A stretch of DNA of 64,000 nt from Sparassis latifolia. Taxonomy: Eukaryota; Basidiomycota; Agaricomycetes; Polyporales; Sparassidaceae. Below are positions 1-64,000 of the stretch, piece after piece. The notes under the pieces were generated by a model. It was not told the origin of the DNA. It did no database searches and was given only the letters and a program-made list of their open reading frames with translations. Position 1 is the first letter of the stretch. Each line of letters begins with the position of its first letter. Where the stretch lies: the NCBI GenBank assembly GCA_018466975.1, contig CM031561.1, positions 4,898,001-4,962,000 of the forward strand. Direction: 5' to 3'. The position numbers and the translations under genes are program-made.

Positions 1-213
1 ACGGACACATCATTGGGGTCCGTAGACTCAGGAAGGGCGGTCGCAATGATCTAGTTGTAGTGAAGTCAGTAGGGAGATCAGACGAAAACAACGCAGAAAT
101 CTCACCTGATCGATCAGCTGATGACGATGCATGTTGTCCTGTCCAAGAGTACGAACGCGAACACGAGAGAAGCCCGTGTGAGCATGCATATATGTGAAAG
201 TGGGGAAATGCAC

Positions 214-685
214 CTGGGTGATGATGACGAGGTCCACCCATCCGTCGTCGATGCCGGTGGAGTTGAAGGTGCCTCGGCGACGGAGACGCGGGGGTCATGT
301 ATGGATTTTGCAAAGATGTTGGCATGCCTTCAGACGGCTGGACGGTGTGGAGCTGGTTCACAGAATGGGACCAGTCGGGGTGGGCGAGGAGCGCGCGGGT
401 GAAGATGCCAGTGCCTGCACCAATCCTGGTAAAGCTGAGCGGTCAGAGAAGGGAGGATGGGGCAAGTAAACTCACTCGATGGTGTTGAGTGGGGCAGAGG
501 CTGCGAGGGCATTGCAAATGTGGGAGAGGGTGGCAGGCTGGTATGAGGGTCGAGCACTGGGGCTGTGGAATGAGAACAGGGAAGTGAGCGCTCGGAGCGA
601 CTGACCGATCATAGAGCTCATTCGTTCCCATACTGAAGCTGACCTTGGCGATGTTGTGTACTGGGTGCTCTGCAGTGGCAAGCAT
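214..685 (-). pseudogene. SAM-dependent methyltransferase, 5' fragment
   Basis: Minus-strand exons give MLATAEHPVHNIAKVSFSM, then GTNELYDR, an intron, ARPSYQPATL, an intron, and IGAGTGIFTRALLAHPDW. This is the N-terminal half of a class I methyltransferase with the SAM-binding motif I (IGAGTG), of the fungal group that begins VHxxAxxGFxxGTNELYDRARPSY. Further on, STGIDDGWVDLV matches the later part of the Rossmann core, but a one-base frameshift lies near 265. The sequence stops at a splice donor at about 213, and the exons for the rest of the domain are absent. It lies between two clathrin exons in the same orientation, so it arrived as a fragment, either by transposon capture or ectopic recombination. 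No function is expected. Confidence 0.75.
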
Positions 686-2377
686 GGGCACGAGGAGATA
701 AGGGACCAACAGATTGTGTTACAGCCCATGTTAGATGTCGTGCAGTCTGCCGTGGATGATGACAGGAAGAATATTTGGCTGCTGCAGGGCTGAAAGGCCG
801 CGTCTCACGAGAATGTCTTTTCTCTCTCTCCTCCATTTCTTTTCCCCACCATGGATGCCCCCATCTCCTTCTCCGTTGCCTCTGGTCACCACATCATCAC
901 CTTCTCCTCACCACCACCTTCCTCCTCATCTCCTGCACTGGCAACAGTGAGTTCATTTACCCATCCTTGCGCTCCCCAACTCACACTTCTCCAGAGAAAT
1001 AGCCACAGATCGAGACTGACTTGTGCCAATAGGTCCAGATCATGATGCTTGATGAGATAGCGAGCTTGTTGCTTGAACATCGAGTTGTCATTTGTGATGG
1101 CAATGAGCTCATCGTCGCACAGGCCCTTCGTGTATGCAATGTAGGCGAGGTATCGATCTCTGGCCTCACAGAATTTGTTGACATCCAGCGGCTCGTACAA
1201 CTGAACAGTTACACTTTAACAAGGGGTAGCGGTGAGGAATAAATGAACTTACATTGTTCTCCTTCAAGAACATCTCGGGATTGTTGTTCAAGTCAATATA
1301 GACTTCAGCATGTTCCTCATTTCTACCTCGTTTATGAGTTGGTCGATGGTGAAGTTGCTAGGGACAGAAGCAAGCAATGACTTGATAGTCGTCTCATCAC
1401 AGTCGACATCCAAGAGACCCCCAAAGACCTGTGGTGTCGTGACTGAATTGACATGTTGAACATAAACCTCAATGAAGCTGGTGAGACCATTCTGATACAG
1501 GTACAGCACAAGGTCGTGGACGAAGTCGAACCGGTCACAGACAATGATGAGGGGTAGCTGGTCCGAAAGCTTGGCCTCCTTCAGGAAGTTCTTGACTTTC
1601 TCCGCGTTGTAGTAGTTGCTCTCATGACAGATGCGTTCAACCTTATGAATCTGGCCTGTACAAGTGGCCGCCTGGATATATTTGAAGTGGACTTCGGGAT
1701 CCTGGCTGAGATTGACGATGGAACTGAGGTAGTAGTATAGGCCTGGTCGTAAAGCATCAGCGTCCAAGAAAATGATATGTATAGAATGAGATCACCTTCG
1801 AGTAACTTAAACTTCTCAAACAACTCGATGAGCTTGATAGGGCTAAGGATATCCGAGTACTTTGTAGTGATCTGGACAACCACCTGCAGGTTTTGCCGGA
1901 TGTTGATATGAAGCATCTCTTCCATGTAAGCCAATGGATGCTCAGTAGTAAGGCGACTGAAGTAGTTGACGTGCCATTAATGGACAAGTGAGTAACAAAC
2001 ACAATGAAAAGTGAGACACGGCAAATACTCACATCGATCTGGAACATGTTCATAAAACCCTCAACCCCAGAAGCAAACCTGACATGCACTGCTGCTGAGG
2101 TCCAGGCTGAGAAGGATGCAAAAGCAGCTGCAAAGAAAGAGCGCGAGAATGGAGAGGCAGAGGCACAAAGGCCATCTTTGTCAGTTATGAAAGATAATCT
2201 TTTCTATCAATAAGTAGCAAATTTTCATAAGAATTGCTACTTTTAAGTAGACTTATTTGTAGGTGCATAGATTAACTCAGGATAATCGTAATATAATCTT
2301 TCAGATAATCTGAGGATAATCTTCTGGATAATCTGAGAATAATCTAAAGATTAGCAATAAAATACAATTTTAACTTT

Positions 2378-2473
2378 GACACCAGCCAGGATTGAACCCT
2401 GGACCTTAGGTTGATTTTATAGAATATAATTCCAAGTGACACTTTAGACCACTTGACCATTAGGCCATACATC
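2378..2473 (-). other. tRNA-like block (left arm, copy 1)
   Basis: Read on the minus strand, it has TGGCCTAATGG (RNA polymerase III A-box like, as in Ser/Leu tRNAs) and about 70 bases further GGTTCAATCC (B-box), with a perfect T-arm CCAGG/CCTGG around the B-box. The acceptor stem does not pair, so this is not a working tRNA gene. It could still act as an internal pol III promoter. Confidence 0.6.
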
Positions 2474-3061
2474 ACAACTATCTTATATTAAATTAGACAT
2501 CTTTTTATTGAAAAAGACTTAGCCAAATTCTGTCTATTAGAAAAGAGTAAGTAAAAGACACTTGACTTTTATCATAGATAGACAAGCCTTATAGACAAAC
2601 AGTACTCTGCATCTTATTATAGTCTTGTTCAACAGCTTACAGTTTTTGTAAACTATCATGCAGTACTATAGAGTATCTTAATATAGTCATCTATAATATA
2701 TAACAAGTTATTGAGAGACAGTATTTTATTTGTTCATTTTAGGCTTATACTCTAGAGTCTATTATATTATAGACTGAGCACTTATATATACAAGATCTTT
2801 ATAGCTATCTTCTAATTGTATAGCAAAGTTCTGTTTTGCTGAAGTAACTGTAGAAACATATATTCTATTAATTACATATTGTACTACATTATATGAAGGC
2901 TGCAAGCATTAAAAAAGACTATAAGACTCAGAGTAATGTTTGTTTATAAGTCTTGTCTATCTATGATAAAAGTCAAGTGTCTTTTACTTACTCTTTTCTA
3001 ATAGACAGAATTTGGCTAAGTCTTTTCAATAAAAGATGTCTAATTTAATATAAGATAGTTG

Positions 3062-3159
3062 TAATGTATGGCCTAATGGTCAAGTGGTCTAAAGTGTCAC
3101 TTGGAATTATATTCTATAAAATCAACCTAAGGTCCAGGGTTCAATCCTGGCTGGTGTCA
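3062..3159 (+). other. tRNA-like block (right arm, copy 1)
   Basis: Inverted copy of the block at 2378-2473, reading outwards to the right. A-box TGGCCTAATGG lies near 3068 and B-box GGTTCAATCC near 3139, followed by the T-arm 3' strand and CTGGTGTCA. No acceptor-stem pairing was found. Confidence 0.6.
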
Positions 3160-4062
3160 AAGTTAAAATTGTATTTTATTGCTAATCTTCAGATTATTCT
3201 CAGATTATCTGGAAGATTATATTAAGATTATCCTAAATTAATCTATGCACTTACAGATAAGTCTACTTAAAAGTAGCAATTCTCATGAAAATTTGCTACT
3301 TATTGATAGAAAAGATTATCTTTCATAACTGACATCACTGCAATGACCTTATTTGGCACATTCGCTCTGAGATAGACACTCAACGTGAGGTTCATGTCAT
3401 GAAGTCAGACAATATCGCCAAGTTCCTCGCTACATGTAAGCTACGTGTAGCATGTCAGACATTGCCAGATCTGAATGCACGGTCATGCTAACCTTGTTCT
3501 CCTTTAGCCACTTCTCAAGGAGCTGCTTCCTGCCTCGTTGCAAGACTGGACGAGCAAGTTCGAGTGACTTCATGTGATTCAGTTCACCTTTCTCGAGAAG
3601 AATACCAAGGTACTGGAGAATGGGGGAAAGACCACCAGGAGGTGCTGGTGCATGCTTGAACACCTCAATGACTTGCACAGTGTGAAGAATACCCTGGAAA
3701 TTATAATATGAGAGCATATCTGGATATTGCCCCAAGGATGACATACTCGCGGTGAATTTGCAGCGGCCTTCACTGAACTGACCGGTCTCGAAGAGCTGCT
3801 GATATTGCTTAACGTACAGGTCGTCTGCACCATGGCCCTGCTAGCATCTTGAATGCGATTTTCACGTTGTTAAGCATCGTGAGGATGTATGAGATAATTG
3901 TCTGCTCATTGACATTGACACTGAGCACCTGGCCGTTCTTGTTGATGCCAATAATACCATTCGTCGCCTCATGTTCAGCAGTTACAAAGATGGTCTCTCC
4001 AGAGATACAGTTCATGTAGATGCAGGCACCGGAGTCCAGGTCGTAGAGGTGGATGAAACTCA

Positions 4063-5370
4063 TGGAAGAATGAGGATGGTGGATGAAGTCGACAGGCACA
4101 GCTGTCACGGTCGGTGGACCCACGTTACATGCCAGCTGCTTGCGATTTGCACGAACATTCGACGATGAAGCCATCACTGTTCCATTCATGGTGTGCAGCG
4201 AACCATCCTTCCCTTCCACAGCTTTCCCTTTGCTTGCCACTCCTGTGTTCCTGTTCTTGCGTGGAGCCCTAGGCTTCCTCTTCGTTGCAGGGACTGCATT
4301 TTGTGAACCGTTGTTTGAGGTCATTGCAGTCGCTCGACTCTTGCAACCCATCTTCCTCCTCACGGCAGGTACAGCCCTGGACTCTAGAACTGGTGCAGTT
4401 GTTGAAGCCACTGCAAACTTCGCAGGACCACACACTCGCCCATCGTGGGCGCCCTTCAAAATGGATTCTGCGAGAACCCTCTTGGTGAACTCGCCGAGCT
4501 CCCTCGGGGTCTCCTTCAAGACTGTAGGGTGATCCTCATTGATGGTAAGATTGATCACCTTGTGCAGTGAAGGGACGCATAGCGCGCTGAGGTGGGAATC
4601 ACATCTGTGAAGTGGTCTCACATTTCGGAGATACCACAAGGTGCTACACAATAGACCCTAGTCCGACAGCAATTGGAAGCTGGTTATCGGAGGAGGGAAC
4701 GCTACGAGCCTGAACGCTATTTCTAACTCCTCGACTACGATCTGCAACTGCCTCAAAGTACCATCTGCCAACTCGCATCTACCGGTGATCCCATGCATGA
4801 CATCGTACAGTTCGCGGGTCGCATTGCGCAATGTCTCAACCCGAAGGTGCAAGGTTCCTAAGGACAATAAAGCAGAACTAAGGAACGCGATCCCAGGGAA
4901 ATGGGGATAGGATGACTGCGCACCAATGTCAGGGAGACCATCCAGTGGGTAACCCAAACCAAAGTCCTCATGGACAGCGGGTTCATCGTACAGAACATGC
5001 ACAGTCAAACCACGAGGAATGACAGCAGGAAGGTGGTTGGCAATCTGAGGGACTATCTGACAACCGGCTTCCACAGTGCGGGCCATTGTAAGATGTATCT
5101 CCACTTGGGCAAGGACAGGAATATTGCGCGGAAGAGGTAGGATGATCCCCACGCTGGCTGCTTTGGACTGGGCTTGGACCATGAAGACCTGAGGGACGTG
5201 TGAGGACCAGACAGTGAAGGAACATGTGCTCGCAGGAGCCTTACCAGCAGGACGTGCATTTGGACTGCCCATGTTTTCCACAGGATTGGGTCGAAGGGCT
5301 CAGTAAAGATCTCAATGTGAAGAAGGGCTTCCGCGAGGGTGTATTTGCGAAGGATGATACTGGCATCCAT
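4063..5370 (-). CDS. Hypothetical protein, 3' end fused to clathrin fragment
   Basis: I do not recognise this family. The chosen start at 5370 gives [21 protein letters not shown] clear intron lies at 5244-5189 (GTAAGG...CCTCAG), after which the frame reads through [19 protein letters not shown] and [12 protein letters not shown] to an amphipathic stretch [17 protein letters not shown] second intron probably ends near 4613. The last part is basic and low in complexity ([12 protein letters not shown]), and the frame runs directly into the clathrin propeller at about 4062 without a stop of its own. The true C-terminus is therefore lost or replaced. The layout resembles transposon-associated cargo genes of Agaricomycetes, but this is inference. 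Confidence 0.5.
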
Positions 5371-5939
5371 GGATGGGAGATTTAGTTCAGGATGGGAGAT
5401 ATGCCTCCGAGGTGGGTGGGTGTTTATTAGGCGCTTGAGCGGGCCCGGTGAAGGACGACCCCTTGGATTGAGTAGGAGCGTGAGGGGATGGGATTGCGAG
5501 ATATGGCGTGATGGGCAGTGATTCAGCAGAGCGATTGTTAAGCAGATGCAGGCAGTATCGGGAGGGCAGGAAAAGGTCAGGACCGGTTTAAGTATGAGGG
5601 CAGGGGAGGAGGTCGGGGTAGAACTGACCATCTCGGAAGGTACGCTGGCAAAAGCCTCATTCACATTCCCATCCCATCCAGTTAGTGCATCTTTGGGCAG
5701 TCTTGCGTTTGTGCATTTTCTGGGCAGTCTTGCATTTCTGCATTTCAGCGTTCTCCTTAGAGCAGTGCAATTTTACCCTGATGTGTTTCCAGCGATTATT
5801 GCAACTACAGAGATTTTCCTAGCTATGCTTTCAGGCCACCAACCTCATACCTCTGAAATAGACTCTTCTCCTTCGTTGCATCTCAGACCCCATGTGGACT
5901 TAATTCCGCTCGTACTCCTCCTTTCTGGCTTGTGACGGA

Positions 5940-6470
5940 ACTACAATCTAGTCAGCGGAGGGCTCCAGTGCTTCATCGCAAACCTCTGCATAATGTGCAG
6001 CAGAGTTCTGGCCATCGGCGCTGCAGCTGCATCAGTGATAATCTGCCGAGGGAGGACACTCTCCTTACCATTGTCTGTGGCAGCTGCATCGGTGGCCTCA
6101 ACTACTGCCTTTGACTTCTGAGCCTTCTTCGCTGGCCTGGCCCCTGTTTGCGAACTCTCAGCAGATCACCATCGGACAGCATGCACTTCGTTCTCTTTCC
6201 AGTCGTAGTTGCAAAACTGGGAGTGGACGTGATCGGAGAAACTGGGGAAGGGGCGGCGAGGAGAGGAAGTGAAGAAACAGTGTTCAGCATAGGACTGGAG
6301 ACCGCTGTGGCCACAGGTACTTTGTCACTACTAGGTATACGATACCGTGCTTCTTCAACACTTGCATAGCCACGGAGAAGTCATTCGTCACCTCTGGAGG
6401 GAAATAGACATCGACGCTTGCAGAACGCGATCTATAGTAGCAGGAAGTGGTTTGTTGGACAGACAACGTG
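5940..6470 (-). CDS. Hypothetical protein fragment
   Basis: The minus-strand frame gives [20 protein letters not shown] and QVLKKHGI. A likely intron follows (GTATAC...CCACAG, about 6336-6301), then a Ser/Pro/Thr-rich exon ([17 protein letters not shown]). Another frame continues with [19 protein letters not shown] and ends ...[15 protein letters not shown] near 5930. Function is unknown. It sits directly downstream of the truncated Plavaka gene on the same strand, and an apparent intron joins the two, so it may be a separate gene, Plavaka cargo, or an artefact of truncation. Confidence 0.4.
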
Positions 6471-6562
6471 ACAGAAAGGAATCAAAGGGAAAGTGATATC
6501 AAGTGAATGGATGAAACAAAAGCGAAAAGAGAGAATTTTAAGCAACTAGTGAAAGCCTTACC

Positions 6563-8470
6563 ACGATGTCAACAATGCTGTACTCGTCCCAAAGGACGCC
6601 GACCCCAAATTCTTCAAGAAGGGCGTCTGTATGCTCACATGAGCGTGGTCCACTTCCAGGACCGTCTAGATTGTCACTACGTGCAGTACACCTGCACAAT
6701 TGGCAAGATACTTAGCAACCGTAATCAGACCAGTCGAAGGACTTACTTTGGGCACCATTCTTGCACAATGCAGGCAAGGAGAGCTTGTTCTGGGTAGTCA
6801 GCAATGTACGGCCCCAATCCATATATGACTCATCAAAATGACCATCTCTGCAATGAGTGACTTTGGGAGTTATCATAGCGAGCTTGAGACCCTGAAAAAT
6901 GTGGGATAATGATGTATGGAAGAGCTGTCGGCAGAATTTGCAGAACTTGATATCATCCTTGTATTCGCGGTCAGCTTAGTGTGCAATCTATAATCAGAAG
7001 CATGTTCACAGCAAGTAAACTTGTCACTTACTTTTGGGTATAGCGAGAAACCCAATCAGTGCGACTGCGTTGCGATGTACACGATGCACACTGTTGTGTA
7101 CACCGCCTATCGACATGTACAATGGGTAGTACTCATTCTGTCCTGTTGCAACAGAGACCATTGTCTTGTCGCTGCCTAAAATGATTGGTATGAATGCGGC
7201 GCCATGCGTGTTTGGATCATTTGCAATCAAATCCTATGAAGTATGAGTCGCACATGCACAAATGAACAGAATGAAGACATACCGCCTGTCTCCATGCCCA
7301 ATCACCAGACATGAAGTCCTTCAAATGGTGTTCGCCATTGTAGAACTCACGAAATGGGCTGTAATTGATCTTATCGTTGAAGTCCGGATTTGCGAGCATA
7401 TTCTTCGCAATTTCATGTGGATCCCGGAACAAGACCTCATATTCGGCAACCATCCATGGAGGCACGTCATTGTCTGGCAATGGTCCATGATAACGCATCT
7501 TGGACGACTGCCATGGGACATCACCATAAGGGATTGCATCTATAGTCTGATATAGGTCTTTTGCATTGGCGAAGGGAGGATTTTCGCCATGTTTCATAAG
7601 GCTCACAGCCCATAAATCGAGGAGGATGTTTATATTCCCAGCAGACATTTGCTCTCGAGTGTAGAGAAACTCAGCAAGTTCGAGCTCAACGTGATTGTGG
7701 AATGATGACCAGTCATTAGCGGCAGGACCTTCTGGAGGTGCTGGAGGAGTATCCAGCGGTAGAGAGTTCCCTTGCTCATCACAAGGTGTGCCTGTTTTTG
7801 TTAGATTAGCTGTGCATATTGACATTCAAACGGATGTACCATTGATGTATTCCTGAGTCGACTCAACAGGATCAGCTTCAAGATGTTCATGATCTGCCGG
7901 GTCATGTGGTGGGATGTCATCATCATCAGATATGCTGTTGCCTTCGAAACTTGCAGAAGAGTCATCATCGAAATCGGCACCAGGTGCGAAGTCCATGGGG
8001 AACACGTCCGAGATGTAGTCTGCACCATGGTCGTGTGAACTGGTATCGTCCGAGTTGTCAGCAAGTATTCCAGGGCTCAAAGAGCTTGACTTGTCTTGAA
8101 GGTGGTCAAGATCGTGCAAAGCTTTGAGAATGGGTGACTTTACGAAGTCGAATTTGAACTGAAGATTGTCAATGTCACTGTGAGCATTATTGCTATGCTC
8201 TGCTAGAATGCCATTAGCATTCAGCTGCAGCACAAAGAATTTTGGATTGCTTACGATCAGTGCTTTCGGCCGCACTCCAAGGTGAAGTGTTGCCATCCTC
8301 CTGCGCTGCATTTGTGACTGTATTATCCTTGGCCATAGGCTGCGCTGGTCGTGCATGATATATGCGTTCATGCTTTGTGAGGCCGGACTGGTTTCAAAAC
8401 CACCTATTACATCCCGGGTTCCTGCAGGGATGTTTGAGAACCTTGTGCTGAATACAGGCTTGCAATTTCT
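6563..8470 (-). pseudogene. Plavaka-type transposase, N-terminal half
   Basis: Plavaka is a CMC-type DNA transposon family of basidiomycetes. On the minus strand there is a C2H2 zinc finger near 8440-8360 (PCRNPGCNRWF, then QSGLTKHERIYH) with a TGA inside it at 8394-8396. An Asp/Ser-rich linker follows (8370-7830), then the conserved core: GDWAWRQA near 7280, FIPIILGSDKT near 7190, PLYMSIGGVHNSVHR near 7110, and CTARSDNLDGPGSGPR with LLEEFGVGVLWDEYSI near 6690-6563. Short introns separate the exons. The second half of the protein (the IAPDxLHQLxKGxFKDHL region) is absent; after the last donor the sequence changes to an unrelated ORF. The gene is truncated and dead. Confidence 0.85.
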
Positions 8471-9406
8471 GTATCAAAAAAGCCATTATGCGAATATTTG
8501 AGGTTTCTGATGGAGGATGGAGTTGTAGCTGCAGTTAGCTTGCCTTATGTTCAATTCGTAGGGAGAGAGATAGAAATTTTGCATTCAATCTACCGTAAAT
8601 GATTCCGCGGTCAGGAATTGGTGCCGAATGGCACAAACTTGAACTTCGCCGAAATGCAAGTCTCCGCTAGATGCTCATATCCGTGGTGATCACTCCTTGG
8701 TCCAACGCACCCCAACACTTTTTTCCCATCCTCCACCATCACTCTATGGCAAAGAACAGCACACGTCCCATCAGACTTCATGCAGCTCCGAAGTCTGAGC
8801 ATTCTTTGGAACCTGCTGGTGAGCCTTCTGGTGATCTTCCTGTCGATCAGCTTCCTTCACAGACAAGACGTAAGCGACATACTCAAGATGACATTGACAC
8901 CCAGGAAGCTGCAGGTGGTGCTTCAATGAAAAAGAATCCTCTGCCCACTAAATGCACACGACATGCTTCCGACACTGTTGTTGGCTCAGCCGACAAACAT
9001 GCTGTGGACGACATCCCCCAGTCTACATGATGCACACATCAGCATCCCGCAGCTGAACTTGTCAGTGCACCTACGGTAGAGGAAAACCCTCAACCCCAGA
9101 AGCAAACCTGACACGCACTGCTGCTGAGGTCCAGGCTGAGAAGGATGCAAAAGCAGCTGCAGAGAAAGAGCGCGAGAATGGAGAGGCAGAGGCACAAAGG
9201 CCATCTTTGTCAGTTATGAAAGATAATCTTTTCTATCAATAAGTAGCAAATTTTCATAAGAATTGCTACTTTTAAGTAGACTTATTTGTAGGTGCATAGA
9301 TTAACTCAGGATAATCGTAATATAATCTTTCAGATAATCTGAGGATAATCTTCTGGATAATCTGAGAATAATCTAAAGATTAGCAATAAAATACAATTTT
9401 AACTTT

Positions 9407-9502
9407 GACACCAGCCAGGATTGAACCCTGGACCTTAGGTTGATTTTATAGAATATAATTCCAAGTGACACTTTAGACCACTTGACCATTAGGCCATACA
9501 TC
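9407..9502 (-). other. tRNA-like block (left arm, copy 2)
   Basis: Same A-box/B-box block as in copy 1, reading outwards to the left. No acceptor-stem pairing. Confidence 0.6.
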
Positions 9503-10091
9503 ACAACTATCTTATATTAAATTAGACATCTTTTTATTGAAAAAGACTTAGCCAAATTCTGTCTATTAGAAAAGAGTAAGTAAAAGACACTTGACTTTTA
9601 TCATAGATAGACAAGCCTTATAGACAAACAGTACTCTGCATCTTATTATAGTCTTGTTCAACAGCTTACAGTTTTTGTAAACTATCATGCAGTACTATAG
9701 AGTATCTTAATATAGTCATCTATAATATATAACAAGTTATTGAGAGACAGTATTTTATTTGTTCATTTTAGGCTTATACTCTAGAGTCTATTATATTATA
9801 GACTGAGCACTTATATATACAAGATCTTTATAGCTATCTTCTAATTGTATAGCAAAGTTCTGTTTTGCTGAAGTAACTGTAGAAACATATATTCTATTAA
9901 TTACATATTGTACTACATTATATGAAGGCTGCAAGCATTAAAAAAGACTATAAGACTCAGAGTAATGTTTGTTTATAAGTCTTGTCTATCTATGATAAAA
10001 GTCAAGTGTCTTTTACTTACTCTTTTCTAATAGACAGAATTTGGCTAAGTCTTTTTCAATAAAAAGATGTCTAATTTAATATAAGATAGTT

Positions 10092-10190
10092 GTAATGTAT
10101 GGCCTAATGGTCAAGTGGTCTAAAGTGTCACTTGGAATTATATTCTATAAAATCAACCTAAGGTCCAGGGTTCAATCCTGGCTGGTGTCA
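10092..10190 (+). other. tRNA-like block (right arm, copy 2)
   Basis: Same A-box/B-box block as in copy 1, reading outwards to the right. The path to the element end is now broken by the nested insertion 65 bases downstream. Confidence 0.6.
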
Positions 10191-10255
10191 AAGTTAAAAT
10201 TGTATTTTATTGCTAATCTTCAGATTATTCTCAGATTATCTGGAAGATTATCTTA

Positions 10256-11302
10256 TTGCCGTTTGCAGTAAAGTTGGCGGTCGCACGGATTTCGCGCGTT
10301 TTGCGCAGTTTGCACTGTAAACGAAGATGTTCCCATATCTCGACAACTAGCCACCGGAACCCACAACATATATATATTTTCTGAATCTCCTAGCTCAGGG
10401 CTGTTGAGCTCCGTGGTTTTTACGACGATCCGAGCAGGTTGAGTTGCGGCTCTCTGAGCTTGCCTCATTTTCTGCAGATGTACCTCTACTTCTGTCAGTA
10501 TACATGAGAAAAAAAAATAGCTATTGAATTTCTAACATCCTACTGAGTACCTGTAGTGAGCCCAGGTAAAAAATTGTGCACTTGCAAAGCTGAGACCGAG
10601 CGCGGCACTGTCGCTCTGATTGCACATGCCTCTTGGTCTTTCATTTCACCTGTACCTGGCATTACTGTTCCGGAGGCCTTTGGATGGATGGCGAAAGGCA
10701 AAGTACTTTCAGATGACCTTTGAGAAGTTCTGCTACACATGACCCAAAGGGTCGACCTTGCCTCAATTCTTGAATACACTGAATGCAAGAGACGAACACT
10801 TGAGCACCTGCTCTCTGATTACAAGCATGGGAGATCTGTCACTCATGCACGGCTTGGCAGGCAAGCGGTGAGACCAGTTTTTGAGTGGGGCATGGACTGT
10901 ACAGACGCAACTTGAGGACTGGAATGAATTCTCACGTGTGACAAGAGTGATGGTGCTGCGCTCAGTCTCAGCTTTGCAAGTGCACAATTTTTTACCTGGG
11001 CTCACTACAGGTACTCAGTAGGATGTTAGAAATTCAATAGCTATTTTTTTTCTCATGTATACTGACAGAAGTAGAGGTACATCTGCAGAAAATAAGGCAA
11101 GCTCAGAGAGCCGCAACTCAACCTGCTCGGATCGTCATAAAAACCACGGGACTCAACAGCCCTGAGCTAGGAGATTCAGAAAATATATATATGTTGCGGG
11201 TTCCGGTGGCTAGTTGTCGAGATATGGGAACATCTTCGTTTACAGTGCAAACTGCGCAAAACGCGAAATCCGCGCGACCACCAACTTTACTGCAAACGGC
11301 AA
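10256..11302. mobile_element. Nested non-autonomous element, TA-flanked, about 350-base TIRs
   Basis: It starts TTGCCGTTTGCAGTAAAGTT and ends with the reverse complement; the arms pair to about 10610 and 10950 on the two sides. It is flanked by TA (10254-10255, 11303-11304). The intact copy-1 arm reads ...ATTAAGATTATCC at the same place, which confirms a TA target. The central 340 bases hold no convincing transposase. The TA target suggests mobilisation by a Tc1/mariner-like enzyme, but this is inferred from the target alone. Confidence 0.75.
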
Positions 11303-13639
11303 TAAGATTATCCTAAATTAATCTATGCACTTACAGATAAGTCTACTTAAAAGTAGCAATTCTCATGAAAATTTGCTACTTATTGATAGAAAAGATTATC
11401 TTTCATAACTGACATCACTGCGAAGGCGCATAGCTCAGGTCGAAGATGATTTGGTGAGAGCAGGGGACAAGATCGAACAGGAGAGAGTTACACGGCCAAC
11501 TTCACAGAGATAAGGTACGTGATATATTGATTGCATGTGCACAGCCAATCTTCAAGACCTGATAGGACTGTCAGAGCTTCCTTCAGAGGATGGGACGGCT
11601 GACGATAGATCATCACTCACCGAGTACACTGAATCAGGTCTGACTGACAACGAACAGCCAAAGAAAAGAGCCCAAAAGAAGGGAGTTCATGCAGACATAG
11701 TCAACACTCATCAAACATTGTCGACTGCTGCTGCTGGTGAGTGGGCAGCAGGCGCCGCTGATGTTCTCAATAAGGCAACTCAGGATGCTAAGTATGTACA
11801 TGACTCCACCACGACTTTTGCCACAGTCCAACATGTTTCTGCGTCCCTATGGGAATTCAAACTTCGGGCTTGGAGAAGTCAAGGACTGGAAGAGGAACCT
11901 TCCCGCATGATGGGGCTCTGCTACCAGAGCTCGTGGTGCCGCTCAAAGGACGCACACCTCAAATGCTCCAGTTGGACAATTGGCGACCTCAACTAGCACA
12001 ATCAATGACCAACAATCTCAGTATCTTCAGATTCAAACTGCCCAATTTGCAAGTGATGATGAGGCGGTTGAGCACTTTGATGTGTTGTCGAGTCTGGAGA
12101 AAGGTTGTGACAAAAGATTGATGAATGCAGTAAGTTTACTTAACCCGAGTGCAAAGAATACAGGCTAAACAGCAAACTGTCACTCCATACTTTTACAGAG
12201 TTTAGTTGAGGTTGATAAGGTGAATCCAGACGAGACACCGTGACCACTACATAGGACTTCTGCTAAACAGGTTCGTCATTCCTATGTGTCAGCTACTCAC
12301 GTTTTTTGGCGATTCACTACTCACTTGAACAGCTGTTGGTTAACACCGAAGATGGATCACAGCCTGAGTTTCAGATGGAGTTTACAGTCAAGCCCTCTAG
12401 TCAGGCACCCTCTAGTCAGGCCGTAGGTGCATCAAGGCAGCAAGTGAAGACTGTGCGCACTACAGAAAATGTATATATGGTGACGTGTTCTTCTCATTTC
12501 AGAACGTGTTGATGTAAAGTCTGCAATGTCAGACTATGGTCAAGGTTGAAGAATCGGAGCAGGAGGGCGATCTCGACCTGAAGACCAAGCCCGCGAAGGG
12601 AAAGAAGAAGAACGTTGACCTTCTCATGGGCGCAAAAGCAGGACAGCGTTGGCTGCATGTATTTCTGCCAACGTTGATGAAATACATGGGAACACTTGAT
12701 AATCCATGGGTAATTGGCGACACCGAGCTTGTTGATGCTCTACAGATAATCTGGAACACTGTCTATCCCCGTCTCTAATATGAAGTTCACCCTGACAATG
12801 ATTGTGCAGTTTTCAATGTGGTACGTCCCCTTGTTTGATTTAATGACAGACTGACTAACTTTTGCGTGACATTCTAGGTGGGACAGCACATTTACGATTG
12901 GTGCTGCGGATTTGGGTCAACCGCGGCTGCAGTTGTCGAACTGTACCTTCAGAAGCATCAATACGATACAGAAGCCAAACGACGTGATGCCGCAATTGAC
13001 TTGGTGCAGAATATGCACTTTGCGTACGACGACGCTGAAGGAGATGATTATCAGGTAAAATCCGAGTTTGTGCTCAGTCCACGTAGTTACTCATTCTACT
13101 CACAGACCTTCAAGTGCCTTTTCCGCGGTGAACTGGTCGCACGAACACTCATCTATCACTATCAGAAAACGAAGGGTGCCATTAATGTTCCAACACTCTA
13201 TGGTAAAGATGGAGATCGGCGTGAAGTTGGGGCGGTTGGTATATCCGCTGTGGCAGTAAGTATTGTAACTTTTTTGTTGTATTGCGATTGTATCTCTGAT
13301 TTTGTTTTAGGTTGAGTGCATACTCGTGTTTTGGCAGACAGGAGCTATCAGGCTCATCAATGGCTGACCTTTCATTCTGAAGATGCAGAACCCGACAACA
13401 GGCATTGAAAGCACTTGGGCGACGCAGTTCAGTGCTGATAACTACGGCAAAAACACAGCTGACTTTGTCCAGTCTGCTGTGGATTCACTTTCAGAGAAGA
13501 AGTTTGTCAAGCTTATGTCAAAGGTTGAGCAGTATACTAAGCCGTCATCACGGTCCTTAGGTCTCCATCACGATCTGATTGAAATTTCCGACGACGAGGA
13601 CTTGAACGTCAATTACCGCAAATGACTGATTGACGCTGA

Positions 13640-14690
13640 GGTGGATTCTGACTAGCGATTACGCCCAGGTGAGTTTATCCTTCATACGTAGTTGTGCCGA
13701 TTTACATTGGATTATAACTTCAGGTTGCTTTGTCCATGAACTAGGACGCATGCGAATGTCAGGTTAATGGTCAACTTTCGTGAACATTTCAAGCTGTCGC
13801 TGGCATCCGTGATGCCTATCAATTTGATTCGGGACTTTCTTCGATCTAGCTATCGGTTTTCTTCAAGGCTCAGGTCATAGTGATCACCTTCACACCTCAC
13901 CCTTCAACTCCATTCTCATGTTGTCCTCTTGTTCATCACTCACATCGCCATTTCATTCATTGCTTACATTGTTACTCATGTTGTTCTCACTTGTATTCAT
14001 TTGCATTGCCCCTTCGTTCATTGCTCACATTATTTCTCGATTCTGTACTTAATCTCTTCGACAAGTTCATGCTTTCTTGGTTTCTAATTACTCGCCTTTA
14101 ATCATACTTACCATTCTTATCCGTGGATTGCCCACCTTACTCTACTTTTGCTTCTGGAGAGTCTCTGATGCTTTGTTGGCTTAAACTTTCTTATATTGCT
14201 TTCAGCCCCTTCAATAAAACCTGCTTTTTCCACTTTTGTGACTTGGAAACCTCTCGGCAAGAAACTTCAGAGCATGAAGAGGAATAAGTAACCTCCAGAA
14301 AAATGGAGAGGGGATCTTCGCGGGTGATCCAGACAAACACAAGTACGTATAAGACCGGAAAAGGACAGCACAAGCAGAAAATAAGACCAAGGATCGCCTT
14401 AAAACTCCTTGAGCAAGGCAAACGGACCAGAGCCGTCAAATTTTCTTGTCTCATCTTGATCTCCTTATTAAGATGGTCAAGACGTGATAAGGAAATTTGA
14501 CTTTTGCTGATGTGAGCTGGGCAAGATCAGCGCCCAGAGGTGGCACATACTCCACGCAACCTGTCTACGTTCGCGATAAATTATCCCTCACCTTCACTTG
14601 CTATGGGCCTCAACTTCAACCCTCTCGCATAACTAACTGGACAGTGTCCATAAGCGTCACCTTCTTTCACCACTCTCGACTCCCACGAAC
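13640..14690. other. Intergenic, no gene recognised
   Basis: About 1 kb with no convincing coding sequence. A pyrimidine-rich stretch at 13.88-14.10 kb repeats degenerate words such as TTCATTGCTCACATT. Short ORFs on both strands show no recognisable motif. Confidence 0.5.
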
Positions 14691-14701
14691 ACGACATACT
14701 A

Positions 14702-15193
14702 ATGGCTATCACAACGTACGGAACCACGCTGGGAAGAGGCTCAGTCAGCCTGACGCACGACGTGATCCTCTACTTTCTCATGTTGTACGTGCTGCCTTTA
14801 TATCTCATTACGGCGAGGAGGTGCTGACCACACGGTAGGTTCATCCCGCCCTTGACAGTATATGTTCTTCAGTAAGTGTCCGCGAACTTCTGTTGATATC
14901 ACCATGTGCAGCTGATGCACTCTGTGACGCAAAATGTGGTCTCAGAGCAAGTACACAGCTTCTCCACTTCCACGCGCATGGGACAACGCTGACACGATGG
15001 GTGCCTTGCAGACTTCTGGATCAACATCCTGCTGTGGATCCTCAGCTGGATCTCTGGCGTGCTGCATGCCTGGTTGGTTATGCTCATTTATATCTCATCT
15101 ATCGTGTTCATTGTCGTTCGTGTGGCGTGCCACGTGCAGGTATATCATTGCACAGTCCGAAGCCATCTAGCCTCGCCCGACTGGAAGTTATGA
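14702..15193 (+). CDS. Pmp3 / UPF0057-like small membrane protein
   Basis: The start at 14702 gives MAITTYGTTLGRGSVSLTHD, then a hydrophobic helix VILYFLMLYVLPLYLIT. After a presumed intron (about 14.83-14.99 kb), a second exon gives GCLADFWINILLWILSW and ISGVLHAWLVMLIYISSIVF, ending ...SPDWKL-stop. The GCxADFWINILLxxLxxxxGxxHAW pattern is the signature of the Pmp3/RCI2 family, small plasma-membrane proteolipids linked to cation homeostasis and stress. The second hydrophobic segment is longer than usual. The exon 1/exon 2 junction is uncertain because the first exon reads CTGACC (stop) soon after ITARRC, so the gene may be damaged. Confidence 0.6.
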
Positions 15194-17022
15194 AGCCAAG
15201 TTTTCCAAGTTCTGGTTCATGAGCATTGTTGTATCCTATGTTTATATCGATTAGTACGTGCCCCGCCCTGTGCATTTTCTGAGTGATAACCACAGCTTTG
15301 GCTGCGAGGTGCATGAGGGTGGCACCGGCAAAATCCAAGACCAGACGTAGGAGGGGAGGGGTCCCACGTGAGCCTTAATGCGCTTGTTGTATACCAAGTA
15401 ATAATGTCACCTAATCCATCCCGAAATGACATTCTTGACACTCTGCTGATCTAGGAATGTTGAAATCATGCAACGCGGTGCGTTTGAACAGTCTTTAAGC
15501 TTGCGGATCACTCTTGGGAACGTTGACTGATGATGTAGAAATACCAGACTTGATGGAGGCTGTGCGGAAAGACCTCCTGCACGCACATCCTGCTGCAGCG
15601 CTGTTGACTCGATGCCCAAAAAGAAGGGAAAGAGGAATGAGGTGGGGTCCGAGGTATGATTCTGTGTGATTTTCCTTGTTCTGTCAGAAAGTGCGGATGG
15701 CTGTCAATCCCCACCTGGCCTAGACGGTGACAGCAGATCACTGCTGGTGACAAGTGCTGACTGCGATGGTGTCGGCATCAGCGAACACGATGTCACTGCA
15801 TTAGAACCTAAAGGTCCCCGGTGTTCTCATCTCGTTACACAGACTCCACCACTCTCACCAGCACTGAGGACCATGCGGTGACATCACTCACTCATGGAAC
15901 TTGAGGTTCTCAGTGTCAAGCAGCTTCCGAAGTGGATATCTGTATATGTTACGGTTAAGGGGAGGGTGACATGATTCAATGTAAAGGACCAGGATGTGGA
16001 CAATGGGTATGTTATTCTCTCTTCTCGTACGTCGAAGCAGATCTAAATGTTGTGATTCATGCCCTCACAGTTCCACTGTGATTGCATCAACGAGCCACCT
16101 GATTCGCGATGATGACTGTGAGCGGAATGCTGGTATGATGGTGCGGAAGCTAAGGAAAAGACAGAAGAGATAATGAGATCCATAATTGCATCGAATAGGC
16201 TACAGATGTCTATAATAAGTACATTTTTGGGCAAACTTCTTGAGGCGCACCTACGATAGATGTAGTGTACCCGGACATAACTGAGTTTGAATTGATATAC
16301 TGCATTTAGACGAAGGACTTACTTGATATGGCGGCAGTGTAACACAACCAAATAAAGCTGTAAGTTGAGGAACCGGCTTGAGCATATTGTGGCTCAAATT
16401 GCGGCTCTTGTGCTCTTTCTCCATGCCTGTATACTACCTGGTAGGCAATTCCAGTGTACGGGCTTAGTGAAGATACTGTTTTCTTATTTTTCTTCCTGTA
16501 ATTCACTCCCAAACTTGTGCAGCAACCAGTTTGCAAAATTTCCATGAATCTATTCAACTCCTTGCCTATATACCACTCATTGGACCTTTGGACTACATGT
16601 AACTTGCTTAATATAATATGTGGAAGTGTGGTGTACAGTATGCAGATTTTTGTCTGACAGATTTACCTGCACTGTTTGGCAAATTTTCTCTCTCTTTAAA
16701 TTAATTTTAATTAATTTAATTAATTTCAGAAGACCACTACATCTATGGCCTGAGTGCCCTTCTTGATGATCATTACTTTATATGGCAGTTTCCCACGGGG
16801 AGGGGGGGAGGGGGTCTCTGCTCGAGGCATTATTACACTTTTCTGACCCCAGGTCTGTAATTCTCATCCTGCCACCCTTGTGGCGAGGTGTCCTGCGTGG
16901 TAATTTACCGCTGAAAATGAGAAAAGGGAAACCCCGCAAGGAAACTAGTGATGTTTTCAGCGACGTGGGTGTACGGTGTTCGGCCTGACATCGTCAAGTC
17001 GAGAACAAGTTGTCGCTCTTAC
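15194..17022. other. Intergenic, no gene recognised
   Basis: About 1.8 kb without a supported gene. It contains an AT-rich TTAATTAA run near 16.70 kb and a G-rich run at 16.80 kb. The short ORFs (for example 15666-15881) are not recognisable. Confidence 0.5.
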
Positions 17023-17258
17023 TAAGGTTGGGCTCAGATCCCTCTAATGTCACGTGCATCGCACTTATCTTGTAAATCTAACTGCATTGGAACAACTGGA
17101 TGGACATCAAATCTTCAAACGATGAAAATTAGTTGCCAAGAATCTCGAAATTTCATCGTTTCTCATTCTTTGAAAGATGCCGGCCCGCGAAGTTTTTAGA
17201 TTTTCAATGTAAGTCTTCTGCACGTGACACCGGATGGTTATGGCTGAGCCCAACCTTA
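17023..17258. mobile_element. MITE with TAAGGTTGGGCTCAG terminal inverted repeats
   Basis: The left end TAAGGTTGGGCTCAG is matched by CTGAGCCCAACCTTA at the right end. Pairing continues imperfectly for about 60 bases (the GTCACGTGCA block occurs in both arms). The outermost TA fits a TA target duplication. At 236 bases it has no coding capacity. Confidence 0.7.
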
Positions 17259-17687
17259 CCTCGAATGTGGTGGTCTGGCCTCATTCCCTGATGTGATGCC
17301 GCGGTGAATGGCTCAAATAGATACATAGTCATAAATAGATCGCAGAAATATATTTTGCTCCCATCTTCGCGTGGTCTCAAGGGCGCGTCGTTCTACTGTG
17401 TGCGCTGCGTTCGGCTTTGCCATTATCGTGCGAAAGCATCTAACTGCCGATTTCACTTTGTAATGTGACATAAATACTCTGAACAAACATACAGGCCAGA
17501 CTCAACAGACATAGGATAGTGGCGGGAGGGAAGGTAGCTACTGGATAGTTGGAAGCAGGAGGAGAAGCCTGAGGGTTATCTACACCCGCTGTACCGAAAG
17601 TCACCAGACTGTGCTGGCTGTAATGGTTTTTTCGATGTCCGACATATTGGTGTCCGGCAGCCTCCGAGGCGGAGCACAGTACGATCG
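17259..17687. other. Intergenic, no gene recognised
   Basis: 430 bases between two MITEs. I see no gene, RNA or repeat here that I can support. Confidence 0.4.
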
Positions 17688-17865
17688 TACTATGCCAGAC
17701 CGTTCAGTCGGCGCACCTCCCTACTCGGCGCACCATATATAGGCAAGAAATATGCATTACGCGAGACCAGATGCCCACGTCCAAGCCCAACGGTGCTCTC
17801 TGATTGGTGGAAACCCTGAAAGTGCCGATTAGGGGGGTGCGCCGACTGAACGGTCTGGCATAGTA
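17688..17865. mobile_element. MITE with TACTATGCCAGACCGTTCAG terminal inverted repeats
   Basis: A near-perfect inverted repeat of about 30 bases bounds 178 bases (left TACTATGCCAGACCGTTCAG..., right ...CTGAACGGTCTGGCATAGTA). The outer TA could be the target duplication. It has no coding capacity. It lies 40 bases upstream of the truncated HARBI1-like gene and may mark its 5' truncation. Confidence 0.75.
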
Positions 17866-17905
17866 TGGCTTGTGAGACTACAGTGACAGGGCATTTATCA
17901 CGACG

Positions 17906-18478
17906 ATGGGAGTTGACGTGGAGACATTCCACTACATCCTCGACTCCGGCTTTGAACTACTGTGGAATACCATCCCTATCCCCCGGAACGATACCAACTT
18001 ACGTGGAGCTCCGCGTCTTGACGCTCGCTCGCTTGATGCCACAGGAGCATTAGGTTTATATCTCCACTATTTCAACTCTACCATGCGCGAAACGAGCCTT
18101 CAGCAGATTTTTGCATTAATTCTGACCACCGTTACCCGCTACCTCTTGTTTGCTGAGAAACTGCTACACCGTGCCCTGAAGAACATGCCGGAGGATTGTA
18201 TTGCCTGGCCACATGATGTGAGGCAATTTGCAGAGTACACGCAGATGATTCAGGTGAGTACACCATAAATTTGTGTCTGAGTCGCTGACATGCTGTTGTA
18301 TTGGTATTGGTCTCAAGGCTCGCCACCCACTTCTAATAGGAGCATTTGGTTCACTGGACGGCTTAAACCTGCCTGTAGAAGTTTCAGGTTCTGATCCAGA
18401 GTTAGAAGATGCAACCTACAATGGCTGGCTACACTCCCACCGAGTGAGTTGTGTTATGGTGTTTGCACCGGATGGTAT
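17906..18478 (+). pseudogene. HARBI1-type (PIF/Harbinger) DDE transposase, truncated
   Basis: It starts MGVDVETFHYILDSGFELLW at 17906, with a helical N-terminal region containing LYLHYFNSTMRETSLQQIFA. After an intron (about 18253-18317), ARHPLLIGAFGSLDGLNLPV and DATYNGWLHSHRVSCVMVFA give the DDE_Tnp_4 fold with its first catalytic Asp (GSLDG). After FAPDG the similarity is lost: the expected NAPGSWHDS region and the VADTAF block with the second Asp are absent. It is truncated at the 3' end and therefore inactive. Confidence 0.8.
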
Positions 18479-18809
18479 CGATTCATCCCTAGTTCGTACT
18501 GACGTCGCTGTGTGCGGTCTAGTACACTCGGATTACTAGTACACTCTGGATTCTCGCGTTCCCATTCACGTTGGCGACAACCCGGCGAGTGCACACGCCT
18601 TTTGTGGCGTCCGATGCCGGGTGCAGCTGCCTATCGTAAGGGTGACCAGCTCCGACCAGCACAAAGTGCGAGCTGGGCAAGCCTGAGTGTGCGCTTGTTG
18701 AATGCAGACGTCGCGTGTAGGTGGATGAGCTCGAGGTTGGTGTAAGTCTGTTCCTGTTCGTGTTTGTATGCGTGATGTCCGTTGTAGCCGCTGTAAAAGC
18801 CGGCACGGC

Positions 18810-19252
18810 ATGAGGCGTGCTTATATTTACCTCCCACCATGACGTAGTTCTCACTGCTGCCGACTCGGACGCGCAGCTGTGGGCTTGCTCAGAAAGCCAA
18901 GATCAGCTGTTGACGCAGCGACTTCCAAGAGCTGCAGAAAAGATTACGATTATGCTGTCGACGACGACGGTGAGTGTGTCTGGTATTTTTCCACATCGTT
19001 CGTTAAATTTTCGATCTTCGATCTTCAGCGCCGATTGTTACAAGTATTTATTTTGCAACTGCAGAAGTTGCACAGTGCGTATGTAGAGGTGCGTTTGTGT
19101 TCGATGCCGACACGCTAGTGGACGAGCAATTTAAGAATACTTACATCGAAGCATCCCGCGAATGTACTGTACCCCCGCGAACTACCAAGTTCGTCTGCCT
19201 CGATCTTGCGGCTCTCTATGAGGATGTCATCGATCGTGGTGAGGTATCATAG
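18810..19252 (+). CDS. Hypothetical protein fragment
   Basis: I do not recognise this. A plausible exon encodes DAQLWACSESQDQLLTQRLP near 18860, then an intron with donor GTGAGT at about 18970 and acceptor near 19028. A second exon encodes IYFATAEVAQCVCRGAFVFD and FVCLDLAALYEDVIDRGEVS-stop at 19252. Codon usage and the clean splice sites support coding potential. The 5' end is unresolved, and the transition from the HARBI1 fragment at about 18480-18800 is unexplained. Confidence 0.4.
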
Positions 19253-19749
19253 ATCTAGAAGATCTGCAGCAGCGGGGAAGCGAATGAGAAATTCGACCAG
19301 TACAGGTGCGAATGTTTCCAATCTTGACTTTATATGCAGATATTTGAGGCTTTAGTTCACGATACATAACACACCGCACGGCTGCACACCGCGCAGACAG
19401 ATAGGAACACACAGTGCTCTGGCACGGCACGAAACTGCTAGCCTGGGCGACTGTGAATTATTACGTGACCTCTGCAGTGCCTGTGCTTGTGTGATAATAA
19501 TATTATCCGCGTGCTTGTCATTGTTCTTTGTGTCCTTGGCATCCTGCCGACTGGATATGCTCACCGCCTTGACGAATGCGCTTGCGGTTGCAATGGGTGC
19601 GCAGTCACGGTGAGCGTACCAATTTTCTGCGATTTGGCGCCGGAATCTACTCGTCTGGGACGTCTTCGAAGGTACTGTCTCGTCGTATTTGTTGCGCGCG
19701 ATTGGCTCCCCCCATACGAGATGGTTCCTTTAGAACCTTTATCCTCGGG
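19253..19749. other. Intergenic, little to report
   Basis: A minus-strand frame (IKVLKEPSRMGGANRAQQI, ending at 19647) could be a further exon of the SNF2/RING gene upstream of it, but no splice sites clearly connect them. Confidence 0.35.
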
Positions 19750-21119
19750 TCAATGACTGCGTCGCACAGACGGGCGGTTCATCAGACGCTTGCCCAGGTG
19801 CTTCTTCAAACGACGCGCGTCCTTTTCTTGCTCATCCTCGTCGTCCTCCACGATGAAGTCGCTCATGTCGTCGCCGTCATCCTCCCCCTCCTCCTCGTCG
19901 ACAATCCACCTATTCTGCAGCTTCCGCATACGCAGCGTGCGGCCAGGCGGCGGCTTGGGCGGCTCGTCGTCAGTGAGGTTGATGACGTCGTCCTCGGCTG
20001 CCCCATCCTCCTCATCGGCCTGCATACTATTCGGGTCGAGCTCCGCGTCTGTGGGTTCGAACGCGCGACGGGAGAAGAGCTTGTGTTTGGAGATCGCACC
20101 ACGGCATGCAGGGCAGGGACGCTCATCGGTCTTGTACTTCAGTTGAGCGTTGCCACTGTCTTGGACGGCAGCGCCGTTGAACACGTCGACTGCGCAAGGA
20201 GTGATGAGTTACGGCGACAGCATAAATATATGGCGACTCACAGATGCAGTCCTTGCAAAAGACATGAGAGCAGGGCGTCACGACTGGGTCGCTGAACGTG
20301 TCAAAGCAGATCGGACACTCTTCGCCTTCGATGGTAGCGTCTGCCGACTGCCCGATCGCGTGACAGCACTCAGTGTCTGTAACACTTCTAACTCGGGGAA
20401 GATCGCTCACTTGCTTCTCGGCCTCCATACGCTGCAGCACGGTCAGCTTGAACTTTGCTTTCATCTTCTCCACGAACTCCGGGGAGACGAGCTGCGCGGC
20501 ACGGCTGAGCTCGTAACGCCGATTGTAGTGCTTGTCGTTGAACTCGGTGGTAGTGATGAATGCATCGTCATCTTTCTCTTGGATAAGTGATGGATGGGAA
20601 CAGCATTGGCGTAGGCAGAGTAGTAACATGAACACTAGATAATGGTTGCATCAGTATGAAATGATCTCCTGACTGAATTTTCGCTTATGAACCTTGATGA
20701 TAGTTCCTATAAGAAAAGAATAAGCCACAAAGTCTTCTTTCCTGAAACATGATAACTCACTTGAGAACAGTGCCCGCACGAAGGGATCTGTTGAAGATGG
20801 CCTGCGATCGACGTTCGACCTATGCACATTCTTTCAGCAAGAACTTCCGGTGCAGTATCACAAATACAAACCATCTTACAAATATCTCGCTCCTCAAAGG
20901 AGAACTCTAGCTTCACCAAATTTAATTCCTTGGAGGGAGCTCGATGAGGTGCTTGCCATCCAACATCTACAGGCTACCATATTAGAGACCGCCAATAGAA
21001 ACACGAATGTCATCACGTACCGTATCTTTCTTTCTGCGGAGTAGCATTGACGCGAAGATGGCTTGCTGATGTTTGGTCGCGTGAGCCGCTGAAGGTACGA
21101 AGCGGAACTCAGCAACAAA
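19750..21119 (-). pseudogene. SNF2-family ATPase with RING finger, fragment
   Basis: Read from 21119 downwards: QAIFASMLLRRKKDT, an intron, LDGKHLIELPPKELNLVKLE, FSFEERDI, VERRSQAIFNRSLRAGTVLK, and MLLLCLRQCCSHPSLIQE. Together these are the end of the SNF2_N ATPase lobe of ULS1/RAD16-like proteins. A RING-HC finger follows (CPICFDTFSDPVVTPCSHVF, then CKDCI; second part RPCPACRGAISKHKLF after an intron). An acidic tail ends RRSH-stop at 19750. Both the Walker motifs of the first lobe and the entire C-terminal helicase lobe are missing, so it cannot be an active remodeller. Exons are bounded by normal GT-AG introns. The 5' limit near 21.1 kb is a break. Confidence 0.8.
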
Positions 21120-22249
21120 TGTGTCTGGCAAAGAGCACCGACATACGTTGCTTCTTCTCATTATTATATATTGGGCAGGCGACGTACGAGCCCGCTTAGC
21201 AGCTGGGTGCCTCTGCGAGATGGGGCCAAGATGCTCGCCATGCAGGTGCAGATACTGGCGAAGTGGTGAGTTCTGATGCAGGAATGGTCAGTTAGATGTG
21301 TTCGAACGGTGAGATCGAGCGGCGATTTTTCTGTCTTTTACATCGAATAGTCCCCCGTTGTAGGCTTATAATACGCCGGCTGACTGCAGGAACGCTGATG
21401 TTTTCGATGTGACCATGGATGTTGGCTCATGACGAGGATGAGGTCGGTTTCTATTTTGCTAACAACGGTTTATGTTCACGCTTCGCGATTCCTGTTCACG
21501 ATTCCCGATGAAATGTATTTCATACACCGCGCTTCAATGAAGGTCCACGTACCACTGATGAATCTTCCAGTTACCGATAGGTGTTGTGTTAAACATCATA
21601 TTCGAAGGCCTAAACTCTTATGTGTGGGAAGCAAGTAACGTGTTGCCACACATAGCTGGTGTGTGCCACATGAAAGCATGCCACGCTGGTTAGATTTGTC
21701 AAAACAGTCTTTAAACTCTACATAACAGACTTTCATGACAATCACCAGGGTTGCCCCTTTCTCCCCGGTACATGGGTGCCAGAAGAAACCACAGTTGATA
21801 TTGCAGACTTTATTTCCACCTGCGCAACTCCCTGCCCTGACAAGATAAATAGTGCCCTATAATCTGTTGAGTACATGCATGAGAAAGGGACAGACCCGAA
21901 GACTCACCATCTTACACCTACCACTCCATGCCGATTTATAAAGGAGAAGAGGAGCTGCAGTGCTGAAGAATACTAAACATCACGCACAGTAGATCAAAAC
22001 GGCTCACGATTAGACTGACCGGTTCCGCATAATCGCACTCGTCCACATGTCCTCAAAGTTTCGACGCAATTCTTCATATCTTTTTTCGTTGGCCGTATCT
22101 CAGGTTTCATGAAGAATGTCAGAAGGATGCGCATATCTATTACCACCGCGGAAGTCAGTAGTAATGGGTGTTATGTTTTGGGAGCACAGTAGACTTACAA
22201 ACTCCTATAAGCCTATGGAAAACCAGTTAGCCCAGAGAAGCTCTTAAAA
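21120..22249. other. Intergenic, no gene recognised
   Basis: About 1.1 kb with scattered short ORFs and no motif I can identify. A possible extra SNF2 exon lies just inside the left edge, near 21.15 kb. Confidence 0.4.
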
Positions 22250-24290
22250 TGTGTCCGAACGTACGGCCAACTTATAGTGATGCATCGACGATGTTCATTA
22301 CACAGATCTCGAGAAGGGGTGGTGATGCTCACATGGTATTTCCTAGGCAGAATACCTGCGTCAATAAATCATGGACAGAGCCATGTTACTTACCTGCCTC
22401 AAAGCTCGGATCCACCACCATCACCGACCAGTCTTCGGGTGAGAAAGCTTGTAAGAATAGATCCTTCTTCTATTCACAATCTGAACACCAAATAATATTT
22501 CATGTGAAGATCGCAGACGCACGGTCCAACCCTCAGGGAAGAGCTCGCGCGGGAGGAATTCCATACAAGGCTTCTGAAACCCTGTCGCGAAAACGACCAC
22601 GTCGGCGGGAAACTAAAGAAGTCCTCAGTAGTTCGCTCACATTACGGCGCGAGTTTAGATCAGATACACACCTCTCTCTGCTCTCGGAATACTTCAGAAT
22701 CATCCTGCTTCACATTCACCTTCACGCCATCTGCCGAGAAGCGATTTACGTGCCCATGGATATACCGCCATTTCTTCGCCCAAAACTCCTGAATGAGGAG
22801 ATCATTCCAGACCTGTTCATGTACACATTAGTGAGAATGTTCCGTCCAAGCTTGGAACACATGAATATACAATTTTGCTTTCAAAGATTCCCAGATTATG
22901 TGGAACCAGTCCTTCCACACCCTGGTAGGCATAATTTACCAAAAAGTGCGTAAACCTCTTCTCCCAGATGTGCCTAGTAACAATGAGAATAAACTCGTGG
23001 AAGTCACACTGAACGGACCGACCGGAATGGCATGTACTTCCCAAGCCATATGAGACTATATAATATCATGCTCTGTGGCAGGATCCACTTGCGTAAGGTT
23101 CCTAAGGTCAGGACTAGTAAGACATGATAAGGGGAATCAACACACCTTATCTTCGCTGGCAATAACTACACACTGCTTTGCACCGCTTTCTATAGTAACT
23201 TCAACAGCATCTAGTGCACCATTTCCGATGACTACGACGTTCATGCCATCGACGCAATGAACCTCGTGCATTTCGGATGAATGGTACATAGCATTACGGA
23301 ACACATCCCCTGTTTGCCTGCTGGTGGTCGCATTGTCATCCCACGTAGCCTCGCCATTATGCGGAGTGCCCACAGCCATACCCTCGACTGCGATCATCTT
23401 TCGCTCGCCACATTTCCCTGTAGCGATGACAATGGCGTCGAAGATGTCCTCGTTAATCGTCTCGTCCTTGCTAGACGTCTCGTCCTTGCTAGCCGTCGCA
23501 TCCTTGCTAGTCGTCTCGTCCTGGTTAACCGTTGCGTCCTCGCTAGTTGTCTCGTCCTTGCTAATCATCTCGAGCTTGATAGGCGCAAAAATGTCTTTTC
23601 GAACCCTATACCGCACTTTCCACTGTGCATGACCCTCATGGCTGGAGGCTGTAGCTCGACAAATAGCGAGCACCTTGGAGCAGAGATGCATCCGTCGGCC
23701 AAGATCATACCTGAGAACTATGCGATGAATCTCTGCAAAAGTGAAGATATCGTATCATTATCCCGTATTTTAAATGGTGAGTGCAGCAGAGGGTATTACT
23801 TACCTGCTAAGATCTCATCCCGAAGTGGGAAGAAATGTCTCCATAAAACAGCAGGGTGGAAGCGATAGAACAATGAAGTGGATTGCAACCCGGCGCTGTC
23901 ATCACAGTGGTTCCAGATCCCACCTGTATAACTCGTGTGAGAATCGTCGAGGAACGATGGTGGGCGTAGTGCCACTCAACTCACCGTAGTCTCTCTCTTG
24001 GCCAAAAGTACGACTTCGAAGCCCTGGGCGAGCGCATGGGCCGCACATGCAATGCCGGTGGCTCCAGTGCCAATAATTGCAATACGGCCTGGTTGTCGTG
24101 AACTTGATACACGCTGGAGAGCACGTCAGACTAACGCTAAAAATTGAGAAATTTACAAGGGGTAATGCAACAATGGAGCACACTTCGCAGAATACGGAAA
24201 TGGGACCCTTACCCTCACGAACAACCAGAAAATAAATGCTTGGACCAACAAATAGGCGAAATTCAAAAGAGAGGAGTCATGCTGAAAACA
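22250..24290 (-). pseudogene. Flavin-containing monooxygenase-like, copy 1
   Basis: Minus strand: an N-terminal hydrophobic exon (NFAYLLVQAFIFWLFVR), an intron, then GRIAIIGTGATGIACAAHAL, the FAD-binding GxGxxG motif. It continues SLFYRFHPAVLWRHFFPLRD, EIHRIVLRYDLGRRMHLCSK, an acidic repeat tract (see 23459-23584), DIFDAIVIATGKCGERKM, and VVVIGNGALDAVEVTIESGA (a second dinucleotide-type motif). Then come SGRRGLRTFW, FPADVVVFATGF (the FATGF motif of FMO-like enzymes) and DLFLQAFSPEDWSVMV. Premature stops: TAA at 22936-22938 (after RTFW) and another near 22850. The intact frame is inferred from the paralogue at 36.5/54 kb. Such enzymes oxygenate N- or S-containing or other small substrates using NADPH and FAD; the substrate here is unknown. 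Confidence 0.8.
23459..23584 (-). repeat. 18-base tandem repeat coding an acidic hexapeptide
   Basis: About seven units of 18 bases (plus strand consensus GTCTCGTCCTTGCTAGTC) keep the frame and encode variants of SKDETT/SKDATA/NQDETT. The paralogue at 37.35 kb has a single unit (KDETTNED) at the same place, so the array expanded after duplication. Confidence 0.85.
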
Positions 24291-24454
24291 GCGTCAACAT
24301 TACAGCACTAGACTTGTGGCATAGACGTAGCACACACCCGGATACGTTCGAAGCGCATTATAAAAATTTTCTATGAGAGAGACTCGCAGACAACCCTATC
24401 TCCAGACTGGACCAAGGAAGTGAGGAGTCGGGATGAGTATCTAGGAAAGGAAAT

Positions 24455-25277
24455 ATGGTAAGTGCCGTTCCGCCCTCGATATTCTGCACAACGATGGATA
24501 CACAGGACTGCTCCGAGGAAGATCTCACTCAGGCAGCCAGAACCTCTGGTTTCTTCCTTGCTCGCTTTGGTCAAATGTTGGATGAAGGGAGATATAAAAT
24601 AATTCAAAAGCTTGGTCGAGGAAAACGTTCGTCAACGTGGATGGTTGAAAGAGCATCCCATGTCCCTGGACCTAGGTTTGCGTATCGTTTATCCAAAGGA
24701 GATAAAACTTACTGTCGCACATAGGAAATTCTGTGCCGTTAAGATACTGACAGTCAATGCCACAGAGAGAGATCATCGAGGAAAATTGCATGAGTTAGAC
24801 ACGCTGCAGCTCCTAAGTGCGGCAGAGACCACTGTTTCAAAGCTCCATGTTCCCGAACTTCTCTCTTATTTTGAAGAGAATGGTCCTCATGGCACCCATC
24901 TCTGCTTCGTTATGGATATGCACAATAACACCGTCGACGATCTCCGATGCTCAGCTCCTAACAAGGCACTCTCACTTTTCTGTGTGAAAAGTATCATCTT
25001 CCAAGTCCTTGATGCATTGGCTTTTTTTGCACTGCCTGAACATTGTTCATACACATTCATCCAGTTATATTTACGACAGGATTGCTGTGCTGACTGCCAC
25101 CGCAGACCTCATTCCCTGGAGTCTTCTCCTTGATAACGGTTTATGCGATGACAAGAGTCTACAACTCCACGCAAAGTACCAAGTGTGGAGGGCCACTGGC
25201 AAAATTCAAGTATGCGGCAAGGAATATCCTATTGTATGCTCAGAGCCTCTTTCTGTCGACTTTGACTGGGAAGACAT
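24455..25277 (+). pseudogene. SRPK-like protein kinase, 5' part
   Basis: It encodes SEEDLTQAARTSGFFLARFG, a glycine loop YKIIQKLGRGKRSSTW, an intron, KFCAVKILTVNATERDHRGK (with the VAIK-type Lys), ENGPHGTHLCFVMDM and APNKALSLFCVKSIIFQVLD. This layout is typical of the expanded SRPK-like kinases of mushrooms. At the catalytic loop the sequence reads VHTHSSSYI in one frame and HIHPVIF in another, where HTDIxPxN is expected; the catalytic Asp is lost or frameshifted. The ORF is cut at 25277 by the Plavaka element, and the rest of the kinase continues at 31430. Confidence 0.8.
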
Positions 25278-25446
25278 CAGGAAAAAGCCCCGAGTGAGGT
25301 AGCCATAGTGACCATTGTGTAAGGTTCTGTAGGAGGTGTAGCCATGCGTGCAACTGATGTAGTCTCTGTAATGCTGTGTAGATCACTCACATGTCTGCAT
25401 ATAATAATGTCGATCTCACTCAGGATGTCTTTCTGTCATGGCATAA

Positions 25447-28400
25447 TTAGGTCTGATTATCTTTAGCTCGATCTACAAGATAGCGAAAGAGGACAAAGTC
25501 ATGGTGGCGTAAGTATGGATTGACATAGAATCTGTCACAAACATCAAGAACGGTGTGTGATCGCAATGCCGGATCAATTTTTCTCCCCCAGAGTGGTATT
25601 AGTTGACAGCTACGCACAATATCAGTCACCCGCACGATAGATGCAAACTGACGGTGTTGCCGTGTTGACCGTGTCACAACGTGCATCCCAGTGTCCGCAT
25701 CAACTACATGAAACGGTGTGAACCATTCAACATATGCCAGCGGTACAGTAGCAGCATCCGGATGCTGAACCACGAGCACATCTGGAAGCTTAAAAATGGC
25801 ACGAACTTGAGCGACACGCAATCCTGAACACGCAGTTAGTAAGAACCACTGTAGGGTACTGCACAGGGAATGGAAGGGCACCGTGAAGTGGGCCACTTGA
25901 GGTAGACTGTGCACTTAAGTCCTTGACGAGCACAGTTGACTGCTGAGCAGGTACTTCGGTTCGACTTTCTTTTGCAGGTCGAGAAGCACTTGCATGGATT
26001 GTGTCGGTCACCACTTCCGACGTAATCTGTTGGACAACTGGAAGTTGCACCTTCATCTGGCAATATACCGGAATGCATGTCTTGTCGTGAATGGGCAATA
26101 CTGCTCGAGGCCACCAGATCCAGTCTTTTGCAAAAATTCTTCGAGGCATTTCACAAAGTCCGGAGCATGAAGATCCTGGATCAATGAAGCCACAGCCATA
26201 CGAGGATATGTAGGTTCTTTGGCGATGGTATAGCCTCTCGCAAACTGTCCCTCCTCAAGCGACTGTGTGGGCTGTTGCAGTTGAGTCTCCGCACCCCACG
26301 TCTCCACATCATTGATGTTCCCCTCTTCATCTGTCTCATCGGCATCTGTTTTCTTTTTTGTGATCCATGCAAGGTAGGCATCAAACCGGTAAACTGCTTC
26401 CTGACGCTCAAGCCATACTGTCATCTGCTTGACATAGTTCGCCTTCCGGTTACTTGCAGCATATGCAACCTTGGCAAAATCAATGTGAAGACGCTCGGGG
26501 CCTTCTGTACTGTATCCGTCTGCTGTGCCGAGATATCGGATGGAGTAGGGATAGTGCTCAGAGGAGTGGACCTTCGGTATGTTGAAATCTTCTCGTATTC
26601 CCTCATCGACGAACACCTGCTTGTAGCGGTGAAATTCTAGCCAGGAATGCTCGAGTTTCTCCAGTGATTCTTCAGAATGCAGCTCAAAGTGAGCATAGTA
26701 TATGAAATCGAGAATCGCACGAACTGCACGTGTGACATTAGGCTGAGGTGTCGCGCCTGCGATAACTCCGAGAAAGACCTTTTCCATGTTCTTGTACTCG
26801 GTCCCGGTCCATTGTGATATCACGGAGATCCCATCTTTGAAGTAGCGAAGATTGGAGTGTTTCGTCATGGCTTAGAAGCCTAGGTCCAGCTCTCGGGCTC
26901 CTCCATTCTCTTTGGCACTCTTTGTGGCCCACGATACAAGATGGTCTTTGAAAACTCCCTTATGGAGCTGATGGAGAATGTCGGGAGTGATGCAGGCGAA
27001 TATATTGCAGTGCGGTAAGTCCAACCAAAATGGGAGTATGGGTTTTAGACCTAGTTTTGTGAACTCCTCGGATGTCTCACCCTCCGACGCCTTTTGCAGG
27101 ACACGTGCCACATCGTCTTGTTCTTTCAAGACTGAATACACTGGCTCGCCTCGGTTGTCTGCATGTACTGGACATTTTGGACATCGGTTCTCCATGCAGC
27201 ACGATACGAGACACTGCTCTGGATGGTCCGCAATGTACGCCGCCAGAATTGGATAGACTCAGCGAATGAATCCATCAGCACACACCATGTCAACGCCATC
27301 CTGACCGGCTTTCACCAATGGTTGCAGCAGAGATGTCATGCATGCATGGAAGAGTCTGTGGCCCTCGATACTGCGTCGACTTTTCGAGAAGCACTTCAGT
27401 TTCGAGACTGGGATATATCCAATAAGGACAGTTGCATGTTCAGAAGGCTTGCGGCGCGTAGATTTTTCAATGTTTCCAATGCTGAGATATACCGGCCATG
27501 CTGACTTGTCACCACTAAATTGAGACAGAGATGTTTTATTGGATGCAAGGATAACAGGTGCAATTGTCGCACCTGGAGGGAGTTGCTGCTACTCAAAGTG
27601 AACACGAAATTCAGCTCCTGTGAGTCTCGATAGCGTACCTGTGTCTCCCACCACCAGTCGCCCATCCACATGTTACCATAGATTCGGTTCCGGTATTCCT
27701 CATCTGCATACAATTGCTCCGGCGTGTAGTGAAGGAGCTCTCGAAAAGTAGGGTTGCCGATGAGCTCTTGAATACACTCCACAGGGTCACGCTTCCAGAG
27801 TTCCAGGACCTCGGTGCAAGGTTTGCCTTCATCATTAAGCTCATCGCCCACTGCCTCGAACAGCTCACATTCCCACTTAGGTCCGCAGGGAAGCATGTCA
27901 ATCTTTTGGAAGAATGCATACTTATTTTTGAATGACAGCCGTGAGCGTGCGCGAGTCTGTTCTATGTTTAGCACAATACAAGGGACAACGCTCAGAACTC
28001 GGCTCACAATTTCTAATTGTAGGTACTTGTCAATGGCCTTCTGACTGAGCCCGCTTGTCATCAACCATTGCGCCAGGGCCCACTCCTCCTCACATTCAAA
28101 TGGTGCCCAGCAACTCTCTCCGGATGAAGCCTTGTGCCTGTGAAGCTTCTCAAAGACAGTCTCTGCAGTCCCATGCTTCGTCCCGGCTTCATCTGGATAT
28201 TCACCGAGCCAAGGCTTCTTGGGTATACCACCTGCATCCTCATCCTCCACATCCTCAACGCGTGTGCATCTGGATGGTGGCGAATGGCCTATCAAGTACG
28301 TGTGAGGCTAACATCAAATTTCCTGCAGTGAGAAGACTCACGGTCATTTGCATCAGTGTAGCCTTCTTGTGAGTCTGACGTGGCCGCACCCTCCGACATT

Positions 28401-28663
28401 ACAGTGGAAGAAGCATGCAGTGGATCAAAGAGAGGGGGGGGACTCGGAGTACGGTCAGTCTCCAGTATGGTCATCACATTCTCAGTCGCCCTAATGTCGT
28501 TGTCTGCAGAATCCTCATCGTTTGGTGGATTTATTGCAGGCAAAATATTCGCTGCTTTGCGATTGCGTGCATGCCGGCAAAAGGGAGTCTGGGAGATATG
28601 AGAATGAAGGCCTTGTCGGGTAGGCTTCGAGCTATGACAGTACGGACAGGTAAAGATGGGCAT
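25447..28663 (-). pseudogene. Plavaka transposase, near full length with stops
   Basis: From the start MPIFTCPYCH at 28663: a C2H2 finger (CPYCH...HISQTPFCRH) and a Ser/Pro/Asp linker. Then PFECEEEWALAQWLMTSGLS, TPEQLYADEEYRNRIYGNMW, MGDWWWETQ and an intron, [108 protein letters not shown], then a C-terminal part LAYVEWFTPFHVVDADTGMH and YVNPYLRHHDFVLFRYL, ending at 25447. In-frame stops at 27259-27261 (FIR-stop-VYPILA, CGA to TGA type) and 26872-26874 (GF-stop-AM). Other parts stay open, so decay is recent. The introns (for example GTGCCC...TTCAG near 25.8 kb) look intact. Confidence 0.9.
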
Positions 28664-28865
28664 TTTTGACCAGGTAAGTTGAGTACATGCACTAGCCGTA
28701 TTGAAGTCTTCGCACTCTAGGTTGACTTGGAGGATGCGCGCAATTGCCATGTCTGGCAAAAGACCACCCTAAACAAAGTCGAACCACACGCGCGCGAGAC
28801 ATTTTTCGCATATCCCCCCTTCATCCCGCGTCGCTTGTGCAGGCCCTCTGCCTTGCTACAGGGTC

Positions 28866-31148
28866 ATGCCACCTCGCAGTTCACGTATGAGTGGGCGTGC
28901 CAATGCTGATGTTCAAGAATCTGTGTCCTCCGAAGATGATGAAGAACTCGAAGTGGAGCGAGGGAAGTGCAAGCGCAAGCAGACAAAAAAGCAGAAACAG
29001 CTAGGTAAAACTCATCAGTTCTCGCTTTCAAAATTGAAGTACATGGAATTCTCCTCACAGGCCAGGAGAAGCAAGATGCGCTGATGAAGAAACTGGTGCA
29101 CCTCGAGAAGGAAAATGCAAAGCTCAAGAAGAAGAGTGTGCGAGGTAAAGACACGAACCCCTAATTTTCTTCTCCTGTGTCAACCCTTTCTTAGATAAGG
29201 CAGGGTCGCATGCCGACGACAATACTGATGAACAGGAGCACATTAGTGAGGCAGAGTATGAGAGCGAAGAGGCGCAGAGCCCACCACCGAACACTTATAA
29301 GTCCTCGGTAGGCTTAGGACTTTTTGTTTTCAGTATTTCTAATGTACTTGATTCTACCGCAGTTCCAGTCCAGGGGTGTAGTTGATGTCGCTCGTCTAGT
29401 ACCCAAGAAAGGTTGTCGAAAGGGGGATTCAACGCCGGCAAATACTTCACGCACACACCTGCCCCCCTCACAGGCTCCGGATATACTCAATGTCATAACC
29501 AATGCAACGTCATTGACTGAAGTCAACGATACACGCGCATCTCCACAAGCTCTTTCTTCGCGTGACTTGCCTCCATCGTCCCCTCTCTCTCCCCTGGCAG
29601 TCTCATTGCTTGGCGCGTCGTCAAGAGAGTGCCCAATTCAGCCTCCCTCATCCTTCGCTTTGCCACGGTTCTCGCATTCAAGTTCATCCTCAAGGCAGCG
29701 TTCTGCTTCACCATGCCGACGTCAGAATTCGCCAATCAGATGTACCGTTCTCTCCCTGAACAGACACCGCTCACAATCCCCAGCTAGGCGCCATTTGGAC
29801 CCAACAATCAGCCGCCATTCACGCTCCCCAATCAGACGATCTCGTTCCCTGACTCGACGCCGTGCACAATCTCCAACAAGATACCATCGCTCGAGCAGAC
29901 TACCTAGCAGTCCAACTGCTGCTCGACGGCATTCAGCCGATGGGACTTAAGGTCCCTCCAATAGATCTCATCGTTCCTCTGACAGTTCTCAATGTACCTC
30001 TGACAACGTTCACGAGCACCCCGCCGGCGGACGCAAGGAGCCGAGGTTCCGCAATGATCGTGTACCCGAGGGTGACCCGAAGGCCAGCGACTATGAGCCC
30101 CACGTCAAGAAGATGATTCTCACAGCTATCAATGACTTCCAATCCCGTGTCTGCACTAACGGCCCTTTCAGTGACCCCTCAGATCATGTCAAGTGGGTAC
30201 ACGAAGCATGGAGGAAGGTTTGCATGGATGCTGATGAAGATTATGAACTCACTGATCGCTTATTGGGTTTAGTGAGTTTTATTCATGTCTAAATCCTCGC
30301 GCACATCCACTGCTGTCGCGCTGCTCACCGCCCTTGCATGATCTGATCGCTGACATGAAAATCACCCATTCCTACCACTAGATCAAGACGCGCACTTCGC
30401 ACGCACGCGAAACAATCAAGACAAAGGTTCATGAGGCTGTTCACCTCACCCATGGGTTCTCCAGGGACAAGACAAGACATGCTATACAGAAAAATGTCGT
30501 GCTGTATATGCATTTAATGGAAGAAAATCGGTTCCACTATAAGGTGTGTGCCTGGAAGCTCCTGATCTTGCAGCGAACTCAGCACTCCAAACCTCTGTTT
30601 CAGGATGTCGAGAACATGATCGGATTCGCACAGAACAAGATCATCACAGACGTGATCCAGGCCGAATGGTTTCGAAGCAAGACTGATGTCGGCATTATCT
30701 TCGAAGATCGATTCTGTCCGATTCCATTTGAACTATTAGCGCTATTGATGACATTGGTGAGTTCATTTCACTGGTTATTATCCTTGCTAATGCGGGGTCT
30801 TGCAGATTGAGTTCTGTCTTGATGAGTATAGTAACGGCACCTGGACCCCTGCAGTTTTTGAGGAGAAGCACTGGAAGGACAAGTACAAGAAGCATCTTGT
30901 AGACGTTCAGGAATGGAGCAATCTCAATCCGGGTGTTGTCGCGAAGATCCACAAGAAGATGTACGAGCGTGCGCGGTAAGTGATCAATCACTCACGCGCT
31001 CTGTATCTTATTCCCTCGAAGGCGTCAGACTGGAGCAGCGGCAGCGGTGGCACCTGCAGGCCTATCCGCAGAAGCTCATCGCCGTGCACAACAGGAACTA
31101 GCTGGTAGAACTGGGGACACTAATAGCGAGCCGGAGGCTGAGCATTAG
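28866..31148 (+). pseudogene. DUF6532-like protein with one in-frame stop
   Basis: Start 28866, MPPRSSRMSGRANADVQESV. Exons encode an acidic/basic N-terminus, a coiled coil (LMKKLVHLEKENAKLKKK), a long Ser/Arg-rich region (RSQSPARRHL, SRSLTRRRAQSP), then SDYEPHVKKMILTAINDF and GFSRDKTRHAIQKNVVLYM. The C-terminal part is IIFEDRFCPIPFELLALLM, EFCLDEYSNGTWTPAVFEEK and NLNPGVVAKIHKKMYERARR, ending ...EPEAEH-stop at 31148. This matches the DUF6532 pattern of Agaricomycete proteins; function unknown. At 29948-29950 a TAA interrupts the frame, after which the same frame continues for the rest of the exon. The stop is therefore a single lesion, a read error, or evidence of an unseen intron. It is cargo of the Plavaka element and divergent from its transposase. 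Confidence 0.65.
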
Positions 31149-31429
31149 GTTATTGAATATGTATTAGTGAACGAATGATACCATCTCCTGACATATTCTG
31201 CCCCGACGTTGAGAATTTAAGCTACGGTACAATCCAGCATAAGTGACATGTGTCTCTATTGAGTACTACCTGGTATTACATAGCTGCCGCGGAGGCGCTA
31301 CCTAGCATTACAGAGGCTCGCATGTGGCTACAACTACTTATATTTTCCGGGACTTGTCTACCAACCTACCGGGTCTACCTAGGCTACCTAGCCTCAGGTA
31401 CTCAAGTAATTTTTTCCTGATGGACAGTG

Positions 31430-32150
31430 ACTACGAGATACAAACTACCCATGTTGTTCTTGCAAGCTTTGGTAGTGGTGCATTACTCAGTACCACCAGT
31501 TAACGGATGACCTCACTGAAGTCCCAACGTAGCTCAAACTGCTCGGGTGCAGGCCGACCAGCTTAAGGCAGACACCGAATCATATTGTGCAGCGGCTCCA
31601 GAAGTGATTCTGGGATCGGATGTCAATGAGAAAGTTGACATATGGAGTCTTGGCCACTTGGTGTGGGGCTTACTGCTTCTAATGCCATTCCAGCTGACCG
31701 TTCCATGGTAGGTTTTTGAATTACTCACGGGCAACCCACTTTTCTGGCCCACTCCAGTTGATCGGCAGCGTGAAACCGATCTGTTAGCTCAGACAGTGGC
31801 ACTGACGGAGGAACATTTGAGCAATTCTCTGCTCCAGCAATTCACTATTCAGAACTGATGTCTCGACGACTCCAGTGAGTCGTGCACTTAGACGACTTTG
31901 GTGCAGTGGCGCTGATCTACTCTAGGTAATCTGCTCTATGGAGGCAAATCAATCGCACACAGTGGTCTAGAGCAGCGGTTGAAGCATTGTATAACCATGA
32001 AAGAAAATCGGGACTGGCATATTCAAAACACAGGTTTTGCGTCCATACAGGACGATCTCGTGGAGGCAGCCAAGTTCATTCGCACATGCATTCATCCCGA
32101 CCTCGCTGGCCGTAATTCTGCGAAAGAGCTGCTATTTAGCACATAGCTAC
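31430..32150 (+). pseudogene. SRPK-like protein kinase, 3' part
   Basis: It continues the kinase cut at 25277. MDSDYEIQTTHVVLASFGS is followed by QADQLKADTESYCAAAPEVI and LGSDVNEKVDIWSLGHLV (APE and DxWSxG motifs). A spurious-looking segment at 31.66-31.71 kb comes next, then VFELLTGNPLFWPTPVDR, and after an intron near 31.93 kb DDLVEAAKFIRTCIHPDLAG and a stop. A TGA after QFTIQN near 31856 may be a lesion or part of an intron. The gene is not functional while the Plavaka element separates the halves. Confidence 0.75.
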
Positions 32151-32642
32151 ATTCCATACGGTGTTCTCCCCCGCCTTCCCCAGAGTCTCATTTTGCAGTA
32201 CGTTATCGGGAACCCCGGCCTTCGTATCTAGACATTCTCTACAGAAATATCGCCTACAATGAGCCCCAGCTTCCATCTCTTTTGAACATTTTCTACAGAA
32301 ATCTCACGAATTGGACTCTTGCACTGTGCTCTTAATTGATGTATCACTCTCGTATGCTCGTATAGCAATAGCATCAGGAGACCAGTGGAAATTGTGGCTT
32401 CCAATCAATGCATTCCCCAGCGGAAGTCAGAAACCTTCTATGTAGAAACATTCTATGTCGTGAAGCATAAAAATAAAAGTCGAGATACCACCCCTCGCAA
32501 ATACAGGGAGAAGGTTAAGTCACCTTTTCCTAGGGACTAGAACTAACAACCTCGTGCTTTACAGTCCTGATCGACATATTGTACAAGTGCGAATCCTGCG
32601 GACGTTGTGGGGACGGTGTGACAATTGTGATGTAGTGATGAA
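32151..32642. other. Intergenic, no gene recognised
   Basis: About 490 bases. The phrase CATTCTCTACAGAAAT / CATTTTCTACAGAAAT occurs twice near 32235 and 32290. I see no gene. Confidence 0.45.
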
Positions 32643-32985
32643 CATTGACGATCAATTTGGGACGGAGGGGTGGTTTTCATAACATATCTCATACCTCTGT
32701 ATGTCTTGTATGGGTAGTTGGATATGTATTCCGACATAAAACTTACCCACCCATCGCTGCTTTTGACCTGTGAGACAAACTTGTCGGTGTATTGTCTTCA
32801 ATCACGTGCACAACTGCCTGACGTTGACGACGAATTTGGGACTGAGGCGAGGTTTTCATAAGATATCTGATACCTCTGCATGTCTTGTGTAGTTACTTAG
32901 ATATGTATTCCAAGATAAGAAGTTACCCACTGGTCACTACTTTTGATCTGTGAGAGAAACTTGTCAGTGTATTATGTTCAGCGAC
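32643..32985. repeat. Two-copy tandem repeat, period about 179 bases
   Basis: Unit 1 starts at 32643 (TTGACGATCAATTTGGGAC) and unit 2 at 32822 (TTGACGACGAATTTGGGAC). They share GGTTTTCATAA, ATACCTCTG, TGTCTTGT, GATATGTATTCC and TTTTGA(C/T)CTGTGAGA. The array lies immediately downstream of the Helitron helicase end. Confidence 0.8.
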
Positions 32986-32986
32986 G

Positions 32987-33835
32987 TTACAGAAGGAGTT
33001 CTTTATATACTACATTGGCTGTCATATGTGAAGTGTTGCTTGAATGAAAGAGGATGTGTGAGGAATTTCGATTGCTAACTCGGGATAGCGCTGTGTATAA
33101 TTGACCATGTGTGAAGACATCGGTGCAGAGATCGAGAAAGGTGCGGTTCAATGTGAGGCCTTGGCATCCATTGAATGTAGTCGCATATGTGAGGCGAAGT
33201 GGGAATTGGCAGCGATTGATCGTCCAGGAGGAGTGAGAAGGATTGAAGGTGAAAGTGATGCGAGATAAGCAGATAATTTCGGGTGCCGATTGCGATGATG
33301 GTTTCAGGAGCTTGATCTCGATGAAGCGGCGGTGCAATGCATGGATGACAACACTTATATTCTTCACGAGACCTTTTTGAACAGAGACATTTCGTAGAAG
33401 TGAGCAAACAGCACCGACTTTTAGATGTAGTTCATGCGGGGGTACGCCGTGGTGGTTGGCGGCAGCTAGAAATTTGGGAGCGGGTTCAGGCATGTCAGTT
33501 CTGGAGTCAGACTCTTGAATTTCATCAGAACTGTAGTAGGTGCCTAGAGTTTCGCAGAAGTCACATAGTGAAAAGGTGATACAGAGTATGGCACTCACAA
33601 TGTTCTCCAGGGAGCATGTCTAACATAGCGGCATTGAATTCATCGACAAAGACATTCTTTGAACTGAGAAATGCACGATTCAGGCACTCAATCAGGTCAG
33701 CGAGTACATGAGGTAGGAAGAGAAAGTCGATTGCTTGGTCAATGTTGGCGACATTTTGAATGATTTCAAGAGAGACTTCATTTCCGCTGGTATCCTCACC
33801 GATTGTGTCAACAAATGAGGTGTATTCGGGGTCTT
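32987..33835 (-). pseudogene. Helitron helicase (PIF1-like), C-terminal fragment
   Basis: Helitrons are rolling-circle transposons whose protein joins a Rep nuclease to a PIF1-type helicase. Minus strand: [60 protein letters not shown], an intron near 33.59 kb, then PEPAPKFLAAANHHGVPPHE, LHLKVGAVCSLLRNVSVQKG, TFNGCQGLTLNRTFLDLC and HGQLYTALSRVSNRN (the last two are PIF1-like helicase motifs V and VI), ending KELLL-stop at 32987. The Rep domain and helicase motifs I-III are absent. The fragment starts abruptly against the 3' end of the flavocytochrome gene. Confidence 0.85.
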
Positions 33836-36062
33836 CTGCTGATCGTACACCAGCTTCGCGTTAACCAGTCGATCTTCGTCATGCCCAGCAGTCGCATCTC
33901 TATTTCCTCACGCATGACTGCAATTTTCGCATCAGTAAAACCCGACATCGTCAAAGAACGTAATGCACTCTGGATGACCCGCCGACAGCCCGTCTCGCCC
34001 CACACGCCGTTGGCATACAAAAATGCGCGTCCGAGACCAACGCCCCACCTGCCAAGGCAGAGCGCCTTTAGCACGTCCGTCCCACATGTCACGCCCCCAT
34101 CAATGTACACTTCGTGCTCACGGAGAAGATCTGGTCATTGCTGGTGCATCTCGTACAGGATTGTCATAGGTGCCGGGGCACTGTAAAAGCATGAGCTAGA
34201 ATCCTGGCGCTGCACCGCATGCATACTTACTAGTCCAATTCGCGCCCATCATGGTTGAAGAGAATGATCGCTTGCGCTCCGTACGCAAATGCCTTCTCTG
34301 CATCCTGTGCAATGTGTCATCAGGATCCGCCGGTGCATGCTTAGTGAAACTTACCTCCACACACTGGATGCCCTTGACAATGACAGGCAGCTTCGTGAGA
34401 CTTCGGATCCAAGGAATGTCCTCCCCTGGGGCATGCAATTCTGGCGTTGATTTATTTGTGAAGCACACAAATTAACTCACAGGAAAGTTCAGGATCCTGG
34501 TAACCAGATATAGCCTGAACATAATCCGGTAAGCGTGATGTCACTGAAAGTATCAGAGACGACTCACATGGGCTACTCCGAGTCCGCCGGTCAGGCCCAT
34601 TTCCGACTTTCCGTACGCTGCAGGCATGTCCTGGACGAGAGCCAGGCATCAACCCTGCCACTGATTCGTAAATAAGACACCCACCATGAAATTCTCCTTC
34701 GCGTGCTGGTCGAGCTCGCGCTTGCCAGGAACGGACGCATCTACTGTAAACATGACTGCCTTGAAGCCTTGTTTCTCTACGCGCTTAATGAGCGCCTCAG
34801 AGGCCGAGCGGTCCTTGTTCAAGTACACCTACTGCGCAGTCAGGACAGACGTGCTACACGAACAACTGTACGAACCTGGAAAATGAGATTTTGGCAAGAT
34901 AAGGCGGCGGACATACACTCGTCCGTCGAGCAACTTGCGTTGTTGGAGATCTGTAAAGTGTTGAGATGGTTGTCACACTCTAGGGTGGGATCAAGTACCT
35001 ACACCTAGAAGGATGCCCTCTTTGCCTGCGGCTCGCACGAGGTTCATCTCACCGTTCGGATGACCCAGGCACGCAAGGGCAGCTGGGGCAATGAATATCG
35101 GCAGTGACACAGGAAAACTCAGCATAGATGTCGCAGTTGACACATGGAAAGACTTTGTCAGGCTGTGAAGAGCTTGAGATGAGATGTGTTGGGGTATGGC
35201 AGATGAGACATGACTGACTTACACGCGTGGGCGGAACCAGAAGCGCTTGAAGGACGCGATGTTCTCTGCGTACGAGCTATCATCGTCTGCAGTCGATCTG
35301 TAATATGCCCATGCTGTTTTGGTGAGCACCTGGTGGGCGAATTTCTGCACACAGACCTTTGTGAAGACGCGTCTTCGCGTGAGATCTGAGATGTTGGCAT
35401 ACCTTTATGTCGTTCAAGTTCAATGCAGCCGAAGGAGGAGGAAGCAACTCCTTCACTTTCGCTATCCAGATTTCCTCTTCTGTAGGCTGTTTGTGATCTA
35501 CTGGCACAGTCGCAGGGTCGATGGGTCTAAGATGTGCTTCAGGCAGAAGATGCGAGAGCGTGTCCGGCAGGTGGACAGGAAGAAACGCCTTCCTGTGCCA
35601 GCGTGTCCAGAGGTGTCATAGCCAGTCTGCAGCGAGCGGATAATAGGTACATACGTCGCATCCCTTCCTGAGTTCTTCAAAATTACTGTCGGACCTGCTG
35701 GATGCCATTTAAGCACCGAAGTGGCATCGTAGACCTGGCCCTCAATGATGACCCAACAACTTCCGGGTGTGTTATGCTTCTGAACCTCCTGGTAGGAGAT
35801 GTACTTCGGAGCAGAGTCCCCATGTGCAGCTGACTTCTTGTCCGAGCTCGCAGAGTCAAGGTTTAGCGGGTGCGAGAGTGCATGGCCAGTCTGAATTCAC
35901 TTGTTAGCTAGGAGAAACGAGCAGAGATACTCTGAAAACAATGCACATATACTCCCAGTACAATTCCTGCAGAAATTATACCTGTAATGAGTCACGCGTG
36001 TGAGATGCTTGCCCGTTAGGTGCACTCCGTGAAAATGCCCGCCTGCCCGCACCCCACCACAT
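33808..36062 (-). CDS. Flavocytochrome b2 (FMN-dependent L-lactate dehydrogenase type)
   Basis: It oxidises an L-2-hydroxy acid such as lactate, passing electrons through FMN and a b5 heme, usually to cytochrome c in the mitochondrial intermembrane space. The start at 36062 gives [20 protein letters not shown], an Arg-rich presequence. The first junction is unclear: a 29-base intron or a frameshift near 35.98 kb is needed. A cytochrome b5 domain follows ([30 protein letters not shown]; canonical HPGG is HPAG here). The FMN barrel gives [85 protein letters not shown] (active-site His and Arg present; usual NHGGR) and [19 protein letters not shown]. There are many short introns. The last residues are uncertain because a Helitron fragment begins there. 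Confidence 0.8.
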
Positions 36063-36484
36063 AGACCGTGCGACACGTATGAATGACATGACTATTGCAA
36101 AGAGGGCGAAGATACTCTGTTCATGCTCTGAGTGTCATGGGTTATATATCGGACTCCCGTGCACCTGTGAGCGTCGGCAACGACTTCCGGATGATCGGGC
36201 CACTACATGGGGATTGTCACATGCCCTCACCTTTACCTCACATAAAGATCTTTCCACAGTGCTGAAGCTTGCAAGAAAGGCCAGAGAAAGAAGTGATTGA
36301 GGTCTGGAGGGTATAGACAAATGGAATACATTGGAGTGCCAGGCAGACTGTAAAATCGGCTTGTGACTTGGGGGTGCTACTTTGCGTGACTGCCGACTTA
36401 AGGGGCAGTGGTAACCAGTTAACCCATTCAATAGTGCCATATAGCTAGACTGCCACTCAACAGACCTCAGGTTTACTCTGACGC
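36063..36484. other. Intergenic, divergent upstream region
   Basis: 422 bases between the flavocytochrome b2 start (minus) and the FMO copy 2 start (plus), so it probably holds both promoters. I see no further gene or repeat. Confidence 0.4.
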
Positions 36485-37757
36485 CATGATTGAAGTAAGT
36501 ATGTTGAAGTCTGCTATCCCTTACGTATACGTACTGTTCAGTATTCTACATTCTACGCCACAGCTATGATGCTAATGCAGTTTTCAGCGTGTTCTTGTTT
36601 TGAATTGGATCTACTTGTTGCTTCAGGCACTTATTACTCGGTTGTTTGTGAGGGTAAGTGTCCCCTTTCCGTATTCTGTGAAGCGTGCCCCATTGTTACA
36701 TTACCCCTCGAATTGGTTTCTCAAATTTTACTGCTAGTCTGACATGTTCTCCAGTGTGCATCAAGTTCACGACAACCAGGCCGTATTGCGATTATTGGCA
36801 CTGGAGCCACTGGCGTTGCATGTGCAGCCCATGCGCTCTCCCAGGGCTTCGAAGTCGTACTTTTTGGCCAAGAGGAAGATTACGGTGAGTTGAGTGGTCC
36901 GATGGCGGCCACCATCATTCCTCGATGATCAAACCTATTCTCACACGAGTTTACGTAGGTGGAATCTGGAGCCATTCTAACAGCAGCACACGGTTGCGAT
37001 CCACTTTATTGTTCTATCGCTTCCACCCTACTGTTTTATGGAGACATTTCTTCCCACTGCGGGATGAGATCTTAGAGGGTAAATAATGTTCTCTGCTGCA
37101 ATTGTCATTTAATATATGTGCTAATGATCTCTTCACTCTGCAGAGATTCATCGCCTAGTGGACAAGTACGATCTTGACAGTCATATGCATCTTTGCTGCA
37201 AGGTGCTTGATATTCAACAAGCCACAGCTGAAGAGGTCTTAACCTATGCGGAGATTCAAGGCAAGAAAGCCCTTCCCTTCTACGGGAGCCCTGCGCAGTG
37301 GATAGTGCGATACCATATCGGAGGAGGCATCGAGAATGCGCCTATCAAGGATGAGACGACTAACGAGGATATCTTTGATGCTGTTGTCGTCGCTGTAGGG
37401 AAGTGTGGCCGGCCAAAGGTGATCATGATGAAGGGTATGCCCACGTCCACACGCCATACAGGTGAAGGTGCATGTGAACGCGATACGGCCACCAGCAGGC
37501 AAATCGGGAATGTCTTCAGTGGTGCTGTGTACCATTCTTCCGAAACAGGTGATGATCTCATCTTCGCTGGCAGGCGCGTCGTGATCCTCGGGGACGATGC
37601 GCCTAGTTTTGATGCAGTTGACCTTGGTCGTGCACGAAAGTGTGTTGTTATTGCCAATGACGATAAAGTGTGTTAACGCCTGTTATGTGTCACTATTACT
37701 GACCCTATGAATCCTGTTTAAGTGGATTCTGCCATACAATATGCTATTATATAGCCT
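36485..37757 (+). pseudogene. Flavin-containing monooxygenase-like, copy 2, 5' half
   Basis: The short first exon ATGATTGAA (36485) splices to RVLVLNWIYLLLQALITRLF, a membrane-anchor-like helix. After the next intron comes GRIAIIGTGATGVACAAHAL (FAD GxGxxG), then LRSTLLFYRFHPTVLWRHFF, VDKYDLDSHMHLCCKVLDIQ, NEDIFDAVVVAVGKCGRP, and RRVVILGDDAPSFDAVDLG where copy 1 has an IGNGALDAVEV Rossmann turn, so its glycines are partly lost. The last recognisable residues are IANDDKVC near 37676, followed by an intron and the beginning of the next exon (GTGGATTCTGCC), which is broken at 37757-37764 by the KDZ element. The 3' half resumes at 54001 on the same strand. Confidence 0.85.
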
Positions 37758-37764
37758 CATATCG
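37758..37764. other. Putative target-site duplication, left
   Basis: CATATCG here is repeated at 54001-54007 on the far side of the 16.2 kb element. The unbroken FMO copy 1 (minus strand near 23.05 kb) reads CTCATATGGCTTGGG at this point. With one mismatch the match extends to 8 bases (TCATATCG/GCATATCG). Confidence 0.7.
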
Positions 37765-38520
37765 GAGCCCATTCAGCCAATATATACCTAAACTTCCATA
37801 TAACCGAGGTGGAACATTTTGTGTAAATTTCCATAAAACCGAGTGTTGGCCAAGAATATAATATAGGATGGAGATATAGGGTTGGCCAAGACAATTAGGC
37901 TATATAGGCTGAGTCGCATATTTGGGAGTTAGCCAAGGGAGGTGCAATTTGAAGTCTATATAGGTTGTCGGGCATTTTGGGGTCAGCCGCCATGTCTCTA
38001 TATATATTATAGCTGAAATTGTGCCATTGGCCAAGAGTCATAAAATTCCAATCCTATATAGAGTTTGCAGACAGTTGGGCTTGGCCAAGTGGACCTATAT
38101 AGAATCTTTGTGTAAATGGTCCACTTGGCCAAGGCACATGAAATTTTGATTTTATATAGCATCTCCTGAAATTTGGCCATGGCCAAGGGTACCCTATATA
38201 GATTTTGTGGAAATAATGCCTGCGGCCAAGGGTCGAGAAATTTGCATTCTATATAGGATTGTCTGAAATTTGGCCTCGGCTAAAAAGGTCCTATATAGTT
38301 CCTTGTGGAAATGGTGGCCTTGGCCGAGTGTCCTGGAATTTCTGTTCTATATAAGGTCTGCTGAACTTTGGCATTGGCCAAGGATGCCCTATATAGTGTT
38401 TGTGAAAATGGTGGCCTCGGCCGATGATCTAGAAATTTTCATTCTATAGAGAGTTTTCCACACTCTGGCCATGGCCGTATAACTTTCTACACAAATGGTG
38501 CTCCAGGCTAAGGCATCCAA
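37763..38520. repeat. KDZ left terminal inverted repeat with subterminal array
   Basis: Inside the first 150 bases a repeating pattern begins: CTATATAG words alternate with (T)TGGCC(A/T)(A/T)GG and GGAAAT(A/G)(A/G)TG words. In the clear part (about 38.18-38.40 kb) spacing alternates near 42 and 57 bases, which gives a degenerate unit of roughly 100 bases. Such arrays are typical transposase-binding regions. This function is inferred. Confidence 0.8.
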
Positions 38521-38644
38521 ACTTAAAGGTCTTGCTGACACCATGCTTCTTTAAGGTCCCAGAGGATACACTCGTCCAAATCTACATAGCCAGTCACACA
38601 CATTTATTGGCTAATTTTGCATATCTACCTTTGCAACTCGCAGA

Positions 38645-41600
38645 CTACCTGACAATCATTTGACCATTGAATGCCTGCTGTGATTGAAGTGCAAAGTCCT
38701 TCCACATTGCACCTTGCTTTGCTGCTTAGGATGCATGACCACGTAAACCTGCATTCACTGCCTCCATCTCCCTGGTCTGCCACTCATGCTGCTTGCGTTC
38801 AAACCACAGGACAGTCCATAACATCTCATGTCGCACCTTCGGTACCTCCTCCTTGTACCTTGTGTATTGTGCCTTTGCTCTCAGCCAGTTAACTCGATCA
38901 ACTGACATGGTGATTACCATCTGTGAATAAGTTTGACCAGGCATAAACACATAGTCACTCACCCTCCTTCATGGCATTTCAACCAACGTCTTCCGTATTA
39001 TTATCCACACTTTCCCCCCGTGTATTTCGAGCATTCTCACCTCCAAGTTTCCAAAACCACGCCAATCTATCATTCCTCTGCCCAACTCGATTCTCCTCCA
39101 CAATGTCTCCAGGCATCTTCGTGTCTTCCTTTTGAATGTCAAGATATCGTGTCAACAACTGTTCACTTGCTCCTAAACAGATCAGGGCTTTCCTAGCATG
39201 CTTGTATCGTCTAATGATTTTGCGCTCTTGCTGACCAATCTTCCTGAGCTCAGCTGCATTTCGGGTTTTGTGCCATTGAGACTTATTGTGCCTGAATTTG
39301 GTCCAGAAAAGCAAAGACTTGTGACCTAACAAGAGTCGCAAGTCTTCAAGACAGTCATTGGCTTGGCCAACCCGTAGCTGTAACTCCTGCTGTGCAATGC
39401 TCTCCCATCCCACTGTCTTGCATTGCTCAATGCCAAGTGAGGAGGGAAGCAGGAGAGTGATGTTCTCTGGCAACACCTCCTCTTCAATATCTTGTGGGTC
39501 CTCCACATCCTCCATGGTCCAACCCTCTTCATCTGCCACCTCATTAGAGGAGATTTCTAAGTGCTCAATGTCTTCATCATCTAATAGCGCCATTGCGCGA
39601 TTGTGAAATCCATCAATTCTTTTCTGCAGCAAATTTCGCTTCGTCTCCACCGAATTCTTGTTCGTGGTGGAGCTTCGCTTGGTGAGGTGTTTTGCCATTA
39701 CTTGTATGTCATCTCTGAAGCACAGACTGAGCAAAGAGACCAAAGTGAATGTCAACTGGCTCACTGTGTCTTTTCGATATTTATTCCAGTGCTCAACCAG
39801 GTTACTGTTTCACTTTCCAGGACTCTACCCTCCTCATTGGGTGACTGTCTTTCTTCTGTCGTGAGCAGAAGGTGAATATCACCCATGGATGGAGCTATGG
39901 CTCAGTTTGCTCAATCAGATGAAATCTGGCTTGGAGAATGCACATACCCTTCTCCAAGTTGACATTGTATATGTTCAACTTATCACCACGCTCTCGCATA
40001 GCCACGGTCTCCTGCTCAGTCCACACTTTGATATCGTCCTCGGTCATCGTGGTTGAGAGATCAACAAACTCTTGCTCCATTTCAGATTCACCTTTGACAG
40101 CCTTGGAATACTTGGTTCGGAGCATGTTCACTGAAGTACTGTTAACCCTCATCAGCGCAACAGCAAAAGAACAGTGCCCACCAATGCCCAGCAGCTTCAT
40201 CCAGTTTCAGTCTCGAAAATGATCATCCAGAACCTCTCATCGGTGTGCCTTGGTCATTGCACGTGTTGAAGGACCTGTGCCATTCATTTTGGACCACAGC
40301 ATCTCCACAACCTCACCCTCAATCTCACCCATGTCTTTTCTGAAGTTTAAGGAGAACTTGGCAAAACACTCTGCAATGTGGGCCCCAAGGTGGAACTTCC
40401 CCACATAGGCAATGATCTTTATCTTGTCTGCAACCTTCAGATATTTGCTATCCGCAACGCGCTCCAGAAAGTGAATTCACCACTGACATGCGACATCGTA
40501 GCACACATCCATGAACTGGAGCCCTTCAGTGTTATATAGAAGGGCCTGGCAGATGGAGTAGTCTATGTTCATCTGTCTGACAGTCATGCAGAGATGGAAT
40601 GTTTGGCAAAGGAGATGTGATCAGTTGGAATACGCTTACCTCTCTCCTTTTTGGAAGTCAACCACTGAATGGGGTATGACACACCCATGGTGAGCACAGA
40701 CACATGCTCCAACACCTGTGGCCTCCAGATTATGGCGATTAGCATTGGCCTGATTCACAGCACGGTGATTTGCACATCTAGATTTCTGCAGATATCTCCC
40801 AGAGCTCAATTTCAGTTCCAACTCATCTTATTGCATGCACCTCAATAGTTTCTTTACTGCACTTCAAATGATCTTGATACTCCACATCATCAACCATGAA
40901 TCCTTGACCATTAGTCAGAGGCACATCATTCTCAGGCTGACGCATCTTCATATGCTCCAAGGTGAAGTTTCCATCTGCCACTATTATGTGACAATACACA
41001 CCACTTTATCTTGAATTTCAGTCAGAGCTCTAAAATCATTTATTATCACACTCACATTTCAGGATCTTCTTGCCAATTCTCAGGTAAATTGAGACATGGT
41101 TGGGGGCAAGCCGGACAAAAATAAGCCAACTCCCTACGACCTGGGCTCTTAAGAAGGTCATGGCCAAAGCCAAACCATTTCCGAACTGCAATATCTCGCC
41201 ACTGGCAGGAAACCCTCATGAGTTCCCTATAACGGTCCTAAAACAGGCAGATTACCTCCAAGAGACTTATCATATAACTAAGATTACTCACAGGAACAGT
41301 TTGGGGTGCAGCATTATTGGTTAACCGTCGCATCTTGGTGTAGAACCTGGATGCTGAGGTGTTGCAAACTATGGCATCAATACTAAAATATTTGAGGACA
41401 TCAAAGGTGAATGCTGTTCTGGGGCAAAGCTGACTGACAGGATAAAGGGCCATTCAAAGCATCTGAATGTGGCGAGGAGCTGCATCAGGACATATACACC
41501 ATTTTACCTTTTGCACATAGACTCCATTGCATGAAGCAATAATCACCTCTCCCTCCTGTCGATCATCTACAACATCTTCACCCAAAAAATGTACCTGGCC

Positions 41601-42314
41601 TTCATCTTCCAGCTGCAGCCCGAGATCTCCCCCAAGATTAATGACATCCTCCCATCCATCTTGAACACCAAATCCACATGGACATACATTTCTGCCATGC
41701 CCCAGGTGAAGGACGAACCCCATTAAAGCCAGAGAGATTTTGACAAACCGATTCTGAACCCAGCGTTCGAGACGATGAAATGGTTGTCAGCGATGTGAAT
41801 CAAGGCAGCATCGGAGACATTCAAAATGATCCCCCCAGCAGTCTCGACAACGAAACTGGCCATCAGGTGCATTGCAATTAGTGCATCCACGATCCTCTGG
41901 AGGTGTCTCCATGCCCAATATCTCCGACAGATACTCAGCCTGATAGGGAAGCCATGAACGCATCAGGTCCTGTTGTGACTACAATGTGGAAAAAGTGAGC
42001 AAACATCATCTCCATCATTCTTCACTCACCTTGCCACTACGTGTCCTAGTTGACAGCAGTTCCAGAGCAAACGGATCCAGGCCATCATCACCAATAATGT
42101 GATTTCCAGAGGGTGCAGCTAAAGTCTGGCTTGGTCCTTCTACAGCTGTACCCTTCCTCCTTCCTGTCCGAGGACTCGACTTTGGTGTACCTTGCACAGC
42201 TCGCATCACCCACTTTCTGCCCCGGCGTGCCCGGACCTCTACAAGGTCAACATCCTCAATTGAACTGCGATGGCGCTTCAATTTCCTGAACTGCTTTTGA
42301 CTTCTTGGAGACAT
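38645..42314 (-). pseudogene. KDZ transposase with CxC2 cysteine cluster
   Basis: Start 42314 (MSPRSQKQFRKLKRHRSS). After an intron comes a CxC2-like cluster: CTNCNAPDGQFRCRDCWGDH, FECLRCCLDSHR, then RLERWVQNRF and GFVLHLGHG. Then CPDAAPRHIQML, CPRTAFTFDVLKYF, HHGCVIPHSVVDFQKGER, MNIDYSICQALLY, KIIAYVGKFHLGAHIAECFA, FSLNFRKDMGEIEGEVVEML, ELQLRVGQANDCLEDLRLLL, GHKSLLFWTKFRHNKSQWHK, ICLGASEQLLTRYLDIQKED and RHEMLWTVLWFERKQHEW, ending at 38645. These are the conserved blocks of KDZ transposases. In-frame stops: 41787-41789, 40477-40479, 40237-40239, 40207-40209, 38726-38728; most are CGA to TGA or TGG to TGA changes. Otherwise the gene is complete. Confidence 0.9.
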
Positions 42315-42550
42315 TGTGACGCCGGTGAAAGTGGTGGGGATAAAGCAAGGGAGAAGAAAGTGGCGGGCAATCTCTTTATCAACATGTGCAGGCCGCATGC
42401 TCCATGAAATACAAATTACGTGATGAATGAGTAATCATTTTGCTGGCTGCCTGGTGTTGGTCATATGATTTTCTACCTCGTGCAAATCATAAAAAATGTG
42501 ATTCTCATATTGCATAACATGACAAGGTTATAACAATGCGCAAATTATAT

Positions 42551-45500
42551 CTACTTCCGAGATCCCTTCTTTTTCCGTGCAGGAGCCTTGGCCTTTGCCG
42601 CCTGAGCAGGTGTCGCCTCTGTCACTGCTGTCACCCCAGCTGCAGCTGCTTGAGCCTTCCTTGTTGCTCACTCGGCCAGTGCGATGTGGAACGACAGTAC
42701 TGGAGGTACTGGGAGCAGTGCCTCCATCTTTGGCCTGTGCCTGAGTTCTCTTCTTTCCAGCAGATCTATTGTGATTAAAAAATGAACATGATTAGCAAAT
42801 GTGAAGACGATAAAAAACCATGCCAACAAAACCTGGCAGGTTCCTCTTGCAATTGATCCTCCTCTGGAGGCTCTCCAGCCGCAACAGGAGGAGCCTGCTG
42901 ACGATGTTGTTGCTGGTGGGTTTTCGGACGTTCCTGAGGTGCCGGTTCATCATCACTATTAGCTAAAAACTCTACCAGTGGAGGAGTGGGCTGGGCTCGG
43001 CGATGTTGCAGCTGAGACGAGGCCTGTTTAACTTCAGCACTATGATCAAGGAGATGGATGGATGTCCTCACCTGTGGCTGCACAGCAGTGCTATCAGCCG
43101 TGGCTGCTTGAGAATCGGCAGGTGCTGATGTAGTCTTGATCAACTGTTGGGAGATCAGCCATGCAGCTTCTGCTGTTCACACAGGACCCGACTCTACCTT
43201 TTCCTGATAGTGTCGCATGTAGTCATCAGTCACATATTCATTAACATCGTTAAGAGTTGCATCAGCGGAGAGCATGACCACGACATCCCTCACAGAACGT
43301 CGGATCCTTTTGCACCTATGAGGTTGGCCTTGCCCAATCCACCTACTGGCCTTATCCATTTGCTTTCGCAGCATACACACCATCTGATGCTCTACGATCA
43401 CTGGCTCCTCCACAAGGCCTGTCATGGCTGAGTATGCTGAGAATTCATCTGCTGTCAGGCTGCCCTCTGCATATGCGGTCTTCGTATATGCATAAATCTG
43501 CCGTGCAAAGAGCCAACATAGTCGACGAAGCTGCAACACGAGAGTGTCATCAAGGCCAAGTGCAACTGTCTGTGGATCATTATGCTCAGCGATGAATCGC
43601 AGTACCAAGCCAATTGCCAATGTCATGAGTGAGAGCTTCAAAGCTGAGGTCAGCATCTCAAATCTCTGATACGGTCGTGCCTCAATATAAGCACAGAAGG
43701 TCTCAATTCCCTTCGGCGTGCAGAAGTCGGGAGGAAGTTCATGGTGTGTGAGTTCCCATGATGCCCATGCTGGGCGAGGATATTCTTTGAGCATCAGTGT
43801 GACACACTACATCTCTGATCAGATGAATAATCTATCGGAAAGCAAATTGACTTACGGGAGTGAGTCAGCAGACTTTGACAAGAAGCCTGTACTCCTTAAA
43901 GGTAGACAGAGATAAAAGAAATTCAGATCGCTGAGTTGCCGAAGCAGGCGATCCATCTTCTGGATTATTGCTAATAACAAGCATGAGACCTGATCAGTTG
44001 GACCAAAACAGTAACCGCTCACATCAGAGGGGAATTCCATTGCAGAAAGACTTTATAGGATGGCACAATGCGTGGAAGACCACCAACCCAATTGCCTGCA
44101 AGCGTCCATTGCTCTCGAAGAGGATGCTCAATAGCTTGCCATACTCCAGGCTCATATTTCCACACCTTTACATATTCTTCAGAAATAGCAGCGGTGTCGT
44201 CAGCCAGCAACTGCGGAGCGAAACATCCCAGATTATCCAACCATGCCATTGATGGTCGCTGAATGATATGTTTGAGGTCAAGTATCCTGAAGCCTTGGAA
44301 TCGGGCAGACGTTGTCAGTAAAATCGCCTTCTGGCAGTCAACCCACTCTAGCTCTGCTGCATTATTTTCAGTGGAATCCGGAAGTGAAAATGCTGGCGGA
44401 GGGATCACAATTCTGCTAACATCGTGCTTATACCAGTCGGCATCAACTATCATTGACCTGGGCCACAGAATAATATCTTCCGGGTGATTGGCGATCCTCG
44501 GATAGAGTTTTCTTGCATGTGCAATTGCTGCCAGAGCACCAGCAACTCCAGATAAACTCGCTTCTCCCGTCCGAGGAACATCGACAAGATCCTGTGCAGA
44601 AAATGGCTGCCATCCCTCCTCATCATAGGCAGTATTGGCGGTGTGCATCGACTTGGCCTTGTTCATCGCAGCCTTCGTCTTTACCCCCACTGAGTCATCC
44701 TCGCCGCTGGAAACATTATCCAAGTTGAACTCCTCCTCAGAATGTGGGGGAACATGCTTCTTCCTCATGGCAGGCTGCTTGCCTTTGCCCTTCGTGTGAC
44801 GATTGACTCCGACCTCCACCTCATTATTGTTGTCATCCTGGTCCCCTTCATCTGCCGAATCACCAACATTCATATCAGTGACATCTTTCTGCTTTTTTCC
44901 CCTGGGCTTCATGGCATCACCTCCACCAGCTGCTACCAGAAATTGGAAAGCAACTGAGCCAATAGCCTGTCGATTCACCCAGTGCTTGAGGAGCAAATCG
45001 ATGTTGTCAACACCGATGTTCCAAGGTTCGGCAAAGACCACGCTGTCCGGCCAACATGCCTCATCAATGTACTTGCAGACATCTTCACTGATCTTCTTCC
45101 AAGGGCACTTTGCGTGCTTGGAATCAACAATCTTTCCTGCATGTATATCATCAGCATGGATACAGATTCACTTTTGAGAATGAAGCTTACGATGCTGGTG
45201 AGTCACAATGGCCCGGACCAAATGACGCTTTTGAGTCAGCTTCCACGTCTCCTCAAATGCAGGAACAATGGCATTGCCATCATCATCGATCTCGTGCTGC
45301 ACATCGGTGAGTGCAATTTCATGCTCTTCTTTGGCATCATTATCCTTAAGCTCATTGGGAACTAGTCATTGATTAGTGCATGTTGCTTCATATTCCATGG
45401 GTATGACTTACTCATAACATTCATTGCCCACATCCCCCACTTCTTCCACAAATCTTTCTGCCAGTCATCGACAGAGTCAGTGAACTTCAGAAAGCCACCA

Positions 45501-46388
45501 GTATCAGGTGACTGAAGCCTAGGATGGCGGTGAATAAAATAATGCAAATAATGATGGCCAAGACTTACTTGGTGCACCGAATCTGCGTGGGCTTCTCTGT
45601 CAGCAAGGCCAGGAGGATGAGAACCTTTCCTCCCATCTTTGTCTCCACAGTCTGGATGAAGTCTTCACCCATCCTGCCAAGATGCTTTTGAGCATAGGCA
45701 ATTTGCCCAGCTCTATCCATCTGCGACTCCTCCGTCTTCTTCGCAGCAAGCACTTTCAGTTCATCTCGCTCCTCGTCAGTCAGGTCATGCCATTTATCTA
45801 CAAATGCCTTGGTATACCAGACCAATTTCTCAACTTGATCCTTCACATCAGGATGCTCCTGGCCAACCCTTTCCAACAGCTCCTCTCGCCATGCCCAGTG
45901 CGCAGTCTTTCGCAAAGACCACTTCTGCCCCATCATCTTCTTTCGCACATCAGCTGCATCTTCCTCCACCGAGAATGGCTCTACGTCATCGTCGTCCACA
46001 GTGGCGGGATCAGCCCCACCTTCACCTTCAGTCGGATTGGGATAATTGTCATCCTTGGCCATGCGTTCAGCATCTGCGAGAGAGAACTTGCGATCTGTCG
46101 TGCCGGGAATGATTCCGAGATCCAATGCAGCCTTATTATTTGTGAACCAGTTGCCGATTTGCTATGCAGGAAGTGAGAAGATGTAGACTGAAAAAATTTA
46201 CCATGTCGACGTACTTGAGTGTTGACCTTGGGCCTGTCCCATCCCTTTGCATTCGCCCTTGCTGTAATCGCCTCTGAGACCTTTGTCACAACAGCTGCAC
46301 GTGCACCACACTTGCTGTCTCTCCACTTAAGGTAGTACAACACCATCATGGAGCCATAGGGCTTCGACCAACGAGCTTTGCCAGCCAT
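42551..46388 (-). CDS. Large hypothetical KDZ cargo protein
   Basis: Start 46388 gives MAGKARWSKPYGSMMVLYYL. Next exons: QIGNWFTNNKAALDLG, then RKMMGQKW-type charged helices (WAWREELLERVGQEHPDVKD), LVWYTKAFVDKWHDLTDEER, GGFLKFTDSVDDWQKDLW, ALTDVQHEIDDDGNAIVPAF, a long Lys/Asp-rich linker, WQPFSAQDLVDVPRTGEA, IANHPEDIILWPRSMIVDAD, ARFQGFRILDLKHIIQRPS, REQWTLAGNWVGGLPRIVPS, EVLTSALKL-type helices near 43.6 kb and a Ser/Pro/Gln-rich tail. The frame closes at 42551 (ARKKKGSRK-stop), with an apparent one-base shift near 42.67 kb. QIGNWFTNNK resembles a homeodomain recognition helix, but I cannot see the rest of that fold with confidence. Function unknown. Confidence 0.6.
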
Positions 46389-48047
46389 GGTTGATAGTAG
46401 GGCTTTTGAAAGGATAAAAGTACTGGAATTGCTGTTGTAGCAGATGGTGGGAAGAGGCAAGATGGAAATTTGGGCAGGGCCAAGGGTTCAAAAAGTGCAC
46501 ACAGTGGCGCGTGATGTGATCACGTGACTTAAGCGCCCGTGCATCGTCCGGCATACTGGCATGGCTTCGCCTTATTCATGCTTCATGGATACAAACTCAA
46601 GTATTACAATTTTTTCTAACTACAAAGATGGAAAACAAAAGGTGACTTGTGATGACTGAGGGCGGGCCCTCCCTCATTCGCCACAAGCACCAGGAAGAAG
46701 GGAAAAATGAAAGAAAATAAACTACAAGGAAAGTACAAATACAATCTGCAAAACACCAAAAGGAAGTCAGAAAACAGTCGGAAAACGTTAGAAAATGCTC
46801 ACCTTGCGCGCTGCATTGCTCATGCTGCAGTGACCGTCATCAATTTTCAGTACATGTGTAAGAGGCTGTGGAAACATCAAGAGGTCAGTATTCTTCAAAA
46901 TGCAAGGAAAAAAACTCACCGGTTCTTTCAATCCACTATAGGATTTGGCCTGGTCTTCACCACTGTCATAAAACCCACCATATGCTGAAGAACCCTTGTC
47001 AGTATCTGTATGATGTGCTGTGGAGTACTTACCACATTTTCCTTACACTTCCTGTACTCGCACCATACCATGCAAAAAGAAACAAACAAGTAAAAAAGAC
47101 TGACCTTGTGGAGCAGGCCAATGGCGACTCCACGCACGACTCGCACAGCACAAGGCTGATGGCCGGCGACAATGTAATGTGCAGAGCACATATGCGCCTA
47201 GATGCAAGTACGCCGAAGCGCATTGGCACCGAAGTGCAAAAGCCCCCAATTCCCATATACACTGGGTGAGAGGTGCGAGTGGGTTGCCCCCACAACGCGG
47301 AGCCCTCTGCAGCTCGCCGCCGCATGCCCAGTGATCCCCCAAATCTCAAGTACCAGGTGAGGGACGCGAGTGGGTCGCCCCCACAATGCGGAGCCCTCTG
47401 CAGCTCGCCGCCGCATGCCCAGTGATCCCCCAAAACTCACATGTACCCCATGACTGGCCAAAGACCAGCCATGGGATGATGTCAGTAAAGTGCATATTAC
47501 ATAATACTATCTACAGGAAAAGAAACAGTCACCTTACAAAGGCATGCACAAATAACTGAGCTTTGACACTGCATGCCCATGGCAACATGCAGCAACAAAG
47601 CTCAGCCACTTGTGGCCAGCTTGCTGAAAGGGGATGGTGGTGGTAGAGAAGGAAGAGAGAGAGGAAGTTGCGCCAGCTCATAAAACCAACTATTTGGCCA
47701 TGTTTGTTCGGTCATGTGCCCCAGACACCAGACGCATCAAGCACCTTCCATATGCAGAAGGTGTACACTGGTGGCTGAAATATTGCTATATTTGGATGAT
47801 TTTCGGACTCCGATCAAATTTCAGCCACTGTCCACTAGATTTCAGGAAGTCCGGCCCTCCAAGCAGATCACGTGATCTCCATGGGCTCGCGCACACAAGT
47901 CCTTTTGATTGCAATCACTGTAATCTGATCTATCTCTCTCTCTCTCTCTTGCTCTATCCTTGCTGTCTGATCTCTGCTATATTTCAGTTGCTGAGCCTCT
48001 CCTGCTTATTCTCAGACATCTATTTCACTGCTTTTGTATATTCTACC
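46389..48047. other. Divergent upstream region inside the KDZ element
   Basis: About 1.66 kb between the minus-strand and plus-strand cargo genes, presumably holding promoters for both. A CACGTGA-containing stretch lies at 46.52 kb. A GC-rich tandem duplication is listed separately. Pyrimidine-rich CTCTCTCT at 47.93-47.95 kb precedes the PHD gene start. I see no gene. Confidence 0.45.
47266..47447. repeat. Two-copy GC-rich tandem repeat, period 91 bases
   Basis: Units start at 47266 and 47357 and share GCGAGTGGGT, GCCCCCACAA, GCGGAGCCCTCTGCAGCTCG and CCGCCGCATGCCCAGTGATC, differing at a few bases. It is much more GC-rich than its surroundings. Confidence 0.85.
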
Positions 48048-50905
48048 ATGCACAGCCAGTCTGGGAAGCGCGCACAGTCTGCTCAGCCTGCCCATCAGAC
48101 CTCTACCCCACAGTCTGGTGTCAGGCACTCTATCTCCAATCTGCACTCAATCCCGGAGAATCTTGCGACTGTGGGTACAAGCCAGGACCGGCATCAAGCT
48201 TTCAATCTCGATCCAGCCGATCAACCGATCGGGGGAGGCATCTCATACCGTAGATCTGCGCCACCAGCTTACTCCCCTGGCCGAACTTCGCAAAAGGACA
48301 GACCTGGTATGTTTCTATGTTTCTAATAGTAAAAACGTTTGTCAAGTAAGCAACATTTCATTTGATATGTTGATGACAGACTCTACCGTGCATTCGCCGA
48401 TGCCTCACATGACCCCTCAAGAAGATGCTATGTCGCAATCGACTCTGAGTATGGACGAGATGATGGATGTGGATGATTGGAAGCAGTTCCAGTCGAGGGG
48501 AAGTGGAGAGGATAGGGGGAGCCTTTCACATAGAGGTTCGTATGAAGATGCCGATGAAGCTGGTCAGTTGAAGGGGGAGATTCTGGATGACGACTCAGAC
48601 CGAGGTGACATGTTCGTAGTAAATCGCGATTGCACAGGAAGCCTGCCTCTGTCCAATGACGAGTCAGAGGAGACTGATGAATTGGATAATACCGATGAGG
48701 AATCGGAGGAGACAATCCACCAGCCGCGGAGCTATACACCTGTGTCAGATGTCGAGGAGGACATCGAGGAGGGCATCGAGAAGGTCATCGAGGAGGAGGG
48801 CAAGGAGGAGGACAAGAATGAGGATGAGGACAATGATGAGGATGAGGACGAGAACAATGACGAGGATGAGGACGATGACGAGGACGAGGACGATGATGAG
48901 AATGATGACGAGGATGAGGACGATGATGAGGACGAGGATGAACAAAGTGTTTCTGTCCAGCCCTCACCTGTCTTTCAGAGCCGCCCATCTCACGGAGTCA
49001 TACGCAGGCCGAAAGGACGTGCATCTGCTGCTAAAGTGGATGCCCCTCGACGCCGAAGCAGTCGACTCTTGGCTGGTCCTGTAGTGTCTACCGCTGCCGC
49101 TGTTAGTGAATGTGAGCGCAGCGCACTCACCCCCGATCTAACTACGCCTCCTCCTACTCACCCACTGAAGCGTCAACATCACAAGGTCTTTCAGACAGCA
49201 CAGAAGTCTGTGAGGTTGCCGACAGGTGAACGTGGCCCACTCGACAATGGTGCATTGTTCAATTTTCGGCAGTGCATCTTTATTCTTATGATATTAGCCT
49301 CTGGAATATTACAAGCCTCCGATGACCTGCATGTGGTCTCTCAGCTGCCAAGCCCAGTGTCAGTTGTTTCCAATGTCATCTCCAATTCTGACATGGTGTG
49401 TTTTCTCTCTTCAACATATGAGTCTTGCTGACTCAATGCACCTAGTATTGCTTTCTCTGCCAACAAGGTGGAGACTTAGTTGACTGTGACCGTTCTAACT
49501 GCGGCAGAGCTGTTTGCTTGCATTGCATTCCAGATCTCCAGCAGTGGAATATGACTGAGCAGATGCGGTTTGAATGTCCGGCCTGCGCTACAAAGCATGG
49601 CAGTGGTAGGTTATATGCATTCTTTACTCCCACAAAAGCTGATGTCTGAGGGTTATCAGGGCCTGTATAGTGTCCAATCTGCGGAAAAACCTTGGGTACC
49701 ATTGACGAAAGGTCTTCAGATTCTCGGCAAGCCTGAGATATCACAGACTGCAAGGTTGGATACCTCATCTTTGGTTTTGGTTCATCTGCGCCTGCGCTCG
49801 CTGCCTGAGTATGGTACCATCGCCAATCTTGTGGAGGAGTATCTTCGAGCCTATTACATTGACCGCAGAGAGTTCCTAAACCAGCTGGATGTCGTCTTTG
49901 ACTTGGAAGGCTCAGAGGCCACAGAAGGTCATCGTCTTCATATGCTCGACATAGTGTCGAAAATTCGATCGTATGTCATCTGCCTTTCACATTGACTCAG
50001 AGCTGATCCTGATCTTCTCCTATGTCACTAGCTACAAGCCTACCCGCATGCTAATTCTTATTTATACACACTCGCACGATGACACCGGTGACTTGTTTTA
50101 CAGCAGCCACTGGGTAGGCACAATTGATACTGTAAGTCTCTCATGACCGATGGGACCTTGCATTCACTGATTTGTCACAGTTCTTCAAATTTGTTGTCTG
50201 TGAAGACCTGATGGCACTCTCCCCAGAGGTGCCGACAACATTTGCGCTGCTGGCTTATGGTTCCGTGGTGTCAAAGGCAGCTCCTGGGGAAGACTTGGTC
50301 ACAGTTTGTACACGGTATGGTCTTCCCATTACCCTCCACTTGATATTAGCATTTTTACACATGCACGATTTAGCTACAAGCTCCCCCGGGTTTTGGCATT
50401 CACAGCACCGGCGCTGTCTTCTATCAGTGCGGCCCCCTTCTTTTTTGGATTCGTGCGCCGTGTGTTTATTGAAGGAGCCACTGTCGGTGACCTGCTGATG
50501 AGCAAACTTCTCGCCAGTTCAGGCCCATTGGGCAGGCACTCCAGGGTTATTCTCTTGGAAGGAACCACTCAGGATCGTGTCATCAGCCGTGATGATGCGA
50601 CGACTGGTGATTTGGATAAGGCCAGGTGTAAGTGAGCACGGGCAGAGTCCTACAAGCTGACCATCTCAGAGTACATCTGAGATCATCCCAGGATCAGCCC
50701 CTATGGCAATCGGGTTCCAATGCAGTGCAACACTTGTCTTCGCTTAGGCACTTTCGTCTTCTTCGATCGTAAGGGCACTTCTCCCCAGACTCATTGCTAT
50801 CGCTGCAAGCATTGTCATGCTGAGTGGAGCTTTGAGCCTCCGCAGGATGGCAGGCTTCTGAAGGAGTTCAACCAAGGCACCTGGGTGAAGGTTATTCAGC
50901 AGTAG
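48048..50905 (+). CDS. PHD/ADD-like zinc-finger protein, KDZ cargo
   Basis: Start 48048 gives MHSQSGKRAQSAQPAHQTST. A long acidic low-complexity region (48.59-48.95 kb) is followed by basic RRPKGRASAAKVDAPRRRSS. After introns, YCFLCQQGGDLVDCDRSNCG, RAVCLHC and FECPAC (49449-49600) form a C8 cluster: C-x2-C-x8-C-x4-C-x4-C-x2-C...C-x2-C. The fifth ligand is Cys where a classical PHD has His, as in ADD-type fingers that read histone H3 tails. The rest includes YGTIANLVEEYLRAYYIDRR, LILIYTHSHDDTGDLFYSSH, VLAFTAPALSSISAAPFFFG, FVRRVFIEGATVGDLL, and a C-terminal cluster MQCNTCLRLGTFVFF...CYRCKHCHAEW with C-x2-C pairs, ending WVKVIQQ-stop. Likely nuclear. No clear stop breaks the exons I could join. 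It lies upstream of the TET/JBP gene on the same strand. Confidence 0.7.
48760..48945 (+). repeat. GAGGATGAC-type coding microsatellite
   Basis: Repeats of GAGGATGAGGACGATGAC-like words encode a run of Asp/Glu/Asn in the PHD protein. Antisense frames look hydrophobic only because of this composition. Confidence 0.85.
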
Positions 50906-50946
50906 TTTAGGACATATCATACCGTGTCTTTGTTACCCACTCCTTT

Positions 50947-51170
50947 CCCTTTGTACGATATCAGTTGTTGTCATATGCTTTCGATTTCTTGCCCACCACT
51001 TGCCCTTTGTACGATATCAGTTGTTGTCATATGCTTTCTGTTTCTTGCCCATCGCTTACCCTTTGTACAATATGTGTGGTCATTGTATGCTTTCTTTTTC
51101 TCCCTAAATGTGTTGTCTTTGTACAGTATCAATTTTTGTGGTTTGCTTTTGATATGAATTTTGCGGTCTG
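50947..51170. repeat. Degenerate tandem repeat, period about 56 bases, four units
   Basis: Units begin near 50947, 51003, 51058 and 51116 and share CCCTTTGTACGATATCAGTT and GTCATATGCTTTC. It lies in the 3' region of the PHD gene; frames through it are not coding. The gap up to the TET/JBP gene (51171-51567) holds no other feature except an intron-like acceptor at its end. Confidence 0.75.
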
Positions 51171-51567
51171 CGTTCGATATGTCTGTAGTGATACAATATG
51201 AAAACTACACAGATGAGTTGGTCAATGTTTTCTCTCATTTTGGTGGAGAGACTCTGACATAAAGGAACCTTGGAGAATGCGCTGCAGTTATGAGGTCACA
51301 TGACTGTGGGAAACTCGTGATCATGTGACAACTTTGCATGATGTGCTGACACTGCACAATTTTTTATAATCCTATTTTCATTGTCTGATGACTTTTCAAG
51401 GCAGAAGATTTCGACATAGTCTTCCTCAATCACATAAATGTCGTTGGCATGCACAGGAGCATAGATTGTTGGATGAAAAAGGTCATAAAACAGCTGAGAT
51501 GATGAAGGGGTATTTTAGTCTGACAGGCTTACCTCCTTTTCTTTACTGACGTGAATTCTGTGTGCAG

Positions 51568-52921
51568 TGCACTGACACTTGATGAATTTCTGTGGAAGAG
51601 GTTATCGGAGTTGCTGAGGGAGGCTACTGGTTTTTATAATACTCATAGGCACACTGCTCCAGTCGCTGACATTGAACGCGAGAGAATAAGGTCTGTTTGA
51701 TTCCATGATCTACATTTGTGTTGCTTATGATCATGCAGAACACGCCTCCAGCAGCAGGCATTGAAGGAAAAATCCCTTATGGCTCAACATGTGAATTTCA
51801 CATCCGCACCCCATGCCGTGGAGCTGGACCATATTGTCACTGTTGTTGCCTGTGCGCTTCTGAATCCCAGTTTGTCATTTTTGCTTGTTTCAATCGGATG
51901 CATGTTGATTTGCCGTGTTACTAAGTTCATGTCGATTGTTATGTGACGGATAAGGGAGTGCTAAAGAAGAATGGCAAGCAGGACTGCCAAGGACCAATGC
52001 TAGTCATCTTAGAGCCTGCAGTTATTCTGGACACGAACAATAAGGTTCTTACATGGTATCTGCCAGGTATCTTGGGACAAGCACGTATAGTAAGTCTTCT
52101 CTCTAACTGCTGTCACTTGCTAATATAAGCCCTAGAATGACTACAACAATGCGACTTGTGGAATAAACCAGTTACTTCAGAGAACGGTTTCACAAGGTGG
52201 AAACTTTCGGACAGATGCAGATCTGTTCATTGCAGCCCCAGTGGACGGTTCAACCCAGACTCTCTGGACATCTCTGCTGGATGGTTTGCATGAGGACATA
52301 ATGTGAGTTTGGACATCAATGCCACATTTATATGATCTGAGAAGAGCATGCATGCTTCAGACAAATCTCGTTCCATCTGTCTCATTACGAAATGAACCAG
52401 TTGATAATTGGCTGGAGAGGACCTCATTTGTTGAGCAGTTGCTGAACACAACTTTATGCCTGATAAACTGGCCACTCTATTTTGCAGGCATCTCTAGCAA
52501 GTTAAAGATTCAGCATGAGAATGTTCTACAGCGGATGCATGAGAATGTTCAACGGTGGCCCTCAAATTTCACAGCAATGGGGATTATTGTGAATCGACGG
52601 ACAATTCCTCATCGGGATGGCAAAGCCTGGCATGCATGCCTTGATTTATTGGCCAGTGTGGGTACTCATAAATGGGCAGTGCTTTGATTGGATGATCTGC
52701 AAATGGAGCTGGGTTACTGCCCTGGAACATTGGTAGGAATCTGGGGAAGAGTTTTAGAACATAGCTGTGATGCATGGGAGGGAGGTGAGAGGATATGCAT
52801 AGCACACTATATGCGCTCGGCAGTATTTGAGGCGTTAAAAATCAACAAAACCTCATGGGTAGAATATGGGACATATCTCACACTGATGACTCTCCAGTAT
52901 GTAGTGCGTCAGGGGTTATAG
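51568..52921 (+). pseudogene. TET/JBP-type 2-oxoglutarate dioxygenase, KDZ cargo
   Basis: TET/JBP enzymes oxidise 5-methylcytosine or thymine in DNA using Fe(II) and 2-oxoglutarate. Exons: LDEFLWKRLSELLREATGFY, ERIR then TRLQQQALKEKSLMAQHVNF, GPMLVILEPAVILDTNNKVL and TWYLPGILGQARI. The catalytic domain is RWPSNFTAMGIIVNRRTIPH and HRDGKAWHACLDLLASVG (HxD iron ligands), then GYCPGTLVGIWGRVLEHS (distal His) and GGERICIAHYMRSAVFEAL (Arg for 2-oxoglutarate), ending QGL-stop at 52921. The pattern matches the fungal TET/JBP group. A TGA at 52685-52687 (AVL-stop-LDD) breaks the domain between HxD and the distal His, and the exon boundary near 52.30 kb is unclear. The start codon was not found; 51568 is an exon edge. 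Confidence 0.8.
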
Positions 52922-53189
52922 CAGATACTTCACAATTAGTTTACTCTTAAATTGAATTCAGTGGCACTGAATCATTTGATATGAAGGATATTGGTCTCAG
53001 AATGTGACAGCAAAGGACTGCCCAACTCCTACACAAACCCTGAAGGTGGTCTGACCTGGCTCATTACAGCTGATGGCATCACATGTGATGAAACCTGTAT
53101 ATATACACTGGGTGAAGGCCTCAGCTTTAAAACTCCTATGTGTGAAGGAAATTTTGCCCTTTCTGATTAAAACAAATAGAGGATGCTAC

Positions 53190-54000
53190 TCTGCTGAAGC
53201 CAAAGTGTGGAGAATCCTATATAGGATACAAATTTCAAGAGTCTCGGCCGAGACCATTATTTTCAATCACCCTATATAGGGCATCCTCAGCCAATGCCAT
53301 AGTTCAGAAGACCCTATATAGAATAAAAATTCGACTACCTTCGGCCAAGGCCAACATCTGTGCAAGAACTATATAGTGTATATTCAGCCAAGGCCAAAAT
53401 TCAGATATCTCTATATAGGTTGAAATTTGATGACTCTCGGCCGAGGCCACCATTTCCACAAGAACTATATAGGATATCTTCAGCTGAGGCCAAATTTCAG
53501 ACAATCCTATATAGAATGCAAATTTCTCGACCCCTGGCCGCAGGCACTATTTCCACCAAAAATCTATATAGGGTACTCTTGGCCATGGCCAAATTTCAGG
53601 AGATGCTATATAGGATCAAAATTTCATGTGCCTTGGCCAAGTGGACCATTTACACAAAGATTCTATATAGGTCCACTTGGCCAAGCCCAACTGTCTGCAA
53701 ACTCTATATAGGATTGGAATTTTATGACTCTTGGCCAATGGCACAATTTTAGCTACAATCTATATAGAGACATGGCGACCGACCCCAAAATGCCCGACAA
53801 CCTATATAGACTTCAAACCGCGCCTCCCTTGGCTAACTCCCAAATATGCGACTCAGCCTATATAGCCTATTCATCTTGGCCAACCCTATATCTCCATCCT
53901 ATATTATATTCTTGGCCAACACTCGGTTTTATGGAAATTTACACAAAATATTCCACCTCGGTTATATGGACATTTGGGTATATATTGGCTGATAGGTGTG
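53190..54000. repeat. KDZ right terminal inverted repeat with subterminal array
   Basis: Reverse complement of the left repeat, with the same CTATATAG and TTGGCC word pattern and closely matching outer parts (for example TATATTGGCTGAT, CTCGGTTTTATGGAAATTTA). The two arrays diverge gradually inwards. The left neighbouring stretch 52922-53189 holds nothing recognised. Confidence 0.85.
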
Positions 54001-54486
54001 CATATCGCTTGGGAAGTACATGCCATTCCGGTCAGTTCATACAGAGTGACTTCTAAAAGTTTGTACTCACTGTTTCCAGGTGCATCTGGGAGAAGAGGTT
54101 TACGCATGCCTTGGCGAATTATACCTACCAGGGTGTGGAAGAACTGGTTCCGCATAGTCTGGGAATCTTTGAAGGCAAAATTGTACATTCTTGTGTCCAA
54201 GGTTGTACGAAATATTATCGCTCACATACACGTGGAACAGGTCTGGAACGATTATCTCATCCAGCATATTCGGGCTGAGAGGTGTCAGTATATTCGGGGG
54301 AGTGCGAACTGCCTGTCAGCACGTAGCGTGCATGTGAATTTGAAGCAGGATGGCTCTCAAGTATTCCAAGGGGAGAAGGAGGTGTGCTTCCAATCTATAT
54401 TTATGCTGTAGTGTGAACAGACCACTGAGAACTTCTTTAGTTCCCGGCCGATGTGGTCGTTTTATGTACAGGATTTGAGGATCCAT
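54001..54486 (+). pseudogene. Flavin-containing monooxygenase-like, copy 2, 3' part
   Basis: It begins with CATATCG, the presumed target duplication, then resumes the FMO exon: AWEVHAIPVSSYRVTSKS in copy-1 register, SLYSLFPGASGRRGLRMPWR, NWFRIVWESLKAKLYILV, QVWNDYLIQHIRAERCQYIR and KQDGSQVFQGEKEV, an intron, then FPADVVVLCTGFEDP (FATGF-type motif). In contrast to copy 1, this segment has no premature stop. It is cut at 54486 by another transposon end, so the last part of the enzyme is missing. Confidence 0.8.
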
Positions 54487-54620
54487 CAGGAAAAAGCCCC
54501 AAGTGAGGTAGCTGCCGCCATGATTACGTAGACACGTGTAGGGCATGTAGCCGCGTGTCACTCAATGTACACCTCTGTAGGGCTGTGTAGCCACCACTCA
54601 CATTTCCATAGCACCATGGA
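54487..54620. mobile_element. Plavaka-like transposon end
   Basis: CAGGAAAAAGCCCCAAGTGA at 54487, followed by GGTAGC and repeated TGTAG(CC) words, closely matches the left end of the Plavaka element at 25278. It is preceded by AT, the same target dinucleotide. No matching right end or transposase was found downstream in the window. Confidence 0.7.
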
Positions 54621-55740
54621 GAGGTTACACCTATCAAGCGGAGCTTTAAAGTATCTTAAAAATTGAGTTGGTTCGTATGCTACCGTGCATTGAGATCTCA
54701 AACGTGCCCAATTCCCGGTGCATGCAAGCCTAAACGTGGGCATCTGCAAAGGGATATCTTGGCTAAGCTGGCTCTTCAGTGACTTGGGACTGTGAATAGA
54801 CAGTAGATGAACTATGGAATGTAGTGTTGGCATATTTTCTGTGTTTATCTGCTAGCTATATAGTTACAGAACTGATAGCAACCTGCTTCACCTCGTGCTT
54901 CGGTCACTGCCAGAGCAGGTCGGGAAGGGCGGGAAGTCGGGTTGCGCACGTAACCATTTACGGTCCCAGCGTGATGTGATGTGACCGTGAGCATCACCGT
55001 GACCCGCGCGGCAGGCGGGCCCTCCGGAACCGACGAGGGAAGAGGCGCCCGTGCGCTCGCGGGGAAGGCACCAACGCCGGACGCATCCTCCCCATGCTCC
55101 TCGATGCGGTACGTCTCGCGCCAGTGCGTGTCCTAAACCTGATGCGGTGTGGGTGAAGAGAGCCCGAGGATCCGACGAGGCGCGTGCAAGCAATACTGAG
55201 ATCGGTGGAGGCTCACTTACCGGGTGTACACGACGTCGAAGGGGAGTCAGGCTGCTGGTGGCAGAGTGCAGCGTTGGGCCAGAAGACACGCGAAGTGGTG
55301 AGAAGGCGGGCGCGCTGCCCAGACGCCCGGAGGAAATTTTCTGATGCGGAGATGCAGATTGCCGCCGTAAGGCGGCTGCTTGAGACTGTAAACCGGGCGG
55401 CAGGAAGCCATCTTCGCACCCCCCTTCCCCCGGTGTGTCGCAGGTGAGAGTACGCACAAACCATTGTCGACATGGAATTATTTACAGTCTTATCGACAGT
55501 CCCATCGACAGTCCCACAGGCTGACGCCGGCGCTCCTAGTCCGCTAGATCACAATTTCAACCTCGATTCTCACCCACCTCCTCGTGACGTCTGCCCTCGT
55601 GGCACCGTCGCCGATGCTGCTAGTTACCACAGCCCTCGCCGTCGGCAGGTAGCCATTTTCGCGCGCGCACCGACATTATTTTCGCACTCTCGATTACCTT
55701 GGATCTTAGCTGGCTGGATACTCTCGACGATTGCTGACAC
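54621..55740. other. GC-rich region, no gene recognised
   Basis: Open frames occur on both strands at 54.89-55.46 kb because of high GC content; none shows a recognisable motif. I could not place the first exons of the EPL1 pseudogene here. Confidence 0.4.
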
Positions 55741-58257
55741 AGGTCTGGTTCGAGTCTCGCATCGGCGTATGCGTACTACTATCAGAAGTCCTCCACCTAC
55801 GGGATGAAGGCTGCGCATGAGAAGACTGAGTTCTCGCATCGTGTCCGTCCATCAGTTAGGTCTTTCTGTGTTTTTATGTATCTATCGCTTCGATCAGGTT
55901 CTGGAGCTAGGAGGACCATTCTCGCCCTTCTCAGACTACCAAGAGACATTTGGTTCATCGCTGACACCAGTGATGTTCGCGTTGTTCGCTGTACTGGACT
56001 GGATACCACCTCCCGCCCAGCTTCTCCATTTTGCTCGCGTCGTCTATCCATACTGGCGCGAACGATGGTCGGAACGTAGAGGACACCGAATTATACCCAC
56101 TGTCAACGTAGGTGCCCAGGGTTGCACACTTACCACGAAGCTCATCCTTACGTTTTCACAGCTGGACGAAACAGATACCCTCAACGAATCATATATATGT
56201 TTCAGGCGGCGCGAGATCAAGGCTATTCGGAAGACGCGTGCTCAGCAGACGACCTATTCCGACAAGATGACGCGCTTACAAGGGGAACTGAACACCTCGG
56301 TGGAGCTGGCGAAAAATGTCTTACGACGTGAGCACCTTCAACGGGAAACAGCTATTCAAGGACATTCCATCTGGGACAAGCACCTTTCCCTCGTCGATCT
56401 GAAGCGAAAGTATTCAAGTCTACGGGGTAAGGAAGACGAGGAGCTGCTCACGATAAGGAGAGGGTGCGAAGAAGCCAAGATCGACACTCCGTCGTGGCCC
56501 CTTGCATTTTAAATGTGTATATGTTGATTTTACAACGCAATCGCCTTCCGTTCAAGCTGCGCACACGAGACAACGGCGATTCCGCTTCTCCTGTCGTTGC
56601 TGAACCTGCCATCAAGCCAAAGGAACGACAGGCGGCGATACGAAGCCAGATCGAGCAGGAGTTGGCAAAAATCAAGGAGAAAGACCGTCAACGGGAAGAT
56701 CTCGTCGATGTACGTTTCGGTTCTTCATTTGATCATGCACATACTGATCCAATCTTCTGGCAGAATCCGTATCAGCCTGCACCGGTGTCACTTGCCTCTC
56801 GTATGTACAAGATCATCTCGGCCACTCGTGCGCTCTCTTTATCGACACCAACTACCGATAGCAGCGAAAGACCATCGACTACCTCCGCCCGTGCAGGTCG
56901 TCTTCACTTCGGTAGAGGTGGCCGGATTTATCTTGATCGACACATTGTTCGTGCACGCTCGGAGCATCATCGAGAAAGTTGCGAAGGGTCCGAGGACGAC
57001 GATGACACTGACGCGCAGAGTCCTGCTTGCAAGGTACGCGGGCGATGGAAGTTCGATGCTGACGATGACCCTGCTGTTGGTCCGGAAGGGCCGGACGAGC
57101 AGGACTGCATGCTGGTTGACGACTTCCAACCGAAGTATGTTTTGTTTGTTGAGCGAATCTTCTAAATGCTGACCTCTTTTCACAGATACTTGGTGCATCG
57201 TATGATGTTGTTGAACGAACAGGATCACCAGGCAATGAGTGTGGATGCTGGCATCGCTGTGACTGGCGCAGACGGCCGACAGCAAGTCGTCACACCATTC
57301 AAACCTTAGTCTGCCATGCCTCGTCGAGAGATACAACCGATGGCCCAGTGTCCCGTACCGTCGTCTTCCGTGATCCCTGGGCAACAGATTTCCAGCATAC
57401 ACCACGCAAACGGTAGTGCTGGACAGGTCAATGGATTTCACGAAGCAAGTGGCCAGGCTTCAGACGGCACCGAGCAAGATGTGAAACTCGCCATGCAGAC
57501 AGTTCCGAACGGCAACGGACATCTTGGGAGCGATCACCCTGTTGCAGATCCCTCTACAGCGACCGGTGCCTCCACTTCACCTCTACGCGCGAAGGCGCAA
57601 GTACAGCAGCCCGTATGCCCACCGTACCTAATGGCTACCATATTCCTCCGATTAATGCTTACCCCACTATGTCGAAATCTCAGTATATGCACGCTACCGG
57701 CCGGCCGAACGGTTTGACCATGCAACAAATGCACAACATCAAGTCTGCGTATGCTTCGATGTCGCCGTCGCCGGACACCTCTATGCAATCCAACAATAAT
57801 GCAAATATGGCAATTCGAGCACCATCCACCTACGTCTTGCCGAATGGCGTGAACTATCAAGTTCAGTTCACCGCGGCGCAGTGGGCTACTGCTGCTGCCC
57901 AGCAGCACTCCCCGCCTATGAATGGCGTAGTTGTGGATGGGAACGTCAGCGACGCCGCGGCGATCGCTGCCTTCATGTCTCCACCTCCTCAGGGCGTGTC
58001 GGCCAGGGTGCCGTCTGCCAATGGACTGTCACTCAGGCTCTTATTCGAGGTGTGGGTTTGAGTGCCGGACAGGGCAGAGTGTCACCGGCGAGTGCGCAAT
58101 TCGCGCGTCTTTCCGCCCCTCATTTGCGATCACCTCTCTTGACCAGCCCGTTGCTTTCGGCTGCCCAAGCGCAGTCATCTCTCACCCTCAATGCCCACCC
58201 CATCGCCCTCTCTACAGTCGCGACAACTTGTTGGCGGTTCGCGGGCAGGATATTAGT
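55741..58257 (+). pseudogene. Enhancer of polycomb-like (EPL1) pseudogene
   Basis: EPL1 is the scaffold of the NuA4/piccolo histone acetyltransferase core. Pieces in order: HEKTEFSH, an intron, LELGGPFSPFSDYQETFGSS, WIPPPAQLLHFARVVYPYWR, an intron, TLNESYICFRRREIKAIRKT, RAQQTTYSDKMTRLQGELNT, HLSLVDLKRKYSSLRGKEDE, LPFKLRTRDNGDSASPVVAE, KPKERQAAIRSQIEQELAKI, an intron, NPYQPAPVSLASRMYKI, and RGGRIYLDRHIVRARS. Then a polar C-terminal region ends TPSPSLQSRQLVGGSRAGY-stop at 58257. Lesions: a one-base deletion near 56447 (EELL/DKERV shift), TAG at 57307-57309 within a frame that otherwise stays open, and frameshifts near 57.60 and 58.03 kb. The N-terminal part of the EPcA domain is missing. Several GT-AG introns persist. 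Confidence 0.85.
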
Positions 58258-58410
58258 TACATGTTACACGGGCAAGTTTAGGTCACGGTAGTAGACCATG
58301 TAGTACTGGTATTATCTATATCTATATCTTCATGTCTCACAAATGTTCAGTGCCATTTTTCGAATTGAAGTACTGGGTTGTAAGTACACATGTAAGTAAT
58401 ACCGTAAAAG

Positions 58411-60225
58411 TCATGAACACCAGCAACTGCGCTTGCACTCTGAACATGGATCACATGGCCGTCTGTCCGGATTGAAGTAGTCTTCGCGCTTGAGTGGGGT
58501 GTCTGTCCACGACAGTAGGTACTTGAAGATCGTGCCCGGATTATCTAGGTTATCGGACCAGCCTCCCCATGTGCAGATGTCCCGAAGTGGCCATCTGAGG
58601 GTCATAGCGAGATACTGGCACCCTCCTCGCCTGAAGGAGTGTGTTCCATAAGGCCGAGGATCAATGTTGATGTCGATGAGGTTATTCCGGAAGCATTGGA
58701 GGAATGAGTCAGCCGACTGAGCCATGCACGTCAGGTCTCTCAACAGAAAAAGAATGCTCAGGATGAGAGACGTACCATTCCATGCTCAGGTTGTGAGCTG
58801 AATCTGCCGCCGAGCTTCCTTCGAAAAACAAATCCTCGAAGGTCCTGATGATAAGCCGCCCACTCCGCGAAGGCGAGGACGGGACACATCCAGGGCTTGT
58901 TCTTGTTCTCGTACAGATAAAATGGTGCGATACCTGTACGATCAAACGGTGAGAATTGAGCCTGATGCCACTGTCTGTCTCAATGTAACCCACCGCCTGT
59001 CTGATGTGTCTTGCGGTACGGAAGTGACAGCTTGAGTCGCCTAATCCCATCGGGAAGATCTGAGACCTCGATCCAATGCCATTGGATCTTCAACGCCTCG
59101 TCAAACCGGAGGAGGCATAGGAAGGAGAGGTTGTACAGAAATGACAACATAATGCGAATGGGACGAGTCGCATTCCAGTTCTCGAGATCTGCTGCCTTAC
59201 GCTTACGAGGTGGTCTGTCGGACGTGGTGTCGGCATGTCGTGGATCGTGGTTGTACTCGTACACTTGCCTCAGCGTGTCCTCATCGATGGCGCGTGCACT
59301 GGTCACCGTCTCTCCGGCTCGAGTCTACAACAGAACATGTTGTCAACGGAACCACACGTGGCGAAAAAGGACGAGATGTGAGACGCAGTACGTACCTTGC
59401 GACGACGGAGACTCATCATGTACTGAGAGACAGTGATGGACAGCGACGGATTTCCGAGGAATTTGCCCGGTGCCAATGGGTTCTCAGTCCAGGCGTTGTA
59501 GCCACGGCCGAAATCCCGAGCAAACTTGTGGCTGATTGCCGCTCGCATCTTCATGCCATGCTGGTAGGATGGTCTTTTCTTCCCGAGAGGTTTGTGTGTA
59601 TTTGTAGCAATATCGATATCATCGCACCTGCCAGTTGTGTGCCAAAACTGTCAATCATCTTCCCCTGAGGCAGAATTAAAAATGGAGCTGAACGTACTTT
59701 TCCATGATCCAGATGGCGATCCATGTCGGTATCTCTGTGGGGATATCACCAGAGCTACACTGGGAGTCGAGCTTGTTTGCTGATGGAGTATAGCCCACTT
59801 TTGCACAGAAGTCAAGGAATTTATTCCATTGTCTGACGCAAAATGCATCGGTTGTAGCCGTGGCAGATGGATGGGGTAACGCACCTGCCATATTCAGCAA
59901 GAGTGTCGGGCACAATGACTTGCGAAGATGCCGACTTCAAGCTCAATGCAAAGGCTTCGGTATCAGGCTTGGGCTCGGGGCTTGCAAGCTTGATGGTTTT
60001 TCTAGTGCAAGCGAACCCTCGGAGAGGGCGTATTTTGTCAGCATCCTCATCATCATCCTCATCGTCGTCGTTCTCCTCGGCGCGAGCAACATCCAAATCA
60101 TATTTCATGCCCGCTATGATGACTTCGGTCTCCGCTTCACGGTCATTCTCAATTTCCAGAAAGTCCGCCTCTTGAGAGAGCTCAGAGAGACGCTCAGCGG
60201 CATCAGCTTGCAACGTGGCAGACAT
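58411..60225 (-). CDS. Crypton-like tyrosine recombinase, apparently intact
   Basis: The start at 60225 gives MSATLQADAAERLSELSQEA (an upstream ATG at 60264 is possible). The N-terminal part is acidic, followed by PDTLAEYG. Exons joined by GT-AG introns of about 50-60 bases give QWNKFLDFCAKVGYTPSANK, IPTWIAIWIMEK, HKFARDFGRGYNAWTENPLA, VTSARAIDEDTLRQVYEYNH, LSFLCLLRFDEALKIQW (catalytic Arg), LYENKNKPWMCPVLAFAEWA, then YGTHSFRRGGCQYLAMTLRW (HxxR), WGGWSDN (W/H box) and a candidate Tyr nucleophile in TIFKYLLSW. It ends KRSCWCS-stop. No internal stop appears when these introns are removed. Cryptons move by tyrosine recombination without DDE chemistry and have no terminal inverted repeats. It is divergent from the SAP gene 273 bases away. 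Confidence 0.8.
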
Positions 60226-60498
60226 ACTGGCAGATTTGGTGCAAGGCTGGCAAGAGAGAGGCAACAGTACAGTAGAACGGGTTGAAATTTTACGCGAAGG
60301 GGGGAACTAATAAACAGAGTAATAAACCGAGTGCTGAAACACAACGGCGACACACGGCGCGACATCCATGTCTGCGGAATAGGGGCATAATATATACCTC
60401 CGTCGCTTGGTGGTCTCTCTCCAGGAACATATATACATATACATTCTACTATCATACCATCAGACAACAAGTCTCATAGTTCATACAAGTTTCCTGCA
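60226..60498. promoter_or_regulatory. Shared divergent promoter region
   Basis: 273 bases lie between the recombinase start (minus) and the SAP-protein start (plus). It contains AT-rich ATAATATATAC near 60390 and CATATATACATATACA near 60430, which could serve as core promoter elements; this is inference. Confidence 0.45.
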
Positions 60499-62490
60499 TG
60501 AATGAGGTGAGGGAGGTCCTCCGCCTGCCAAGGACCGGTGTTCCATACCGCGAAGAGGAAGGGTTCGAGACAGACCAATGGGTTGTGTACGTACGCTGAA
60601 TGGGTTGGGTCACTATCACCATGCAGGACTCACCTTTCATCCTCATGTGTGTGCAGTGACAAGTCCTTCACTGTGGAGAAGATGAAACCTCTCATCAAGG
60701 CATACAACCTCGGCGGCACGCGGACCAAAGGAGCCATGCTCGAAAAGCTGCGAGCATTTGCGAGTGATCAGACACAGTGGGTCAGGTGAGTCTTGATCCT
60801 ACTCACAGAGGAGATTGTCGAACACTGACGTGTTTCACAGTCTGTTCCAGCCTGCACAGAACCGTGTTCGTGGGAAAGCATCTGGTGTTCGCGCAAACCG
60901 CAAGGCGGCAAAACGGACTCGGGAGCACTTTGTCGAGGGTGAAGACGACCCAGTAGTGGAGTATCCGAGCAAGCGCGCTGCTCAGGGGTTCACAGATACC
61001 AGGACGACAACTGACATTGCGAGAACGAAAGCTTGGGTGAGCTCTGAGCTGAAGTTTCGGGATAAGTTAGCCGCCACTCACCGCTGAGTATCCATGCTCG
61101 CGTTCGCCCACAGGCATCCAAAATCTTGGCTAATCGGACATGTCCGACAATCTCACTGCCAGCAGCAGTGCCGGGCATGCTCTGTGAGATCACAACGGAA
61201 GCGGCCTCGTCGGAAACACCTACACTGGATCATTGTCGGGCCGAGGCTGGTACTGCAAACCTGGGACCGCGCAGTGCGACAACGACAGAGGCAACAGGAG
61301 CATTGATTCCATCACAAGCTGTGCGTGTAGTAGTCACCTGTCATCCGTACTAGTGTTATCCAGAGAAGTGGTCTAAAAGCTTACCTTGTTAGGACCTCTC
61401 ACTCCGACGGATGACACGCGAGCTTCGCAGCCTTAACGCCACGATGCAGCAGCAGTCCTTCACTCTGCAGACGCTCTACATGCAGCAGCAGCGGCGCCAG
61501 GTTGTATCTCCCCTAGTTAGTCAAGTCCCAAGTGGACCCAGCAATCGACAGGCAATGGACACAAGTATATCCGGTGCAAGTGATCTCCGGCACGGCCCCG
61601 CACACTCGTCGACAGAGGGTGAAAACTTGCACGGTAGTACATCGGGTGTCAACCCAGCGCTGCATCCTCGGCCTGTGTTCAGCGCGACACAGATGCAGGT
61701 TGAGGGATTGGTTGCATCTCCCGTTATCTCGGGACAAGGTGCTGAAGACTCCAGCTTACGCACACTCACGATTACAATGCACGGCGCCGACTTCACCTTT
61801 TACTGCTCCAGTGTTGGTGATCCTCCAACGGGCCTGTCATACGCGGGGAACAATGTCGGCAACCTATTCAAGGACTGGTACGGCTCCTCTCACCTCCTCG
61901 TCGACGGCTGGTATGGCTCTGCATACCCTGGTCCTCACGCGACGATCCACCGTCCCATCGCCATCCAACACTGGGACTCAATTTTCAAGACCCGGAGTGG
62001 CGTGAAGCAGAACATCTGGAAGACGTTCCGTTCGACCTGGCACAACTGGAAGGTGAGGGTGAGCTTCGCACTGAATACATCCACGATCATCTGCTAATTC
62101 TGCATGTGCCTCGAGTACATCATCCAGGAATTTGAGACTCACCCCTCAGAGGATGCCTTCTGGGCAAAGTTCCGCATGGCCGATGGGACACGGATGGGCT
62201 ATCAGAAGATCCTCGAAACCTTGAAGGCTCAGCGGAAGCAGGCATGCGAGAGTCACTGTGCGCGAGAGGCAGAAGCCGCTCGGAAATTCTTCGGCGGCAA
62301 CCTTGGATGTGTGGCGGCACAGGGCAAGTTTGTCTTCAAGAAGGGGGGCAAGACGTATGTGTGCAAGAGCGACAAGGAGATCGCGAAGCGCTGGCTGAAG
62401 CTCCTGGAGGACGACGAGGATGTGCGGCAATGCTGGGAGTTGTTCTCGTTGGAGGAGCTCGGCACAATGCCAACGCCGTCCGAGGGGTGA
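60499..62490 (+). CDS. SAP-domain protein, possible GCR1-like DNA-binding C-terminus
   Basis: Start 60499, MNEVREVLRLPRTGVPYREE. The first intron (GTACGTACGC...GTGCAG) joins to DKSFTVEKMKPLIKAYNLGG and TRTKGAMLEKLRAF, a SAP helix-extension-helix motif that binds AT-rich DNA. Later exons: a basic stretch (RANRKAAKRTREHF), a Ser/Thr-rich region, Gln-rich ATMQQQSFTLQTLYMQQQRR, then WDSIFKTRSGVKQNIWKTFR, STWHNWK, an intron, YIIQEFETHPSEDAFWAKFR, LGCVAAQGKFVFKKGGKTYV and a stop at 62490. The W/K-rich helical part resembles the GCR1_C DNA-binding domain found in Crypton recombinases, though weakly. The gene reads through with five introns and no stop. It probably belongs to the same mobile element as the recombinase. 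Confidence 0.7.
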
Positions 62491-64000
62491 ACGTTTGAAT
62501 GTTCGAGTGGCGCCCCCTTTTCTGCTTCACATACGAGCCTGCCCACAGTACTTGTGTGCTCGAGCTCACTCTCACTCTCACTCTCTTTTTCACATCGTCC
62601 CATCGTTGTTGTTGTTGTTGTGTCGGTCGCGATCGGCAGGGGGGCGAAGTTCACCCTCATTTCTCCATATTATACTCACTTTCCTGCCCCGCGTTCTAAA
62701 CTCGCGCATGATCGCGGTGGCTATTCGTATCTTAGTCACTCCCGTCAGTATTACGGTAGTCTCGCACTCATTTCGCGCGAATCCTCGGGCTCCCGCCAAC
62801 TGTACTTAGTCGTTACGCTGCACCGCAGCAGCATCATAATTCTCGCGCCTCGCGCGTTCCATTGATCTTCCCGCTCTCCTCGTCCCGCGCCCCGCCCAGC
62901 GTCCCCACTGTCACTCTTCCCCTCTCGACCGCCGCGGACATCGATGGGGAGGGATCTGTGCGAGATCGCACAGATGCCCCCGTTCGATCGCGCGGGAGGG
63001 AAACAGAAACAGAGCGGACAGGGGACGGCGACCGAGGACGATTGCGGGTGATACACAGAGCGTGCGGTGCACGGGGTCGCAGTGCCGACCGAGGTCGAGG
63101 CGGTGACGCGCGTGATCCCACGTGACGGCTGGGACCGTAGCGTGGGAACGAGGGACTGTCGACGGACCGTAAACGGGGCAGATGAAGCATCGGCCAGTTG
63201 TTACGAACTATGGCACCATTGATCACGTGCTCCGTGAACTTCGTAAAATTTGTGGGTCATCCCAACTCTTGCGCATCCTCTGTTGGCATCGCTGTCTTTC
63301 TTCTTGTCTCTTGGCCTCTCACCGGTGTGTCTCTCGTCAAATTCAGTTGGCTGCGGTGTCGCATCTCGCTGCTACTTGTCCTCTCAATTTATCTATGCCA
63401 TTTCTGCCTTCCTAGCCTCATGCAGCTACCTATGCACGAATCTTCGGGCTCAAGCTTAAAGCCGAAGTTTAAAGCCTGTCCTTTGAGATATACATGCCCT
63501 AGTCTGTCCTCCAGACAGCATATGTACATGCCAGCATCATGCAGTGCGCTCCTCATGACCTCCTGCCCGCACCACGAAGATCGCGGGACACCCAGCATCA
63601 TGCACCCAGAGGAGAGGACGAAAGCCGGCGAGTGCTCCGTATCACGATGTCTGATGATGAACACTTACCACTGCTCACGATGCACGATGCAGACTTTTGG
63701 CGACACCTCCAACCTCCAGTTCACGCTCCCGCACGCCGTCGAATGCAAACGTTCGGCGGCACGTTTGTTTTCGGAGGTCGAAGGGCACCCCCAGGTCAGT
63801 TAAAAAAGATTTTTCATATCCCTACAATACAGTGCTAACTTTTTCCTCCTCGTCGTTGCACCGGCCACCGCGGTGCGACGACGCCGCTCCGGCCCCACAC
63901 TCCCACACTCTCCTGCCACCTCGGTCCCCCATCCTCCTCCGCCCTCCTCGTTCGCGCGAGGAGCCGACACGCGGACAGCCAGTCAACACCGCGCGGCTGC
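62491..64000. other. Region with no reliable gene
   Basis: CTCTCACTCTCACT and GTTGTTGTTGTTGTTG microsatellites occur at 62.56-62.62 kb, then a GC-rich stretch at 62.86-63.15 kb. Two weak coding candidates: a minus-strand frame at 63664-63389 (GMYICCLEDRLGHVYLKGQA) and a plus-strand frame near 63680-63800 (TFGDTSNLQFTLPHAVECKR) that ends at a splice-donor-like GTCAG. Neither is recognisable and both may be cut by the window edge or by frame breaks. Confidence 0.35.

Follow-up and report, generated by a model that had tools for sequence, protein, structure and literature searches.

What is the insertion that splits a flavin monooxygenase (FMO) gene of Sparassis latifolia, and do the TET/JBP and finger genes that it carries serve to counter silencing by the host? 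We analysed a window of 64,000 nucleotides containing this locus, and compared the insertion with related copies in the same genome (Table 1). We consider it probable that the locus is a young copy, no longer active, from a KDZ transposon family that moved by cut and paste, with the mechanism and the methylation-linked decay set out below. An anti-silencing role of the TET and finger cargo is a plausible hypothesis.

Table 1. Features of the element and of the interrupted FMO gene, in window positions
Feature	Position	Strand	Basis or remark
FMO paralogue, exon across insertion site intact	22568-24089	-	natural empty-site comparison
FMO 5' part, exons from GxGxxG motif onward	36779-37757	+	final partial exon from 37720
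Left target site duplication (TSD) copy, CATATCG	37758-37764	.	sequence and copy comparison
Left terminal 8-nt tag, GAGCCCAT	37765-37772	.	outside the inverted repeat
Left terminal inverted repeat, built of arrayed palindromes of CTATATAG and TTGGCCAA type	37773-38475	+	
Gene 1, KDZ transposase with CxC2 cysteine cluster	38645-42314	-	Pfam
Gene 2, orphan protein	42550-46388	-	model of ~1,000-1,126 aa; 3' limit approximate
Gene 3, acidic protein with C8 PHD/ADD-like finger	48048-50905	+	
Gene 4, predicted TET/JBP oxygenase	51527-52950	+	alignable exons 51779-52903; outer limits approximate
Right terminal inverted repeat	53290-53992	-	palindrome array extends inward to ~53190
Right terminal 8-nt tag	53993-54000	.	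CACACCTA read inward, TAGGTGTG on the + strand
Right TSD copy, CATATCG	54001-54007	.	sequence and copy comparison
FMO 3' part	54008-54500	+	three exon pieces tested

The element proper occupies 37765-54000 (16,236 bp) and lies between two identical 7-bp TSD copies. It splits an FMO exon that is restored when both flanks are joined; the 5' exons (36779-37667 plus the exon beginning at 37720) and the 3' exons (54001-54500, the first 7 nt being the right TSD copy) form a single gene. One 5' exon matched FMO-like PF00743 in Pfam under the cut-off (E 0.0048). The paralogue in the same window covers both FMO halves, and its exon KWILPQSMILYSLIWLGKYMPFRS is continuous through the insertion point (KWILPYNMLLYSLIS/LGKYMPFRS). 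That two FMO halves were brought together around unrelated repeats by misassembly or by chance is next to impossible in our judgement: the duplication, the restored exon and the paralogue argue against it, as do the same ends found elsewhere with different 7-bp duplications, and we found no support for halves from different loci, a concern raised in the preliminary description.

At both ends of the element, whose termini are GA..TG, CTATATAG and TTGGCCAA palindromes form arrays of ~700 bp in inverted orientation. The inverted repeats start 8 nt inside either element end, are 96% complementary over the outer 434 nt and align over ~706 columns in total. The terminal 8-nt tags outside them are unlike each other; GAGCCCAT was present at one end in the 13 two-ended copies, with one base altered in one of these. 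Against expectations taken from mononucleotide shuffles, GGCC occurs 16 times in the end array (1.3 expected) and CTATATAG 8 times (0.02 expected). Exact ends, tags and arrays provide a defined substrate for binding assays with the transposase and the cargo proteins.

Among 14 paired copies in the genome, a count that leaves out partnerless single ends on C10, C16, C7, C4, C6, C9 and C8, the TSD is an exact 7 bp in eight (including two at one duplicated site) and has one mismatch in five, while one copy is missing one end. TSD sequences differ among copies with the same ends, and 8-bp TSDs as in Zisupton and Dileera were not found, the 8-bp flanks being unlike in the 14 pairs. All four other long copies read contain the four genes in the same order; four long copies show 97.0-97.5% identity and the fifth 94%. 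The preliminary description had seen here a complete KDZ transposon with long inverted repeats, CATATCG on both flanks, a TET/JBP gene and four genes forming a unit, caught inside an FMO gene. These points are borne out by the comparisons above and by the protein matches of genes 1 and 4 given below.

Nine of the 14 paired copies (two sharing one duplicated site) are only ~7 kb long. They have lost gene 2, the TET gene and most of the transposase, retain part of gene 3, and look like internal-deletion derivatives of the element. Thus the same ends do occur without the four genes, which the preliminary description had named as evidence against its reading, but as apparent deletion derivatives these copies leave the unit standing. 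We rejected the idea that the gene 3 remnant still codes for a protein, as no full gene is left and stops interrupt the matched stretches of nearly all short copies; its frames reach up to 117 aa in 4 of 8 aligned short copies and 224 aa in C5_4286.

Gene 1 was identified as a KDZ transposase by matches above the Pfam cut-offs. The window-copy fragment matched KDZ PF18758 with E 9e-16 (58.7 bits, cut-off 26.6) and the C11 copy with E 1.6e-24 (87.2 bits); the latter also matched CxC2 PF18803 (E 3e-19, 69.6 bits, cut-off 27). The window copy has at least seven in-frame stops (41789, 41456, 40479, 40239, 40209, 38981 and 38728), and the transposase gene is broken in 5/5 long copies read.

Gene 4 of the family is predicted to encode a relative of the AG-type TET/JBP 2-oxoglutarate oxygenases that would oxidise 5-methylcytosine (5mC). 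Matches to Tet_JBP were under the Pfam cut-off for both the window-copy fragment (E 5e-4) and the C14 copy (PF12851, E 2.3e-7, 30.6 bits, cut-off 34.9). The C14 copy aligned with CcTET of Coprinopsis cinerea (PDB 7vpn, 7w5p, 8jkk) over 196 residues with E 5e-19; HxD, the distal His, Arg and the Asp at the position of Asp337, which is required for CcTET activity on 5mC (PMC12730594), are retained. Unlike CcTET, the family has Ala at the position of Gly331, and the window copy's gene is broken: it contains the HRD motif (52610), but its reading frame is not open, since the frame shifts near 52240 and meets a stop at 52685.

Gene 3 encodes an acidic N-terminal part, the C8 finger (about 49446-49600), a middle part and a C-terminal CxxC zinc-ribbon-like end. 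Its window copy has lost 20 bp at 49604/49605 and is interrupted by two in-frame stops (50633, 50678). The finger shares its C8 spacing and a CFxC..GG(D/E)LVxCD pattern with the PHD of NSD3, its closest finger relative in a PDB profile search (E 0.006); likeness to the NSD3/NSD2 and CHD4 PHDs and the ATRX/DNMT3 ADDs is weak throughout, down to E 5.9 for DNMT3L. The top PDB match of the whole protein, RSP9 (E 8e-4), is chance-like and arises via the acidic stretch. In Pfam, PHD_NSD reached 13.7-18.9 bits across four proteins (cut-off 23.9), and zf-HC5HC2H and RING-type zf-C3HC4_4 scored nearly as high, also sub-threshold. The PHD/ADD-like character given in the preliminary description stands as a putative assignment. 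The histone-tail reader proposed there relies on sub-threshold matches with RING-type models close behind; based on these matches, the finger is possibly a histone-tail reader. An H...LLACGS pattern in the middle part prompted us to consider a CHAT/caspase-like protease. This was rejected: hhalign gave a probability of 0.1 per cent against the genome's one CHAT domain, which lies at a locus elsewhere, and Pfam gave no match to CHAT or Peptidase_C14 up to E 5. A genome search gave no Peptidase_C14 matches.

Gene 2 has no Pfam match. For genes 2 and 3, a protein search that depends on shared 5-residue words, and in one run scored only the 7,994 candidates with most shared words, found relatives in Sparassis but none outside it, although remote ones are possible. 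The AlphaFold models of genes 2 and 3 had a mean pLDDT of 30.3 and 29.9; both are meaningless and therefore give no fold. In the window copy, gene 2 is open; its single frame-change flag falls at the very C-terminus, a part for which the gene model is uncertain. Selection was rejected as the cause of this open frame, because finding 0 stops where 2.3 were expected is not a significant result.

How did the other genes come to be broken? Of the 521 singletons that could be polarised, 426 are C-to-T changes, affecting 183/714 CpG sites and 27/2,072 CpT sites. The rates at CpA and CpC also exceed that at CpT, so that simple CpG methylation is not a full account. The host genome encodes DNA_methylase domains (5 matches at 4 places). 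In gene 2, 188 private C-to-T changes over seven exons (2,880 nt) in five copies produced 18 stops (13.2 expected) and 54 synonymous changes (63.9 expected); gene 2 decays as if neutral once inserted. The strong CpG footprint indicates that at least these copies were unprotected in the long run. Such a clear CpG-biased footprint in an Agaricomycete TET+ KDZ family contrasts with a statement in Kojima 2025, citing an earlier study, that hypermutation was undetected among Agaricomycotina (PMC12730594). The idea that the element carries its own epigenetic toolkit is not supported for this copy, in which transposase, finger gene and TET are all interrupted.

The same genome contains a second, compact group of TET+ KDZ elements. 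Its TET-linked transposase is 52% identical to gene 1 over 172 aa and 28% over a further stretch, and of 35 match rows for its TET, 27 are stop-free within the matched stretch. With A-to-G change as the yardstick, CpG decay in four copies per group was 38.3 for the window's family, 19.1 for the compact group and 20.8 for the short copies, the gap between the first two being about two standard errors by hand estimate. Because the short copies without TET match the compact TET+ group, we draw no conclusion on TET protection; the values fit poorly with simple protection by TET in cis. With two TET+ groups in one genome, the question can be tested by methylation mapping in a single strain.

The cargo might also be neutral baggage, that is, captured host genes of no benefit to the element. 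The spread of the nine ~7-kb derivatives despite their gene losses and the neutral-like decay of gene 2 after insertion would agree with this. We nevertheless hold it to be quite improbable, as the TET catalytic residues are retained in the CcTET alignment and the compact group has a TET too, mostly stop-free, which suggests selection on active elements.

For the young, inactivated cut-and-paste copy that we favour, we propose the following history. An intact KDZ transposase would have cut at the paired ends and reinserted the element with a 7-bp stagger, the ends being long arrays of two palindromic octamers that would suit binding by many protein molecules. The TET/JBP enzyme would have oxidised 5mC in the DNA of the element. 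The finger protein, perhaps a reader of H3 tails, may have directed or licensed TET action or transposition itself. The host would then have methylated the element copies, and deamination of methylated CpG would have broken their genes. The family would now survive as defective copies and as non-autonomous derivatives that presumably once relied on transposase acting in trans.

It is possible, if on the unlikely side, that the TET and finger genes have their role in transposition, for instance by marking the ends with oxidised cytosine or by recruiting the element to a chromatin state, instead of in escape from silencing. Both genes occur together with the transposase and gene 2 in 5/5 long copies read, the CpG decay means that the copies did not stay free of silencing marks, and Kojima, noting reports of oxidised cytosine around Kyakuja elements and retrotransposons alike, speculates that the action is not target-specific (PMC12730594); scarcity of CpG in the end arrays (12 within the first 720 nt) speaks against such a role. 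Less likely still is a self-contained anti-silencing machine, in which the finger reader and TET would act via the palindrome arrays and loss of function would let methyl-CpG deamination destroy the family. If so, TET+ elements in a mushroom could be read as the trace of a fight that host methylation won.

Element-encoded proteins that act on short element motifs and undo silencing are known from plants: VANC of Arabidopsis VANDAL elements and TnpA of En/Spm. The likeness to our family is one of description, binding of any protein of the element to the arrays being putative. VANDAL anti-silencing is also cited in Kojima 2025, where protection by TET of its own elements is inferred (PMC12730594).

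KDZ1-KDZ3 of Cryptococcus neoformans (~9-11 kb, with reporter-gene insertion observed) likewise have a KDZ transposase, a CxC zinc cluster and true terminal inverted repeats (TIRs; 139-241 bp). They differ in having CxC1 instead of CxC2 and TSDs of 8 bp (KDZ1) or 4-8 bp, and no TET or finger gene is mentioned in the available text (PMC12810828). TET+ Kyakuja DNA transposons of Agaricomycetes, with Polyporales among the host orders, have already been published (Kojima 2025, PMC12730594). Our element shares with them a KDZ transposase, an AG-type TET/JBP gene, 7-bp TSDs and an Agaricomycete host. Two Laccaria bicolor Kyakuja families are described as ending in CA..TG and lacking TIRs, in contrast to GA..TG and ~700-bp inverted repeats here, and the term 'phd' does not occur in the available text of that paper (PMC12730594). 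Compared with the TET+ KDZ elements described in it, the Sparassis family is novel in its palindrome-array ends and in the two genes that it carries beyond transposase and TET.

The transposon is bordered on both sides by CATATCG, with 16,236 bp between the two duplications, as the preliminary description had delimited it. Its inverted repeats, about 700 bp long and 96% complementary over the outer 434 nt, are regular arrays of two palindromic octamers. The spacing of CTATATAG in these arrays alternates (about 56, then 42 nt), and palindromes of the TTGGCCAA type lie in between. The first 720 nt contain 16 GGCC sites compared to 1.3 expected, and eight CTATATAG octamers compared to 0.02 expected (2,000 mononucleotide shuffles). 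Such arrays would suit a protein that binds at multiple sites, and the octamers are perhaps its candidate binding sites.

Positions of the element, its parts and its host gene paralogue within the window
Feature	Start	End	Strand
Left target site duplication	37758	37764	
Element	37765	54000	
Left inverted repeat	37773	38475	
Two 84-nt direct repeats	47265	47439	
Acidic repeat coding stretch, gene 3	48753	48950	+
Four tandem 56-nt units	50929	51152	
Right inverted repeat	53190	53992	
Right target site duplication	54001	54007	
FMO paralogue	22568	24089	-

Exons of the flavin monooxygenase (FMO) gene flank the element on both sides. Both halves align with an FMO paralogue elsewhere in the window, an exon of which crosses the insertion point uninterrupted. 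The halves are therefore one gene split within an exon, which bears out the earlier view that the element is caught inside an FMO gene. In places, the paralogue alignments contain in-frame stops; the paralogue may be a pseudogene or may have introns there.

The window corresponds to C10:4898001-4962000 of the assembly (41.4 Mb, 22 contigs). A search of this assembly with the outermost 446 nt at the left end yielded at least 67 matches, repeat counts being lower bounds. Among the 14 paired copies read, the 7-bp duplications are exact in eight and differ at one position in five; the remaining copy is missing an end. Each of the 13 two-ended copies carries one GAGCCCAT end and one CACACCTA end, with a single changed base in the GAGCCCAT tag of one copy. 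Because these tags recur, we take the duplications as marking the true ends, rather than the points 8 nt further inward where the inverted repeats start. Two of the eight copies with exact duplications share one site, which is itself duplicated (C10 near 2.82 Mb and C11 near 3.06 Mb). C10 2.82-2.85 Mb mirrors C11 3.03-3.06 Mb, with a common insertion site, a 99.6% identical short element and matching places of TET and KDZ genes; this is an inverted segmental duplication or an uncollapsed haplotype.

Searching with the outer ends and listing the genes between them recovered paired copies with the same ends, but the four genes do not always travel with them: gene 2 and the TET gene are absent from nine of the 14, as scored from BLAST pieces of at least 150 nt. 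These nine are non-autonomous derivatives of about 7 kb (6.7-8.3 kb; C8, C10, C11, C4, C14 and C5). They have kept the ends, the region 5' of gene 3 and, with gaps, about the 5' two thirds of gene 3 including the finger region, as well as a transposase remnant (about 0.3 kb of the 3' end in eight, about 1.3 kb in C5_4286). All nine contain a stretch of about 470 nt missing from the long copies, as judged from gap positions and one printed sequence. In one short copy (L047) this stretch resembles a small inverted-repeat element (GGCAGGGACA..TGTCCCTGCC). The eight same-orientation short copies are 95.7-99.6% identical. In these eight, as in the long C9 copy, the body points the opposite way with respect to the terminal tags, suggesting that the inverted repeats have recombined with each other. 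Every two-ended copy, inverted or not, retains one tag of each kind.

The four genes were compared with Pfam, and the TET gene also with the Coprinopsis cinerea TET enzyme (CcTET). Gene 1 (- strand) is a KDZ transposase carrying a CxC2 cluster. Gene 2 (-) has no Pfam match, and its frame is open in the window copy, save for one frame-change flag at the very C-terminus, a part in which the gene model is uncertain. Gene 3 (+) combines a C8 finger with an N-terminal half that is acidic and an end rich in CxxC motifs. Among solved structures, profile comparison places the finger nearest to the PHD fingers of NSD3 (E 0.006), NSD2 (0.055) and CHD4 (0.12); the ADD fingers of ATRX and DNMT3 match at chance level (E 1.4 to 5.9), and the top match of the gene 3 search is the acidic stretch, not the finger. 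Of the proposed histone-tail reader, a C8 finger with weak PHD likeness stands, but its Pfam matches (PHD_NSD, zf-HC5HC2H and one RING-type model) all score below cut-off, and we keep histone reading as a putative role. Genome matches of genes 2 and 3, where placed, fall in the window family, its derivatives and an older C6 relative (a few on C7 and C4 unread), and the database relatives found for them are all from Sparassis latifolia and S. crispa. Gene 4 (+) is the TET/JBP oxygenase. Its C14 copy matches CcTET with E 5e-19 and keeps the HxD motif, the distal His, the Arg and the Asp aligned with Asp337, with Ala in place of Gly331 (residue roles from PMC12730594).

The 56-nt units lie directly 3' of gene 3 and are 66-88% identical to the first. 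The 84-nt repeats (93%) lie in the spacer between genes 2 and 3, near which sister copies have up to 275 additional columns, and the acidic repeat stretch varies in length by 66-90 columns from one long copy to another. Large private insertions occur in the C11 copy (1,444 columns in the left inverted repeat, 1,159 in gene 2) and in the C9 copy (1,434 columns, within the transposase).

That the window copy carries its own epigenetic toolkit, as first proposed, is not supported in that form. At least seven in-frame stops interrupt its transposase, a 20-bp deletion and two stops its finger gene, and one frame change and one stop its TET gene (stops common to copies through intron read-through were left out of the counts). 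Each of the five long copies read has a broken transposase, which leaves none with all four frames open. When the fifth long copy is used to polarise the other four, C-to-T accounts for 426 of the 521 singletons, at 183 of 714 CpG, 99 of 1,640 CpC, 117 of 2,573 CpA and 27 of 2,072 CpT sites. The ratio of observed to expected CpG is 0.51 in the window copy (0.51-0.56 with three other close copies). It is 0.34 for the C9 copy and 0.21-0.32 for the nine short ones, compared to 0.83 for the window outside the element. Over five copies, seven gene 2 exons hold 188 private C-to-T changes; 18 produce stops (13.2 expected) and 54 are synonymous (63.9 expected), as for neutral decay. The host genome has five DNA_methylase domain matches at four places. 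For some basidiomycetes, PMC4352252 links a CpG-type C-to-T bias of transposons to methylation and deamination.

The TET search returned 68 matches. Eight, on most or part of the main exon, belong to the window family and the C6 relative, and three of these are stop-free. Another 35, at 25-34% identity, form a second, compact TET+KDZ group; 27 of them have no stop in the matched stretch, and by coordinates at least 31 have a KDZ match, among those listed of 164, no more than about 3.1 kb away. At one such compact locus (L056), TET and transposase are on one strand, no long inverted repeat was found in the 8 kb read, and the transposase is 52% identical to that of the window family over 172 aa. 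Set against A-to-G change, CpG C-to-T change amounts to 38.3 in the window family, 19.1 in the compact group and 20.8 in the short copies (four copies per group, singletons, no outgroup). The compact group is likewise CpG-decayed, less than the long copies and equally to the TET-less short copies.

From its anatomy, the element would move by cut-and-paste transposition with a 7-bp stagger, and by homology to CcTET its oxygenase is predicted to oxidise DNA. That the cargo served to counter silencing we consider slightly short of an even chance. Their decay shows that silencing prevailed, at least over these copies.

In the open-access literature, we found no paper on the window family or on a PHD-like gene in a TET-bearing KDZ element. 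Kyakuja elements that carry TET and make 7-bp duplications are already published (PMC12730594); for the association, that paper cites an earlier report, reportedly by Iyer et al. in 2014. The L. bicolor families described there end in CA..TG and lack TIRs, unlike the inverted repeats of about 700 bp described here; therefore we file the element in KDZ, as Kyakuja-like by its 7-bp duplication and not as a proven Kyakuja. Cryptococcus KDZ elements (PMC12810828) share the possession of TIRs with the window element, but theirs are shorter.
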